DNA of 51,134 nucleotides, taken from IMG/VR virus record IMGVR_UViG_3300022744_000038, positions 1 to 51,134 of that record; one strand, written 5' to 3'. Positions 1 through 51,134 of this stretch are shown here, piece by piece. Source of the stretch: a virus. The notes beneath the pieces are model-generated. The model saw only the letters and a list, made by a program, of their open reading frames with translations, was not told the DNA's origin and made no database searches. The stretch's first letter is position 1. Each line of letters starts with the position of its first letter. A program made the translations under genes and the position numbers.

Positions 1-1
1 G

Positions 2-118
2 GCGGCAGCCCTGGCTGAAGAAATGGGAATGTCGTACCAAAAGCTGCGGGCAAAAATGATTGATGAAGGTACTTGGCAGAAAAAAGTTAATCGCCCGGCT
101 GAAGCAGATATTAAATAA
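2..118 (+). CDS. Partial C-terminus of a small HTH-like protein
   Basis: An open frame enters from the left edge and stops at the TAA at 116-118, giving 38 C-terminal residues. They contain an AALAEEMGMSYQKLRAKM stretch that looks like a helix-turn-helix: alanine-rich first helix, a turn at Gly-Met, then a recognition-like helix. The start lies outside the window, so size and family are unknown. Ten bases after the stop begins the next gene, whose ribosome binding site overlaps this stop. Coding status is an inference from the open frame and the tight spacing. Confidence 0.55.
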   Translation, partial: AAALAEEMGMSYQKLRAKMIDEGTWQKKVNRPAEADIK

Positions 119-128
119 GGAGCATTTC

Positions 129-566
129 ATGTATATTTTCGATCTAGATGGTACTATTTCATTAAATGAACATCGCCAACACTACTTACCTAAGCAAGGA
201 AAGAAAGATTGGGCGGCATGGACTCGTGCGTGTATTTTCGATGATCCTAATCATAATATTGTTCGCATTATGCGTGAACTGTATTATGGAAATGATATAC
301 ATATTGTCTCAGGACGTAGTATGTCTGCGCACCAGGACACCTTAAGATGGTTAGATGCTCATGGAGTATGTTATGACACGCTAACTATGCGCCCAATTGG
401 AGATCATCGTGATGACACCATTATTAAATTGGAAATGTTACGTAGGATCGAAGCGGAACATCCCAATGATGTTGTAATTGCTATATTTGATGACAGGCAA
501 AAAGTTGTTGATATGTGGCGCCGAGAAGGCTATACCTGTTTGCAAGTAGCTCCAGGAGACTTTTAA
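129..566 (+). CDS. HAD-superfamily phosphatase, polynucleotide 3'-phosphatase-like
   Basis: The 145-residue protein has the four HAD motifs. They are motif I FDLDGT at residues 4-9 (Asp5 and Asp7), motif II with the Ser in IHIVSGRS, the motif III Lys in TIIKLEM and motif IV IAIFDDRQ near residue 125. Its size and motif spacing resemble the phosphatase half of T4-type polynucleotide kinase, without a kinase domain, so removal of 3'-phosphates from nucleic acid ends is a likely role (family inference). An upstream in-frame ATG at 60 exists. The ATG at 129 is preferred because AAGGAGC lies eight bases before it and the protein then starts directly on motif I. The stop overlaps the helicase start (TAATG), so the two are translationally coupled. 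Confidence 0.82.
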   Translation: MYIFDLDGTISLNEHRQHYLPKQGKKDWAAWTRACIFDDPNHNIVRIMRELYYGNDIHIVSGRSMSAHQDTLRWLDAHGVCYDTLTMRPIGDHRDDTIIKLEMLRRIEAEHPNDVVIAIFDDRQKVVDMWRREGYTCLQVAPGDF

Positions 567-1954
567 TGGACAATGAAGAACTAGATCGTCGCATAGCGAT
601 GATGGAAACTGACATGCCGTATACTTTAGACCCTCACCAAAAAGTGGGGGCTAAATTTATCTACACCCATAAGAATATTATTCTGGCAGATAAGATGGGT
701 TTAGGAAAAACTGCTACAGCTATTGTTGGTGCAGAATTAGGTGGACATTTACAGCACAATACATTGATCCCCTGCACTAAAAGTGCCTTGTCAGTCTGGC
801 CCGCACAGTTTGAAACTTGGATGCCTAAATACCTGGATAGATTAGTAGTTATTGAGGGCAGTAAAGCAAAGCGTACCAAGATATGGAATTCTTGTAAAGG
901 TAATGAAATTATAGTTGCCACGCATAATGTTATTTCCCAAGATATAGATATTGTTCCTCCACAGTGGAATCTTATCATAGCAGATGAGGCGCATAAATAT
1001 ATGCGTAGTCATAAAACAATCTCATATAAGCATCTACAGTCTTTAGAACGTAAGCAGGAAATAATTATTACGGGAACTCCTGCATCTAAGGGCGTATTAC
1101 ATATGTTTGGTTATTTGCATGCATTATACCCAAAACGATTTGCTTCATATTGGGCATTCATCAATAGATACCTGCGTATAGATGAAGGTGCATTTGGACA
1201 AGAAATTTTAGGTGCACAAAATATGGATGAATTGCGTTCAATCTTGTCTACTATTATGTTGCGCCGCATGATGTCTGCAGGAATGCCTACAAAACACCGT
1301 AGGCGTTTTCCGATTCAAATGAATGCGGAAGAACGTAAAGTATATGACACTATAGATAAGACTAACATTTGGAAACGTGGTGATGATTCCTATCTATTAT
1401 CTCCTTCAGAAATGTCTAATCAGTTAAGATTACGGCAATTATTGGTATGTCCTAAACTCATTGATCCTAACTTAGGCCCCGGTAGCGGCATTGAAGCGGT
1501 GATGACACACATAGATGATCAAGAGCTCGGACATGCAGTGATCTTTAGCCCTTTTGCGTCCGCATTTCCTTTTCTGGAAGAATGCATTGTAGGTGTATGG
1601 AAAAAGCCTGCATATATTCTTAAAGGAGGTATGGACGCTGCAACTGTAAAGAAAACTATCCAGGCATGGGAGAAAACCGGTGGTATAATGTTGTGCTCTA
1701 TACAGTTCGCCACTTCTTTTGACTTAACTAAAGCTTCAACAGCATATATGCTTGGTATGGATTGGGACCCAGATAATAATTATCAGGCTGAGGATCGTAT
1801 TCATAGACGATCTTCTGTGGCCGAAGACGTTATTATTTATTATGTGTTGCATGATACTGTTCTTATAGATAACCAGCTTAACATTATGAACGCCAAAACC
1901 GCGATGACTTACCATGATAATAAGGAATTCATTCCAGAATCTACCGACCGCTAA
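566..1954 (+). CDS. SNF2-type DEAD/DEAH-box helicase
   Basis: This 462-residue superfamily 2 ATPase shows Walker A ADKMGLGKT at residues 41-49, Walker B with the DEAH box (IIADEAHKY), motif III TGTPASKG, and a C-terminal helicase half ending in motif VI EDRIHRRSS. The composition and the MGLGKT form are typical of short phage SNF2-family helicases, which move on double-stranded DNA and act in replication or recombination. An open frame extends upstream to 515. The ATG at 566 has GGAG nine bases upstream and overlaps the previous stop, so it is chosen. It is the last gene before a promoter. Confidence 0.9.
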   Translation: MDNEELDRRIAMMETDMPYTLDPHQKVGAKFIYTHKNIILADKMGLGKTATAIVGAELGGHLQHNTLIPCTKSALSVWPAQFETWMPKYLDRLVVIEGSKAKRTKIWNSCKGNEIIVATHNVISQDIDIVPPQWNLIIADEAHKYMRSHKTISYKHLQSLERKQEIIITGTPASKGVLHMFGYLHALYPKRFASYWAFINRYLRIDEGAFGQEILGAQNMDELRSILSTIMLRRMMSAGMPTKHRRRFPIQMNAEERKVYDTIDKTNIWKRGDDSYLLSPSEMSNQLRLRQLLVCPKLIDPNLGPGSGIEAVMTHIDDQELGHAVIFSPFASAFPFLEECIVGVWKKPAYILKGGMDAATVKKTIQAWEKTGGIMLCSIQFATSFDLTKASTAYMLGMDWDPDNNYQAEDRIHRRSSVAEDVIIYYVLHDTVLIDNQLNIMNAKTAMTYHDNKEFIPESTDR

Positions 1955-2005
1955 GCGCTGTGTCCAAGGACTTATTAAAATTTAAAGTGGACCTATAAAT
2001 TCCTC

Positions 2006-2034
2006 TTGTAAGTTCCAAATAATTCCTATAAAAT
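2006..2034 (+). promoter_or_regulatory. Sigma-70-like promoter upstream of the nuclease/recombinase operon
   Basis: TTGTAA at 2006-2011 and TAAAAT at 2029-2034 are 17 bases apart. The spacer ends in TTCCTA, the same extended element that precedes other -10 boxes in this genome (11.4, 29.4, 33.0 and 38.3 kb). It lies in the 150-base gap between two genes, and the predicted transcript starts about 65 bases before the ATG at 2107. Confidence 0.6.
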
Positions 2035-2106
2035 ATTTTATATGGTGATTTGAAATGTTGTGATGCTCATCAGAACATTCTTTTAAAAACAACTCCGGGG
2101 AAATAA

Positions 2107-3201
2107 ATGACATCATTACCTATAGTTAATATTCGCACCAGCGATCGCATAGCATTTAAAAGATGTCGCCGTAAATGGGGTTTTAGCAGCCACCTTAGAT
2201 TAAATCGTACTGAAGATCAAGCTCGTGCACCTTTATGGTCAGGCACAGGTTTTCACTTTGCTATGGAAGATTTTCACGGACATAATCGATTTGGTGATCC
2301 GCGTAAAGCTTTTATGGCTTATGTAGCTGCCACACAAGCTACACCATTAAAAAGAGTTCCCGAAGATTTAGCTGAACAAATTGAACTTGTTCATGGAATG
2401 ATTGATTATTATTTAGACTGGTTAAGCACTCGCGATCATCTCAAAACGTTCGTATATGAAGGTAAGCCACAAGTTGAAGTAAATTTTCAAATACCTATTC
2501 CATTAGATCCTGCATACGTTGAAGCTTGTGGTTACAGTCAAGTTATGTATTCAGGAACTATTGATAGGGTAGTAGAAGATGAATATGGCAGATTATGGGT
2601 ATTAGACTATAAGACCGCCAAATCATTTGTAACATCACATTTAGACACGGATCCGCAAATTGGGGCATATTTATGGGCAGGATCAGTATTATATCCAGGA
2701 CGTCCGTTTGCAGGTTTCGTATACCAGCAGCATTTAAAGAAACTTGTAGAACCTCCTAAGTATTTAAGCAGTCGTAGAATGTTTTCTACCGCCAAGACGC
2801 AAGCGACCACCCACAAAGCATATTCTAAAGCTTTGAAGAACCTGTATGGAGATATTAAAGCGGCAAAACCGGCCGAAATTGAATATTTAAATTTCCTAGC
2901 AACCGAAGAATCTCCAGACATGGATGCTATGATTCGTAGAGACTGGGAATTTAGGAATGAAACACAAATATCTGCGGAAGGGGCTAAAATCTTAATGGAA
3001 GCTGCAGATATGATAAATCCCGAACTACCTATGTATCCTAATCCAACGCGTGATTGTGCATTTGATTGTTCATTTAAAATGTCGTGCATTATGATGGATG
3101 ATGGATCTGACTGGGAAGGAGATTTACTAACAAGTACAATTGCTCGGGATGACAAAAATGATAACTGGAGGAAATATTTAATATGGCCGAACAACCCTTA
3201 A
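2107..3201 (+). CDS. PD-(D/E)XK nuclease, Cas4/RecB-like, probable Fe-S protein
   Basis: This 364-residue protein carries the RecB-type nuclease core. GTIDRVVEDEYGRLWVLDYKTAKS near residue 150-175 supplies the Asp and the D-x-K catalytic signature. A cysteine near the N-terminus (FKRCRRKW) and three near the C-terminus (RDCAFDCSFKMSC) match the split cysteine set that holds a 4Fe-4S cluster in Cas4 and AddB relatives. The likely role is DNA end resection for recombination or replication. It is the first gene after a promoter and overlaps the RecA-fold ATPase gene by 19 bases; the two gene types commonly occur together in phages. GGGGAAAT precedes the start. Confidence 0.85.
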   Translation: MTSLPIVNIRTSDRIAFKRCRRKWGFSSHLRLNRTEDQARAPLWSGTGFHFAMEDFHGHNRFGDPRKAFMAYVAATQATPLKRVPEDLAEQIELVHGMIDYYLDWLSTRDHLKTFVYEGKPQVEVNFQIPIPLDPAYVEACGYSQVMYSGTIDRVVEDEYGRLWVLDYKTAKSFVTSHLDTDPQIGAYLWAGSVLYPGRPFAGFVYQQHLKKLVEPPKYLSSRRMFSTAKTQATTHKAYSKALKNLYGDIKAAKPAEIEYLNFLATEESPDMDAMIRRDWEFRNETQISAEGAKILMEAADMINPELPMYPNPTRDCAFDCSFKMSCIMMDDGSDWEGDLLTSTIARDDKNDNWRKYLIWPNNP

Positions 3202-4133
3202 AACCACCTACTAAAACGACCCCTAAAGTAACAACCTCATCACCTACTCCGGTAGGTGGTACTGTTTTAAAACCAGAAGTAGCACCTGCCTTTAAAATTA
3301 AAACCCGTGATGATAGGGTTGCAGCGCGTTACATTAAGGCACTGATATATGCGGATTTTGGTGTAGGTAAAACTTACCTTGCTGGTACCTCAGCTTCAGT
3401 ACCCTCCATGAATGATGTTATTTCTATTTCAGCTGAATCTGGAGATTTAACTTGGGATACGGATGATTCCGGAGTACATGCTTTTGATAGGATTGATTCT
3501 GTGTCGGTGAATAACTATAAAACCGTAGTTAAGGTATATGACTTTCTTAAGACTCATTGTGACTTACGTGATAAAGAAACCCCTGAAGCACGGGAAGCTT
3601 TAATTAAATTGCAAGCACGATTTATGGGAGTAGATCCTGCAGAAATTGATGAGCCCCGGCGCTATCGTACGGTTATCGTGGATTCATTAACTGAGGTTGA
3701 AGCTTATTGTATGATGCAGCTATTAAACATTACAGACCGGACTAGTTTAGCAGATGAGTCACAGACTGCTGAGTGGGCGGAGTATAAAAAGCAACATACT
3801 ATGGTACAACGACTTGTACGCGCATTACGCGATCTGCCCATGAACGTTATTTTTGTTTGTGCGCGGACCTACGTACAAGATGAAACTAAACGTTTCTTGT
3901 ATTCTCCTGCTATGACTGGTAAATTATCCAGCCAAATTCAGGGGTTCATGGATATTGTAGGATATCTAACTTCTACGTTAGGTGATGACGGCAAATTTGT
4001 CCGTAAACTTCACGTACAGCCTACGGGTAAATTCGCAGCTAAGTGCAGGCTGTCGAATTTCCGTAAGCCGTTTTGGGAGAATCCTACAATGGAACGCATT
4101 CTTAAAGACGTGGGAATGTTAAGAGCACAATAA
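3183..4133 (+). CDS. RecA-fold ATPase, Sak4-like recombination protein
   Basis: The 316-residue protein has a P-loop IYADFGVGKT ending at residue 64 and a Walker B RTVIVDS near residue 160. The preceding 40 residues are Pro/Thr-rich and probably disordered. This matches phage nucleotide-binding proteins of the AAA_24/Sak4 type, single-strand-annealing or RecA-like ATPases. It overlaps the nuclease gene and is followed by an ssDNA-binding protein, the usual Sak4 neighbourhood. The start has a strong GGAGGAAAT upstream. Recombination or annealing activity is inferred from family and context. Confidence 0.82.
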   Translation: MAEQPLKPPTKTTPKVTTSSPTPVGGTVLKPEVAPAFKIKTRDDRVAARYIKALIYADFGVGKTYLAGTSASVPSMNDVISISAESGDLTWDTDDSGVHAFDRIDSVSVNNYKTVVKVYDFLKTHCDLRDKETPEAREALIKLQARFMGVDPAEIDEPRRYRTVIVDSLTEVEAYCMMQLLNITDRTSLADESQTAEWAEYKKQHTMVQRLVRALRDLPMNVIFVCARTYVQDETKRFLYSPAMTGKLSSQIQGFMDIVGYLTSTLGDDGKFVRKLHVQPTGKFAAKCRLSNFRKPFWENPTMERILKDVGMLRAQ

Positions 4134-4182
4134 TACGTCTAAATTTACAAACCAAACTAAACCAAACTGAAAGGACTACACT

Positions 4183-4638
4183 ATGAGTAATGAAGGCGCA
4201 GAATTTGAAAATGGATCAGCTGCACAGGTTGATCTGTCGGGCGTAGAAGAAGATGCGGGTTTTGAACTTCTTCCTAAAGGTACTTACGACGTTATCGTGG
4301 AAAATGCTGAGGCTAAAACTAGCTCAAGCGGCAATCCGATGTTCTCACTGACTTTGGTGGTTACTTCGGGTGACTTCGAAAACCGTAAGTTGTTTACTCA
4401 CGTTGTCTTCGCTCCTAAGACTATGGGACAAGCAAAACGCACAATCAATCGTTTGGGACTGGCTGAGCTGCTCGAAGGTCCTTTTGCGGTCGATCAAGAT
4501 ACTGCAGATAAATTTGTAGGTATCTATGCGCGCGCAGTTGTCGGTATTCAGAAATATGAAGGTGAAGACCGCAACAATGTGAAAAACTTGCTGCCTGCAA
4601 TGGGGGAATCTGATGGATTCCTTAACTCAGAAGACTAA
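4183..4638 (+). CDS. DUF669-type single-stranded DNA-binding protein
   Basis: The 151-residue acidic protein has the DUF669 pattern: FELLPKGTYDVIVENAEAKTSSSGNPMFSL, then a KLFTHV strand, then an alpha-helical AKRTINRLGL region and an acidic tail. In phages these proteins sit next to Sak4 ATPases and are thought to act as ssDNA-binding proteins. AAAGGA precedes the ATG. The 49-base gap upstream has a short direct repeat (ACCAAACT twice) but no clear promoter. The gene's end overlaps the following HTH gene. Confidence 0.8.
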   Translation: MSNEGAEFENGSAAQVDLSGVEEDAGFELLPKGTYDVIVENAEAKTSSSGNPMFSLTLVVTSGDFENRKLFTHVVFAPKTMGQAKRTINRLGLAELLEGPFAVDQDTADKFVGIYARAVVGIQKYEGEDRNNVKNLLPAMGESDGFLNSED

Positions 4639-4894
4639 GGCAATACAAGAGTTAGCTTCACGAGGATATATTTCACTAAGTAAGTTTGCATTGCTAGCTG
4701 GGGTGTCATATCCAACAGCACTTAAGCTAGCAAAAGACGGAAAAGTTGAAACGACGCAAGTCGGGAGCGTATATCGGGTTTATACCGATGAAGTTCATAG
4801 ATTCCTTCGTGAAGGTAACCGTCAGGAAAATGGGAGCGATCCCATTTTTCTATTACCCAATTCCTTCCCAACCCCTGATATATTTGAGGATTAA
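4613..4894 (+). CDS. Small MerR/excisionase-type HTH DNA-binding protein
   Basis: The protein has 93 residues. Residues 17-65 form a winged-helix pattern (YISLSKFALLAGVSYPTALK, then GKVETTQVGSVYRVYTDEVHRFL) like HTH_17/excisionase-type domains. The C-terminus is short and low in complexity. The gene overlaps the preceding ssDNA-binding gene by 26 bases and ends four bases before queC, at the head of the deazaguanine genes. It could be a regulator or a DNA-architecture protein. No target site is evident. Confidence 0.7.
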   Translation: MDSLTQKTKAIQELASRGYISLSKFALLAGVSYPTALKLAKDGKVETTQVGSVYRVYTDEVHRFLREGNRQENGSDPIFLLPNSFPTPDIFED

Positions 4895-4897
4895 ATT

Positions 4898-5593
4898 ATG
4901 ACAAGAGTACTGGTATTACATAGTGGCGGTTTAGATAGTTCCGTTGCTTTAATGGCAGCCGTAGAAGAATATGGAGCTGCAAATGTTGTTTCTTTGGGCA
5001 TTGATTATGGTCAACGTCATCTTAAAGAATTGGAGTATGCTAAACAGTTGTGCCAAGTACTCGGCGTTGAGCGGGACACTGTTAAGTTACCTAAAATTGA
5101 GGGCGTCATGTTAACCGATGCTTCGATTGAAATTCCAAAGATTTCCTATGATGAGATTGAAGGTATTTCGCCAACATATGTTCCATTTCGTAATGGCCTT
5201 ATGCTCTCAGTTATTGCGTCTAAAGCGCAGAACGAGGGCTTTGATATTATTGTCTATGGTGCGCATGCGGAAGATGCTAAGAATTGGGCATATCCAGATT
5301 GTACTCCTGAATTCAATGGTGCTATGGCAAATGCGATCTTTATTGGTACCTACCAAAAGGTTCGTTTGCATACACCTTTCCAATGGGCGGAAAAGCATGA
5401 AATTGCTTTAAAAGGTGGTTTACTAGAAGACGATTACCGGCGCAGAAATAAGGTAGGTACCAGTTTGCTTGCGTTAACTTGGTCTTGCTATAAAGGTGAT
5501 GAACATCATTGTGGTACATGTCCAACATGTCGCGCACGAAAAGAAGCTTTTATTAAAGCCGGCGTCACTGATCCTACAATTTATGCGGAGTAG
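4898..5593 (+). CDS. queC: 7-cyano-7-deazaguanine (preQ0) synthase
   Basis: QueC converts 7-carboxy-7-deazaguanine to preQ0 with ammonia and ATP. The 231-residue protein has the PP-loop SGGLDSS at residues 9-15 and the zinc cysteines at 197, 205, 208 and 211 (HCGTCPTC). Length is that of a normal QueC; no glutamine-amidotransferase (Gat) domain is fused, unlike the Gat-QueC proteins reported to make archaeosine-type DNA bases. It is the first of five clustered 7-deazaguanine genes; folE starts three bases later. Function is confident; the final base in the DNA is inferred. Confidence 0.95.
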   Translation: MTRVLVLHSGGLDSSVALMAAVEEYGAANVVSLGIDYGQRHLKELEYAKQLCQVLGVERDTVKLPKIEGVMLTDASIEIPKISYDEIEGISPTYVPFRNGLMLSVIASKAQNEGFDIIVYGAHAEDAKNWAYPDCTPEFNGAMANAIFIGTYQKVRLHTPFQWAEKHEIALKGGLLEDDYRRRNKVGTSLLALTWSCYKGDEHHCGTCPTCRARKEAFIKAGVTDPTIYAE

Positions 5594-5596
5594 AAT

Positions 5597-6295
5597 ATGA
5601 GTGAAAATCATCCAGTAGAACGTACTTTAAAAGTTTCGGAGCGCATTCGCAATAGATTGAAAGAAGCTGAAGCTCCTTTCTTTGCTAATGATTCTATTGC
5701 AGCGTTCATCAAAGAAGGTGAAATTGAAGAACTAAAAAAAGAAGCTGCAGGGCATATAGAAGCTTTGTTGGATACTTTGGTTATTGATCGTGAGCATGAT
5801 CATAATACCAAAGATACTGCCGCCAGAGTAGCTAAGATGTACATAGATGAAGTGATGATGGGAAGGTATTTCCCATCACCAAAAATTACAGCATTTCCAA
5901 ATGCCAAACATTTAGATGAAATTATTGCTGTAGGACCTATCGAAATCCGCTCTATGTGTTCTCACCACTTAGTGCCGATTATAGGACAAATTTGGATCGG
6001 TGTTATTCCCGGTGAAACGGTAATTGGTCTTTCCAAGTTTAATCGTTTAGCACATTGGATAATGTCTCGCCCACAGATTCAGGAAGAAGCCTGTGTACAA
6101 TTAGTAGATATGCTGGAAAAAGAATTACATACCAGCAATGTTATGCTAGTCATGCGTGCAGAGCATATGTGCATGAAGTGGAGAGGTGTTAAGGATAACT
6201 CTGTAATGGGTAATTCGATCGTGCGAGGAGTATTTGGTAAAAATCCTGCCGCAAAAATGGAATTTCTGGAAATCATTAAAGGAATGGGGTATTAA
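5597..6295 (+). CDS. folE: GTP cyclohydrolase I
   Basis: This enzyme opens GTP to dihydroneopterin triphosphate, the first step towards preQ0. The 232-residue protein shows the FolE core: IEIRSMCSHHLVPIIGQIW with zinc ligands Cys and His, GLSKFNRLAHW, and AEHMCMKWRGVKDN with the third ligand Cys. The N-terminal 60 residues are charged and less conserved. It lies between queC and queD with almost no gaps, so its product is expected to feed preQ0 synthesis rather than folate. Confidence 0.94.
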   Translation: MSENHPVERTLKVSERIRNRLKEAEAPFFANDSIAAFIKEGEIEELKKEAAGHIEALLDTLVIDREHDHNTKDTAARVAKMYIDEVMMGRYFPSPKITAFPNAKHLDEIIAVGPIEIRSMCSHHLVPIIGQIWIGVIPGETVIGLSKFNRLAHWIMSRPQIQEEACVQLVDMLEKELHTSNVMLVMRAEHMCMKWRGVKDNSVMGNSIVRGVFGKNPAAKMEFLEIIKGMGY

Positions 6296-6802
6296 ATGAA
6301 TGAACCGTTTGAAATTATCCGGGAGATCGGAATTGATGCGGGACATAGAGTAACTCACCATGGTTCCAAATGTAAAAACCTTCATGGACATCGATATACG
6401 GTTCAAGCGTGTGTAAAAGGCACGCTTTTTCCATCCGGAGAACAAGAAGGTATGGTTCTTGATTTTGGTTTCCTGAAAGAACTAATGATGGAACATATTG
6501 ATGAACCTTGCGATCATGGTATGACTCTTTGGGTTGATGATCCGCTTGTTGGAACAATGTTCTTAACTCCTGAACAACTTGTAATGGCCAAGTATAGCAT
6601 TGAAACAAGTGGATATTGGTTAGGATATGGAAATGGTGGAAAGCTTTATTTAGTTCCATTTGTTCCGACTGCCGAAAATCTAGCCAGACATTGGTTTCAA
6701 AGATTACAACAGCCCGTTGCAAGCCGTACCCAAGGCCAGGGTGAAATCTCATACGTTAAAGTATGGGAAACACCTAATGGAATTGCAAAATACCCAGCTT
6801 AA
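6296..6802 (+). CDS. queD: 6-carboxytetrahydropterin synthase
   Basis: QueD turns dihydroneopterin triphosphate into 6-carboxy-tetrahydropterin. The 168-residue protein has zinc histidines His17, His30 and His32 (DAGHR and NLHGHRY) and the catalytic Cys26 in SKCKNLHGH. The acidic DFGFLKEL and the CDHGMTL segment follow. It is somewhat longer than bacterial QueD because of an insertion around residues 88-115. Its start directly abuts the folE stop. Confidence 0.94.
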   Translation: MNEPFEIIREIGIDAGHRVTHHGSKCKNLHGHRYTVQACVKGTLFPSGEQEGMVLDFGFLKELMMEHIDEPCDHGMTLWVDDPLVGTMFLTPEQLVMAKYSIETSGYWLGYGNGGKLYLVPFVPTAENLARHWFQRLQQPVASRTQGQGEISYVKVWETPNGIAKYPA

Positions 6803-6811
6803 GGAAATAAC

Positions 6812-7453
6812 ATGACTATACATACAATTGCCATCTTTGATACTGAGACTACTGGCTTGCCTGTCGCTAAGGCATCTTATCAATCACCTCAGCAGCCACA
6901 TATTATGCAATTAGCTACAATGCTTATTGATGATGTAGGTAACTCTTTAAAAAAGTTTAACCGTTTAATTAAACCTGAAGGATACACACGTGTAGATGAA
7001 GGGGCTTTTAATGCACACGGAATATCTTTTGAAAAAGCTATGGATGAAGGTATTCCGCGTAAAGAAGTATTTGATGAATGGCGTGAACTAACTCGTGATA
7101 GTGTTTTATTAGTAGGACATAACGTATCTTTTGATAGAAGGTTATTGGATATCAATATGTGGCGTACTTATCACCATTTAAACCAGTCCTACAGAAGTAA
7201 ACCTACCTTCTGTACAATGCATTCATATACCAAGCAAGTAAAATTACCTGCAACGGCTAAGATGAAACAATATGGTTTTGGTCCATATAAAGCACCTACA
7301 TTGCAAGAGTTACACCAATTTTTATTTGGGGAACCTTTTGATAAGGCACACGATGCTATGGCAGACGTAGAAGCTTGTGCTAAAGCATTTTTAGTACATC
7401 CGGATAGGCCAAGTATAAAAAATATTCTGAGCCAACCACAAAAATTGCGTTGA
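6812..7453 (+). CDS. DEDDh 3'-5' exonuclease (DnaQ-like)
   Basis: The 213-residue protein carries exo I IFDTETTGLP at the N-terminus, exo II around HNVSFDRRLLD, and exo III HDAMADVEACAKAF, the DEDDh set of the DnaQ/RNase T family. It is a stand-alone nuclease inserted between queD and queE. The DNA polymerase further downstream has its own exonuclease domain, so this protein may serve repair, host DNA turnover or RNA trimming. AAGGAAA precedes the ATG. Confidence 0.88.
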   Translation: MTIHTIAIFDTETTGLPVAKASYQSPQQPHIMQLATMLIDDVGNSLKKFNRLIKPEGYTRVDEGAFNAHGISFEKAMDEGIPRKEVFDEWRELTRDSVLLVGHNVSFDRRLLDINMWRTYHHLNQSYRSKPTFCTMHSYTKQVKLPATAKMKQYGFGPYKAPTLQELHQFLFGEPFDKAHDAMADVEACAKAFLVHPDRPSIKNILSQPQKLR

Positions 7454-7478
7454 TTGTTCTTTAAAATTAGGCTAATAT
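7450..7478 (+). promoter_or_regulatory. Probable promoter before queE-dpdA-polymerase
   Basis: TTGATT at 7450-7455 and TAATAT at 7473-7478 are separated by 17 bases in the 44-base gap before queE. It overlaps the end of the exonuclease gene and would give a short leader carrying TAGGAG before the queE ATG. Confidence 0.5.
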
Positions 7479-7497
7479 AAATAATAGGAGTTATTTA

Positions 7498-8262
7498 ATG
7501 ACTGACAAAAAACTGCCACTAATTGAGCTATTTGGTCCAACAATTCAGGGTGAAGGTACAATGTGTGGTAAAGTCACACATTTTTTGCGCCTCGGAATAT
7601 GTGATTCTAAATGCACTATGTGTGATTCCAAGCATGCAGTAGATCCTGAACAAATTAAGAAATGGGCTAGATATCTTACTATACCTGAAATTCTCGATGA
7701 AATTGCATTGTTGCCAAAAGCTCCTTGGATGACCTTAACGGGAGGTAATCCTTGTGTACATAATTTGGCAGACTTAGTTACAGGTATTCAAGCAATGGGT
7801 ATGAAAGTGGCATTGGAAACTCAAGGTACCTTTTTTCCGTCTTGGGTACATAAGTGTAATCTAGTGACTATATCACCTAAAGGACCTGGTATGGGAGAAA
7901 TGTTTAATGAGAACCTGTATGAACCTTGGGCAGACTTTCAAAATGAAATGCTGTATATGCGTAAAGAGCAACCTAGCACATGGGCTCCTGAAACTTGCTT
8001 AAAGGTAGTAGTATTTAATGAACAAGATTTAGCGTTTGCTAAATATGTATGGGATCTTACACCTGATGTGCCTTTATTCTTGTCTTTAGGCAATAGCTGG
8101 TTGCCTGATGAATCTGATGTTACGGGAGATGAGCATGTACTTAAGCTTACCGCTAAATATCGTGAAATGGCTGAACTACTTTATAAAGATCCTGTACTAT
8201 GTAATGCAAGATTCTTGCCACAGTTGCATACACTAATCTGGTCTAATGATAAAGGTAGATAG
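7498..8262 (+). CDS. queE: 7-carboxy-7-deazaguanine synthase (radical SAM)
   Basis: QueE ring-contracts 6-carboxy-tetrahydropterin to 7-carboxy-7-deazaguanine. The 254-residue protein begins with PTIQGEGTMCGK, has the QueE-type C-x3-C-x2-C cluster at Cys35, Cys39 and Cys42 that binds a 4Fe-4S centre, and then TLTGGNPCVHNL, the SAM-contacting glycine motif. The C-terminal 110 residues are longer than in minimal QueE proteins. It has its own likely promoter and a good TAGGAG site. Confidence 0.94.
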   Translation: MTDKKLPLIELFGPTIQGEGTMCGKVTHFLRLGICDSKCTMCDSKHAVDPEQIKKWARYLTIPEILDEIALLPKAPWMTLTGGNPCVHNLADLVTGIQAMGMKVALETQGTFFPSWVHKCNLVTISPKGPGMGEMFNENLYEPWADFQNEMLYMRKEQPSTWAPETCLKVVVFNEQDLAFAKYVWDLTPDVPLFLSLGNSWLPDESDVTGDEHVLKLTAKYREMAELLYKDPVLCNARFLPQLHTLIWSNDKGR

Positions 8263-8279
8263 GTAATATATTACTATCT
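8257..8279 (+). other. Hairpin over the queE stop codon
   Basis: AGATAG, then the self-complementary GTAATATATTAC, then TATCT form an 11-base-pair AT-rich stem with one bulged G and almost no loop. It includes the queE stop codon and ends 15 bases before the dpdA start. No T-run follows, so a classic terminator is unlikely. It could tune translation or stabilise the upstream RNA. Confidence 0.4.
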
Positions 8280-8294
8280 GACAGGAAAATTTAA

Positions 8295-9065
8295 ATGAAA
8301 GGTATAAGATTTAAAATGACACAATATTCTCCCGTAGCTCCTGTAGAAGTACTGCAGCAAATGAAACTACGTAATATGCTTAGTAATTACCTATTGTTGC
8401 TGGCGCACGAAGTAGTTAATAAACCACATGCATATGCACAATTGCTAGACGGTTTTGATGGTACTATTATTTTGGACAATAGTTTAATTGAATTGGGAAC
8501 GCCAGTTGATATGTCGGTCATGCTTACTGCCGCCGCTATTGTAAAACCCAACTTCGTAGTTATGCCTGATATGCTTGGTGATAGAGTAGCTACTGTTAGT
8601 ATGACTACTGCAGCTATCCAGCAGTATGGAAGTAAGTTTATTGACGGTACAGGATTTATGGTAGCCGCTCAAGGTAATGATGTGAATGATGCAGTATGGT
8701 GTGTGGAGGAAATTGTGAAAAAACATAAATCTGCGCATTTTATGGTGGGTATTCCTCGTGAAGTTACAAATAGGCAAGGTTCGCGTATTCCTTTAACCAG
8801 TCAATTAACTGCACGTAAATATCAGGTACACTTATTGGGAATGTCTAACAATTTCAAGGATGATGTATCTAGTGCATTAATTTATGGAGTGCAAGGTATT
8901 GATTCAGCGTCTCCGGTACGTGCAGGTTGGGATAATTTAGTGTATACAGGACAGACATCACATTTAAGGCCTCGCGAAGAATACTTTGAACAATGTCGTG
9001 GATTTAATATGATGATGGCATACAATGTAGGGATGATTGAAGGCTTGATCGGAGCAAAGAAATGA
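8295..9065 (+). CDS. dpdA: DpdA-like DNA 7-deazaguanine transglycosylase
   Basis: The 256-residue protein resembles the tRNA-guanine-transglycosylase fold of phage DpdA proteins. It has IILDNSLIELG near residues 58-68 with a candidate catalytic Asp61, VVMPDMLGDR near residue 93, then GIPREV and VHLLGMSNN strands. It is much shorter than bacterial TGT, as phage versions often are. Directly behind queE and overlapping the polymerase by four bases, it is best read as the enzyme swapping guanine in phage DNA for preQ0. The specific base is not proven. An internal ATG at 8316 is possible, but GGAAAATT favours 8295. Confidence 0.82.
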   Translation: MKGIRFKMTQYSPVAPVEVLQQMKLRNMLSNYLLLLAHEVVNKPHAYAQLLDGFDGTIILDNSLIELGTPVDMSVMLTAAAIVKPNFVVMPDMLGDRVATVSMTTAAIQQYGSKFIDGTGFMVAAQGNDVNDAVWCVEEIVKKHKSAHFMVGIPREVTNRQGSRIPLTSQLTARKYQVHLLGMSNNFKDDVSSALIYGVQGIDSASPVRAGWDNLVYTGQTSHLRPREEYFEQCRGFNMMMAYNVGMIEGLIGAKK

Positions 9066-11338
9066 ACAATTCTATAAAAGCAACACCAATTAGAAGCTGG
9101 GGAAACCCGGCTTCTAAATTTGTTGTAGTTGGTGAAAGTCCCAGTGCTATTGAAACTTTGCCTGGACGCACATTTTCAGGAGAATCCTGGAAATACGTAA
9201 TGGATAAACTACCTAAAGATTTAGATATCCTGTATGTTAATGCTATTCCTGAAATAGTCCCACGTAAAGATCCTCAGGTAGTACTTAAATACGTGGAGAA
9301 ATATAAGCAATCGCTTTGGGACATCTTAACCGAATATCCCCGAGAAACTATTGTTGCTTTGGGTAGTGGTGCTTTATGGGCATTAACCAATAACTATGAC
9401 CTACGCATCACCGCTGAGCGGGGCCGATTAATAAAGTCAAATTGGTCGCTTAATGGCATTATTCCATGCTTACATCCTGCCTATGTTTTGCGTGGAGGAG
9501 GTTCTGCTAAGAAATTTGAAGAAGATATTGCTATGGCAATAGCTTTACATTATAAACAACCTATCAAAGCTTACATAGAACCAACTACCTATTTAATTAC
9601 ACCTAAAAATGTGAATTGGGTTAAAGCAGAAATACGTAAGGTAGGCATAGTTGCTTCGGATATTGAGACGGGAGGTTTAAATCGTCAACAAGATCGCATT
9701 CTTACAACGGGATTTTGTTGGAAGCCTTCAGAAGCATGGATTTGTCCTCCTGAACTAATCAGGGAATTTAAAGACATTATGGAAGACACATCCATTAAAT
9801 GGATTTGGCATAATGGCAAGTTTGATATTGCATTTTTACGACGTGATTGCATCTGGGCGCGTGTAGATGAAGATACCATGCTTTTAAATTACTGCCTAGA
9901 TGAAACACGCGGTGTACATGATCTGGATACTGTAGCTAAGGATATTTTAGGGGCACCTAATCATAAACATGTACTAGATGATTGGTTTGAATCGCAAGGC
10001 ATGTCTAGCAAGAACCGTGATTACAGTTTAATTCCGTTTGATATCCTATTCAGCTATCAGGGCAAAGACTTAAGTAAAACTCTACAGATTTGGCAGCAAT
10101 TAAGGCCTTTAGTTAAACAAGATGCTGCATTAGATAAACTATATACATGCACATTACTACCTGCATCTGAATTGCTGTATTACGTAGAAGCTCGAGGATT
10201 TGCATTTAATTGGGAAGCGTGGGAAGCTAATAAAGTACGTTTAACGGAACATGTTAATGCGCTTGCAGAGGAAATTAATTGTATTGTAGGGCGTTCAATA
10301 AATCCTGGGAGTTCTAAACAAGTATGCGCGTATGTATATGATGAACTGAAGATTAAATCTAAGGGTAAACGGTCTTCGGGTAAAAAAGCAGTCGCCAGAT
10401 GGCCTAACATCCCATTCAAAAAGGCTTTAAGTGATTGGAGGGTAGCCAGCAAGGCTTTAAGCACATATATTATAGGCTTAGCTAAGCATGTACACGAAGA
10501 TAATAGAATTTATCCGACATTCTTACTACACGGTACGCGTACTGGAAGACTTGCATGTAGAGAGCCTAACTTGCAAAATATTCCTCGCGATGCACGTTTG
10601 AAAGGAATGTTTAGAGCATCCCCAGGATACATACTATTAGATTTGGATGCATCCCAGGCAGAATTACGTAGTCTAGCTATTCAATCAGGTGATCCGGATC
10701 TTTTGGCTATTTATAATTCTACCGACCGTAGCTTGCACAAAGAGACTGCAGTATATAGATATGGACCAGATTACGATGAAGAAGAATATACCCGTGCTAA
10801 AGCAGTTAACTTTGGGGTTATTTACGGACGTACGGCTGCATCGCTGGCGGATGAATTTAAAATTCCAGTAGAACAGGCTCAAGCAGAAATTGATTCCTTT
10901 TGGGCGCAGTTTCCTGTTGCTAAAGCTTTTCAGGATAGATGTCGTGCAGCACCCCTAAAGAAACAGACTATTGTAACTATTTTTGGGCGAAAATGTCGTC
11001 CAGGAATGATTAATGCGGAAAATAAAGACAGTGTTCAAAATGAATTTGCCAATTTTCCACATCAGTCTACTGCTTCAGATATTACTATTCACGTAGCAAT
11101 ATTAATTCGCCCACTGTTAGAAGCTTTGGGTGCATATATTGTTAATCTTGTGCATGACTCTATTGTGGTAGAATGCCCCAATGATCCTGCAATTATTGCC
11201 GAAGTAAAACAACTGGGATTATTATACTTTCCGAAAGTAGCTAAGGAATGGGGATTAACTAAAGCACCGTTTATTTCGGAATGCAAAATGTGCTATAGTT
11301 GGGGTACAAATGTAAAAGAAATCCAAACGGATTATTAA
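9062..11338 (+). CDS. Family A DNA polymerase with N-terminal uracil-DNA-glycosylase-like domain
   Basis: The protein has 758 residues. Residues 1-165 look like the UDG superfamily: VVVGESPSAIE, GRTFSGESW, YVNAIPEIVPRKDP and the late CLHPAYVLR motif. Residues 190-360 are the 3'-5' exonuclease (ASDIETGG, WHNGKFDIAFL, YQGKDL). Residues 400-758 are the PolA palm and fingers: TGRLACREPNLQNIP, motif A LLDLDASQAELR, motif B RAKAVNFGVIYGR and motif C VHDSIVVE. All polymerase carboxylates are present. It should be the phage replicase. A UDG-like domain on a polymerase that copies modified DNA is notable; whether it excises or only senses uracil is unknown because no CxxC iron-sulfur set is seen. Confidence 0.93.
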   Translation: MNNSIKATPIRSWGNPASKFVVVGESPSAIETLPGRTFSGESWKYVMDKLPKDLDILYVNAIPEIVPRKDPQVVLKYVEKYKQSLWDILTEYPRETIVALGSGALWALTNNYDLRITAERGRLIKSNWSLNGIIPCLHPAYVLRGGGSAKKFEEDIAMAIALHYKQPIKAYIEPTTYLITPKNVNWVKAEIRKVGIVASDIETGGLNRQQDRILTTGFCWKPSEAWICPPELIREFKDIMEDTSIKWIWHNGKFDIAFLRRDCIWARVDEDTMLLNYCLDETRGVHDLDTVAKDILGAPNHKHVLDDWFESQGMSSKNRDYSLIPFDILFSYQGKDLSKTLQIWQQLRPLVKQDAALDKLYTCTLLPASELLYYVEARGFAFNWEAWEANKVRLTEHVNALAEEINCIVGRSINPGSSKQVCAYVYDELKIKSKGKRSSGKKAVARWPNIPFKKALSDWRVASKALSTYIIGLAKHVHEDNRIYPTFLLHGTRTGRLACREPNLQNIPRDARLKGMFRASPGYILLDLDASQAELRSLAIQSGDPDLLAIYNSTDRSLHKETAVYRYGPDYDEEEYTRAKAVNFGVIYGRTAASLADEFKIPVEQAQAEIDSFWAQFPVAKAFQDRCRAAPLKKQTIVTIFGRKCRPGMINAENKDSVQNEFANFPHQSTASDITIHVAILIRPLLEALGAYIVNLVHDSIVVECPNDPAIIAEVKQLGLLYFPKVAKEWGLTKAPFISECKMCYSWGTNVKEIQTDY

Positions 11339-11367
11339 TTAAATAATGGTCATATATAGGAACCCTG

Positions 11368-11397
11368 TTGAAATGCCTTATAGGATTCCTATATAAT
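11368..11397 (+). promoter_or_regulatory. Promoter with overlapping operator-like dyads
   Basis: TTGAAA at 11368-11373 and TATAAT at 11392-11397 are 18 bases apart, ahead of the small gene at 11424. TATAGGA-T-TCCTATA at 11379-11393 is a perfect dyad overlapping the -10 box. A second pair, TATATAGGAA at 11353-11362 and TTCCTATATA at 11386-11395, forms a longer inverted repeat. This arrangement suggests protein control. Confidence 0.62.
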
Positions 11398-11423
11398 AAA
11401 GTATATTCACAATTTAACTAGGC

Positions 11424-11747
11424 ATGAAAATGGCACTTACACCTAAAGAACGCAAACAACGGCAAATTAAACTTCGTCAAGCAAGTCTGCATGTACGCAC
11501 TAACTTATTTTGGCAAATTCATCTGGCTTATAGATGTAATACTGGTCCTATGCAAGGGATTACCACTGAATTTGCAGTTACTTACCTGTATGATTTAATT
11601 GAAGCTTCTCCTGAAAAAGTGCTACATGAACGTTTGTGGCAATTACGAGACAATATCGTGGGAGTAAAGACACGTACAGCAAAATCCTGTACAGCGCGAC
11701 AATATGAAGGTAATGGCGGAGATGATGATGGACCTCGTGCAGCCTAG
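11424..11747 (+). CDS. Small conserved-looking basic protein of unknown function
   Basis: The 107-residue protein has a basic N-terminus (TPKERKQRQIKLRQASLHVRTN) and a Gly/Asp-rich tail. I do not recognise a domain. It follows its own promoter after the polymerase gene. A second ATG two codons in (11430) is equally possible, since no strong ribosome binding site is present. Early host-takeover function is conceivable but unsupported. Confidence 0.6.
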   Translation: MKMALTPKERKQRQIKLRQASLHVRTNLFWQIHLAYRCNTGPMQGITTEFAVTYLYDLIEASPEKVLHERLWQLRDNIVGVKTRTAKSCTARQYEGNGGDDDGPRAA

Positions 11748-11871
11748 AATCTTGCATTTACTTAAAGCATGCCGTTACATCCATAAAGATTTCATTCGCG
11801 CCACTGCCGGGACGGTATCTCGGTCCAGAGTTGTTAACAATATTAGTTACCTTTTTAACTATTGTGCTTAA
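11728..11871 (+). CDS. Possible 47-residue basic peptide
   Basis: This frame starts inside the end of the preceding gene, with CGGAG six bases before the ATG at 11728, the third of three tandem ATGs. The product is Arg/Lys-rich (LLKACRYIHKDFIRATAG and onward). There is no recognisable family. Overlapping position and a plausible ribosome binding site argue for it; its small size argues for caution. Confidence 0.4.
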   Translation: MDLVQPRILHLLKACRYIHKDFIRATAGTVSRSRVVNNISYLFNYCA

Positions 11872-11985
11872 TGACATATAATATCCCATTGATTTTAAAC
11901 AAGGAATTCACGGTCAATAGAAAACGCCATTTAGAGGCACTTATATTGCCTACGCATCGCCGTTTAGCGGGCTAACAGATAAAGA

Positions 11986-12019
11986 AAATCTCCCGGAGCT
12001 GAGGACAACCGGGAGATTT
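11986..12019. terminator. Bidirectional terminator between converging halves
   Basis: AAATCTCCCGG at 11986-11996 pairs perfectly with CCGGGAGATTT at 12009-12019 (11 base pairs, 12-base loop). TTTCTTTC follows on the plus strand, and the mirror TTTTCTTT follows on the minus strand. It lies exactly between the plus-strand replication genes and the minus-strand late genes. Confidence 0.82.
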
Positions 12020-12043
12020 CTTTCACAGGAGACTTGTGAATTC

Positions 12044-12328
12044 TTAACCAGCTTTTCGGGCCAGTTTAACTTTGGCCCTTAAAGCACGGTAATCAGAGAC
12101 AATCCTATCAATCATAGGACATGAATGTACTTCTATACCTTCAGCCGATTTACTAATGGGGCATTTGGTATTTAATTCCATCTCCAAAGCAGTTAATTCC
12201 TCTTTAGAGTACTGTTGCTCGTATAGCACTACGTTAGAAGGTACCATCGTGCATGCTGTTACGATCATCAGTACTAGTAGGCCTAGACTTAGACGCTTCA
12301 GCGAGTTGTTCCTTAAGTTGCTTGACAT
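12044..12328 (-). CDS. Outer-membrane lipoprotein spanin (Rz1-like)
   Basis: The 94-residue protein has a signal sequence (residues 10-25) ending in the lipobox VTAC with Cys26 as the lipidated residue. A 69-residue periplasmic part with a helical segment follows (SKEELTALEMELNTK). Its start overlaps the i-spanin gene in another frame by 95 bases, the classic nested arrangement. It would fuse inner and outer membranes at lysis together with the partner. Confidence 0.8.
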   Translation of the reverse strand: MSSNLRNNSLKRLSLGLLVLMIVTACTMVPSNVVLYEQQYSKEELTALEMELNTKCPISKSAEGIEVHSCPMIDRIVSDYRALRAKVKLARKAG

Positions 12329-12452
12329 CAGATTTTCCTTGTTCGTTAATTTGTGACTGTTTACCTTGCCTATAGGTGAAGTATATCAGTCCTATAAATC
12401 CAAGGCCTCCAATTGCTGCAATACCTGCGGCTACTATCGATGAAGCGTCCAT
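12234..12452 (-). CDS. Inner-membrane spanin (Rz-like), short
   Basis: The 72-residue protein has one N-terminal transmembrane helix (residues 6-27, IVAAGIAAIGGLGFIGLIYF), then a polar helix with coiled-coil character (KSDVKQLKEQLAEAS). This is the i-spanin topology but shorter than usual, whereas the partner lipoprotein is longer than usual, so the partner may supply more of the periplasmic span. Identification rests on the overlap with the lipoprotein gene and on the lysis cassette. Confidence 0.68.
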   Translation of the reverse strand: MDASSIVAAGIAAIGGLGFIGLIYFTYRQGKQSQINEQGKSDVKQLKEQLAEASKSRPTSTDDRNSMHDGTF

Positions 12453-12458
12453 AATTGC

Positions 12459-12614
12459 CTACGAGTTCAGTTTGGAGTAATCTGCAGGCTGTTTAGAGTC
12501 TACGAACTTCTCAGCACAAGCTTTGAAGCCCTTGGTCTCTACACACTTATCGTAACCTTCGTTAACGAGGCCTCCAGCAATCAGAACAGTCATTAAAAAT
12601 AGAAATGGTGCCAT
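12459..12614 (-). CDS. 51-residue secreted or membrane-anchored lysis-cassette protein
   Basis: The product starts with a hydrophobic leader (APFLFLMTVLIAGGLV), followed by a soluble part with two cysteines (DKCVETKGFKACAEKF) that could form a disulfide in the periplasm. AAAGGATTA lies before the ATG. It sits between the holin and spanin genes. No family recognised; an antiholin or lysis accessory role is only a positional guess. Confidence 0.6.
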   Translation of the reverse strand: MAPFLFLMTVLIAGGLVNEGYDKCVETKGFKACAEKFVDSKQPADYSKLNS

Positions 12615-12641
12615 AATATTAATCCTTTCTTACAGTAATAG

Positions 12642-12812
12642 TTAGGCAGTTTTACGTTTAGTATAGTACGACCATGCAAGCCCAATAGCTGCGGCAATAC
12701 CACCACTAATAAGTTCCAAAGTGGAATTATCAGTGTACCCTTGGTTAACAAGCACTGCACCGTAACCGGTGATAAGGTGCCTGATAGTACTTGTAATCAT
12801 TGCTTGATTCAT
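12642..12812 (-). CDS. Probable holin (Pam3 gp28-like)
   Basis: The 56-residue protein pattern is an amphipathic N-terminal helix (IRHLITGYGAVLVNQGY), a glycine-rich transmembrane helix (LISGGIAAAIGLAWSYY) and a basic end KRKTA. This resembles the small Pam3 gp28 holin family. It lies directly downstream of the endolysin on the same strand, with a very strong AAGGAGATATAC site. Function is inferred from pattern and place. Confidence 0.72.
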   Translation of the reverse strand: MNQAMITSTIRHLITGYGAVLVNQGYTDNSTLELISGGIAAAIGLAWSYYTKRKTA

Positions 12813-12834
12813 GTATATCTCCTTTATGCAATGG

Positions 12835-13365
12835 TTAATTTAACGTGCTTAGTTCTGCGAAGCGTGTTTGCATATCAAACATCCTACGCATTAATCCACG
12901 TCCATATTTAGCAAACGTACTTTTTGAGGCGTAACGTATTGCTCGGTAGGACATGAAGTTAATAGCTATTTCTTTTATGTTACCTTTAGCCGCTGCCTGC
13001 GCAGTCTTAGGTCCAATATTGCCATCTACAGTAATGCCTCCAATAGCTTGTTGCATATACTCACACATTACGTGTCCGGGCTGATTTACGCATGCGTCAA
13101 ACAGGAGTAAGGCAAGCGGTCGCGGCAATAGATTACAATTATACTGGTTCCAAAAATTCCTTCTGTATATGTGTTTTGCTTCAGTGTATGTAAGGTTACG
13201 TACAGCCTCTGCTGTGACCTTCTGATTTCTATACGCTGCCAAGGTTTTTTGCGTAATTCCATATTTTGTAGGTCCTCCAGGATCATCGGGATCATTAGTG
13301 TACTCTGCAGTTTCCCATGCTAATACTGATCGCAGGCAATAATCAAAAAATTCTTCTTCGTTCAT
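12835..13365 (-). CDS. Endolysin, glycoside hydrolase family 108 N-acetylmuramidase
   Basis: The 176-residue protein has the GH108 signature near the N-terminus: WETAEYTNDPDDPGGPTKYG with catalytic Glu18. A peptidoglycan-binding-like C-terminal part (GNIGPKTAQAAA) follows. It cuts the murein glycan strands for host lysis. No signal peptide or SAR segment is obvious, so export depends on the adjacent holin. The start overlaps the end of the coiled-coil membrane gene upstream by four bases. Confidence 0.9.
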   Translation of the reverse strand: MNEEEFFDYCLRSVLAWETAEYTNDPDDPGGPTKYGITQKTLAAYRNQKVTAEAVRNLTYTEAKHIYRRNFWNQYNCNLLPRPLALLLFDACVNQPGHVMCEYMQQAIGGITVDGNIGPKTAQAAAKGNIKEIAINFMSYRAIRYASKSTFAKYGRGLMRRMFDMQTRFAELSTLN

Positions 13366-13748
13366 TGTGTGGGCCCTTTAATAGTGTCAGCTACGAAATG
13401 ACGTAAATCACTCATAATCTCACTATAACGATTTCCTAAAAAGATTAATGTCGCTGCTGCTATGATTTGTAATGTACGTTTCCATGTACGTCCCACTGTA
13501 CGTGCTTCGTTTACTTCCTGTTCTAAAGCAATGATACGAGCTTCCAATTTAAGATCCTTTGAAGTAAGTTCTTTAAAAGACTCCAGCAAGACGGTTACAC
13601 GTTCTTCAGTGCGTGCTAAACGTTCTAATGCTTCGCCATGCTTATCTACTTTAGCTTCTATACGTACTAGTTGTGTTAGTATAAGTTTATCCATCTTACG
13701 TTTATCCTCAGCCTGTGGGGGTGTTTCTAATGGTAGTTCGGTTTGCAT
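13362..13748 (-). CDS. Coiled-coil membrane protein of the lysis cassette
   Basis: The 128-residue protein has a long coiled coil (about residues 25-90, heptads rich in Leu and Glu/Lys). One transmembrane helix follows near residues 93-108 (TLQIIAAATLIFLG), then a short charged tail. The layout recalls XhlA-type proteins that associate with membranes before lysis. It directly precedes the endolysin in transcription order. Role inferred from position. Confidence 0.65.
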   Translation of the reverse strand: MQTELPLETPPQAEDKRKMDKLILTQLVRIEAKVDKHGEALERLARTEERVTVLLESFKELTSKDLKLEARIIALEQEVNEARTVGRTWKRTLQIIAAATLIFLGNRYSEIMSDLRHFVADTIKGPTQ

Positions 13749-13778
13749 TATGTACTCCTAGTAAAATGTTCATTCTGG

Positions 13779-15230
13779 CTAGAATATTAAATTAACTAAG
13801 TTTACTCCTTTAGGGGCATAAAGACCTTCTATAGGATCTGTATCAAATTTTATTTTGCCATCGTATAGAGCCTTTATAATATCTTCGCCTTGGTTTTGAA
13901 GTACTAATAAATCGCGCAAAGCAGGATCATATAAACCAACCATTAATACTGATTGCCCTTCTTGCACTTCAAATGGATGTGGAATTAATTGCATATCGGC
14001 ATTCACCATATCTTGGGTAACTTCTTCCAAATGGTTAGTTACAATACGTTCTAATATCTTATCTTGCAATTTACGTGCAATACGTCCCTGCTGACCTTTC
14101 CAAGAATCTGCTGATAAAGCATTTTTAGCCCTACGTAATTCTGGAATAACAATTTCTGCATACAAAGCATCATACTGTGTTGCAAAACTTGTTGGAGGGG
14201 TGAGAATGCCTGTCTGCCCATGTTGTAAGTATGCGTCTAAGGTATGTATTGCTTGACGTTTATTACGGTATTTCTTGTTAGCAGGCTTATCTACATATAC
14301 TGGCATAACATCAGTTGGACCATTGTAAATCCAAGATGGTGCATCTGCAAAGTATGTTCCTAAAATATTAAGTTGCTTGTCTACAAGTAGGTAGAGTGCT
14401 CCAGCAATTTCTCCATTGCCAATATCATATGGAGGGGATGCATTAACATAACGTTGCGCAGCATATGTAGTGCGATTACCTGAGGCTCCTGAATCACCCC
14501 AACAAAATCCTCGTACGCTGGTAGCATAGGTGGCCGCGTTGCGTGAAATAACCCACCCCATAGCTGCACCAGAAATAGTAGCACTAAGTGCTGAGGTAGG
14601 GAAAAATCCATATTCACCTCCCGGCAATATTGCTGTTGTAGTCCAAGTAACTCCATTGGCAGCTGTATTACTTACACTTACAGTACCTTGTGAAGTATCT
14701 AAATTACCTTGCTTAACAACAATAGTACCACCCGAACCATTGGCAGCGGCAGTTAAACGTCCATCTGAATCAACCGTAATGTTGGCATTAGTGTATGAAC
14801 CTGCAGTAACTGCCGTAGCCGCGAGTTCAGTGGCACCAATACTACCTGCAGCCACTTTTAATCCCGAAGCACTTTTAGCTAAAGTACTGCCGTCCAATTT
14901 AACAGTAACAGCATTTGAAACAATTTCAACACCATCACCCATAGCAGCAGTCGCGGCAGCGGTAAGTGCGGTACCTTGATTATATAGCGTATACACGTGA
15001 GTAGTTGGATTTACTGTAGCAATAGTAATCCAGTTCGCTCCATCATAGTATTTAAAAACATGCGGTGTAGAGGTAGTATCTCTCCATACCATACCAGCCA
15101 CTTTGTAACTTGGTGCTGCATTTCCTGCATGCGCTGAGTTAATTGCTGCCTCAAAATTTTCTAACATGGCAGCTAGATCAAAACCATCAGTAGTTGCCTC
15201 ATCAATATTACCAAAAGTAAATTGTGCCAT
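13779..15230 (-). CDS. Tail fibre or tail-tip-attached protein
   Basis: The protein has 483 residues. The N-terminus (AQFTFGNIDEATTDGFDLAAMLENFEAAINS) and the repetitive Ala/Thr/Gly-rich region up to about residue 190 (LTAAATAAMGDGVEIV) are typical of siphovirus fibres that follow the tail tip protein. The C-terminal half (from about residue 300) is charged and not recognised; it may be a separate domain involved in assembly. The gene begins one base into the tail tip gene end, so the two are coupled. Host-range function is inferred. Confidence 0.7.
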   Translation of the reverse strand: MAQFTFGNIDEATTDGFDLAAMLENFEAAINSAHAGNAAPSYKVAGMVWRDTTSTPHVFKYYDGANWITIATVNPTTHVYTLYNQGTALTAAATAAMGDGVEIVSNAVTVKLDGSTLAKSASGLKVAAGSIGATELAATAVTAGSYTNANITVDSDGRLTAAANGSGGTIVVKQGNLDTSQGTVSVSNTAANGVTWTTTAILPGGEYGFFPTSALSATISGAAMGWVISRNAATYATSVRGFCWGDSGASGNRTTYAAQRYVNASPPYDIGNGEIAGALYLLVDKQLNILGTYFADAPSWIYNGPTDVMPVYVDKPANKKYRNKRQAIHTLDAYLQHGQTGILTPPTSFATQYDALYAEIVIPELRRAKNALSADSWKGQQGRIARKLQDKILERIVTNHLEEVTQDMVNADMQLIPHPFEVQEGQSVLMVGLYDPALRDLLVLQNQGEDIIKALYDGKIKFDTDPIEGLYAPKGVNLVNLIF

Positions 15231-18200
15231 TATTGTACCCTTCCGTATCCAATAGTGTGATAATTAATGTGCCGTGTAACGTTCATTCCTGCATTAGTAA
15301 CCTGTACATGACACCCTGAAGCGGTTTCACTAGTTACTATTACCTGATCTAATGCTTGTCCATCAATTAGTGCATACGTAAATACTGGTGTAGCTTTAAA
15401 TGCTGGACTATATGTAATATCAATACCTGTACCTGAAACTGTGATATTTAAACCTTTTTCCACGCGATCAGGCATATCGACTAAAACACTTAATTCCTCA
15501 ATTGAAGGTGTTACGTTAGAACCATTACCTGTTAAAGTAATTCTATATTTTTGCGCCCTAAAAATATAATTTCCAATAGTAATTGGTGCCCAAGCAGTCC
15601 ATACTGGTGATCCGGTAGGATCATCGTCAGTATGTGCTTCTTCTAATGCAACTGACCATGTAGAAGGATCAGATCCTGCCAGAGATGTAACTTCAGACAA
15701 GTTAGGCCATTGATCTAATGTATTCCCAATATTACGTCCATTAGCCACTATATGAGGAATTACGCGGCAAGGATAAACATCAGTCAAGTCTACCATGTCA
15801 CTGAATATATATGTACCTGTACCTAAAGTTAAATCGTCCAATTCTAATCTATCATCTCCAGTAACCAATGTATTAGAATGTGTACCTGCAAAAGTAGGAT
15901 CTTCCGTAATAGTTTCTACAGCGTTAACACCTTCGTTAACTACTGACAAACTAACAGTTGTTTCTAATGCAGATGACCGTCCTCCGGTATCAAATGCTTT
16001 AATTAAATATGTACCTGTACCTGCTGCGAGTACAGTTTCATTAGTTTGCAGATTATCCTTAACACTAATTGCCGTATACCAAGAAACTCCGGTTAAATTA
16101 GGGGTGTAACGTATTTCATAATGATCAAAATCAATTACCGTAACAGCATCCCATGTAAGTAATGCTAGGCCATTAACTAACTGAATTTGTAAGTTAGCTA
16201 CGTTAGGCGGATTATCTGTAATACCATCAAAATATACCAAGTTAGCAACTGTAGGTGCTGAAAATACGTTAGTATTTATTCCGTAAGAAGATGTGTTACC
16301 TACACGGCGATAGATTATGCTAAGGTCATAACGGACATCTTGATCTAAACCATCAATAATTACCTGTGTTGCGTTGGCAAATAATATAGTAGCTGGCGAA
16401 AAATCTGTAGCGTCAGCATTTCGAATATTAACTACTGGCACTACATCAAAACCATTTACATTCTCCAAAGTAATGACCATGCGTGAAGACACTGATCCAT
16501 CAGCATTACGTACTTGAACTTCTGCACCCGTTTGTATTTGTTTAATTATAGGTGATGCCGGACGCTGTAATTCTGCCGGAAGAGTAATAGAAGATACAAA
16601 CTCTGGAATTGTCCCTTGTGAAGCCTGGAAAATTTCAGGTGCAGCATCCACACAGACAAGTTTGGCTGTAAAATCTTTATCTGGAAATATATCTTTAACT
16701 ACCAAGTCAATAGACTCAGTACCTGTTTCTCCAAACATAAATAATTCATCTACATGTGCCCCGGTACTCGCTGGAAACGGGGTAACAAAAGTTAAATAGT
16801 CGGTATTACCTACTTGCATAAGAACCGATTTGTACAAGCTGGTTAGGTCTACAGAAGAGCGGATGCGCAGGCTATATTGTTTTCCTGCCTGCATAGTAAC
16901 AGCTCTATCTAAGATTACGCCCACTACGTTAGCAGGAGAACCTCCGTCTGTAAGTACCTCTTTAATGTATCCTTGACCAACTCCTATTAAAGGTACATCA
17001 TGGGCAAATTTAATCAAACGTCCGCGAGTGGCTACAAGATGTTCGACATCACAATAGAAACTATGCTCTATTGGACGCAATTTCATAGTAGCTAAGTGTT
17101 CTCGAACATGTTTCCATACAGCATTAGGATGTGTAATGCCTTTAAGTTCTAAGCCTTCAATTTTACGTGCATTGTCCTTATTGAAGCCATCATTATAGAC
17201 AAGCATTTCATCATCGTTAAATCCTTTCAGCTCATTGGCGAAAGTAACGCGGATAGCATCAGGTAATTCCGGAAATACTTTTACTGCAGTATATCCCCAA
17301 GTATTTGCAGGAGTAAAATACTGTGCATAAGTAGTTTGAACTCTATCAATAATGACTGTCCATTTACCATCGACTAGGCTAGGGGCAGCCCTGCCTGCGG
17401 CAGCAATTTCCGTTAGCATGTCCCAGACAGATATTTCAAAGTTAATTACCGCATTATAGGTATAACCTTGATCTTTGCAATAGGTATGAAAATCTTCTAA
17501 GTCAGCAATAATTAGACGATCATCCGTCAAAGGGCGTGCGTTAGGTGAATCTACTAATGGATTACCACCACCATCTCTAAATAATGCCGAGTTTTGAGCT
17601 ACCCATCTAAACAAGGATGCCGGATTATTGGATTCACGTTCAATCCAGGTATCAGTTGCTTCATCATAGTCAGGAATTACACTGTATTGTATTTGCCCAA
17701 ACTGGTCCACTGCACCGTTTAACTGGTCAGTAGCTAAAATACGCATTTCAGCCAATGATACACCCTTCAAAGCTACCGGGTTTTCGTAAGTAACAGTTTT
17801 GATAGATGTTAGCCAGGATTCATTAAAAACCTTATCACTGGTAGCATCAGTCGTTACACGGCGTTGCCGAATATCATAAGTGCCTCCAGCTAATTCTAGG
17901 CGCAAAGATTTACGTTGGGCAGCAGTGGTTGATGCGGAAATTTTCACGAAAGAAGATGTGCTCCAAGTATTTGCACCTGCAACACTCCATTGCACCTCAA
18001 TCGTTACGCTGGTAGTTTGCTTTTTACCATTGTCATCATATTTAGTCATACCTTTAGGATACGTATAATCTAAAATAACTTCATCCGCGGATGGCTGGGA
18101 TGTTCGTATAACCCAATCAGCAGCATGAGTTAACTGCAAAGATAAATCTTCTTGATACACCGAATTGGTATACAATTGTAGATTAGCATCTTCACCTTCA

Positions 18201-18970
18201 CCTGCAGTATATTGGTTAAGTTCTACCTCATCATATTCAGTAATAGCAGTAGTGCCGATACTAGGATTATATACATTATATTTGCCCATACCCAAGCAGA
18301 ATAATTGACGTGCGTATTGTTTTTCTCCCGATGTTTCGGTATATGTCAATGCAGCTAATGGGGGTACGTGTAAACATCTACCTAATACTACTGGAACAAC
18401 CCCGTAGTAGTCCACGGTATTACGTGCGCCCTGAATAAATTGGGTTGCAGGAGAAGTAGTATTACCCGTAGCGCCTGATTTACGTTGGGCTGGTGGTGCT
18501 ATAGCATTAATTAACAAAGAACCCACAGCATTTACTGCAGCAGATCCTAAAGAAGAAGCTATAGTAAAACCTACAGTACCTGCTTTAAATCCCATGGCTC
18601 CCGCTAATGCAGGTCCTGCCCAAGCTGCTACAGCCACTACGGCTACCATAAGTACAATACCTAGTGGGTTCTTTTTACCTTTACCTGGCAATAATTTAAC
18701 GGTTAAAGTAGTATTTTCTTTTGGGTATATTACATGCCAATATTCTTTCGGAATATACTGTTCATTTAGGTATACATGTCCTACCAGTGCTTCCAATGGA
18801 AATCCTGAAATATATTCAAGAATTTCGGCAATATTCATTCCTGCACATGCTATATAAGATTCCATACCAGTAGTAAAAGGGTATGCAGATGCAGCTACAT
18901 TGATTCCAGTCATTGTAGCGCGACGTGCAGGTACTACTAAAGGGGCATTAGCTGGGATTATTGTTTGCAT
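15230..18970 (-). CDS. Tail tip / central host-specificity protein (TipJ-like)
   Basis: This 1,246-residue protein is the usual size of lambda J-type tip proteins. Residues 90-190 include a glycine/alanine hydrophobic stretch (VAVAAWAGPALAGAMGFKAG) seen in this family, the middle is the TipJ barrel region, and from about residue 800 come fibronectin-type-III-like modules (TWDAVTVIDFDHYEIRYTP). It caps the tail and guides DNA ejection and receptor contact. It overlaps the NlpC/P60 gene by 13 bases, the standard tail-tip order. Confidence 0.88.
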   Translation of the reverse strand: MQTIIPANAPLVVPARRATMTGINVAASAYPFTTGMESYIACAGMNIAEILEYISGFPLEALVGHVYLNEQYIPKEYWHVIYPKENTTLTVKLLPGKGKKNPLGIVLMVAVVAVAAWAGPALAGAMGFKAGTVGFTIASSLGSAAVNAVGSLLINAIAPPAQRKSGATGNTTSPATQFIQGARNTVDYYGVVPVVLGRCLHVPPLAALTYTETSGEKQYARQLFCLGMGKYNVYNPSIGTTAITEYDEVELNQYTAGEGEDANLQLYTNSVYQEDLSLQLTHAADWVIRTSQPSADEVILDYTYPKGMTKYDDNGKKQTTSVTIEVQWSVAGANTWSTSSFVKISASTTAAQRKSLRLELAGGTYDIRQRRVTTDATSDKVFNESWLTSIKTVTYENPVALKGVSLAEMRILATDQLNGAVDQFGQIQYSVIPDYDEATDTWIERESNNPASLFRWVAQNSALFRDGGGNPLVDSPNARPLTDDRLIIADLEDFHTYCKDQGYTYNAVINFEISVWDMLTEIAAAGRAAPSLVDGKWTVIIDRVQTTYAQYFTPANTWGYTAVKVFPELPDAIRVTFANELKGFNDDEMLVYNDGFNKDNARKIEGLELKGITHPNAVWKHVREHLATMKLRPIEHSFYCDVEHLVATRGRLIKFAHDVPLIGVGQGYIKEVLTDGGSPANVVGVILDRAVTMQAGKQYSLRIRSSVDLTSLYKSVLMQVGNTDYLTFVTPFPASTGAHVDELFMFGETGTESIDLVVKDIFPDKDFTAKLVCVDAAPEIFQASQGTIPEFVSSITLPAELQRPASPIIKQIQTGAEVQVRNADGSVSSRMVITLENVNGFDVVPVVNIRNADATDFSPATILFANATQVIIDGLDQDVRYDLSIIYRRVGNTSSYGINTNVFSAPTVANLVYFDGITDNPPNVANLQIQLVNGLALLTWDAVTVIDFDHYEIRYTPNLTGVSWYTAISVKDNLQTNETVLAAGTGTYLIKAFDTGGRSSALETTVSLSVVNEGVNAVETITEDPTFAGTHSNTLVTGDDRLELDDLTLGTGTYIFSDMVDLTDVYPCRVIPHIVANGRNIGNTLDQWPNLSEVTSLAGSDPSTWSVALEEAHTDDDPTGSPVWTAWAPITIGNYIFRAQKYRITLTGNGSNVTPSIEELSVLVDMPDRVEKGLNITVSGTGIDITYSPAFKATPVFTYALIDGQALDQVIVTSETASGCHVQVTNAGMNVTRHINYHTIGYGRVQ

Positions 18971-19380
18971 AATTCTTTGTGCCTATAAAATCCAATTATC
19001 TTTCCAGGTAAACTCCATTCACCTTTAGTATAGGGAACTTCGTTTGCATTGGAACCATCAATAATGTGTAACATCCAACCTTTACGCGTTACAATGCCCA
19101 TATGAACTGGTAATCCCATAATACGCATTATAATAAAGTCAAATTCCTGTTCATTATTTTTAGGAATAGGTTGCCACATCTTTTCTTGAGCGGCAGTATA
19201 CGTAATATGTTGCTGCAATTTTGCAGTATCTTTAATATCATCATAAACATCCAGTAGGCTAGGCAACTCAATATTTTTCTGTTCCTTCAATACTAATCTG
19301 CCTAATCCATAACAATCGCATCCTGAATGATCGCGTCCATGATCTACAAAAGGAATGGTTAAATATTCACCTGCCCACAT
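18958..19380 (-). CDS. NlpC/P60 cysteine peptidase of the tail tip
   Basis: The 140-residue protein shows the NlpC/P60 catalytic motif SGCDCYGLGR with Cys23 as the nucleophile, and HMGIV near residue 97 supplying the histidine. In lambda the matching gene K assists tail tip assembly and may cut peptidoglycan during DNA entry. There is no JAB1-type domain. It lies between the DUF1833 gene and the TipJ gene with overlaps on both sides. Confidence 0.88.
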   Translation of the reverse strand: MWAGEYLTIPFVDHGRDHSGCDCYGLGRLVLKEQKNIELPSLLDVYDDIKDTAKLQQHITYTAAQEKMWQPIPKNNEQEFDFIIMRIMGLPVHMGIVTRKGWMLHIIDGSNANEVPYTKGEWSLPGKIIGFYRHKELCKQ

Positions 19381-19901
19381 TATACACCTACCTCAGAAGA
19401 TCTACCTTTAAATAATCCCGGAAAACGTGAAGGAGTGAATTTCACACTAGGATAAGGTTCATTAAAATATTGTTCCACCGTTAAAGTGCCTGTAATGGTC
19501 ATGGCATCCCATTCTACAGTAGCTATTCTAAAACCTTGTAAGTCGTATTCAATAACATCAGGTTGACTTGACAATGCTATCTGAATACGTACTTCAGGTG
19601 GAGTATTAATATTAGTCAGAACAGAGACTATCTCTCTTGTAGTATTGTCTAAGGATAAAGAAGTAGTTGGAATACTATCTTTTTCCAACGTAGGTAATAT
19701 GAACTGGAAAGGAATATAAGTAAATTCAATGCCATTCGATACTACACCTAACTGCCCATTAGATAAAGTTTCTTGGGTGTCATTGGTTACATAAATGGGA
19801 GTAATTAAATCAGCATGCGTAATAGTGAGCAAAAACAGAAATACTTCCGCAGTACTTCTGGCTGTTATAGCTTCAATTAACTCAGGACTAGGAGTAGTCA
19901 T
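19380..19901 (-). CDS. Minor tail protein, DUF1833-like
   Basis: The 173-residue beta-rich protein matches the DUF1833 pattern in sequence style and position (N-terminal FLFLLTITHADLITPIYVTND, then a strand-rich middle with IPFQFILPTLEKD). DUF1833 proteins are tail tip components equivalent to lambda L. A run of overlapping genes (tape measure, this gene's upstream partner, this gene, NlpC/P60, TipJ) matches the lambda H-M-L-K-J order. Confidence 0.72.
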   Translation of the reverse strand: MTTPSPELIEAITARSTAEVFLFLLTITHADLITPIYVTNDTQETLSNGQLGVVSNGIEFTYIPFQFILPTLEKDSIPTTSLSLDNTTREIVSVLTNINTPPEVRIQIALSSQPDVIEYDLQGFRIATVEWDAMTITGTLTVEQYFNEPYPSVKFTPSRFPGLFKGRSSEVGV

Positions 19902-20263
19902 GGTAAAATCTCCAAATTACATACTACGCGAACTAAATTACCCAAAAAGGATGGGGTATAATTTTCATCAGTAAACCTTACTACTTGTGTAGTGGAAGTA
20001 TTTCCAGGTACTTGCTGGTTAAATTCCAAGGTACCAAAATTTAAGGTATCATTAAAAAAAGTTTTGAACGTAGTATATTGTGCATTAGTCATTAAAAATG
20101 GCGCGGTAAATTTATATGCAGTATTGCTAAATCTATTGCGCTGTTTAGCTACTGCTGCATCCATAGGTGTACGAATTTTCATGCCTGCAGGAGACTCCTG
20201 GAAGCCTTCAATTAACGGTTGTTGTGGCAAACTTGTAGGCCAATCAATTACACTTACAGCCAT
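19898..20263 (-). CDS. Minor tail protein (lambda M-like)
   Basis: The 121-residue protein begins DWPTSLPQQPLIEGFQE, with the later TNAQYTTFKTFFNDTLN and GTLEFNQQVP segments. This pattern is found in siphovirus minor tail proteins that follow the tape measure gene. It starts where the tape measure ends and overlaps the next gene by four bases. Assignment relies on order and general sequence character. Confidence 0.68.
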   Translation of the reverse strand: MAVSVIDWPTSLPQQPLIEGFQESPAGMKIRTPMDAAVAKQRNRFSNTAYKFTAPFLMTNAQYTTFKTFFNDTLNFGTLEFNQQVPGNTSTTQVVRFTDENYTPSFLGNLVRVVCNLEILP

Positions 20264-22887
20264 TATCTACCTGCAATTCTGGTACTTGCATTCCGTACCG
20301 CTTTATTCGAACGTGAACCCACTGAGTTAATTGCCTTAGCAATAGTTTCGTCAATAGTGATTTCCATACTTTTACCATCAGAGCTTTGACGCGCACTTAC
20401 AGTTGCGCTAGTATTATTATAGATATTTACCTGCATAATTGTTGATGCTTGACCTAAAGATGCATCATTAGATAAAATATGTCCCGAAGTATTAGGAATA
20501 AATCTTTCAGGGCCTTGTTCACCTACCCAGTATGATTGTCCTGCAAACACATTTCCACCCGATGCTCTTCCACCACCGGTAACTGAAGAACCGTATAATG
20601 TATCTAAAGTAGATCCTAGACTACCCGAGACTCCATACGTAGAAGACACGGAATTACTAGTAGATCCAAACAATCCACTAAATGAACTGCCTAAACTTCC
20701 CAGTATACTACCTAAGACACCTCCACCACTGGAAGTGCCTAGGAACAGGTCTTTAAGCGGCTGGATAACTTGTTGTTGAAGCGCCCAACGTTGCAGATCT
20801 TTAATAATGCTGTTAACCATATCAGTCCAGGCTTCAGCTACTGTTTTGCTTTTAGACTCAATGTCTTCTAAGAATGTTCCAAAACTATCTAAAGCATTAC
20901 CGCCCAAAGTATCTAATGCTTCGGCTTTGCGACGAATTTGTTCAAAACGTTGTTCGGCAGCATCAGATTCCTGCATAACACGATTAAATTCAGCCACTTT
21001 TGCATTGAATACCTCCTGAGATACTCCTGCAAGAATAAGCTTATCTTTAAATTGCTCTAGCTGTTTGCCACGTTCTAGTTTTTTATTGAATGCATCCAAG
21101 GAAGCGGTACCACCTAACCAGAAGTCAGGTAGTGAATTAAGTTCTTTAGTGCGGTCAATAGTTACTTGTAAACTGTCGTTAATTTCCGTATATTTATTTA
21201 GCTTATTCGTATTTGTATTGCCACCATCGCCATTACCAGTACCTGTGGTGGAATTATCATTAGCCGCAGCTTCTAATTTATCTAATGCTTTTAATTGTTC
21301 TTCCGCATGTTTAATAGCATCTTCTTGTTCTTTTTTGGCTTGAGCATTTTTAGCAATGTCTGCCAGATTACGTTGCATACTATCACCCAGCATAAAACGC
21401 GCGATAGGATGTACGCTAGCAAAAGACATATTAAACTTTAACATAGACGCCTGAGTGTCTATTTGCTGTTGTAATGCAATTGTCTGGGTCTTGGCAGCCT
21501 CAATCATTGCCTTCACATCTTGGATATACGCTTTAACACGATCCTTCGAAGCTGTCGTAGCTTTAGTCTGCGCTTTAATAAATGCATCAGTGTCCGTAGC
21601 CACCTGAATATTCCAGGCATTTACAGCTTCTTGACTACTATTAAGTCTCTCCGTTAGAAAATCTAAGGCACTTGTGTACGTAGCTAATCCATGTGCAGCG
21701 GTAGCAGATATACTAAAATGTTCATCTAATGCTTTGTTAAATAGCGTTTGTGACGTAGTAGTATTGTTAATAGCTGCCTGCAGTCCTGTCGCAGATCTTA
21801 TGGCGGCATCACCATAAACTTCTTGCCATCTGTCAGCTAATTTAGGAAGCAAGTCACTTGAAAGGACTTCTCCTTTTTTCATGAGTTCCCCAAGTTTACG
21901 TTCAGAGATACCCATAGCCGCTGCAGCGTCTCTAAATGCTCCAGGGATACGGTCACCTAATTGTCCGCGTAATTCTTCTGCTTGTACAGTGCCTTTAGAC
22001 ATCATTTGAGTTAATGCTCTAAAGATACCTTCAGTATCGGCTGCAGACAATTTCAACGCTGAAGCAGCAGTAGCAGTACCTTCAAATACTTTCTTAGCTT
22101 TTTCACCTTCTAAGGTAGTTCCTTGTACTGCGGCAGCAAATTGTGAGTAAGCTAGTGCAGTTGAACTTAAATCCAGTCCTAAGCGTTTAGATACTCCTGT
22201 AACATAATTAAATTCATTTGCAGTCATAGTAGCTGAACCTGCTGATGCGTATAAGGCAGATTCAATACGTTGGATCTGTAATGAAGTGGTTAAAGCCGCT
22301 TCACCTAATTTATATGCAGCTAAACCTGCTGCAGTAGCACCCGTAATAAAACCTGCTATAGCTAAAGTAGAACGATTACTAATAGCAGTGAAAGCACCTA
22401 TACGAGTACCAATACCTGATAGAGGTCCTACAGCCAATACTGATGTTGATTGTAAATCACGTAATGCTTTGGAAAAAGCATGTACATGCTCTGTAGGAGG
22501 TTCAATATTTCTTAAAGCAGCCTTTACCTTATCTGTAGATACTTTAAACCGATCAATTGCCCTATTATAATCGGATGCGTTAAGTACTCCTCGCGACATT
22601 GCACGCGTAAGAGCGTTAAAGGAATTGGTTGATTGCGATAGCAGTGATGTTGGTGCACCTGTATTGCGTAATTCTTTTTGCAGCTGTACAGTGGTATTAA
22701 GGGCTCTACGCATTGCAGCTTCTTGTCTGGCCATAGCAGCTACTGCAGCATTGGCACCTTGAGCTTGAGAAGACGCCACACGATCAACTTCGCGGCCAAA
22801 TTGCTGCATAACTGATCGTGCTTTGTCTAAGCCTCGAATATCTGCACCTAACCCAAAGGTTACATCACCTACACTATATTTAGTCAT
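20263..22887 (-). CDS. Tail tape measure protein
   Basis: The 874-residue protein is largely helical, with coiled-coil regions. A tape-measure core spans about residues 190-330 (hydrophobic SNRSTLAIAGFITGATAAGL, then GTTLEGEKAKKVFEGTATAAS). A glycine/serine-rich tail with FIPNTSGHILSND lies near the C-terminus, in the style of lambda H-type proteins. It sets tail length and is ejected with DNA. The GAGGAC site lies before its ATG, just downstream of the frameshift chaperone stop. Confidence 0.92.
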   Translation of the reverse strand: MTKYSVGDVTFGLGADIRGLDKARSVMQQFGREVDRVASSQAQGANAAVAAMARQEAAMRRALNTTVQLQKELRNTGAPTSLLSQSTNSFNALTRAMSRGVLNASDYNRAIDRFKVSTDKVKAALRNIEPPTEHVHAFSKALRDLQSTSVLAVGPLSGIGTRIGAFTAISNRSTLAIAGFITGATAAGLAAYKLGEAALTTSLQIQRIESALYASAGSATMTANEFNYVTGVSKRLGLDLSSTALAYSQFAAAVQGTTLEGEKAKKVFEGTATAASALKLSAADTEGIFRALTQMMSKGTVQAEELRGQLGDRIPGAFRDAAAAMGISERKLGELMKKGEVLSSDLLPKLADRWQEVYGDAAIRSATGLQAAINNTTTSQTLFNKALDEHFSISATAAHGLATYTSALDFLTERLNSSQEAVNAWNIQVATDTDAFIKAQTKATTASKDRVKAYIQDVKAMIEAAKTQTIALQQQIDTQASMLKFNMSFASVHPIARFMLGDSMQRNLADIAKNAQAKKEQEDAIKHAEEQLKALDKLEAAANDNSTTGTGNGDGGNTNTNKLNKYTEINDSLQVTIDRTKELNSLPDFWLGGTASLDAFNKKLERGKQLEQFKDKLILAGVSQEVFNAKVAEFNRVMQESDAAEQRFEQIRRKAEALDTLGGNALDSFGTFLEDIESKSKTVAEAWTDMVNSIIKDLQRWALQQQVIQPLKDLFLGTSSGGGVLGSILGSLGSSFSGLFGSTSNSVSSTYGVSGSLGSTLDTLYGSSVTGGGRASGGNVFAGQSYWVGEQGPERFIPNTSGHILSNDASLGQASTIMQVNIYNNTSATVSARQSSDGKSMEITIDETIAKAINSVGSRSNKAVRNASTRIAGR

Positions 22888-22902
22888 GTACAGTCCTCAG
22901 GG

Positions 22903-23411
22903 TTAGGGTTTAGTTTTCTTATTGCGTTTTTTCGCAAGTTCTTCTTTAATTTTCATGTACGCAATCCAATTATTTAGATCGTCTACCGTACATTGTTGTA
23001 GTATTTCTTTAGGAAATTTGCCTAGCAACTCGGCTAATGCGTAGACGGAATAGAGCTTGGAGTTGCTTCTAAGTTTTTTTCACTTTCCTTAGAATTACCT
23101 GTGATAAACTCTGTCATAATTTCCGTTAGACGCACCATTTCAGCTCCATACGGCATCTGAATTAGATTATCTTGATCAGTGTCTTCAAAAACACGGATAT
23201 CCGTACCTGGAACATATGCTAAAGCAATAAGCATATAAATAGCTCTAGCTGTAGTACCTTCAATTTGCCACAATTGATTTACTTGCTCTAAATTAGGCTG
23301 TTTCAGCTCTAATTGTGCACCCTTATAGACATAAGGAATACGTTTGTATTCAGCATTCGTGGAACTAAAGATAGTTGCACGAAGTTGATCTCTTATAGAT
23401 GATTCTGTCAT
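22903..23411 (-). CDS. Tail assembly chaperone, -1 frameshift product (GT-like)
   Basis: Reading through the A-AAA-AAC heptamer at 23079-23073 in the -1 frame joins the first 113 residues of the chaperone to 56 more codons, stopping at the TAA at 22903-22905. The extension is open for its full length and reads like protein: YALAELLGKFPKEILQQC, then a basic KKRNKKTKP end. Lambda G/GT proteins are made this way and recruit tail tube subunits to the tape measure. The tape measure gene starts 16 bases after this stop. Frames were checked base by base. Confidence 0.8.
23034..23411 (-). CDS. Tail assembly chaperone, zero-frame product (G-like)
   Basis: The 125-residue zero-frame protein has PYVYKGAQLELKQPNLEQVNQLW early and ends 12 codons after the slippery site. 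It lies between the tail tube gene and the tape measure gene, as tail chaperones do. The short acidic, Ser-rich end (SKESEKNLEATPS) would be replaced by the longer tail in the frameshift form. Confidence 0.8.
   Translation of the reverse strand: MTESSIRDQLRATIFSSTNAEYKRIPYVYKGAQLELKQPNLEQVNQLWQIEGTTARAIYMLIALAYVPGTDIRVFEDTDQDNLIQMPYGAEMVRLTEIMTEFITGNSKESEKNLEATPSSIPSTH
23073..23079 (-). promoter_or_regulatory. Slippery heptamer for -1 ribosomal frameshifting
   Basis: On the minus strand the sequence reads GAA AAA AAC in the zero frame, giving the canonical X-XXY-YYZ heptamer A-AAA-AAC. The codon phase from the ATG at 23411 is exact. Confidence 0.8.
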
Positions 23412-23455
23412 ATTATACCTCAGATGTTAGACAGGTTGATGATTAGTAGGTACTA

Positions 23456-24490
23456 TTAACCCGTACCTACCACAGTTTGAGCTCCACTCCCTTGGAAACT
23501 GGCTTGAAACTCGTTCATATTGTCCAGGCCGCTAGATAGAGTAACGTCTGTAACAATTGCACTACCTTTAATGCCATTAGTACCGTCATAAAGATACTTG
23601 ACATTAATTGATGTACTATTTTCCCATGCAGCAAGTGTTTGTTGAATGGATGTGTGTAGAGTCGTAGTAGCGTCATGCATCCATCCATATGGAACATAAT
23701 CTGATGCAGGAACCTGTAATTCGAAATTAACCGATTCTTCTTCTAAAGCGCCTACATCACCACTTTGATCATCCTTAAGCAGTTTAAAGAATCCTCGTGC
23801 AACAGATTTACCCGTACCAGAAGGATCAATCTCAATTAAGAAAGTTCCACGTGCTTGTAATGCGGCACGCAATGCAGAAGAAATATTGTAGAAACCGCCT
23901 AATTCCAAACTTACAGTTTTTAAGCCTCCCGTATATGTACGATAACCACCATTAGATTGTGCTACGTCAAAAGCAGTATTTTCTACGGCTTCTGCAGTCT
24001 GCGTCAGTGTATATGACATAGTACTACCTAAAGTTACCGTCGGGTAATAAGCTCCAGTAACTGTAACAGGCCCAGTAGGTGTGTAGGAAGCTTTAAAAGT
24101 AATCTGCCCAAACAAGTAGTTGATAGAGAGTACGTTTGCAGTCTGGTTAACACCATTATCAAATACAGTAGGTGCTACAGTATTATTCCAAACATTTTTG
24201 GCCGTATTAGTAATTTTGTATGTTTTACCTGAGACTAATGTCATAGCCTCGGTAGTCATAACAGTTGATGTACCCTGCTTCTTAATTTTAGCCAAGTAAC
24301 CGGCATAACCTTTAAAAAATGCAGGAGCTTTTACTCCCCAGTTGATTAAACCGGTTTCACTGGACTTATATGCTTGACCAAAGATAGTATCATCAATTGC
24401 TCCAGCTTCATTATTAAGTTCACCAGAGTTTCCAGGCAATGTATTATATGTAATATCGTCGGTAGATACTGCTACTGTTTTTGTTCCCAT
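23456..24490 (-). CDS. Major tail tube protein
   Basis: This 344-residue, beta-rich protein contains stretches typical of siphovirus tube subunits, such as GGFYNISSALRAALQARGTFLIEIDPSG, and a middle Ig-like insertion (residues 75-160) with Thr/Val strands. Position between the tail terminator gene and the tail chaperones fits. It forms the stacked hexameric rings around the tape measure. The insertion makes it longer than lambda V-type proteins and might be an exposed decoration domain. Confidence 0.8.
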   Translation of the reverse strand: MGTKTVAVSTDDITYNTLPGNSGELNNEAGAIDDTIFGQAYKSSETGLINWGVKAPAFFKGYAGYLAKIKKQGTSTVMTTEAMTLVSGKTYKITNTAKNVWNNTVAPTVFDNGVNQTANVLSINYLFGQITFKASYTPTGPVTVTGAYYPTVTLGSTMSYTLTQTAEAVENTAFDVAQSNGGYRTYTGGLKTVSLELGGFYNISSALRAALQARGTFLIEIDPSGTGKSVARGFFKLLKDDQSGDVGALEEESVNFELQVPASDYVPYGWMHDATTTLHTSIQQTLAAWENSTSINVKYLYDGTNGIKGSAIVTDVTLSSGLDNMNEFQASFQGSGAQTVVGTG

Positions 24491-24502
24491 AGTTTACTCT
24501 CC

Positions 24503-24949
24503 TTAAAGTGGTATGCGGTTAGTATCAGAGTTAGTTGGTGGCTCAATTATACATTGAAAATTGACTGAAAACATCGGACAATCATTTTCATCATTCCCTA
24601 AATATAAAACATCCCCTTGCATTGTTATTGCTACCCAGTGTATTCCTTTTACAGTCTGGCTAGTAATTCCTAATAAAATATCCTTTACTCTATATGCAAT
24701 TTTTTTAGCTTCAGTGTACTTGCCTTTATGGCCTCGGATCAGGCATTGAGCGGCTGGATAATCTAGCAAAAATTTAGGGTTAGCTGTTTGGCCAGCAGTT
24801 ACGCGTATATTTACAACTGCCATAGGCTCTGCTGCAAGTTTGCCGTAAGTAATTACCCAATCTTTGGTATCTATGGTAGTTGATGCAGGGTATTTACCTA
24901 CACCTGCATTAACTAGCTTTTCTACCATGCCTTCTTCTAATTCAATCAT
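24503..24949 (-). CDS. Tail terminator protein
   Basis: The 148-residue protein has a beta-rich pattern with KFLLDYPAAQCLIRGHKGKY and a C-terminal MFSVNFQCIIEPP. Position directly upstream of the tube gene on the same strand is that of gpU-like tail terminators, which cap the tube and join it to the head. Assignment depends mainly on gene order. Confidence 0.62.
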   Translation of the reverse strand: MIELEEGMVEKLVNAGVGKYPASTTIDTKDWVITYGKLAAEPMAVVNIRVTAGQTANPKFLLDYPAAQCLIRGHKGKYTEAKKIAYRVKDILLGITSQTVKGIHWVAITMQGDVLYLGNDENDCPMFSVNFQCIIEPPTNSDTNRIPL

Positions 24950-25404
24950 ACTAATCCACTCCGCTGCTTATATGCCTGTACTAGACGTGCCGGAAATTGT
25001 GCAATATCTTCATTGATAGCTGCTTCTAACCATTTAGCACGTGTAGGTTCTGCGTGTTTTAGATCAGTTCTTTCATGTACATATACTGCATAGAATGGTT
25101 TACCACCCTTACCAAAACCGATTTCTCCATGTATTTGCTTACCGTTCACTTTAGTAAGCAGGTAGCCACTGGCTCTCAGGGCACCTGTTTTATGAGGTGT
25201 ATAGAGTAGTGCTTTAGCAAAAGTAGGTGTAAGTGCATCGTTTAATACATCAGGAGTAATCTGTTCAAAAGAATTGCACAAATCATTAATAGCGGCTTCA
25301 ATTGATGCCATCTGTTTACGAATGCTTTGAGTATAGCCGGCTAAACTCGGGTCCATACTACGGGAAATTCGATGACTTCCGATATATGCGCGAAATTTGG
25401 TCAT
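24946..25404 (-). CDS. HK97 gp10-like tail completion protein
   Basis: The 152-residue protein shows the gp10-type pattern: an N-terminal helical half (SIRKQMASIEAAINDLCNSF), then FAKALLYTPHKTGALRASGY, GEIGFGKGGKPFYAVYVHERTD and a C-terminal helix. PxKTGxLRxS followed by a YAxxVHE motif is characteristic of this family. It helps close the head-tail joint. Confidence 0.76.
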   Translation of the reverse strand: MTKFRAYIGSHRISRSMDPSLAGYTQSIRKQMASIEAAINDLCNSFEQITPDVLNDALTPTFAKALLYTPHKTGALRASGYLLTKVNGKQIHGEIGFGKGGKPFYAVYVHERTDLKHAEPTRAKWLEAAINEDIAQFPARLVQAYKQRSGLV

Positions 25405-25745
25405 TACAATATCGCCTTTCGCGTATTAGTCAAATTACGTAAATCCGGGGTTTTAGTAAACTGGCGGATAGCCTGGGCTTGTGTGAGCGACGGATCGCGA
25501 ATAGCTGATGCGCCCAATAAAATGTAGTCACCTATTTCAAGGTCACGATCTACTAATACTTCGGCGTTACTGACGGCTTCATCGCCGGTACGATTACGAA
25601 ATAATTCTTGTTTATCTTCCCATCGGCCTGCAATAACTACGGGGGGATTAAAAATAGCTTCACCCGCAGCATTGATTGCTACGAGTTTCCACCAAGTGAT
25701 CTGGTGCGTTAGATATCTTCGTGGGGTCGAAAAATTTTTAGACAT
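25404..25745 (-). CDS. Head closure / head-tail joining protein
   Basis: The 113-residue protein is rich in beta strands (GEAIFNPPVVIAGRWEDKQE, then EVLVDRDLEIGDYILLG). This matches small head-closure proteins of siphoviruses. It lies between the connector adaptor and the tail completion gene and abuts both. Position-led assignment. Confidence 0.65.
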   Translation of the reverse strand: MSKNFSTPRRYLTHQITWWKLVAINAAGEAIFNPPVVIAGRWEDKQELFRNRTGDEAVSNAEVLVDRDLEIGDYILLGASAIRDPSLTQAQAIRQFTKTPDLRNLTNTRKAIL

Positions 25746-26102
25746 TTATACCACACGGAATTCAGCTCGTTGTGCATTTCGGTTAATAGTAACTAATGTG
25801 CCTGAGGTATCCATATCCATAGCCATTTGACCATAACGAGTACCTGAAAATCCTTGGCCTTTGCCAATCATGTAGTCTTCAGTGGCATCGCCACTCTTCA
25901 TTCTTGTCAGCCCACCACGTTCCTCCGTTAAGGCCGTGAAATGGGCTGACAGGTATAGTTCAATAGATACGAGACGTTCTGCTGAGAGTCCTTTACCGAC
26001 TAATTCTTCATTGACAATCAAGTTAGCTTGCTGAATAAAGATAGTAGTATCTCTATTCGTGTCAATAAGCTTCTTTACTTCGGTATCGTTGACTCTTAAC
26101 AT
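25746..26102 (-). CDS. Head-tail connector adaptor (gp6/DUF4054-like)
   Basis: The 118-residue protein has a helical N-terminal half with FIQQANLIVNEELVGKGLSA and ELYLSAHFTALTEERGG. A small loop and C-terminal strands follow. The 'aHfaaL' helix and RYGQMAMDMDTSGTL are typical of adaptor proteins that dock to the portal. Gene order supports this. Confidence 0.7.
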   Translation of the reverse strand: MLRVNDTEVKKLIDTNRDTTIFIQQANLIVNEELVGKGLSAERLVSIELYLSAHFTALTEERGGLTRMKSGDATEDYMIGKGQGFSGTRYGQMAMDMDTSGTLVTINRNAQRAEFRVV

Positions 26103-26357
26103 CTATTCGTCTTTATCTTCATTTTTAGCTTTAGCGTCTTGTGCCGGTACAAAAAGTTGTACTTGGTTAGTACGTCCTGCAGCTTCTGCATCAGTTAACA
26201 TTACGTATTCACCAATGTCATAGCGAACTTCTTCACCCTGAGCATCTCGTACGAAAGTTTTACCTGCAATAACTACGTATTTGCGTTTAGTCGGTCCAGT
26301 AGGAGCAGCTGCTTTAGGTGCTGCTGCCGCTGGGGCTGGGGCTGGGGTATTTGCCAT
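26103..26357 (-). CDS. Small Ala/Pro-rich virion-associated protein
   Basis: The 84-residue protein has a low-complexity N-terminus (repeated PAPAAAAPKAAAP), a short folded part (KRKYVVIAGKTFVRDAQG) and a charged tail. The strong AAGGAGA site and position between the capsid and connector genes suggest a head-associated protein. No family recognised. Confidence 0.55.
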   Translation of the reverse strand: MANTPAPAPAAAAPKAAAPTGPTKRKYVVIAGKTFVRDAQGEEVRYDIGEYVMLTDAEAAGRTNQVQLFVPAQDAKAKNEDKDE

Positions 26358-26382
26358 TATAAAGTCTCCTTTTTATAGGCTA

Positions 26383-27375
26383 TTAAGTATAGTGTACAAT
26401 ACCGCTTTGCAGTGCAAAGTCAGCCTTAATACGTGGTGCTATAATGGCAAGTACTTTGAAGTTAAGTACCATACCACCATGCGATTCCCAAGAAAGAACC
26501 GTAGGCTGGATACCATCAACCATATCAACTACATCAGAGGTAAGTTGTACGAGGATAGCTTCATTGCTAAGTTGCTCAGAAGCGCGTACATCAGAAATAC
26601 CTTCGATTTCTTTGATACGTTGCAGGATGGATTTATCGCTGTTGGCCTTGAAATCATTACCCAAGTAAGTCATGATGTTCAGAGGGATATACAGTACGAA
26701 CGGACCATACATATGATCGTCGTAAGCTTTCTGTACCATAGCCAATACGTCCGACAGGATAGAATCACCTACTGGTGTAGAATCCCAAGCACCCGCAGTT
26801 AACGATCCGGTGTTACGGTTAGGCGCAGTTTTATAACCATAGATGGTCGAGTTCTGCACTTTAATGGAACTGATACCGTTAAAGAGGATGTTTTCTGCTT
26901 TTTCAGCTACCAAACGCGTGGCCAGCTTAATTTGCGTAGTATCCAATGGATTACCACCATTACGCGATGCATGCAATGCACGAATATTGAGGTTGAAATC
27001 TTTATGGATAATTGGCAATGGCATACCAACCAGATCATACTCCAGATGATCGCTTTGTCCAGGAGTAACTCCAGACATAGACACTTCAGCTGGATTCATA
27101 TCCGATTGACGTTGCCATTCGATGCGGGTGACACCCAAAGCATTTGCTACAGGATATCGCAGACCAGCATTAAGCAAGTCGGCAACTCCGCGCAAACGTT
27201 GGCGGGCAACTTCGATAACAGCTTCATCCATTTTAATCCATTCATCTTTCAGAAGGACATCGTTGGTACGCAAAGCGTTATGATCGAAACCACTATTAAG
27301 AAGACGCATAGCAGTAGCAGAACCACCACCCAGCGAATTCATAAGTGAAGTAGAATTAGTTACAAGAGCAGTCAT
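26383..27375 (-). CDS. Major capsid protein (HK97 fold)
   Basis: The 330-residue protein reads like an HK97-fold capsid subunit of the DUF2184 or encapsulin-like branch. It has LKDEWIKMDEAVIEVARQRLRGVADL at the N-terminal arm, TRLVAEKAENILFNG in the spine helix followed by IYGYKTAPNRNTG, and P-domain strands to the end. It is coupled to the decoration gene by TAATG. Exact family was not verified. Confidence 0.85.
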   Translation of the reverse strand: MTALVTNSTSLMNSLGGGSATAMRLLNSGFDHNALRTNDVLLKDEWIKMDEAVIEVARQRLRGVADLLNAGLRYPVANALGVTRIEWQRQSDMNPAEVSMSGVTPGQSDHLEYDLVGMPLPIIHKDFNLNIRALHASRNGGNPLDTTQIKLATRLVAEKAENILFNGISSIKVQNSTIYGYKTAPNRNTGSLTAGAWDSTPVGDSILSDVLAMVQKAYDDHMYGPFVLYIPLNIMTYLGNDFKANSDKSILQRIKEIEGISDVRASEQLSNEAILVQLTSDVVDMVDGIQPTVLSWESHGGMVLNFKVLAIIAPRIKADFALQSGIVHYT

Positions 27376-27863
27376 TATACAATCTCCACGGTAAGACGGG
27401 CTGCAGAAGCATTAGCACTGTTGTCAACAGCTTCCAAAGCAATCGCAAGGATCGTTTCAGCAGCCGCGGTGACAGCATTGTTAATTGCGGTCTGGTTGAA
27501 TGAGGCACCTACATCAGCAGGGGTAGTAGCTTTTTTAAGGCCACCCGCACCATCTGATACAAGTTTATCGCCAATTACGATGGCAGCGGCGTTAGCAGCT
27601 ACTAGCGCATATACTTCACAACCACGGCCTACGGCTTCTACGAAAACCGTGTCATCAAGAGCATATGCAGTATTAATACCTTTACCAGCAAGTTCGTTTT
27701 CACGCGCAAATACTGGAGTGGTGGCTTTACCGGCAGCATTGTGCGCGATATATTTACCGGAGGAATTGAGTGCGACAAGCATACCAGGAGTGATTGCACC
27801 ACCTGCTACACCTTCTTTAGCAATTCCACGGCCTTTCAAGAGGATAGTTCTTTGAGTTGGCAT
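27375..27863 (-). CDS. Capsid decoration/stabilisation protein (DUF2190-like)
   Basis: This 162-residue beta-rich, Ala/Gly-rich protein has GVAGGAITPGMLVALNS early and VGRGCEVYALVA in the middle. This resembles small capsid-cementing proteins of the DUF2190 type. It sits between the protease/scaffold and capsid genes, the usual place. Confidence 0.68.
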   Translation of the reverse strand: MPTQRTILLKGRGIAKEGVAGGAITPGMLVALNSSGKYIAHNAAGKATTPVFARENELAGKGINTAYALDDTVFVEAVGRGCEVYALVAANAAAIVIGDKLVSDGAGGLKKATTPADVGASFNQTAINNAVTAAAETILAIALEAVDNSANASAARLTVEIV

Positions 27864-27875
27864 GTAGATTTCTCC

Positions 27876-28349
27876 TTATTGTTTAACTGGAAAGGCTACC
27901 GGTGCACGTGGAACAGCATCTGCTGCGTTCACGGTAACAGGCGCGCCACCTTGACGACCTTGATAGCTTGGGAGGTCACCCAATTTCGCCAGTTTTTCCA
28001 AACGGGAAATTTCCATTGCACGCAGTTCAGTTTCTTCAAAACCGTTACGCGTATTTGCCAGAAGTTCTTTTACCAGAACATCTTTGCGATCTTGTTGCAT
28101 ACGAAGACCTTCAGCAAACATCGAACGCATTTCTTCAGGTACTGTGCGCAGGAATTCTTCTGGAGTAGCTGCATTAACTACTGGTGCAGGCACTTCAATT
28201 GTTTGAGAAGTTTCCTCAACCAAGCTATCTACCGAGCTCAGTTTAGTCAGCATATCTTCACTAAGTGCTTCGAGTGAAGCACGATCAGTTTCTGCGAACT
28301 TGTTAGCCGTATTGGCAATAAGTCCGTCGATTAGTTCTTTCTTGTTCAT
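27876..28349 (-). CDS. Nested scaffold protein from an internal start
   Basis: Codon 340 of the protease gene is an ATG at 28349, in frame, preceded by AAGGAGG with eight bases between. This is one of the strongest ribosome binding sites in the late region, and it sits in the middle of a gene. Translation from here would give a free 157-residue helical scaffold (MNKKELIDGLIANTANKF onward), as lambda makes Nu3 inside gene C. Independent expression is inferred. Confidence 0.68.
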   Translation of the reverse strand: MNKKELIDGLIANTANKFAETDRASLEALSEDMLTKLSSVDSLVEETSQTIEVPAPVVNAATPEEFLRTVPEEMRSMFAEGLRMQQDRKDVLVKELLANTRNGFEETELRAMEISRLEKLAKLGDLPSYQGRQGGAPVTVNAADAVPRAPVAFPVKQ

Positions 28350-29366
28350 CCTGGAGTCCTCCTTGAACGTTACGGGAACAAATGTGGTTTCGGGACGAAC
28401 CCTTACCTTCTCACTACCCAAGACAACTTCGCCTTTGGATGAGATTTCATAGCTACGTTGTTCTAGCGTTCCTTCCCAAGAACTGCAGTAAACAACATGC
28501 GTAGCAAAGACTGCAATAATATCATAATAACGGTCACCATCTTCAGCAGATAATGCGGATTGAATAGCTGCACGTGTATCGGTATCAGACAATTCAGCTC
28601 CGGCATTCTTAGCAAAGAAGATCCCAGTAAATTTATTCTTGAGGCCTCGTAAAAAGGTTGTACGCTCAACAGAAGCATTGTCATCAATGATAATACTGTT
28701 AGCAGCAGGAATAGTTACGGCAGGTGTAGAAGATTGTTGGCAAGCACAGTTTACCCGCATAAGGTTAACGCGTGCACCACAACCATCTTTTACAGAGCAT
28801 GCACCTTCAACACCTTTTTGCAGAATAGCCAAATGATCTGGGATAATTTCTCGCCAAACTCCCATAAACGCTTTACCGTTAAAACGTCCTGTAGAAGCTT
28901 CCATCATCTGAAAAAGCCCTGTGGATACTTCTACCACATCTGCGGAATCATTAGTTTCTAAACGAGCAACGGTATCTTGGGTAAGTTGGTCTGCTTTAGC
29001 TACGGTATCTAGGTTAATCCAGGCCTCAGTTTTAAGTTTATTGTCTTCTACTTTAGTATTGAATAAAAACCCGATAGCTTCTTGCTGAAATACTTCTGGA
29101 GATTGAGATGCACTCACATTAACTCCATTAACCATAGGATGATTAATCGTAACTGGACGCCCATTCCAGCTAACTGGTACTTTACCAAATTCACTAGCTA
29201 ATGCTAATTCTGGGTACATAGCGTTACTGGAGTGTAATACACCTTCAACTAGTGCTACAATAGGTATGACTAAATGTTCTGTGCCTTGGAATTGTTCTCT
29301 TCGTACACCTGAAGTATCTGCCGCAGAAGTTGTTAAACTAATTTTGGAAAAATCATGTACAAGCAT
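27876..29366 (-). CDS. Prohead protease fused to scaffold (DUF2213-like)
   Basis: The protein has 496 residues. Residues 1-205 match the phage DUF2213 type: VRREQFQGTEHLVIPIVALVEGVLH, WNGRPVTINHPM, and VEVSTGLFQM followed by IIPDHLAIL, which includes candidate catalytic His and Ser residues. Residues 340-496 are a helical, charged region (KELIDGLIANTANKFAETDR) like a scaffolding domain. The gene therefore makes an enzyme joined to its scaffold. An internal start inside it is listed separately. It begins about 20 bases after a strong promoter start. Confidence 0.85.
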   Translation of the reverse strand: MLVHDFSKISLTTSAADTSGVRREQFQGTEHLVIPIVALVEGVLHSSNAMYPELALASEFGKVPVSWNGRPVTINHPMVNGVNVSASQSPEVFQQEAIGFLFNTKVEDNKLKTEAWINLDTVAKADQLTQDTVARLETNDSADVVEVSTGLFQMMEASTGRFNGKAFMGVWREIIPDHLAILQKGVEGACSVKDGCGARVNLMRVNCACQQSSTPAVTIPAANSIIIDDNASVERTTFLRGLKNKFTGIFFAKNAGAELSDTDTRAAIQSALSAEDGDRYYDIIAVFATHVVYCSSWEGTLEQRSYEISSKGEVVLGSEKVRVRPETTFVPVTFKEDSRMNKKELIDGLIANTANKFAETDRASLEALSEDMLTKLSSVDSLVEETSQTIEVPAPVVNAATPEEFLRTVPEEMRSMFAEGLRMQQDRKDVLVKELLANTRNGFEETELRAMEISRLEKLAKLGDLPSYQGRQGGAPVTVNAADAVPRAPVAFPVKQ

Positions 29367-29394
29367 ATCGATTCCTTATTGTTGACCTATTATT

Positions 29395-29424
29395 ATTATA
29401 TAGGACCAAATTAAGGGAAATCAA
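29395..29424 (-). promoter_or_regulatory. Late promoter before the head/tail genes
   Basis: On the minus strand TTGATT (29424-29419) and TATAAT (29400-29395) are 18 bases apart, and the spacer ends in GGTCCTA. Transcription would begin just upstream of the protease ATG at 29366 and serve the capsid and tail genes. Confidence 0.72.
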
Positions 29425-29467
29425 CAAAAATATTAGGAATATTTAAAAATATTTTGGTAGGTATTAT

Positions 29468-29842
29468 CTATAAGGTATCTTGTGTCAAACTTTTGCGTAC
29501 AATAAATGCTTGCGCATCCATTTCCGCATCTTTAATTATGGTGTACACATCGCCTGAAGTAGTTTGAATAACTGCTTCATGAAAATAATTACCTACAAGA
29601 TTAGCCAAATCAGTAGCACTTAAATATATAGCAAATTGTCCCTCAAAAGAATCTGTAAGAACAATTTCATCCAAAGAAAAACGTTTTTCCAGTACAGTTT
29701 CAGTACTGTCTAAAGATTCTTTGACAACCCAATATATTTCGGCAATATCCCATGTATCAAAATTTATGTATGTTCCGTTAGCATCCGTCACCTGAAAACG
29801 TAATTCAACACTATTACCTTGTACTAGCTTAATATCTAACAT
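29468..29842 (-). CDS. Beta-rich protein, BppU-N-like or Ig-like, unknown role
   Basis: The 124-residue protein starts LDIKLVQGNSVELRFQVTDANG, the usual opening of Ig-like N-terminal domains of baseplate or spike-associated phage proteins, and ends in IVRKSLTQDTL. It is last in the spike cassette. It overlaps the stop of the 46-residue gene before it. Possibly a spike adaptor; not established. Confidence 0.55.
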   Translation of the reverse strand: MLDIKLVQGNSVELRFQVTDANGTYINFDTWDIAEIYWVVKESLDSTETVLEKRFSLDEIVLTDSFEGQFAIYLSATDLANLVGNYFHEAVIQTTSGDVYTIIKDAEMDAQAFIVRKSLTQDTL

Positions 29843-29976
29843 TGATTTAATATCCCCTGCAAATAGATTATCTGAGTTATTTGCCCTTTAATACATACTG
29901 ACTGAAGTGATGTGCCTCCTATGGTACTAGTAGGCATACTTCCAATCGGACCGATATTAATACCATTACCGGACAT
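29836..29976 (-). CDS. 46-residue Gly/Ile-rich small protein
   Basis: This short frame has a strong TAGGAG site six bases before its ATG, and its stop (TGT TAG) overlaps the ATG of the next gene. The N-terminus is glycine-rich (SGNGINIGPIGSMPTSTIGG) and reads like a virion-associated peptide. No family recognised. Confidence 0.55.
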   Translation of the reverse strand: MSGNGINIGPIGSMPTSTIGGTSLQSVCIKGQITQIIYLQGILNQC

Positions 29977-29985
29977 TTAATTCTC

Positions 29986-30579
29986 CTAGACTATTAACCG
30001 TGTAGCTTTTAATTGGATATTAGTAAAGTTTAACGCTCCAGCTGAAGGTAATGTTCCAATACTACCTGTCACAGAAATGGCATCAGGCGTAGTTGGCGCA
30101 CTAGAAGTAGTTGTTACAATACCTATAATAGTCCCATGCGAAAATATTTTAGTACCTGTAGTAATAATTTCCGTCTTCAAAGACCGAGATTCAATATCGG
30201 CAGCAGTATTATTAGTCCGACGCAACTTTAACGTAACTGTTTGCGCCGCAGCAAAAGTAGCTGCCGCATACTCCATAATATATTCAGCAGTTATCAAATA
30301 TGTACCAGCTACTTTAAGTGCTAGCGCGTTACTATTAATTACCGTGTTAGATGTGGTAGTAATAGCTGTTGCAGTAGTCATAGAAAAAGTTTGCGTGTTG
30401 TTAGCATCCTTATATCCGGGAGCTACGTATGCTTTTAAATCGGCTAAATTACTAGCTCCTAACATAGCATTAGCAGCACCCGGACGAAATATGGGCAATA
30501 GATCAATCGCAGTTAAATTTTCTAGACGGTTTTGTACATACAGTTTTTCCAAAACCAAATCATTCATAAGCTTACTCAT
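29986..30579 (-). CDS. Spike-cassette protein, C1q/TNF-like beta sandwich style
   Basis: This 197-residue Thr/Ala/Ile-rich protein has a short helical start (NDLVLEKLYVQNRLENL) and then repeated beta strands (VAGTYLITAEYIMEYAAATF and onward) that read like a C1q/TNF-like beta-sandwich head. Such proteins form trimeric tips on fibres. It lies between the spike and a small gene and shares their promoter. Function is inferred from sequence style. Confidence 0.55.
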   Translation of the reverse strand: MSKLMNDLVLEKLYVQNRLENLTAIDLLPIFRPGAANAMLGASNLADLKAYVAPGYKDANNTQTFSMTTATAITTTSNTVINSNALALKVAGTYLITAEYIMEYAAATFAAAQTVTLKLRRTNNTAADIESRSLKTEIITTGTKIFSHGTIIGIVTTTSSAPTTPDAISVTGSIGTLPSAGALNFTNIQLKATRLIV

Positions 30580-30587
30580 AATTGCAC

Positions 30588-32975
30588 CTATATGGGGGTT
30601 ACGTTAGGCCAAGACCAAATTTTAAGTTGACTAACCTGGTATTTAATAGGATACTGAGAAAAATCAACGGGGAAAAATCCGTTAGAATTAAATCCAGTCT
30701 TCATACTACCATGCGCCAAGTCAATACCCATATTTGCGCGACGATAATATGCCCACGTAGCTGCACGCGCAATCATAAATTGCCCATCTACGTAAAAATA
30801 TACTTTATCCTTAGTCCATATCATACCAATGATACGTTCTTTATCACCTAAATTATTGCCATCAATAATATTGTTAGCATTTGTATAGGATTTACTTTCA
30901 AGTGTAACCCCTCCCGATGGAGCGTTCATGGTGATTTTGTTGGAATTAAAATTGTTCCAATAGTTGAACGTATCAATCATATCAATTTCAGAGGAACCTA
31001 AAAGAGAGTTACTGGTGATAGGATTAGGATCATCCGGACTTGAGAATAACCACCATGCGGGCCAACCAGCAATTTTAGTCACATCTGGAAACTTTGCACG
31101 CATTTCCATCGCAATAACTGTATTACTGTCTATACCCGGCATCAGGAAGAATTTAGACCAGAATTGCCCGCTAACGAAAAATGGAGTGAAGATACAAGTC
31201 GTCCCAGTCGCAGCGGTAACGGGTGAGCTAAGAGTAACGGTAGTTGCATCAACCGCCGTTACAATGTTCAAATCATTATGATACATACCCGGAGATTGAA
31301 AATAGTTATTGTAGATCATCCCGACACGAATGCCTGGAGGAGTAGCTGCGAATGTCAACACCGTTCCAGCGGTTGTAGTTGCTGAAGTAATCCCCTTATA
31401 GGAATCGTAGAATGTCATCCAGTTTGCCGGGTTCATATAAACAGTGGCATCAAGGGTAATCGTTTTAGGGTTTGATACGGTATCTATAGCAGTAATGGCC
31501 CTAGGGTTATTGTCCTGATAAGAATAATTTCCCCACTGCCCGACGGTCAAACCAGCGGCATCTGGAAGAGAAAAAACAGTCTGTCCGCCAGAAGAATTAC
31601 ATTCGATCATGCGGGTTGGGTTAAATTTAATAACACTAGCGGTTGTCACCGTAATCGGATGAGCCAAAGTTAGTGTATTTCCAGATTTGGAAACTACATA
31701 ATTCACTCCATAAACTTCTTGAGGTTCATAAATAGTCCCCGTTCCTGTGCGCGACCATGTTCTTGTAAACCAGCGCAACGAGCCTTTTCCGTTATTACCA
31801 AAGTCATTAACAGCATCTTGTCCGAGGCGTGGCCAAGTAAGAATGAATCCTCCGGTAACATTCGGCATCTTGATCGCCGTAATTTTGAATTGCGCCAAAA
31901 TAGCATTGGCATTGATCTTGGTTACAAGATCATTCGCAAGGGCGTCATCATCTCCGCCGGCCGCAGTATATGAGTTGATAGTGATTGTACCATCAAAGCC
32001 ACCTTGAGCGGCTGTAACAAGGCTTGCAATCGCCATTGTGTATACATCACCAGCAACTGCCCCACGAATGGCGTGTGACCTCATAGAATGGACATTGTTG
32101 TATGCTTCATCACCAAGACCAATAACAGTTCCGATCTTTGCCGCACTCGCATCTGCAACAGTAATAACCCGTGCATAAGTATAATTCTGTGTAGGAAGTG
32201 TGCTAGGTAAGTTAGGTGCACCACTATGAATATATGTATTCAATTCAACGTTATCAGGATTCCAGAGTAATGTGTTTGGATACGCAGTAAAATCTATAGG
32301 ATATCTCTGCAATTCCTGATTGATCACTACAGGGTTAGATAGGTATTCTAACGGTTGATATTTTGTAGATAATGCAGTGACATCACCAATTTTAGTAGCA
32401 CCGCTAGGAGGAGCATTAGTTCCAAATTTATGGTCTAATATTTTTGTCAGTCCCAAACTAGCAACTGCGTCCGTAAAACTTAATGTACGATCAGGAAAAT
32501 TACCTACAGTCGCTAAACGTCCTGTAGAGGGCACTATTTGATCTAAAATAGCCGCATTAGTAATATCAGTAGATATATCTGTAGCAATATCCGTTGACAA
32601 AGATTCAATAGTAGGTGTTACTGCCGTAATTACATGATTGTCTAGGTCTGTGAGCACTTCTTGCATAGATGCTGGTACATCACATACAATTTCTTTAATG
32701 CCAGAAGTAAAATTTACCCGCAATCCATCATTAGAGGATGCAATAATAGGAGTATCTTCATCACGTACTAATTCGCCTTCAGGATTAATATACCCGTAAC
32801 CCTCTTCATAATCACCAGTACCTGTATGTCGCATTGCATAATAGAAGCGGGTAGTTTCATTACTGTCAGGAAATGCAATATCGAAAGAACGATAACCTTT
32901 AATAGTAATTAATTTTGCATTGCCTGTACCGATAACTTTTGTCTTTTGAAATACTGCACCAGCTATCTTAGACAT
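30588..32975 (-). CDS. Tail spike with GH16-like (concanavalin A-type) domain
   Basis: The product is about 795 residues. An ATG at 33002 also exists, but TAGGAG stands six bases before the ATG at 32975. The last 250 residues match the GH16/laminarinase layout: MEMRAKFP, GWPAWWLFSSPDD, SSEIDMIDTF near residue 665, then DKVYFYVDGQFMI and a final strand-rich VSQLKIWSW. The usual catalytic motif is ExDxxE. Here it reads E-I-D-M-I-D, so the acid/base Glu is replaced by Asp. The N-terminal third (residues 1-130) resembles a virion-attachment domain. It probably binds or cuts a cell-surface polysaccharide. Confidence 0.74.
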   Translation of the reverse strand: MSKIAGAVFQKTKVIGTGNAKLITIKGYRSFDIAFPDSNETTRFYYAMRHTGTGDYEEGYGYINPEGELVRDEDTPIIASSNDGLRVNFTSGIKEIVCDVPASMQEVLTDLDNHVITAVTPTIESLSTDIATDISTDITNAAILDQIVPSTGRLATVGNFPDRTLSFTDAVASLGLTKILDHKFGTNAPPSGATKIGDVTALSTKYQPLEYLSNPVVINQELQRYPIDFTAYPNTLLWNPDNVELNTYIHSGAPNLPSTLPTQNYTYARVITVADASAAKIGTVIGLGDEAYNNVHSMRSHAIRGAVAGDVYTMAIASLVTAAQGGFDGTITINSYTAAGGDDDALANDLVTKINANAILAQFKITAIKMPNVTGGFILTWPRLGQDAVNDFGNNGKGSLRWFTRTWSRTGTGTIYEPQEVYGVNYVVSKSGNTLTLAHPITVTTASVIKFNPTRMIECNSSGGQTVFSLPDAAGLTVGQWGNYSYQDNNPRAITAIDTVSNPKTITLDATVYMNPANWMTFYDSYKGITSATTTAGTVLTFAATPPGIRVGMIYNNYFQSPGMYHNDLNIVTAVDATTVTLSSPVTAATGTTCIFTPFFVSGQFWSKFFLMPGIDSNTVIAMEMRAKFPDVTKIAGWPAWWLFSSPDDPNPITSNSLLGSSEIDMIDTFNYWNNFNSNKITMNAPSGGVTLESKSYTNANNIIDGNNLGDKERIIGMIWTKDKVYFYVDGQFMIARAATWAYYRRANMGIDLAHGSMKTGFNSNGFFPVDFSQYPIKYQVSQLKIWSWPNVTPI

Positions 32976-33007
32976 AACCACTCCTATGTAATATATGATC
33001 AATTTAT

Positions 33008-33036
33008 ATTATATAGGACCATAAAATAAAAATCAA
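33008..33036 (-). promoter_or_regulatory. Promoter of the spike cassette
   Basis: On the minus strand TTGATT (33036-33031) and TATAAT (33013-33008) are exactly 17 bases apart, and the spacer ends in GGTCCTA. The start of transcription would be about 25 bases before the spike ATG at 32975. Confidence 0.75.
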
Positions 33037-33074
33037 CTAAAAAATAAGATGTCCCAAGATAGGCCTGGGACATC
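33036..33074 (-). terminator. Rho-independent terminator after the portal gene
   Basis: On the minus strand GATGTCCCA (33074-33066) pairs with TGGGACATC (33056-33048), a perfect 9-base-pair stem with a nine-base loop, followed by TTATTTTTT. It ends the packaging/portal transcript just before the spike promoter. Confidence 0.85.
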
Positions 33075-33106
33075 GCATTTAGCGGCTAGAGATAAATGGG
33101 TGCAAT

Positions 33107-34546
33107 TTATGTTGGTCCTGCATTATCCGGTACATTAGGATCATTCGTAGGATCATTTAACGGATTCGATGTATCCTTAGGAGTACTACCTTTTGTTGAT
33201 GGAGTATCTACTATCATAGCAGGAATTTGCCCTTGTGTAGGTGTTGCAGGCAATTCTAGCAGCATACGAGCTTCTTCAATGGACATTAAAGGCATATTAC
33301 CTTTATTGTATTGTTTAGCCAGGTTAATCGTTGCACGAGCTTTCTGAGCCATGGATTGTGATTCTTCCAGCGGGGTAAGTTGGAAGTTAGGAGGCCAGAC
33401 GTAATCTAGCTTGGATAACTTAATAGTAGGTAATGCTCCAGCATTCATTAAAGCTGCAAGTAAAGGTACCAGAACTGAAGGTTCAGCGAAAGTGGTACGC
33501 CTTTCTTTAATCCTATCCGCCCAGTTGGCACGATCTTGGTCAGATGCTAACTGCCCAGCTTCCGAACCCGTCAATACTCGTCGAGGAATACTGGTGGTAC
33601 CGGAAATTAACGAGATTATCATATCAAACGTATTTTTAGGATCAGGAATATCTGCGCCCAGAGTATTTACCTTAACTCCGCGTGTACGCAAGACCCTACG
33701 TAATTGATTCTGGTACTCATCAATTTCATCTGACAAATCTTGTGCATCAGCTTCCGTCAGTTGAGCATCTTTATCTACATCAATTTGTAGTCCACGATTA
33801 CCCGTTAACCAGTAAGTCTCTGCAGTTCCTCCAGCTACTTTCAAAAGATCATCCAGCAAATTGTAAATAGCTTCCAAACGAGGAGTACCCAAAAAGTTAC
33901 TTTCCAGGCAATTTTCTGCGATATGCACGATACGTGTCCAATGCACACGCACTTTAGCTCCGGCATTAGGAGTTGAAGGTGACGAAGCGGTTGAAGCAAT
34001 ATCTGTAGCCATATTATACGAACTAACCATTTCGATTTCATATATAGCAGGTAAACCGAAGCGTGCTGATAGAACATCATTATCCAGTTCCACAATACGT
34101 GCGGCTTGTTGGGTATATGGTTGCATATAAAGCAATTTGTTATCTGCAGCCTTCTTTACAGGACGTTCCAAATTACCTGTATCGCTAAAACCTAACAAGA
34201 TTACTGAATACTGTCCTACGCCAGCCAATCGATCTGCACGTTCAATCTGGCTCCAGACTGAATGTTCTTGTACAATGGCATCCCATTTATTTCGAAATTC
34301 CTGTGAAACAGTTTCTTGCAGTCTAGGCGGGTTTCTCCAAGTTGCTGCAGCAGGGGCATCGATTACCCTTTTGGCAATATCTTGGCGACGATACTTTGCC
34401 CAATAGTCTTCGTAGCGCAAAGTTTTTTGCCACCCAAAGATTTTATACATATCACGTGCGCCATTACCTTGCATTCCAAGATACTGTGCGATATTAGCAC
34501 GCTCAATCAAAGCACCCAAAGTACGTAATATTAAAGAGTTACTCAT
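33107..34546 (-). CDS. Portal protein (DUF1073-like)
   Basis: The 479-residue protein follows the DUF1073 portal pattern. It opens with RDMYKIFGWQKTLRYEDYWA, then QDIAKRVIDAPAAATWRNPP, and later GTTSIPRRVLTGSEAGQLAS and RANWADRIKERR. A Pro/Thr/Asn-rich, probably flexible tail ends the protein. It forms the dodecameric gateway for DNA and overlaps the large terminase gene by four bases. Confidence 0.9.
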   Translation of the reverse strand: MSNSLILRTLGALIERANIAQYLGMQGNGARDMYKIFGWQKTLRYEDYWAKYRRQDIAKRVIDAPAAATWRNPPRLQETVSQEFRNKWDAIVQEHSVWSQIERADRLAGVGQYSVILLGFSDTGNLERPVKKAADNKLLYMQPYTQQAARIVELDNDVLSARFGLPAIYEIEMVSSYNMATDIASTASSPSTPNAGAKVRVHWTRIVHIAENCLESNFLGTPRLEAIYNLLDDLLKVAGGTAETYWLTGNRGLQIDVDKDAQLTEADAQDLSDEIDEYQNQLRRVLRTRGVKVNTLGADIPDPKNTFDMIISLISGTTSIPRRVLTGSEAGQLASDQDRANWADRIKERRTTFAEPSVLVPLLAALMNAGALPTIKLSKLDYVWPPNFQLTPLEESQSMAQKARATINLAKQYNKGNMPLMSIEEARMLLELPATPTQGQIPAMIVDTPSTKGSTPKDTSNPLNDPTNDPNVPDNAGPT

Positions 34547-36123
34547 TTTCTTTTCCTTCCAAATACTGCCCCGGTTAATACTCTATGTGATCTTATAGCC
34601 CCTGCCTTAATACGATTTGCATCACCTAAAGAAGCATGTGTATCGTTAGCAGGTTTTCCTCTTCCCCAAACTCCTGCCTGAGCAACCGATTGGAAGAAAT
34701 AATTGTATCCTTGAGACACTGCATCAACGTCATCATCATTCTTACAATCAGGAAATTCTGTACACTGATCTAGAAATGCATCATTCCAATCACCTTCAAT
34801 CATATGCACACGACCAAATTCACATGCAGCAAAGAATGGTAATGCACGTACAAACTTATCTCCAGTATGACGTACGTTGTGTGCAGCATATCCTGCTAAT
34901 ACGTGTGTTAGATAATGTTCAACCACCGTTTTACCCGAAGATCCCGGTTCCTGTTCTATAAGGATAGATGTTTCAAAACCATCATCTATTGCAGTAGTCT
35001 TTACAAGCTCTTCCACTTTACCGGGTGACCATTGTACGCGTTTTCTACCCAATATCCAAAAGTGGTTTGTAGCTGGATCTAAAGCAACTTCATATCCTGC
35101 TGTCCAGTCACCCGCAGCTTCGGTACCGGCCATATCCCAACTACGTAATCGCCTAATGGCTTCATTATCAGGCCGATGACGCTCTTTAATTATCCAATCC
35201 CTATTGAAATTTTCAGATGCAGTCTTTTTAGGCGCCTGTTGATATATTGCCGAAAATAAGAAAGTGCCCATCGTAGAACGTAATTCATTTAAACGTTCTG
35301 CATCATAAAATTCTGGCCACAGAGGTTCCCCAGGTACTCTGCCTAATGGATCATTCTCATTAGCAAAAGCTGGCAAATTGATCTCAGTCCATTTAGAGCC
35401 AGTGAGTCCTAACATTTTTGCAGATAAGTCTTCTGTACCCCAGCGTGTGGCAATAATAATTGCCGAACCATTCTTTTGAATACGAGACAATGCTACAGTA
35501 GCAAACCACGTATAGATGGATTCACGTGTGGTCTCAGAAACTGCCTCAGCCAGGTTTTTATAATAGTCATCTAATAACAAAATGTCAGCACCACGACCGT
35601 ATACAGCACCACCCAAACCAACGGAACGCATACCACCGCCACTTACGGTAATAAAACGATTTACACGGGCAGAATCTTTACGTACATAACATGCAGGATT
35701 AAGTAAATGTGCCCCTTCTTCAGGATCTGCATCTTCCATGATAATGTCACGCACACGTTGTCCAAATTCTTCAGCTAAATCTGCGCCATAAGAAAGGGCC
35801 ATTACTTTCTTAGTTGGCCAACGATCTAGAATCCATACAGGCAGCCATACTGAGCATAACTCAGATTTACCATGTCGTGGAGGCATAGAAATAATTAAAC
35901 GTGCATTACCTTTTTCAAGTTCTGCAGCAATCTGGGCTGAAATATACAACAGATGTTTTGCAGGTAACCAATCACCACCCGACACCTTAGTTGCTAGGGT
36001 AGCAGGAGTTAAGCGCCAGGCATCTTCACTTAGGAAGATTTTCATAGCTTCTAAGTCAATTCCCTCCAAAAGGGCTGCATGGGAGGGATTATCTGCGTAA
36101 GTATCTAAAGTAGTGTTATACAT
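34543..36123 (-). CDS. Terminase large subunit
   Basis: The 526-residue packaging motor has Walker A PPRHGKSE at residues 81-88, Walker B around ILLLDDYYKN, a coupling region near TRWG, and an RNase-H-like nuclease half with RSWDMAGTEAAGDWTAG and SILIEQEPGSSGK. It translocates and cuts the concatemeric DNA. Gene order places a DUF6527 gene and an HNH nuclease gene between it and the putative small subunit. Confidence 0.94.
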   Translation of the reverse strand: MYNTTLDTYADNPSHAALLEGIDLEAMKIFLSEDAWRLTPATLATKVSGGDWLPAKHLLYISAQIAAELEKGNARLIISMPPRHGKSELCSVWLPVWILDRWPTKKVMALSYGADLAEEFGQRVRDIIMEDADPEEGAHLLNPACYVRKDSARVNRFITVSGGGMRSVGLGGAVYGRGADILLLDDYYKNLAEAVSETTRESIYTWFATVALSRIQKNGSAIIIATRWGTEDLSAKMLGLTGSKWTEINLPAFANENDPLGRVPGEPLWPEFYDAERLNELRSTMGTFLFSAIYQQAPKKTASENFNRDWIIKERHRPDNEAIRRLRSWDMAGTEAAGDWTAGYEVALDPATNHFWILGRKRVQWSPGKVEELVKTTAIDDGFETSILIEQEPGSSGKTVVEHYLTHVLAGYAAHNVRHTGDKFVRALPFFAACEFGRVHMIEGDWNDAFLDQCTEFPDCKNDDDVDAVSQGYNYFFQSVAQAGVWGRGKPANDTHASLGDANRIKAGAIRSHRVLTGAVFGRKRK

Positions 36124-36128
36124 TATAT

Positions 36129-36518
36129 TTAGTCCTCAGAATTTTCAATATCCTTTAATGGGCGTATTTGTCCTGCCAATTTGTGTGTGCAATCACTTAA
36201 AAATTCCACCATACCATCACGTATAAATATATGACAACGTTTACATGAAGTAGGACATCCTTCCAGCTCGCTATCATTGCAATGACGACAGTTGGGTGGT
36301 TGTGGCTGTCCTGATACGTAATGTCCGGTAAAATTTACTACAGATGGCGATACCGTAGGTTTTTCAAGATCACCATTAAATGACCACTTAGTAGCTGTCA
36401 TAAACGTTGATGGAGGTGCATTTTCAGGAGCAACGTTAATATAATGGGTATGTTCGCATCCTTCGCAATACCATTGAAGCAAGTGTGGATGATGCTTATT
36501 GAATTGAACCTTAGGCAT
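36129..36518 (-). CDS. DUF6527-like cysteine-rich protein
   Basis: The 129-residue protein shows the DUF6527 pattern: WYCEGCEHTHYI, then ATKWSFNGDLEKPTVSPSV, then CRHCNDSELEGC, CKRCHIFIRDG and a final LAGQIRPLKDI. Multiple CxxC pairs suggest zinc. Such proteins are frequent next to phage packaging genes; their role is unknown. It overlaps the HNH gene by eight bases. Confidence 0.78.
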   Translation of the reverse strand: MPKVQFNKHHPHLLQWYCEGCEHTHYINVAPENAPPSTFMTATKWSFNGDLEKPTVSPSVVNFTGHYVSGQPQPPNCRHCNDSELEGCPTSCKRCHIFIRDGMVEFLSDCTHKLAGQIRPLKDIENSED

Positions 36519-37197
36519 AATAATCTAACTTAGCTCCTTTCTGCAGGTTTTCTTTACTTGGAATCATACGCAAATTACTAATTGCCCAACATTTTTGAAA
36601 TTCCTCATCACCTATTTCGTTAGACTCAAACGAGGAGTGAGGTTGAATGTGGTCCAAATGATAGCCGTCCTTAAAACTTTGGATAAGTGATATACCATAC
36701 ATATCCTGGACTTCGTGCATTAGCTTACGTTTAAGATCGAATAGCTTATAGCCCAAATAAAACTCTAAGTTAGTCTGAATATCTTTAGGAATTTCTTCTT
36801 TAGGCCATTCATTCTTAATACGTGTAACAGTATAATGAGTAAGACGCGCTATAGGATCTTTTAGTCGACGCTCTTTAGATAACCCATTTTTACAAGTTTT
36901 ACAGTATGCTGCAAAACCATCGCTAGAAGTATCATGTTTAGGAAATTCCGTGATAGGCTGTAACTCACCGCATTTGGAACATTTCTTCTGTGTAAGTTTA
37001 CCTTTACTTGATGGCCTACGCTCCGCCATTGAGCGGCTAGAAACAGAATGTTGTTCTTCATCTTGCGGGTAAATGTCTTTATGCAGCCTTTGCGGACTGA
37101 TTACAGGCAACACTTTTTGAAATGCCGAATATTCTTTAGGCATCTGCGTCATTAGAGGAGATAAGCGCACATTAAGTAATGGGTCTTTGCTAATCAT
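36511..37197 (-). CDS. HNH endonuclease with zinc ribbon
   Basis: The protein is up to 228 residues. A zinc ribbon (CSKCGELQPITEF, then CKTCK) comes first, followed by an HNH core: GYHLDHIQPHSSF, then CWAISNLRMIPSKENLQKG. HNH nucleases next to terminases are needed for packaging cuts in several siphoviruses, which fits this place between the small and large subunits. The ATG at 37197 overlaps the previous stop region but has no good ribosome binding site, so the real start may be further in. Confidence 0.82.
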   Translation of the reverse strand: MISKDPLLNVRLSPLMTQMPKEYSAFQKVLPVISPQRLHKDIYPQDEEQHSVSSRSMAERRPSSKGKLTQKKCSKCGELQPITEFPKHDTSSDGFAAYCKTCKNGLSKERRLKDPIARLTHYTVTRIKNEWPKEEIPKDIQTNLEFYLGYKLFDLKRKLMHEVQDMYGISLIQSFKDGYHLDHIQPHSSFESNEIGDEEFQKCWAISNLRMIPSKENLQKGAKLDYYA

Positions 37198-38331
37198 CTA
37201 TAATTGTCCGAGACTAGGAGTTGGTGCTTGTGTAGGTTGACTGACGCGGATAATGATTTCTTGTGCCATTTTAGTTAATTCAGGGCTACGCAAGATTTCA
37301 GCCATTTTTGACACATTTTGCGCATTTTTAGCGGAAATTTCACTGTTTTCTGCGATTATTCCTACATTATTCTTTTCTGCAATTGTGCGCATAATTACTT
37401 CAGCAGATGTACCTGCTTGCATTTCTGCAGCACTTCCAGGACTATTTGGATTCAATCCTACAGAAATACGCTGCAATTGGGCAGCAGTTTTCAGGAATTC
37501 AATAAAAGCTTTCGGAGACATTGTTTCTGCAAGTTCTTCTGTGTTTGCAGTCAAATACGCATCGCAAACAGCTAGTAATCGTGCTGACATCGCATAATGT
37601 ACGTCTTCAGTCTCAAAGCTACGGCGCTCACGCTCTTTGCGGCGATGTGCTGCGAAGAACATATCATATGCACGTGTACGTTGAGCCCAATTATAAATAT
37701 GAAAAAGCTCTTCTAATTGTTTGACAGTAGGTCTGTAAGGCAGCTCCATCAGCATAGGTGAATGTAATACACCAATAAGTTGACGAGCACCTGCCTGTGC
37801 TAAATGTAGATAGCATTCAAACATTAAGAAGGCTTCGGATGGTTCAAATGCGAACTGATGCCAGAAAGGAGTCCCCTCTATCGTGGGATATCCTTCGGCA
37901 TAATCCAGATTCACATACGCAGCGACTAAATCGCGATCGTACTGAGCCACTTGCTTGCGGTAAGCTTCTTGCTCCTGCTCGGGCGTCGGGTGTATGGAAT
38001 GAGCAGGTTGGAGTGCGGGTTTGGGAGGGCTTACACTTTCAAGTGAGGACTCAGGGGCGTTATGGAATCCATTGGAGGTCGCAGTAATTGAACCATCCGA
38101 ATTGTGTTGGTTAGGTTGGTATGTAAGTAGTAGGGTTTGCTGAGTTTTGGAAGCTTGCACAGCATTTTTACCCAAAGTAGTTACTGGAGGAATTGGACGC
38201 GCAGGTAACATGTCTGTACGATAAATACCATCAGGAAGACCCAAATGGTTCATAGGTACACGTGCGTTCAACTCCCGCATTTGCTGTGCGAGGGCTGTCG
38301 TATTACCAAAAATGTTAGAAGTGCTATCCAT
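37198..38331 (-). CDS. Putative terminase small subunit
   Basis: The 377-residue protein has a probably disordered Pro/Gln/Ser-rich N-terminal third (residues 35-120). A helical middle follows (about residues 150-300; AFLMFECYLHLAQAGARQL, EELFHIYNWAQRTRAYDMFF). No exact family match is recognised. It is the first late gene after a strong promoter and is followed by HNH, DUF6527 and large terminase genes, the usual place of the small subunit. The ATG lies at the expected transcription start and has no ribosome binding site. Confidence 0.6.
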   Translation of the reverse strand: MDSTSNIFGNTTALAQQMRELNARVPMNHLGLPDGIYRTDMLPARPIPPVTTLGKNAVQASKTQQTLLLTYQPNQHNSDGSITATSNGFHNAPESSLESVSPPKPALQPAHSIHPTPEQEQEAYRKQVAQYDRDLVAAYVNLDYAEGYPTIEGTPFWHQFAFEPSEAFLMFECYLHLAQAGARQLIGVLHSPMLMELPYRPTVKQLEELFHIYNWAQRTRAYDMFFAAHRRKERERRSFETEDVHYAMSARLLAVCDAYLTANTEELAETMSPKAFIEFLKTAAQLQRISVGLNPNSPGSAAEMQAGTSAEVIMRTIAEKNNVGIIAENSEISAKNAQNVSKMAEILRSPELTKMAQEIIIRVSQPTQAPTPSLGQL

Positions 38332-38676
38332 ACAATATATTATATAGGACTATTTAAAGGAATTCAACAAGATTTTTGGTACATTTGATGGACAGGGTTA
38401 TGTAGCCCAGGGTTTGTACGGAAAAAATGCTTATAAATTTTTGGGTGCTGGGCGCCAGGACAGAATTATGGAAAATCCGTATCATAAAATTATTAGCCAA
38501 TAGGCATAAATGCCTATAAAGTGTGGGGTAATTAAATGTTACAGTCAGGCTAAACAAAAAACTTTTATTACGCAGAAATCTGTTTTATTTTTTTAAATTC
38601 TGTTATATAATATATTTATAAGATGAGTTAAAAAATCATTTTATATAACTTTTAATTTTACAGAAAGAGAAATATT
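38332..38676. promoter_or_regulatory. Divergent intergenic region
   Basis: This 345-base gap separates the leftward late genes and the rightward accessory genes. It holds the late promoter at its left end. A perfect dyad TAGGCAT-AA-ATGCCTA at 38501-38516 looks like a regulator site, with CTATAAAG just behind it. A plus-strand -10 candidate, TATAAT at 38606-38611, has no clear -35. The 15-base TAATATATTTATAAG at 38608-38622 recurs at 49961-49975, where it overlaps another promoter. I see no gene in it. Confidence 0.5.
38339..38367 (-). promoter_or_regulatory. Late promoter with extended -10 element
   Basis: On the minus strand TTGAAT (38367-38362) and TATAAT (38344-38339) are 17 bases apart, with GTCCTA just before the -10 box. 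The predicted transcript start falls at about 38332, right next to the ATG at 38331. Confidence 0.75.
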
Positions 38677-38925
38677 ATGACTACTAACGCAAAAACTAAA
38701 ACTGCTAAAACTACTAAAACGCCTAAAACTGCAACGACTCAAACGACTCCTAAATACGATCTGGCGACATTACCTACAACATCTGCAAAGATCCGCTACT
38801 TAGCAAGTCAGGGCCTTACACGTAGTGAGATTGTAAAGGTAATGAGTGAGCATCTCGGACATAGCATTCGATATCAACACGTACGAAACGTGCTCATTCA
38901 ACCGCTCAAACGGCCTGCTGTATAA
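38677..38925 (+). CDS. Small HTH protein, paralogue 1
   Basis: The 82-residue protein has a Thr/Lys-rich N-terminal tail (alternating TKTAKTTKTPKT) and a C-terminal HTH-like part: TSAKIRYLASQGLTRSEIV, then a basic IRYQHVRNVLIQPLKRPA. The second half is shared with the minus-strand gene at 39912-40181. A DNA-binding regulator is likely. An AAAGAGAAA site precedes the ATG. A strong hairpin follows the stop. Confidence 0.75.
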   Translation: MTTNAKTKTAKTTKTPKTATTQTTPKYDLATLPTTSAKIRYLASQGLTRSEIVKVMSEHLGHSIRYQHVRNVLIQPLKRPAV

Positions 38926-38934
38926 CTAAACGAT

Positions 38935-38963
38935 AGATCGAAGACAGACAAAGTCTTCGATCT
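38935..38963 (+). terminator. Strong hairpin after HTH paralogue 1
   Basis: AGATCGAAGAC at 38935-38945 pairs perfectly with GTCTTCGATCT at 38953-38963 (11 base pairs, seven-base loop). The following CTCCCTT is a weak T-run, so it may act as a partial terminator or an RNA-stabilising element. Confidence 0.55.
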
Positions 38964-38987
38964 CTCCCTTAACGATAAGGATATTAC

Positions 38988-39074
38988 ATGTTAGAATTTT
39001 TCGGTTGGTGCCTTTGTGGTGCGTTAGTGATGTACACAGTGATAAGTATCTTTCAAACTGTCGTACTAAATTAG
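38988..39074 (+). CDS. 28-residue single-pass membrane peptide
   Basis: The short frame encodes one hydrophobic helix (FGWCLCGALVMYTVISIFQ) between short polar ends. AAGGAT lies seven bases before the ATG, and a terminator begins at the stop codon. Its placement between a hairpin and a terminator supports a real small gene; the role is unknown. Confidence 0.5.
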   Translation: MLEFFGWCLCGALVMYTVISIFQTVVLN

Positions 39075-39110
39075 TTAAAAGCCCTAACATCTCTGTCAGG
39101 GCTTTTAATT
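39075..39110 (+). terminator. Rho-independent terminator
   Basis: TTAAAAGCCCT at 39075-39085 pairs with AGGGCTTTTAA at 39098-39108, with the T-run inside the 3' arm. The 12-base loop is CTCTG-rich. It closes the first small rightward unit. The symmetrical A and T runs could also stop leftward transcripts. Confidence 0.82.
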
Positions 39111-39225
39111 TACGTCCGGGCTAGTGACCGCCCACCAGGTCCTCCTACAAACCCTACTTGGTCCTTGGCACGCCCATGAAGCGGGGACAGATAAATTAAA
39201 TATGCGGCCGACATATAAATAATAC

Positions 39226-39255
39226 TTGCGACCTATACGGACTGTATTATATAAT
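39226..39255 (+). promoter_or_regulatory. Promoter of the second small rightward unit
   Basis: TTGCGA at 39226-39231 and TATAAT at 39250-39255 are 18 bases apart, just before the gene at 39289. Its -35 contains TGCGACC, a motif that recurs twice at 40967-41000 next to another promoter. Confidence 0.6.
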
Positions 39256-39288
39256 AAGGAATAATAAATAATTAATTAGGAGATAAAC

Positions 39289-39507
39289 ATGCCGACTATC
39301 GATTTAAATAAAGCGCAGGCCTCGGTTCTTTTAGATATAATTTTTATTGCGACCGACGCCGATATCCTTACCGACTCGCAAGTTAACCTGCTGACATACG
39401 TCTCGAGCATGTTAGTCGATCCGACAGACATGCCTACAGTTAAAGACGGCTCTACTGACGGAGTTATCGAGGTCAGTGCGGGTGTCTTTAAAAATAGAAC
39501 ATGGTAA
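39289..39507 (+). CDS. Small acidic protein of unknown function
   Basis: The 72-residue acidic protein (DLNKAQASVLLDIIFIATDA, then a Thr/Asp-rich middle) has a strong TAGGAG site before its ATG and a promoter of its own. No domain recognised. It is followed by a second small gene 19 bases later, and both end before a terminator. Confidence 0.6.
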   Translation: MPTIDLNKAQASVLLDIIFIATDADILTDSQVNLLTYVSSMLVDPTDMPTVKDGSTDGVIEVSAGVFKNRTW

Positions 39508-39526
39508 CGATGAATAGGAGACCTGG

Positions 39527-39703
39527 ATGACTAAACAGATTAATATTACCGAAGAACAACGACAAATGTTGATCAGTGCCATGACAGACGAACTAGACCG
39601 TTTAAATGCGGTCAAGATGTCAGCCTACAGCCCAACACAATACGCGGACGCTGTGGCCTCTATTAAAATAGCTGAGTCCATCCTTTATATTTTGGGCGAC
39701 TAA
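39527..39703 (+). CDS. 58-residue helical protein
   Basis: The short frame has AGGAGACCTGG just before the ATG and encodes a mostly helical, acidic peptide (ITEEQRQMLISAMTDELDRL and onward). It shares the promoter of the preceding gene and lies 25 bases before a terminator, which supports it as real. Role unknown. Confidence 0.55.
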   Translation: MTKQINITEEQRQMLISAMTDELDRLNAVKMSAYSPTQYADAVASIKIAESILYILGD

Positions 39704-39728
39704 AATGTCAGTGTTGACTAAAATAATT

Positions 39729-39753
39729 GGGCCTTCGGGCTCTTTTATTTTCC
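39729..39753 (+). terminator. TTCG-tetraloop terminator
   Basis: GGGCC at 39729-39733, the TTCG loop, and GGCTC at 39738-39742 form a compact stem with one G-T wobble, followed by TTTTATTTT. It closes the unit of two small genes. Confidence 0.75.
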
Positions 39754-39815
39754 CTAGCTGGGGCCCTCCCAAGTCCAAAACTCGCGACCGCCCCTAGTCC
39801 ACCTACCAAGGTAGC

Positions 39816-39873
39816 CTGGTGTCATGTCAAGGTCCTAGGCTGCGACTAAAAGCGGGCTGGTGATCATGTCAAG
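39816..39873 (+). repeat. Direct repeat pair between converging small genes
   Basis: CTGGTG-TCATGTCAAG at 39816-39831 and CTGGTGATCATGTCAAG at 39857-39873 differ by one inserted base and start 41 bases apart, about four helical turns. The second copy overlaps the terminator stem of the minus-strand gene. The purpose is unknown; protein binding is possible. Confidence 0.5.
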
Positions 39874-39893
39874 CGACACAATACTCCCAGCCC
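39854..39893 (-). terminator. Terminator of the minus-strand HTH gene
   Basis: On the minus strand GGGCTGG (39893-39887) pairs with CCAGCCC (39860-39854), a 7-base-pair GC-rich stem with a 26-base loop, followed by GCTTTT. It is located right after the stop of HTH paralogue 2. Confidence 0.55.
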
Positions 39894-39911
39894 TGCCGTT
39901 AGTCTAACGAA

Positions 39912-40181
39912 CTACTCGGTAACAACCGTAGCAGGACGTTTAAGTGGCGTGATCAACACATTACGTACGTGCTGGTACTTAATGTTCATCGCACGCGCAA
40001 TGTCTCCACGACTGAAGCCTTGCCCAGCAAGAGTCCGAATCTTGGTACTTTTGGACATCTTTGCGTCAGTGGCTTCGAGGGCTGCAAGTGCCTTAGCTGC
40101 GTCACTGCGGACATCTTCGCTTGGGACCTCTACTTGTGCGGTTTTGGTTGCTTTGTTGGATACTTTTGATGCATGTGCCAT
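39912..40181 (-). CDS. Small HTH protein, paralogue 2
   Basis: The 89-residue protein has the only minus-strand gene in the 38.5-51 kb part. It has a Lys/Ala/Glu-rich N-terminus and a C-terminal part matching paralogue 1: STKIRTLAGQGFSRGDIA, then IKYQHVRNVLITPLKRPA. It lacks the six to seven extra residues found between the two motifs in paralogue 1. An upstream ATG extends the frame to 40217, but AAGGAGA before the ATG at 40181 decides the start. Its opposite direction and own terminator suggest a regulator of a nearby promoter. Confidence 0.78.
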   Translation of the reverse strand: MAHASKVSNKATKTAQVEVPSEDVRSDAAKALAALEATDAKMSKSTKIRTLAGQGFSRGDIARAMNIKYQHVRNVLITPLKRPATVVTE

Positions 40182-40371
40182 GGTTTGTCTCCTTGTGTTA
40201 AACGTTGAACTCATCATCTATATTAAGTATATCTCAGGGTCTTACGTCTAATCAATTGAAATCTCATAGTCCAAACTGAAATTTCAGATGGTTCAAAGTT
40301 TTTGGACATACCGAAAAAATATTTTGGGGTTACCAACATTTGACCTCTTGATTTGACCTTATGGATTGCTA

Positions 40372-40500
40372 TATAATGTGTGGATCATGGCGGTCATATG
40401 GTTGACCAAGTAGGGCTCGGAGGCGGCCCGACGATGATTGGAGTAGAAAGAGCTTGTGCGACTACGTACGAAGCAAGACCAACTAGTTTCAATAATTTCG
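40372..40500 (+). ncRNA. Possible small non-coding RNA after an isolated -10 box
   Basis: TATAAT at 40372-40377 preceded by TTGC, with two TTGACC stretches upstream at non-standard distance, leads into a 120-base GC-richer patch. It has small stems: GGTCA with TGACC (40392-40407), GGGC with GCCC (40413-40429) and a CTTG...CAAG pair (40452-40475). Only an eight-codon frame opens. An RNA product is a guess from composition and stems. Confidence 0.3.
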
Positions 40501-40512
40501 TTAGTTTCTTTT

Positions 40513-40870
40513 GGAAATTTGTTAGTTTCGTTAGTTAGTTAGTTTTTCTATATATTTTTTTTTTTATGTGTATAATTATAAAATTTTCCTAATGTCCTTG
40601 ATATTTTTTATAAGACTTTATTGCTTTAAGGCACTTTTTAGGAACACTCACAATTTTTTAAACTTTAATAAAATAACTAACTAATTAACTATAGTACTAA
40701 ATTATTGATTTTAAACAATTGACAATATGCCGACCAATCAAATTAACTACTGTACCTCAAAATTGCACAACAACATCCCAAACACAAAAATTCTCGATGC
40801 ACTAGCCATGCATTTTTACAAAATTCCGCTGATGTTCCCAAAAAGTAATTAACGAAACTAACAAAATTCC
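40513..40870. repeat. Long-spaced inverted repeat
   Basis: The 21 bases at 40513-40533 (GGAAATTTGTTAGTTTCG and three more) match the reverse complement of 40850-40870 at 20 of 21 positions. The arms are 316 bases apart. The left arm continues into tandem TTAG repeats. They might mark an origin, the ends of a former insertion, or paired protein sites. No transposase lies between them. Confidence 0.6.
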
Positions 40871-40966
40871 TAGGAATTTTTATGGGTTTTTAGTAGTTAC
40901 TAGTAGTTACTAATTTTATTACTATAGTGAACTATTATAAAAAGTTCCCAAGTTTAGGGAGTAGCC

Positions 40967-41000
40967 TGCGACCATTAAAAAATTTGGTGCGACCATCAAA
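40967..41000 (+). repeat. TGCGACCAT direct repeats next to a promoter
   Basis: TGCGACCATTAAA at 40967-40979 and TGCGACCATCAAA at 40988-41000 begin 21 bases apart, two helical turns, and sit just before a -35 box. TGCGACC occurs a third time inside the promoter at 39226. This looks like an operator for a regulator that would sit on one face of the helix. Confidence 0.5.
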
Positions 41001-41006
41001 TAACTC

Positions 41007-41035
41007 TTGTGACTTTTATAAATCTATTATATATT
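41007..41035 (+). promoter_or_regulatory. Promoter of the 41.1 kb gene cluster
   Basis: TTGTGA at 41007-41012 and TATATT at 41030-41035 are 17 bases apart. Transcription would start about 60 bases before the ATG at 41100, with a leader holding repeated TTAACC. Confidence 0.58.
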
Positions 41036-41099
41036 AGAAGTATGATTACAGTTTGATCATTTATTACCTTTAACCTTAACCTTAACCGAAAGAACTATT

Positions 41100-41306
41100 A
41101 TGCGCAGTCAATATTATCGTACTTGTCAAAAACCTTCTGAAGTCCGTGATGTTACGGAACAATTTAAAGGTGCTCGTGATGCCTTTGAACGTTTGCCCCT
41201 TAACGCGCAAATCATTGAACTTGCATCAATTCAACACCAGCCGCTTAATGCGGTGGCCAAGAGATTGCACGTAGATGTTCAACACATCTTGGCAGTCACA
41301 AATTAA
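41100..41306 (+). CDS. Small HTH-like protein, distant third relative
   Basis: The 68-residue protein ends with NAQIIELASIQHQPLNAVA, then KRLHVDVQHILAVTN. This follows the same helix pattern as the two HTH paralogues (xKIRxLAxQG..., then YQHVRNVL) with weak identity. It is the first gene after the 41.0 kb promoter. It may be a regulator or a nucleoid-type protein. The ribosome binding site (GAAAGAAC) is weak. Confidence 0.6.
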   Translation: MRSQYYRTCQKPSEVRDVTEQFKGARDAFERLPLNAQIIELASIQHQPLNAVAKRLHVDVQHILAVTN

Positions 41307-41324
41307 CTAGTTACCTATTGTATG

Positions 41325-41385
41325 TTACATTAGGGCGTTCACACAACACACACACACACACCTACGTGCAAGCGCTTTAATGTAA
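41325..41385 (+). other. Leader hairpin with AC-repeat loop
   Basis: TTACATTAGGGCG at 41325-41337 can pair with CGCTTTAATGTAA at 41373-41385 over 13 positions (two G-U pairs). The 35-base loop contains a run of AC dinucleotides. It lies between two genes, and the next gene's CAGGAG site begins eight bases after the stem. No T-run follows, so it is more likely a leader structure than a terminator. Confidence 0.45.
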
Positions 41386-41407
41386 CCCTAACCTGCAGGA
41401 GACATTC

Positions 41408-41731
41408 ATGCATATCACACAATTATGTGTAACCACTTCGGATGGTAACGACACCCTTTATTGCGTCACAGCCACTGGCAGGGTCTACAAGTCAGTTGAA
41501 AGTCAGGTAAAGACGGTCTTAGGGCGGTTACAACATAACCAACTACCCTCCAGCGGCATTGATATATGTAAATGGGAAACTACGATGCATTGGATTGAGT
41601 TACCTGCACTCGATGCCAACACACCCATTAAGTATTCCGAAATCGACAACACCGATATGATCCAGAAGCTTAGTGACACCCACACCTTTATGCCAGCAGT
41701 TTCGAAGCCTGCGCTGAAGGCAGGTGTATAA
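41408..41731 (+). CDS. Hypothetical 107-residue protein
   Basis: The protein opens with beta-strand-like ITQLCVTTSDGNDTLYCVT, then a VYKSVESQVKTVLGRLQHN helix. I do not recognise a family. Its leader AACCTGCAGGAGAC is identical to that of the gene starting at 47759. The stop overlaps the next start (ATAATGG). Confidence 0.58.
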   Translation: MHITQLCVTTSDGNDTLYCVTATGRVYKSVESQVKTVLGRLQHNQLPSSGIDICKWETTMHWIELPALDANTPIKYSEIDNTDMIQKLSDTHTFMPAVSKPALKAGV

Positions 41732-42096
41732 TGGATAAGAAATTTATTCGTAAATATTTTGAATATCCAGAAGGTCGGCGCGAATGGTGTGTCACTGGAG
41801 AATTTGGAAGGCTATCTTTTTGGTTCACACCATACCCAGAAGGTTACGAATTTGCGCATGGGGAATGTGGATATGGTGGTGTTGAAACTCACTATAACGA
41901 AAAGTCTAAGCCTGATTATTTGGATGAAAATTCAAGCCACAATGATTGTATGTGTAATGCAGGAAAATGCTGGCATGACGGAACAAGCTTATGGGCTTTT
42001 GAATACTGGATTCCTTACGTTTTACCTATGGGTGATAAGTATATTTGGCAAACTCTGGAATATAATTACGACTTAAAAAATAAGGAGAAAAAATGA
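41731..42096 (+). CDS. Hypothetical aromatic-rich 121-residue protein
   Basis: The protein is rich in Tyr, Trp and Phe, with paired cysteines (DCMCNAGKCWHDG) and repeated G-x-E/W stretches. No domain is recognised. It overlaps its neighbours at both ends, a sign of translation coupling. Aromatic content suggests a compact folded protein, possibly metal-binding. Confidence 0.55.
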   Translation: MDKKFIRKYFEYPEGRREWCVTGEFGRLSFWFTPYPEGYEFAHGECGYGGVETHYNEKSKPDYLDENSSHNDCMCNAGKCWHDGTSLWAFEYWIPYVLPMGDKYIWQTLEYNYDLKNKEKK

Positions 42097-42842
42097 CCCA
42101 AGAACAACAAAAAGCGTTGGATGCGCCATTAGCCGAAATAAACAAAGAGTTTGGAAAAGTTAGACTTGCTCTTGATGGTAAGCTTGAAAGAGTTGAGGGT
42201 ATCCACGCTTTAGAAAACATAGCAATTTTTTGCAATACCACAATCCGCGCCGCCCTCACCTCCAAGCAAGCCCCTGTACCAAAGGCGGGGGATAAAATAC
42301 CACCTCTATGCCACCAAGTCGATTTTGGAACTTATAAAAATTCGGTTGGTTTAATGGCTCCTTGGGGTGATTTAATCACTGTTGATATTTGCATGATACC
42401 CGAAATAAAATGGCTATGGAACAAAGGTATTAGGACTATCGAGTGCTGCTGTGGTCATGGGAAAGAACCACCTTACATCGCTGTTACAGATGGTAATCGT
42501 CAGATAATGGAGGAACTAGGATATACACCCGACCCACGCTCTCCAAGCTGTTATCTTGCAAAGTCAAAGGGTGACACACCCACCCCGCCGAATGTAAATA
42601 AGCAGTTGGTGGAGGCTTTGGATTTTATTGAGGAGCAATTTTTTAAGCCAGAACATAAGCAAAAATCTATAACGGATGAAATCGCTATTGTACGAAAATA
42701 TGTATCACTCAACCAGCAACTATTGGAGGCGTTGCGAAGCGCAAATTTCACTTACCTTGGCGGTGAATATGTCGCCTGCCTCAATCCCGATATTGTGGAA
42801 TCTTGCCTCGCCGAAGCAGAGAAAGCTGGGTATGATGTATAA
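42093..42842 (+). CDS. Hypothetical protein with cysteine-rich CCCGHG motif
   Basis: The 249-residue protein begins helical (QKALDAPLAEINKEFGK). Its central part includes IPEIKWLWNKGIRTIECCCGHGKEP and a Gln/Glu-rich C-terminal helix region. The IECCCGHG segment recurs in small phage proteins of unknown role. Base composition and codons become more GC-rich from here to about 45.5 kb. The ATG follows AAGGAGA directly. Confidence 0.55.
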   Translation: MTQEQQKALDAPLAEINKEFGKVRLALDGKLERVEGIHALENIAIFCNTTIRAALTSKQAPVPKAGDKIPPLCHQVDFGTYKNSVGLMAPWGDLITVDICMIPEIKWLWNKGIRTIECCCGHGKEPPYIAVTDGNRQIMEELGYTPDPRSPSCYLAKSKGDTPTPPNVNKQLVEALDFIEEQFFKPEHKQKSITDEIAIVRKYVSLNQQLLEALRSANFTYLGGEYVACLNPDIVESCLAEAEKAGYDV

Positions 42843-42987
42843 CGTGTACGCAATATATTTTGATGGGCGAGAAAAAGAACTAATCGCAGAAAACAAGACG
42901 GAAGAAAACGCCGAGGCTATTATTAATCTGTGTGTTTTGGGACGTGGGGTTGAAGAATGTTATTATACAAAGGAACTTGCAAAATGA
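42835..42987 (+). CDS. 50-residue small protein
   Basis: A longer frame opens at 42676, inside the previous gene. The start at 42835 is better, because the protein then reads YNVYAIYFDGREKELIAENK, like a complete small domain. It overlaps the upstream stop by eight bases and the downstream start by four. No family recognised. Confidence 0.5.
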   Translation: MYNVYAIYFDGREKELIAENKTEENAEAIINLCVLGRGVEECYYTKELAK

Positions 42988-43397
42988 CCAACACTAAAGA
43001 AGAACTACAGGAGGCAAGTGATGAATTTGAAACGATGCTTCGATTTATCGCATTAAGTCATGCGTATTGGAAAACATGCGATAAGGATTTTATCTCCGAT
43101 AAAGCTGTGGACGCAATCCGCACCGTTCTTGACGACGCGCTGGCAGACACCGAGAAATCCTCAGACGTTGACCATGTTACCGACACGAATGTCGGTAAGA
43201 TACGCGCCGAGCAGCCAGCGGTGGAGCCAATCGAAGGTCTTGAGGATGCGCTAGATGTTGAGTCATCCATGTCACCTGATGAATACGGCGAGAAACTAAG
43301 AAACTTCGCCAAGAAGTACGGTAAACAGGATTTCTCCGCGAGAATAAAAGAAGCGGCTCGCAGATACTACACCCTAACCAAGCGGGAGGGCGCGTGA
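42984..43397 (+). CDS. Hypothetical acidic helical protein
   Basis: The 137-residue protein is acidic and helical, ending in a basic ARRYYTLTKREGA. The start at 42984 (AAGGAAC upstream, AATGA overlap with the previous stop) is preferred over the in-frame ATG at 42957. The DNA is clearly more GC-rich than the structural genes. No family recognised. Confidence 0.52.
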   Translation: MTNTKEELQEASDEFETMLRFIALSHAYWKTCDKDFISDKAVDAIRTVLDDALADTEKSSDVDHVTDTNVGKIRAEQPAVEPIEGLEDALDVESSMSPDEYGEKLRNFAKKYGKQDFSARIKEAARRYYTLTKREGA

Positions 43398-43855
43398 TGA
43401 AAGCACTATCAATCAACCAGCCTTGGGCTTGGCTAATTGTAAATGGTCACAAAACTGTAGAAAATCGCGATTGGGACACAAAATATCGCGGTGAGTTTCT
43501 TATTCATGCGGGCAAGAAATTTGATGAGGATGCTTACTGGTATATTGAAGATAAATTCCCAGAAATAGAACTTCCGCCACAAGAACAGTTTTCTAAAATG
43601 ATGGGTGGGATTGTCGGAAAAGCGAGGTTGATAAATACTATACATGACAGAGATAGGCATTTACTGAGCGCAAAAGATAAACCATGGTTTTTCGGCTCTT
43701 ATGGCTTCATACTTGATGATGCAGAACCTATGGATTTAAAGCCATGCAAAGGGGCATTGGGATTTTTTGAGCCTGATTATAATTCAAAATATGTTGAGAA
43801 GCAGAAGAAACCTAAAAAACAAAAACCTATAAGCACTCAAGGAGAATTGATATGA
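43397..43855 (+). CDS. ASCH-domain protein
   Basis: The 152-residue protein shows the ASCH fold pattern at its start: KALSINQPWAWLIVNGHKTVENRDW, then RGEFLIHAGKKFD, later MMGGIVGKARLI and KPCKGALGFFEP. ASCH domains resemble PUA domains and are thought to bind nucleic acids or act on modified nucleosides. In a phage with modified guanine this is a notable neighbour, but there is no direct link. GGGAGGG precedes the ATG at 43397. Confidence 0.82.
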   Translation: MKALSINQPWAWLIVNGHKTVENRDWDTKYRGEFLIHAGKKFDEDAYWYIEDKFPEIELPPQEQFSKMMGGIVGKARLINTIHDRDRHLLSAKDKPWFFGSYGFILDDAEPMDLKPCKGALGFFEPDYNSKYVEKQKKPKKQKPISTQGELI

Positions 43856-44130
43856 CCATACCACCTGAACAACTTGAAGCTATTAAGCGGGAAACGCAAT
43901 ATGATTTATTTCCTGCAACCGATGGAGAGATTTATATTATTGGAAAGGTAATCGACCACCTCAACACCACAGGACGACCGCTGCCAGATGGTTGCGTGGC
44001 TGTGCCGATTGAGCCGACAGAGGATATGTTGTGGGCGGCGTATTCGGTTGATGATTGCGTTTATGAAGACCCAACGAAGAACAGAGCCAATATATACAAA
44101 GCCATGCTCGCAGCAGCAAAGGGGGAATGA
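43852..44130 (+). CDS. Hypothetical 92-residue protein
   Basis: The protein contains the phrase EPTEDMLWAAYSVDD and ends KAMLAAAKGE. This reads like the short phage proteins that carry an 'EPTxxML...A...AMLAA' segment, often in alphaproteobacterial and burkholderial phages. Function unknown. Overlaps of four and one bases link it to its neighbours. Confidence 0.55.
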   Translation: MTIPPEQLEAIKRETQYDLFPATDGEIYIIGKVIDHLNTTGRPLPDGCVAVPIEPTEDMLWAAYSVDDCVYEDPTKNRANIYKAMLAAAKGE

Positions 44131-44363
44131 TGACCGATAATATTAAAGGGGTATCCTCAATACTGATAACCAGAATTACTGTTGATAAGGAAGAACTTGT
44201 CTGTATCGCGCCGTGGTATTGGGAAGAAATAAATAAAACTATGGAATACTTATCAACTGAAGCCGAACAACTACGCAAGGAGCGGGATGGTTTGCTGGGA
44301 GAAGTAGATAGACTCAGACTAATAATAATCAACTTAGAGGATATGATACCAGACAGGAGATAA
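44130..44363 (+). CDS. Small coiled-coil protein
   Basis: The 77-residue protein has a compact strand-rich start (SSILITRITVDKEELVCIAP) and a C-terminal coiled coil (AEQLRKERDGLLGEVDRLRL). Two ATGs overlap at 44127 and 44130; GGGGGA six bases upstream fits the second. Possibly an oligomerising accessory protein; family not recognised. Confidence 0.52.
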   Translation: MTDNIKGVSSILITRITVDKEELVCIAPWYWEEINKTMEYLSTEAEQLRKERDGLLGEVDRLRLIIINLEDMIPDRR

Positions 44364-44369
44364 TTGAAA

Positions 44370-44684
44370 ATGGAAATGCCTGAACAAGACCTAACTAAAT
44401 GCCCCAATTGTGGGGGCGTTGCTGATAACGGACATGATAGATGTATTCCTCCTAATCCATACTATTGCAGTAAGTGTGAAGTGAAGGAAATGGAAATGCC
44501 TGATAAATTGGATTTATACCGCGTTGATATAGGTTTTGGTAAACTTATGACTTTTGTTGCTCCAAATGCAAGCGAATTTGAACACGGAAAATATCACCAC
44601 GACCGAATCCTAAAAGCCAAGGACGCTAGGATTGCCGAATTAGAAACATTCATAGAGAAAAACGGATTGGAGTTGCCGATATAA
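44370..44684 (+). CDS. Zinc-ribbon protein with an internally duplicated start
   Basis: The 104-residue protein has a CPNCGG...CSKC zinc ribbon within residues 1-40. A separate part then begins again with MEMPDKLDLYRVDIGFG and a C-terminal helix. The DNA AAATGGAAATGCCTGA occurs at 44368-44383 and again at 44488-44503. The ribbon thus looks inserted by duplication of the original start. The ribosome binding site AGGAGA lies nine bases before 44370. Confidence 0.58.
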   Translation: MEMPEQDLTKCPNCGGVADNGHDRCIPPNPYYCSKCEVKEMEMPDKLDLYRVDIGFGKLMTFVAPNASEFEHGKYHHDRILKAKDARIAELETFIEKNGLELPI

Positions 44685-44685
44685 C

Positions 44686-44877
44686 ATGACACCAGCAAAG
44701 ACACTCCCGCCAAACTATGAGGCGATCAGAGCAAAAATGCGCGAGATGTTCAAAGCATCTGCTAGTCCATGCCAGCGAACCACATTCGAGGACTTCGAGC
44801 GGTTCGCCAATGAGACGCGCGGCGGGTTTCGTAACTGGTTCAAACTTTATAAGCAAGCTGAGAGGGCTTTAAAATAA
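44686..44877 (+). CDS. 63-residue hypothetical protein
   Basis: A short helical basic protein (ANETRGGFRNWFKLYKQAER). It shares the words FANET with the next gene product. The GC-richer composition continues. It is directly coupled to the next gene by TAATG. Function unknown. Confidence 0.5.
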   Translation: MTPAKTLPPNYEAIRAKMREMFKASASPCQRTTFEDFERFANETRGGFRNWFKLYKQAERALK

Positions 44878-45539
44878 TGGCAACAAAAGAAGAACTACAA
44901 GCCGCTTTGTGTGCATTAAACGAAGCCGAAGAATGTTACCAGCCGGAAACGCTTGAAGAACTGCGGAGTCATTTCGGGACAATTCGAGTCATCATCGAAC
45001 AGGCTATCGAACATACTAGAGTCAGATCCCGAGAAGAATGTTTAACTTTTGCCGAAATACACATCCAAAAGCATGCAGATGGTACATTTACGCATTCGCG
45101 ATCGGGGGCATTACCTGATGAAGACATAGTTAGATTTGCCAACGAAACCTACGGAGCGGCTAATGAGAATACAGGTAGCTTCAAAGGACAATGGGTAACA
45201 GACGATAATGGAAATCGCTGTTCCGTCGAAAAGTATGGATCATTTGAGGCCGCAGTAAAAGTACTCGTCACTTTGAAGGATTGTCATAATTGTGTGAATT
45301 GTGACCATTGCGAGAATTGTGCTGATTGTATTGGGTGCTCCTGGTGCATTGGATGTAAGTGGTGTATAGATTCTAGTGCATGCAGCAATGGTACAAATCT
45401 TACCAGATGTACTGCTTGTGATAATTGTACCAACTGCATACAATGTGATGGATGCCATAACTGCAATTGGTGCACGGTATGTTCAGATTGTTCTAACCAT
45501 AATAACTTAAGAAAGTGTAAAGTAAATGTCCCATATTAA
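44877..45539 (+). CDS. Cysteine-ladder protein with C-x-x repeats
   Basis: The protein has 220 residues. The first 130 are an ordinary helical and strand region (YQPETLEELRSHFGTIRVII; FANETYGAANENTGS). The last 90 carry 22 cysteines, mostly every third residue (CHNCVNCDHCENCADC and similar), in two runs parted by about 12 residues. A fixed period of three in place of CxxC pairs argues for a stacked helix of cysteine rungs or a multi-metal or disulfide ladder. No family recognised. It closes the GC-richer patch. Confidence 0.7.
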   Translation: MATKEELQAALCALNEAEECYQPETLEELRSHFGTIRVIIEQAIEHTRVRSREECLTFAEIHIQKHADGTFTHSRSGALPDEDIVRFANETYGAANENTGSFKGQWVTDDNGNRCSVEKYGSFEAAVKVLVTLKDCHNCVNCDHCENCADCIGCSWCIGCKWCIDSSACSNGTNLTRCTACDNCTNCIQCDGCHNCNWCTVCSDCSNHNNLRKCKVNVPY

Positions 45540-45744
45540 TAAACATGTAGTCATAGAACAACAAGCCGATGAACTTCGATATGAAGTTCAGGTAGCTTTT
45601 GAATCCCTGAATAATGTGGTTGATGAAATTATGCATCTAACCGACTGTGAGGAACTAAGTTTTGAAATGGATGCAGAGGTTACCATCATACGTAACTTGT
45701 TGAATAAAATTTCCTCTTTCCTCCCGAACACTATGGAAGATTAA
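45526..45744 (+). CDS. Small helical acidic protein
   Basis: The 72-residue protein is helical and acidic (ADELRYEVQVAFESLNNVV; LTDCEELSFEMDAEV). It overlaps the cysteine-ladder gene by 14 bases. The ribosome binding site is weak (AAGTGTAAAG). Family unknown. Confidence 0.5.
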   Translation: MSHINKHVVIEQQADELRYEVQVAFESLNNVVDEIMHLTDCEELSFEMDAEVTIIRNLLNKISSFLPNTMED

Positions 45745-45745
45745 T

Positions 45746-46027
45746 ATGTCACAAGCCACAAATATTATATTAGGGGCAGTAGCTTGCTTTGATGCTATGG
45801 AGCACTTAATAAGTAAATATTCGGTAGATGTTGAGGTCTATCGTATGTCATCTAATGCCGTATATTTACGATTAGTTGGTAAACCTTTTCCATATGGTGA
45901 CGAATTAGTGCGTACGGAAATTACGTTGGTACAACATCAGGAGAGCAGTCACTACCAGAGTGGATGGCAGGCTATGATACGTCTAATAAACGAACTGCTG
46001 AACAAATTAAAGAAAACAAAGGACTAG
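45746..46027 (+). CDS. Hypothetical 93-residue protein
   Basis: The protein has a mixed helix and strand pattern (ACFDAMEHLISKYSVDVEVY, then a HQESSHYQSGWQ region). No domain is recognised. It starts one base after the preceding stop region and ends one base before the next gene. Confidence 0.52.
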   Translation: MSQATNIILGAVACFDAMEHLISKYSVDVEVYRMSSNAVYLRLVGKPFPYGDELVRTEITLVQHQESSHYQSGWQAMIRLINELLNKLKKTKD

Positions 46028-46028
46028 T

Positions 46029-46478
46029 ATGACAGACACACCTCCCCCTATTATGGCAGCCTTAAAGATATTTAAATTTGTTATGAATGCGCCTGAAACA
46101 GATGCACACGTATCATATGCTATGTTAAAGCCTTTCGAACATATTATTGTAAATGCTTTAGTGCAGGCGGCGCAGCAGGAACCCTCAACCTCATTAGAAG
46201 GAAATCGTCTGGCAAGTAAAATTGCTAGTTCACGCCAACATAATGCTGATGCAGCTGCTTTGCACGCAGAATTATTTAAATTTGTACAAGAATGTGGGTC
46301 AAAGAAAGAAGCCGCGGCAAAACTTAACATTAGTTATGCACACTTGAACAGCGTCCTCAATGGGTATAGAGTAATTTCGGAAGACATTGCGAATATGTTT
46401 GGGTATTCTAAATGTTGGGTTAAATTAATTCCATCTACCACCGCTAACAGGCAACACCTAGGCAAGGATTACAAATGA
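46029..46478 (+). CDS. HTH DNA-binding protein (Cro/XRE-like)
   Basis: The 149-residue protein has a C-terminal helix-turn-helix: FVQECGSKKEAAAKLNIS followed by YAHLNSVLNGYRVISEDIA. This is the alternating-helix pattern of small XRE-type domains. The N-terminal 75 residues are helical. It may regulate the accessory genes or bind the origin. The end overlaps the next gene by four bases (ATGA). Confidence 0.66.
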   Translation: MTDTPPPIMAALKIFKFVMNAPETDAHVSYAMLKPFEHIIVNALVQAAQQEPSTSLEGNRLASKIASSRQHNADAAALHAELFKFVQECGSKKEAAAKLNISYAHLNSVLNGYRVISEDIANMFGYSKCWVKLIPSTTANRQHLGKDYK

Positions 46479-46780
46479 CGCAGAACAATAGATACATCAT
46501 CGTAACTATATTACCTTTTGCACATACAATCGTTGACACCGCAGTATCGGTAGATCATAGTATTGCTCAATGTAGTTCGCTGGAGGCAGCCCAGCTCATT
46601 GTGGACAGTTTAAACCAAAGTAGTTCGGTAGATTTTATTGATCTGGGGCATAGTTTTGGTGAAGACGTGTATAGTAAGCTAGTACATGTTCCTACACACC
46701 ATGATCTTATATTGGAAGTACTTAATTATGTTTTTCGTATGTGCATCCTAACTAAACGACACCCTCTACAGGTATTTTGA
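46475..46780 (+). CDS. Hypothetical 101-residue protein
   Basis: The protein is a mix of strands and helices (YIIVTILPFAHTIVDTAVS and onward). No family recognised. Overlap with the HTH gene suggests shared translation. Confidence 0.5.
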   Translation: MTQNNRYIIVTILPFAHTIVDTAVSVDHSIAQCSSLEAAQLIVDSLNQSSSVDFIDLGHSFGEDVYSKLVHVPTHHDLILEVLNYVFRMCILTKRHPLQVF

Positions 46781-46791
46781 AAGGATATAAC

Positions 46792-46881
46792 ATGTATTTA
46801 TTTATTCTAGGCTTAGTCATCGGTATTTGGTTAGGTGTTGCGTTTGTAACCTGGCTATGGGTAGACAGTTTATGTAAATAG
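46792..46881 (+). CDS. 29-residue membrane peptide
   Basis: The product is a single hydrophobic helix (FILGLVIGIWLGVAFVTWLW) with a charged C-terminal end. AAAGGAT lies before the ATG. It ends 11 bases before the tRNA. Similar tiny membrane peptides occur at 38988, 48890 and 49858. Confidence 0.5.
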   Translation: MYLFILGLVIGIWLGVAFVTWLWVDSLCK

Positions 46882-46891
46882 TTATACGTAC

Positions 46892-46968
46892 GCATGCATA
46901 GACCAATCGGTAGAGTCAATGGACTTAAAATCCATCAAGTGCGGGTTCGAATCCCGCTGCATGCACCA
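46892..46968 (+). tRNA. tRNA-Leu (UAA anticodon), short variable arm
   Basis: A complete cloverleaf fits: acceptor GCATGCA paired with TGCATGC, discriminator A and encoded CCA; D arm GAC with GTC; anticodon stem ATGGA with TCCAT and loop CTTAAAA; T arm GCGGG TTCGAAT CCCGC. The anticodon is UAA. The variable region is only five bases, whereas normal bacterial leucine tRNAs have a long arm. The gene would serve UUA codons, frequent in AT-rich DNA. Confidence 0.88.
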
Positions 46969-47008
46969 CTACCTTTCTTAATAAGTACTGTGTAGGCAGT
47001 ATTTATTT

Positions 47009-47116
47009 GGAGTGGGAGAATTACCGGACTTAGGATATCAGTAATGCGTGAGGCCGAAATATGCACACGTTTGGCAAATCCGTGGTACACATCATCTAGG
47101 TAATTTCTTCTACTCC
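47009..47116 (+). ncRNA. Possible structured RNA next to the tRNA
   Basis: The 225-base stretch between the tRNA and the next gene has no supported frame. Its left end GGAGT-GGGAG-AATTACC can pair with GGTAATTTCTTCTACTCC near 47099-47116, forming a long stem with bulges that encloses about 75 bases. Inside, CGTG (47047-47050) can pair with CACG (47066-47069). This resembles a processed RNA. The function and the fold are inferred. Confidence 0.42.
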
Positions 47117-47193
47117 GCCTATTAAATGACACCGTGAAAATCAATTAGATTCGTAGTATTATACTGAAGCAATAAAATGCAGTGGAATAAAAA

Positions 47194-47481
47194 ATGACAC
47201 GTAAAAGTTTTCGATACCCACCACCAACATTCACTTCCTTGACTGAGGCTACTCTTGCACGTACCCAATTACAGCATAAATGGCCTATAGGTACGCGTGT
47301 TCAGGTAAATGGTTTAGGACGTTTGTTAAACGTACGAGAACATAAGGGTAAAATAGTACAATATACCGGTTTTGTAAAGGGGTACTTACGTAATCCGATG
47401 ATCGATGGTTACCTTCTAGTGACCTTTGATGGTCTACGTTATGCACAAAGTTTTCCAGTACAATACTTAGAAAAGATATAG
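47194..47481 (+). CDS. SH3-like hypothetical protein
   Basis: The 95-residue protein has an N-terminal basic part and a strand-rich C-terminal domain (WPIGTRVQVNGLGRLLNVRE, VTFDGLRYAQSFPVQYLEKI). The GTRVQV...G.VV-type pattern is seen in small SH3-like barrels. It might bind DNA or RNA; no further evidence. Confidence 0.55.
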   Translation: MTRKSFRYPPPTFTSLTEATLARTQLQHKWPIGTRVQVNGLGRLLNVREHKGKIVQYTGFVKGYLRNPMIDGYLLVTFDGLRYAQSFPVQYLEKI

Positions 47482-47490
47482 GAGTTATTT

Positions 47491-47670
47491 GTGAGACTAA
47501 AATTAAATGCCGCGACTTTGCCGTTGATTATTAGGTTGTTAGAACAGCATGAGAAACAACTGCAGGATACACAAGTAACCGTACTATTTAAAGACAGTGA
47601 ATCTGAACTGTATGTAGTACAAACTCTTCTGACTGAATTGAAAGGAGACACGCACGACGATGACCACTAA
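47491..47670 (+). CDS. 59-residue helical acidic protein (GTG start)
   Basis: The frame uses GTG at 47491, with TAGGAGTT before it, directly after the preceding stop. The product is helical (LPLIIRLLEQHEKQLQDTQ) and ends in an acidic-His tail. It overlaps the in-frame upstream start of the next gene by 11 bases. No family recognised. Confidence 0.52.
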   Translation: MRLKLNAATLPLIIRLLEQHEKQLQDTQVTVLFKDSESELYVVQTLLTELKGDTHDDDH

Positions 47671-47758
47671 ACCTTTGACGGCGGCTTTCTTCACTAAAAG
47701 AACTGTACCCGAACTAGTAACATATTGCCAAAAAGTTTTTAACCTGCAGGAGACCCCT

Positions 47759-48286
47759 ATGACTGATAATACCGATAACCTCTCAGCTGGCTTACTGCCC
47801 GCAGAAACTAAATTAAATAAGCCGTATGTAGTACGACTATCTTTGCAACAAAGTACTTTGGGCGAAATTAAAACTTCCCGTAGAGCAGTCATTGTAGATG
47901 AAGATGGAAGTGAAGATGAAGATGAAGATGATATCATTACGCCACGTGCAGTAGGTATGTTATATTCTTATCTTACGGATCTAGACCTAGAGATTGGTGA
48001 TCTGGTAGTTGTAGAAGTACCTAGTAAAAGTTTGGCAGTAGCTCGTGTGGGCGAAATCTGTCAACATGATGCTAGGGCTACTAAATGGGTAGTATCCAAA
48101 GTAGACGTAGACAAGTATGTGCAGCGTGTACTTAATATGCGTAAAGCTGCCGAACTTAAAAAAGCACTGGATAAAAAAGTTAAAGCTATGGATGAAGATC
48201 TGCGTATGCAAATGTACGCGGATAAAGATGCTAATTTTAAAGTTATGCTGGATGAATACAAGGCTTTACAAGAACAGCTCAAGTAA
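47759..48286 (+). CDS. Hypothetical protein with acidic stretch and C-terminal coiled coil
   Basis: The 175-residue protein has a strand-rich start (KPYVVRLSLQQSTLGEIK), an acidic run (residues 54-65, alternating Glu and Asp), a barrel-like middle with LEIGDLVVVEVPSK and a long C-terminal coiled coil. An open frame extends to an ATG at 47660, but a strong CAGGAGA stands eight bases before 47759. The leader AACCTGCAGGAGAC is identical to that of the gene at 41408, so 47759 is the likely start. The longer form may also be made. Family unknown. Confidence 0.6.
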   Translation: MTDNTDNLSAGLLPAETKLNKPYVVRLSLQQSTLGEIKTSRRAVIVDEDGSEDEDEDDIITPRAVGMLYSYLTDLDLEIGDLVVVEVPSKSLAVARVGEICQHDARATKWVVSKVDVDKYVQRVLNMRKAAELKKALDKKVKAMDEDLRMQMYADKDANFKVMLDEYKALQEQLK

Positions 48287-48313
48287 TCATTGTCTTTTAG
48301 CTATTACCTAATA

Positions 48314-48343
48314 GGAGATACCAATTAAATGGTATCTTCTTTT
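48314..48343 (+). terminator. Rho-independent terminator
   Basis: GGAGATACC at 48314-48322 pairs with GGTATCTTC at 48331-48339 (nine pairs with one G-U, eight-base AT loop), followed by TTTTA. It separates the coiled-coil gene from the RNase H gene, which starts 17 bases later. Confidence 0.75.
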
Positions 48344-48359
48344 ATGCGGGAGATTGTAT

Positions 48360-48824
48360 ATGCATGAAAATTTAACTATTTTTACCGACCTATCTATGGA
48401 CGCTACTTGTAATGCTGCGGGGATAGGTATATGGATGCGTGGTAGTGATTTTAAGCATTCGTACGGAATAACTTTAACTATACCTTTAAGTGGCAGTGCT
48501 GAAGGTGAGACTATAGGTGCAGTTATGGGTTTAGCTGCAGCAGTACAAAATGCGGCTATACAAAAATGTACACAGGTAATTTTTGTGTTGGACAATCAGC
48601 ATGCAGTTGACCTTATTAACGGGGATATAATAGCTACGCGTGATTGGGAGATTGATGCTATAACGACCATTAAAGCAATAGTCGATTATTATGGAGTTGT
48701 TTATAGGGCAAATAAAATTAAGGCACATGCAGGCACCTCTACTCCGCGTAATTGGGTTAATGACCACGTAGATCGTATTGCTAAAAAACATATGCGTATA
48801 GCACGTAATAATGCCCGCAAATAA
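48360..48824 (+). CDS. Ribonuclease HI
   Basis: The 154-residue protein has the RNase HI acidic set: Asp10 in TIFTDLSM, Glu around residue 50 in AEGETIGAVMG, Asp near 78 in FVLDNQHAVDLI, and Asp near 141 in WVNDHVDRIAK. It would remove RNA from RNA-DNA hybrids such as replication primers. A TTG at 48354 is also in frame, but GGGAGAT fits the ATG at 48360. It is the last gene before a promoter. Confidence 0.85.
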   Translation: MHENLTIFTDLSMDATCNAAGIGIWMRGSDFKHSYGITLTIPLSGSAEGETIGAVMGLAAAVQNAAIQKCTQVIFVLDNQHAVDLINGDIIATRDWEIDAITTIKAIVDYYGVVYRANKIKAHAGTSTPRNWVNDHVDRIAKKHMRIARNNARK

Positions 48825-48832
48825 AATTCTTC

Positions 48833-48861
48833 TTGATTGCCTATAGATTTTCATCTATAAT
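48833..48861 (+). promoter_or_regulatory. Promoter after the RNase H gene
   Basis: TTGATT at 48833-48838 and TATAAT at 48856-48861 are 17 bases apart. The spacer has a TAGATtttcATCTA mini-hairpin. It serves the small-gene cluster beginning at 48890. Confidence 0.7.
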
Positions 48862-48889
48862 AACTTTAACGTAAACATTAGGAGATATT

Positions 48890-48991
48890 ATGCCTTATTC
48901 AATATTTTACCTGGTAATTTATTTTGCCATTTTCATGTTAGCTATTGTACTCAATGAACATGCGTCATCCACTGACGCAGATTCTTATTAG
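48890..48991 (+). CDS. 33-residue membrane peptide
   Basis: A single membrane helix (IFYLVIYFAIFMLAIVLN) is followed by an acidic C-terminal tail. TAGGAGATATT lies directly before the ATG. It starts about 25 bases after the expected transcription start. Function unknown. Confidence 0.55.
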   Translation: MPYSIFYLVIYFAIFMLAIVLNEHASSTDADSY

Positions 48992-49000
48992 GAGGTATGT

Positions 49001-49192
49001 ATGTCTATATTCCGCAAAAAATCATTAGAAGAACAAGATCCGCAATTGATTGCTATCACTAACATGCTCACTGCACGTATGGTACAAGAACTTACCGAAG
49101 AAAATCTCCTAATACCAGTTATATTTACACCATCACAACTGGGGTATTTGACAGGATATTTGCAGACAAAGGTATTTCCTCGTGGCAAATAA
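49001..49192 (+). CDS. 63-residue hypothetical protein
   Basis: A short helical protein with a basic start (SIFRKKSLEEQDPQLIAITN) and a strand-like LIPVIFTPSQLGYLTGYLQT. The TAGGAGGT site before the ATG is very strong. Family unknown. Overlaps the next gene by 11 bases. Confidence 0.58.
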   Translation: MSIFRKKSLEEQDPQLIAITNMLTARMVQELTEENLLIPVIFTPSQLGYLTGYLQTKVFPRGK

Positions 49193-49508
49193 AGAAGAAT
49201 TGCTAATTGCCCAACGTGCCTACGCCAAGGCGCTTAAGCGGGCAGGATACAATGCGGATGAGGCCAAAGAACGCCGTAAAACCTTGCGTACCAAGAAATC
49301 TTCTTTGGAACTTGAGACACCTGTATATTCGCGGGAACTATACCCATCTTTGACTACTCCTGGCGTAGTGGGCGACAAAGTCGAGGATGTTAAATATAAA
49401 GCTCAGGTCTCATCGCAATATGTCTTAGGGCAAGCATACAATAAAGGCAACTTTCAAGTCTTAGGTAGAAAGGAAACTAAAGATGATGCGACAGGTAAGA
49501 GACACTAA
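49182..49508 (+). CDS. Basic hypothetical protein (GTG start)
   Basis: The 108-residue protein has a strongly basic helical start (EELLIAQRAYAKALKRAGYN; KERRKTLRTKK) and a strand-rich second half. It uses GTG at 49182 inside the previous gene's end. Basic charge suggests nucleic acid contact. Not recognised. Confidence 0.55.
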   Translation: MANKEELLIAQRAYAKALKRAGYNADEAKERRKTLRTKKSSLELETPVYSRELYPSLTTPGVVGDKVEDVKYKAQVSSQYVLGQAYNKGNFQVLGRKETKDDATGKRH

Positions 49509-49549
49509 ATATCATCGATATCCAGCACATTGAACCATAAGGAATAATC

Positions 49550-49771
49550 ATGCATATAGATCTTAGAGAAGACCCTACAAAACTTCGTTACCAGGTTAGA
49601 ATGGATTCTTTAACTGGGCATGCATGTTGCTTTGAAGCAACAGTTATTGATACACATACCGGAGATGACGGTGAATATGACATTGTATGTGAATGTTTAA
49701 GTCCCACAATGGCTAATAAGCTATGTGACTTACTGAATGAAGGGGAGAAAAATGCAACTAGAACCAACTAG
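49550..49771 (+). CDS. Hypothetical 73-residue protein
   Basis: The protein has a compact strand pattern (RYQVRMDSLTGHACCFEATV; DDGEYDIVCECLS) and a short helix at the end. AAGGAATAA precedes the ATG. No family recognised. Confidence 0.52.
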   Translation: MHIDLREDPTKLRYQVRMDSLTGHACCFEATVIDTHTGDDGEYDIVCECLSPTMANKLCDLLNEGEKNATRTN

Positions 49772-49857
49772 ATAACCCTGTACGCATTCTTACAACCCCT
49801 GCTGCATCACTTGCACTGATTGTGGTCCTTATAACCTGGTTAGGAGATGCCCCCACT

Positions 49858-49929
49858 ATGAAATTTTGGTTGGCATTAGCCGTAATAGCGAGTATGATCG
49901 ATACTTTTTATTATTGGTGCTTACCGTAA
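49858..49929 (+). CDS. 23-residue membrane peptide, possibly longer
   Basis: The ATG at 49858 has TTAGGAG 11 bases upstream and gives one hydrophobic helix (WLALAVIASMIDTFYYW). The same frame stays open upstream to a GTG near 49822, adding a second hydrophobic stretch (VVLITWLGDAP), so a 35-residue two-helix form is possible. A small membrane protein of unknown role. Confidence 0.42.
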   Translation: MKFWLALAVIASMIDTFYYWCLP

Positions 49930-49937
49930 AAAACTTC

Positions 49938-49966
49938 TTGATATTCCTTAAGTATTGATTTAATAT
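49938..49966 (+). promoter_or_regulatory. Promoter of the last small-gene cluster
   Basis: TTGATA at 49938-49943 and TAATAT at 49961-49966 are exactly 17 bases apart. The -10 region continues into TAATATATTTATAAG, identical to 15 bases at 38608-38622. The next ATG is at 50006. Confidence 0.68.
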
Positions 49967-50005
49967 ATTTATAAGAATTACATCAACAACCTTGGGGAAG
50001 ACATT

Positions 50006-50182
50006 ATGAAAGCCTTTATCAATCATTTGAAAGTCCATTTGATCCATAGCACACATCGCATCGAGCAACCGTTGCATATTGCATATTTTGGCATGGTTTC
50101 TTTTGAAGCGCACCATTTTTATGGAATTGCTGCAGGAGGTTTGTTGCTCGTGACTTTGGTACAACTCTTAATTAAGGAATAG
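50006..50182 (+). CDS. 58-residue His-rich protein with a C-terminal membrane helix
   Basis: The N-terminal half is His-rich (HLKVHLIHSTHRIEQPLH). The C-terminal half has a hydrophobic helix (YGIAAGGLLLVTLVQLLIK). GGGGAAG precedes the ATG, and it lies directly behind the 49.9 kb promoter. Both this and the next gene end with the words LIKE and an AAGGAATA repeat of DNA, so local duplication may have occurred. Role unknown. Confidence 0.55.
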   Translation: MKAFINHLKVHLIHSTHRIEQPLHIAYFGMVSFEAHHFYGIAAGGLLLVTLVQLLIKE

Positions 50183-50191
50183 GAATTAAAT

Positions 50192-50368
50192 ATGCAATAT
50201 TCGATAGTCAGTGGTATGGCTCCTTATGCCGTAGATGCAGCACGTATGTGTGCCTCAGAAGTTACTATGGCAATATCTAATGGGTGGAAACCTTTAGGAG
50301 GCATATCTATTTGTATGTCTAAATCGGGTAATTTGGCCACCGCTGTACAAGCTTTGATTAAGGAATAA
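50192..50368 (+). CDS. DUF1737-like small protein
   Basis: The 58-residue protein reads YSIVSGMAPYAVDAARMCAS, then EVTMAISNGWKPLGGISICM and a final AVQALIKE. The pattern Y-x-V...V...GW-P-GG-x-S...QA is that of DUF1737 domains, short proteins found in many phages with unknown role. The preceding stop has AGGAATTAAAT leading to the ATG. Confidence 0.7.
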   Translation: MQYSIVSGMAPYAVDAARMCASEVTMAISNGWKPLGGISICMSKSGNLATAVQALIKE

Positions 50369-50383
50369 GTTTAGGAGAATATT

Positions 50384-51134
50384 ATGGATAATTGCAGCGT
50401 AGTTTTCGAAAATACCGGAACATTAGATGTTCGAGGCATTACAGTTTTTGGTATTTCCGCTAAAGGTGATAATAAATCTCCGATAGGACAGTTTGGTACT
50501 GGACTCAAATATGCTATAGCTGTCTTGTTGCGCGAAAAACAGGACATAACCATTTATTCAGGTTATACACGCCATACCTTCGAAATTTATTCGGATACTA
50601 TGCGGGATAAGAGTTTTCAATTTATCCGCATGACTTCTGTAAATACCCAAACAAATATTCTTGAGAACATTACGGATCTACCTTTTACAACGCACTTAGG
50701 GTATAATTGGGAACTTTGGATGGCTTTTAGGGAGCTCTATTCTAACGTTCTGGATGAAAAAGGTAGCGTGTATCCAATTGCCGAGGATACGGCATTAAGC
50801 GGCGAGGAAAACAAGACGTACATAGTTGTTACGGGTGATGCATTTATGGATGTATTAATGCAGAGTTCGGATATTTTCCTGGATACAACCGCCATCAAAC
50901 AGTTTAAAACGTTAGAAGCACATGAAGGGGAATCCAACGCAATTTTCTACCAAGGTATTAAGGTGATGGAAAATACACAACCTACTTTATTCCGGTATAA
51001 CCTGACATCACATGTACGCCTTACTGAGGATCGCACTTTGAGCTCTTTAGAAGATTTTCGTGGTCCATTAGTTACTGAAGTAACACGTACCGACGATGAG
51101 GCGTTCATTGCTAAAGTGGTGTCGGCCCCTAATG
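50384..51134 (+). CDS. GHKL-type ATPase-like protein, cut by window end
   Basis: The frame starts at 50384 with TTAGGAG before it and runs off the right edge after 250 residues. FENTGTLDVRGITVFGISAK followed by PIGQFGTGLKYAIAVLLR (residues 32-51) fits the ATP-lid and G-box pattern of GHKL (HSP90/histidine-kinase/MutL-type) ATPases that occur in large phages. Later parts are not recognised. It may be a regulator or chaperone-like protein. Without the end, the family stays open. Confidence 0.62.
   Translation, partial: MDNCSVVFENTGTLDVRGITVFGISAKGDNKSPIGQFGTGLKYAIAVLLREKQDITIYSGYTRHTFEIYSDTMRDKSFQFIRMTSVNTQTNILENITDLPFTTHLGYNWELWMAFRELYSNVLDEKGSVYPIAEDTALSGEENKTYIVVTGDAFMDVLMQSSDIFLDTTAIKQFKTLEAHEGESNAIFYQGIKVMENTQPTLFRYNLTSHVRLTEDRTLSSLEDFRGPLVTEVTRTDDEAFIAKVVSAPN

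Follow-up and report, generated by a model that had tools for sequence, protein, structure and literature searches.

Escherichia phage CAjan and Mycobacterium phage Rosebush, in which dPreQ0 accounts for 28-32% of G (PMC6884629), encode four preQ0 enzymes and a DpdA without an amidotransferase. Their DpdA proteins belong, by the literature, to the DpdA/DpdA2 types of 2019, and it is by gene set that they are likened here to the window, the 51,134-base virus record IMGVR_UViG_3300022744_000038 analyzed over its whole length. Enterobacteria phage 9g, which carries dG+, also has preQ0 genes adjoining dpdA and a polymerase gene, and an enzyme of the tRNA-guanine transglycosylase (TGT) superfamily, but its QueC is fused to a Gat domain that the window does not have, and its DpdA1 is 317 aa long. 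Vibrio phage nt-1 shares the pathway, and its R9TGF0 is a fold match to the window protein; it differs in having ArcS and a 464-aa DpdA2 with no significant sequence match to that protein. The genus of Campylobacter phage CP220 has deazaguanine-substituted DNA, and dADG is reported for CP220-type phages in those passages of PMC6884629 that cite Crippen 2019. The transglycosylases of CP220 and of Flavobacterium phage immuto (258-264 aa) are homologous to that of the window over the whole barrel, with identical active-site residues, but the queC gene of CP220 is altered and lies about 46 kb off, whereas the window has its genes in one operon with a canonical QueC. In gene content the window corresponds to the dPreQ0 phages (group 2, Hutinet 2019), having a DpdA, the four preQ0 enzymes and no amidotransferase in a record that may be incomplete.

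The record is linear and includes siphovirus-type structural genes for portal, terminase, tape measure and a lambda-J-like tail protein. On the + strand, genes for a helicase, a nuclease, a Sak4-like ATPase and an SSB-like (DUF669) protein lead to an HTH gene, followed in order by queC, folE, queD, a DEDDh exonuclease gene, queE, the DpdA-like gene and polA, all co-directional, with short gaps or overlaps (4 bases between dpdA and polA). The HTH gene (4613..4894, +) encodes a small, HTH_17/excisionase-like DNA-binding protein that is the probable regulator of the cluster; its match to Pfam PF12728 (E 3e-4) falls short of the Pfam cut-off. Brevundimonas phage StAshley has a homologue upstream of queC, as do 12 of 44 non-redundant related loci. 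At the other end, polA (9062..11338, +) encodes a family A DNA polymerase (PF00476 E 5e-62, PF01612, PF03167) with a 3'-5' exonuclease and an N-terminal UDG-like domain. A search with Rfam found no preQ1 riboswitch. The first-pass annotation had described queC, folE, queD, queE and the DpdA-like gene as a single cluster at 4898-9065 with key residues present and an HTH gene at its head; family searches and motif checks agree with the former, and the HTH gene is in place at its sub-cut-off score.

The four pathway enzymes were identified unambiguously by family searches, and the catalytic and metal motifs are intact in all of them. FolE, GTP cyclohydrolase I (5597..6295, +; PF01227 E 2e-42), has the zinc-site motifs CSHH and HxCxxxRG (HMCMKWRG). 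QueD, 6-carboxytetrahydropterin synthase (6296..6802, +; PF01242 E 1e-30, TIGR03367 E 5e-21), also matches a solved structure and has its CxxxHGH motif as CKNLHGH, and QueE, the radical SAM 7-carboxy-7-deazaguanine synthase (7498..8262, +; TIGR03365 E 1e-56, phrog_2076 E 2e-34), has the Cx3Cx2C motif as CDSKCTMC and matches the solved QueE 5tgs at E 3e-38. QueC, the 7-cyano-7-deazaguanine (preQ0) synthase (4898..5593, +; PF06508 E 1e-52), matches the solved QueC 2pg3 at E 8e-26 and contains SGGLDS, YGQRHLKE, VPFRN, YPDC and Cx7CxxCxxC. The canonical preQ0-forming signature of QueC has been defined by experiment (PMC13329287); it is complete in the window QueC and likewise in nearly all of its relatives, whereas the QueC of CP220 retains neither the Gln of YxQxHxxE nor the Tyr of YPDC. 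FolE, QueD, QueE and QueC are predicted, from their homology and intact motifs, to form the pathway from GTP to free preQ0.

The DpdA-like gene (8295..9065, +; the start could be at 8316) encodes a protein of 256 aa. No significant match to this protein was found in Pfam, PHROGs or PADLOC, the NCBIfam DpdA model scored below threshold (E 0.007), a single-sequence search of IMG/VR gave no match, and a sequence-profile search of the PDB gave chance matches only. Because database family matches were thus absent or weak, the assignment required structural and profile work. An AlphaFold model (pLDDT 95.7, pTM 0.92) has a TGT-type TIM barrel: in a Foldseek search of the PDB the matches ranked 1-39 were tRNA-guanine transglycosylases (E 7e-7 to 2e-5, TM up to 0.69), and rank 40 was DpdA, the enzyme that inserts preQ0 into DNA, in its crystal structure 7ui4 (E 5e-5). 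A viral library searched by fold returned nt-1 R9TGF0 (E 5e-5) and phage proteins annotated as queuine tRNA-ribosyltransferase.

Key residues of the protein are D61, D92, QG126-127, H179 and D203, with D61, H179 and D203 invariant across 35 family members (D54, H172 and D196 when numbered from residue 8). In the alignment, the paired catalytic aspartates D61 and D203 fall on the DpdA1 motifs DSG and DSS. Deep profile comparison with 84 DpdA1-type proteins gave E 8e-4 with collinear active-site motifs, the pairs for the window family and DpdA1 being LDNS/LDSG, MPD/VLD, AQG/HxGE, HLLG/HGFG and IDSA/CDSS; as judged from these alignments, the link to the 9g-type DpdA is at the superfamily level only. 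The zinc site of tRNA TGTs, CxCxxC...H, is absent, the sole two cysteines being at 136 and 234, and at 256 aa the protein is far from the approximately 370 aa of TGT, in keeping with the earlier remark that its size is unlike that of the textbook tRNA pathway. Phylogenetic placement outside the transglycosylases had been named at the outset as grounds for abandoning the DpdA reading; instead, the fold is that of TGT and DpdA and profiles link the protein to DpdA. Most likely, the 256-aa protein is a DNA guanine transglycosylase.

Relatives were sought among described phages and environmental contigs. With tblastn against phage records, the protein matched only Brevundimonas phages StAshley and MaInes and Weizmannia phage Youna2, and in StAshley and Youna2 the gene lies inside a preQ0 cluster ahead of polA. 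A three-member profile recovered 80 IMG/VR loci and CPT_0056 of Campylobacter phage CP220 (E 1e-12), which in turn led, at 44% identity, to an immuto gene annotated "DNA guanine transglycosylase, DpdA". When a 35-member profile was compared by hhalign, the match extended over the whole barrel for both immuto DpdA (E 5e-24) and CP220 CPT_0056 (E 4e-20). The 9g DpdA, compared with the window family by hhalign with 3 sequences, gave a non-significant E of 0.14, and the nt-1 DpdA2 gave E 0.013 over 68 columns, likewise not significant and from a small alignment. By these sequence comparisons the protein differs in type from both the DpdA1 of 9g and the DpdA2 of nt-1 and falls in a third, smaller family common to Campylobacter and Flavobacterium phages. 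Cui et al. in 2023 reportedly named DpdA3 as the subfamily allowing complete guanine replacement; we presume that the CP220/immuto family is probably DpdA3, and the window protein probably belongs there as well. The comparison with published phage types called for in the first-pass annotation has thus been made in part, with profiles and a tree grouping the protein with CP220 and immuto, and with direct matches to the 9g and nt-1 types falling below significance. In annotations of isolates this protein is called "hypothetical", and in Bacillus phages an integrase, a kinase or NadR.

A maximum-likelihood tree of 65 members resolved two fully supported clades, split at the midpoint. One contains CP220, immuto, phiST, Youna2 and BSP7; the other contains the window, the Brevundimonas phage and 39 environmental contigs, so that the window stands in a clade separate from CP220 and immuto, and the only isolates found in it are Brevundimonas phages. 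The branches leading to phiST and to the CP220/immuto pair are long and their mutual placement is unsure, but the deep split is independent of it. The nearest kin of the window are contigs L012 and L013 (65% identity) and L014 (42%). Among isolates, StAshley and MaInes belong to the same clade; the StAshley order, SSB-HTH-queC-queD-queE-dpdA-polA, is like that of the window, but the DpdA-like proteins are 32% and the QueC proteins 40% identical, folE is located about 7 kb downstream, there is no exonuclease insert, and dpdA is annotated "hypothetical". No report of measured DNA chemistry was found for any member of the window's clade. Bacterial and archaeal genomes scanned with one peptide pattern of the family contained no relative, and from that scan the family looks viral.

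The conservation of gene context was evaluated in the 80 loci, which had been retrieved by the DpdA-like protein alone; 44 were non-redundant at 85% identity and had at least 4.8 kb of upstream sequence. Three or four of QueC, QueD, QueE and FolE were nearby in 37 of the 44 and all four in 29, and polA directly followed the dpdA-like gene in 35. Chance is no serious alternative, because dozens of unrelated viral contigs carry this combination of genes. This linkage is strong, independent evidence that the DpdA-like protein works with preQ0 and DNA replication. The DEDDh 3'-5' exonuclease gene (6812..7453, +; PF00929 E 1e-15, phrog_192 E 7e-31) encodes the motifs DTE, NVSFD and HDAMAD, and had earlier been noted as inserted in the cluster. 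The insertion stands, refined to that of a single lineage and outside the pathway: among the 80 loci the gene recurs only in L012 and L013, of the window's own lineage, and a role as a conserved pathway part was therefore rejected. A DEDDh gene adjoining the phiST cluster has no recognizable kinship with it. The window exonuclease probably has an accessory part in replication or repair.

Together, the fold, the family shared with annotated phage DpdA, the context in about 40 loci and an intact QueC without a downstream enzyme support the reading that the operon probably serves to put preQ0 (7-cyano-7-deazaguanine) in the place of guanine in the DNA of the phage itself. Two other uses of the same genes were considered, both involving the substrate of the TGT-like protein. 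That the genes instead boost queuosine in host tRNA, with the protein acting on tRNA rather than DNA, is very unlikely. Fold alone cannot tell tRNA from DNA transglycosylases, the top PDB matches are tRNA TGTs, and Hutinet et al. suggested queuosine boosting as one possibility in phages that lack DpdA; against this, the protein has neither the zinc site nor the length of a tRNA enzyme, clusters with phage proteins annotated as DpdA and is linked to a DNA polymerase gene, and the record contains neither QueF nor TGT. Entry of the base as a modified dGTP via the polymerase, with the TGT-like protein acting on a nucleotide, seems more improbable still. Such a route was formerly proposed for Campylobacter phages, prior to recognition of their transglycosylase, and the overlap of the dpdA-like gene with polA would suit it, but occurrence of the family in the CP220 group weakens the motive for a dNTP route, and no deoxyribosyltransferase or preQ0-nucleotide kinase was recognized in the cluster.

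QueF (PF14489), GATase_6 (PF13522), ArcS (PF17884), TGT (PF01702) and formyltransferase (PF00551) were all absent from the 51-kb record, and none of the five was found in a 66-kb relative, G002 (L013); the same searches do recover the QueF and formyltransferase of immuto and the ArcS of nt-1. Apparent QueF matches in 9g and Youna2 fall on folE genes and were set aside as T-fold cross-matches. The absence of QueF stated in the first-pass annotation accordingly holds for the 51-kb record and the 66-kb relative only; its description of QueC as lacking Gat stands, no class-II amidotransferase having been found in the 51-kb record, and its choice of preQ0 itself as the likely base agrees with the intact QueC signature and the lack of a downstream enzyme in the record. 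Our best guess from these sequences is that preQ0 is the base made here. A missing QueF or amidotransferase may lie outside the possibly incomplete record, and a host enzyme could convert preQ0 further. It is accordingly conceivable, if unlikely, that the cluster yields another 7-deazaguanine in DNA (dADG, dCDG, dPreQ1, dG+ or another), either by preference of the transglycosylase for a different intermediate or because preQ0 is converted by an enzyme of the host or by a phage gene that was not sequenced. The dADG reported in the CP220-type phages, which have a transglycosylase of the same family, favors this, as do the QueF and formyltransferase beside the same gene in immuto and the several intermediates in nt-1 DNA; the full signature of the window QueC, as opposed to the altered one of CP220, and the lack of a tailoring enzyme in the record or the 66-kb relative argue for preQ0.

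In the proposed mechanism for preQ0 insertion, FolE, QueD, QueE and QueC would convert GTP to free preQ0, and the minimal TGT/DpdA-fold enzyme would exchange it for guanine in DNA. One aspartate, most likely D203, would attack the deoxyribose, with D61, D92 and Q126/G127 holding or activating the base; guanine would then depart and preQ0 take its place. With dpdA directly upstream of and overlapping polA, the enzyme is probably produced alongside the replication proteins, and its substrate is probably DNA that has just been replicated. Regulation of the operon is probably the role of the HTH protein. The modified DNA would be expected to resist host restriction enzymes, as shown for CAjan and Rosebush. 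Replacement of a high fraction of G is plausible by analogy, because Campylobacter phages, the nearest relatives to have been studied by experiment, have DNA that is heavily substituted.

We infer that QueC sets the identity of the base, and from this a broader proposal is offered tentatively, as possible and somewhat doubtful: that in environmental phages at large a big branch of small DNA guanine transglycosylases, acting with canonical QueC, exchanges all or almost all guanine for preQ0, an intact YxQxHxxE/YPDC leading to preQ0 and a broken one, as in CP220, to ADG. Such a rule tying the QueC active site to the base in phage DNA is testable, and the Brevundimonas isolates allow a direct test of the prediction. 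The system would be one more instance of an already known type of DNA modification, from a clade that is large, and a function would be assigned to a widespread phage protein missed by Pfam and PHROGs. Phages with such DNA are resistant to common restriction enzymes, and some library methods may recover too few of them.

The small-transglycosylase family, to which the 256-aa DpdA-like protein of the window belongs, also occurs at five compared loci (L044, L053, L066, L069 and L070) where most or all of the preQ0 genes are absent nearby; preQ0 may there be supplied by the host, or the genes may be encoded elsewhere. Family members in the Bacillus phages BSP7, BSTP5, BSTP8, BSTP10 and BSTP12 (H83-H87) are labelled hypothetical protein, integrase/recombinase, polynucleotide kinase or NadR, which is probably misannotation. 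In the related contig L007 (IMGVR_UViG_3300050821_005831), a 9g-type, DpdA1-like transglycosylase gene (11108-12250) takes the place of the small type, and FolE (9520-10857) appears to be split by an intein-like insert.

In the window's family A DNA polymerase (9062-11338), the 3'-5' exonuclease domain is preceded by an N-terminal domain of the uracil-DNA-glycosylase superfamily (PF03167, E 1e-6). The first part of the operon encodes a PNKP-like HAD phosphatase (60-566; PF25109, E 2e-29), and an ASCH-domain protein lies at 43394-43855 (PF04266, E 2e-7).

QueC of Campylobacter phage CP220 (L095, 3467-4126) lacks two preQ0-forming signature residues, having YGSNH where the signature has YGQRH, and FPDC where it has YPDC. 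According to a passage in PMC6884629 citing Crippen 2019, dADG is reported for the phage group that includes CP220. The loss of these two residues could account for the production of ADG instead of preQ0.
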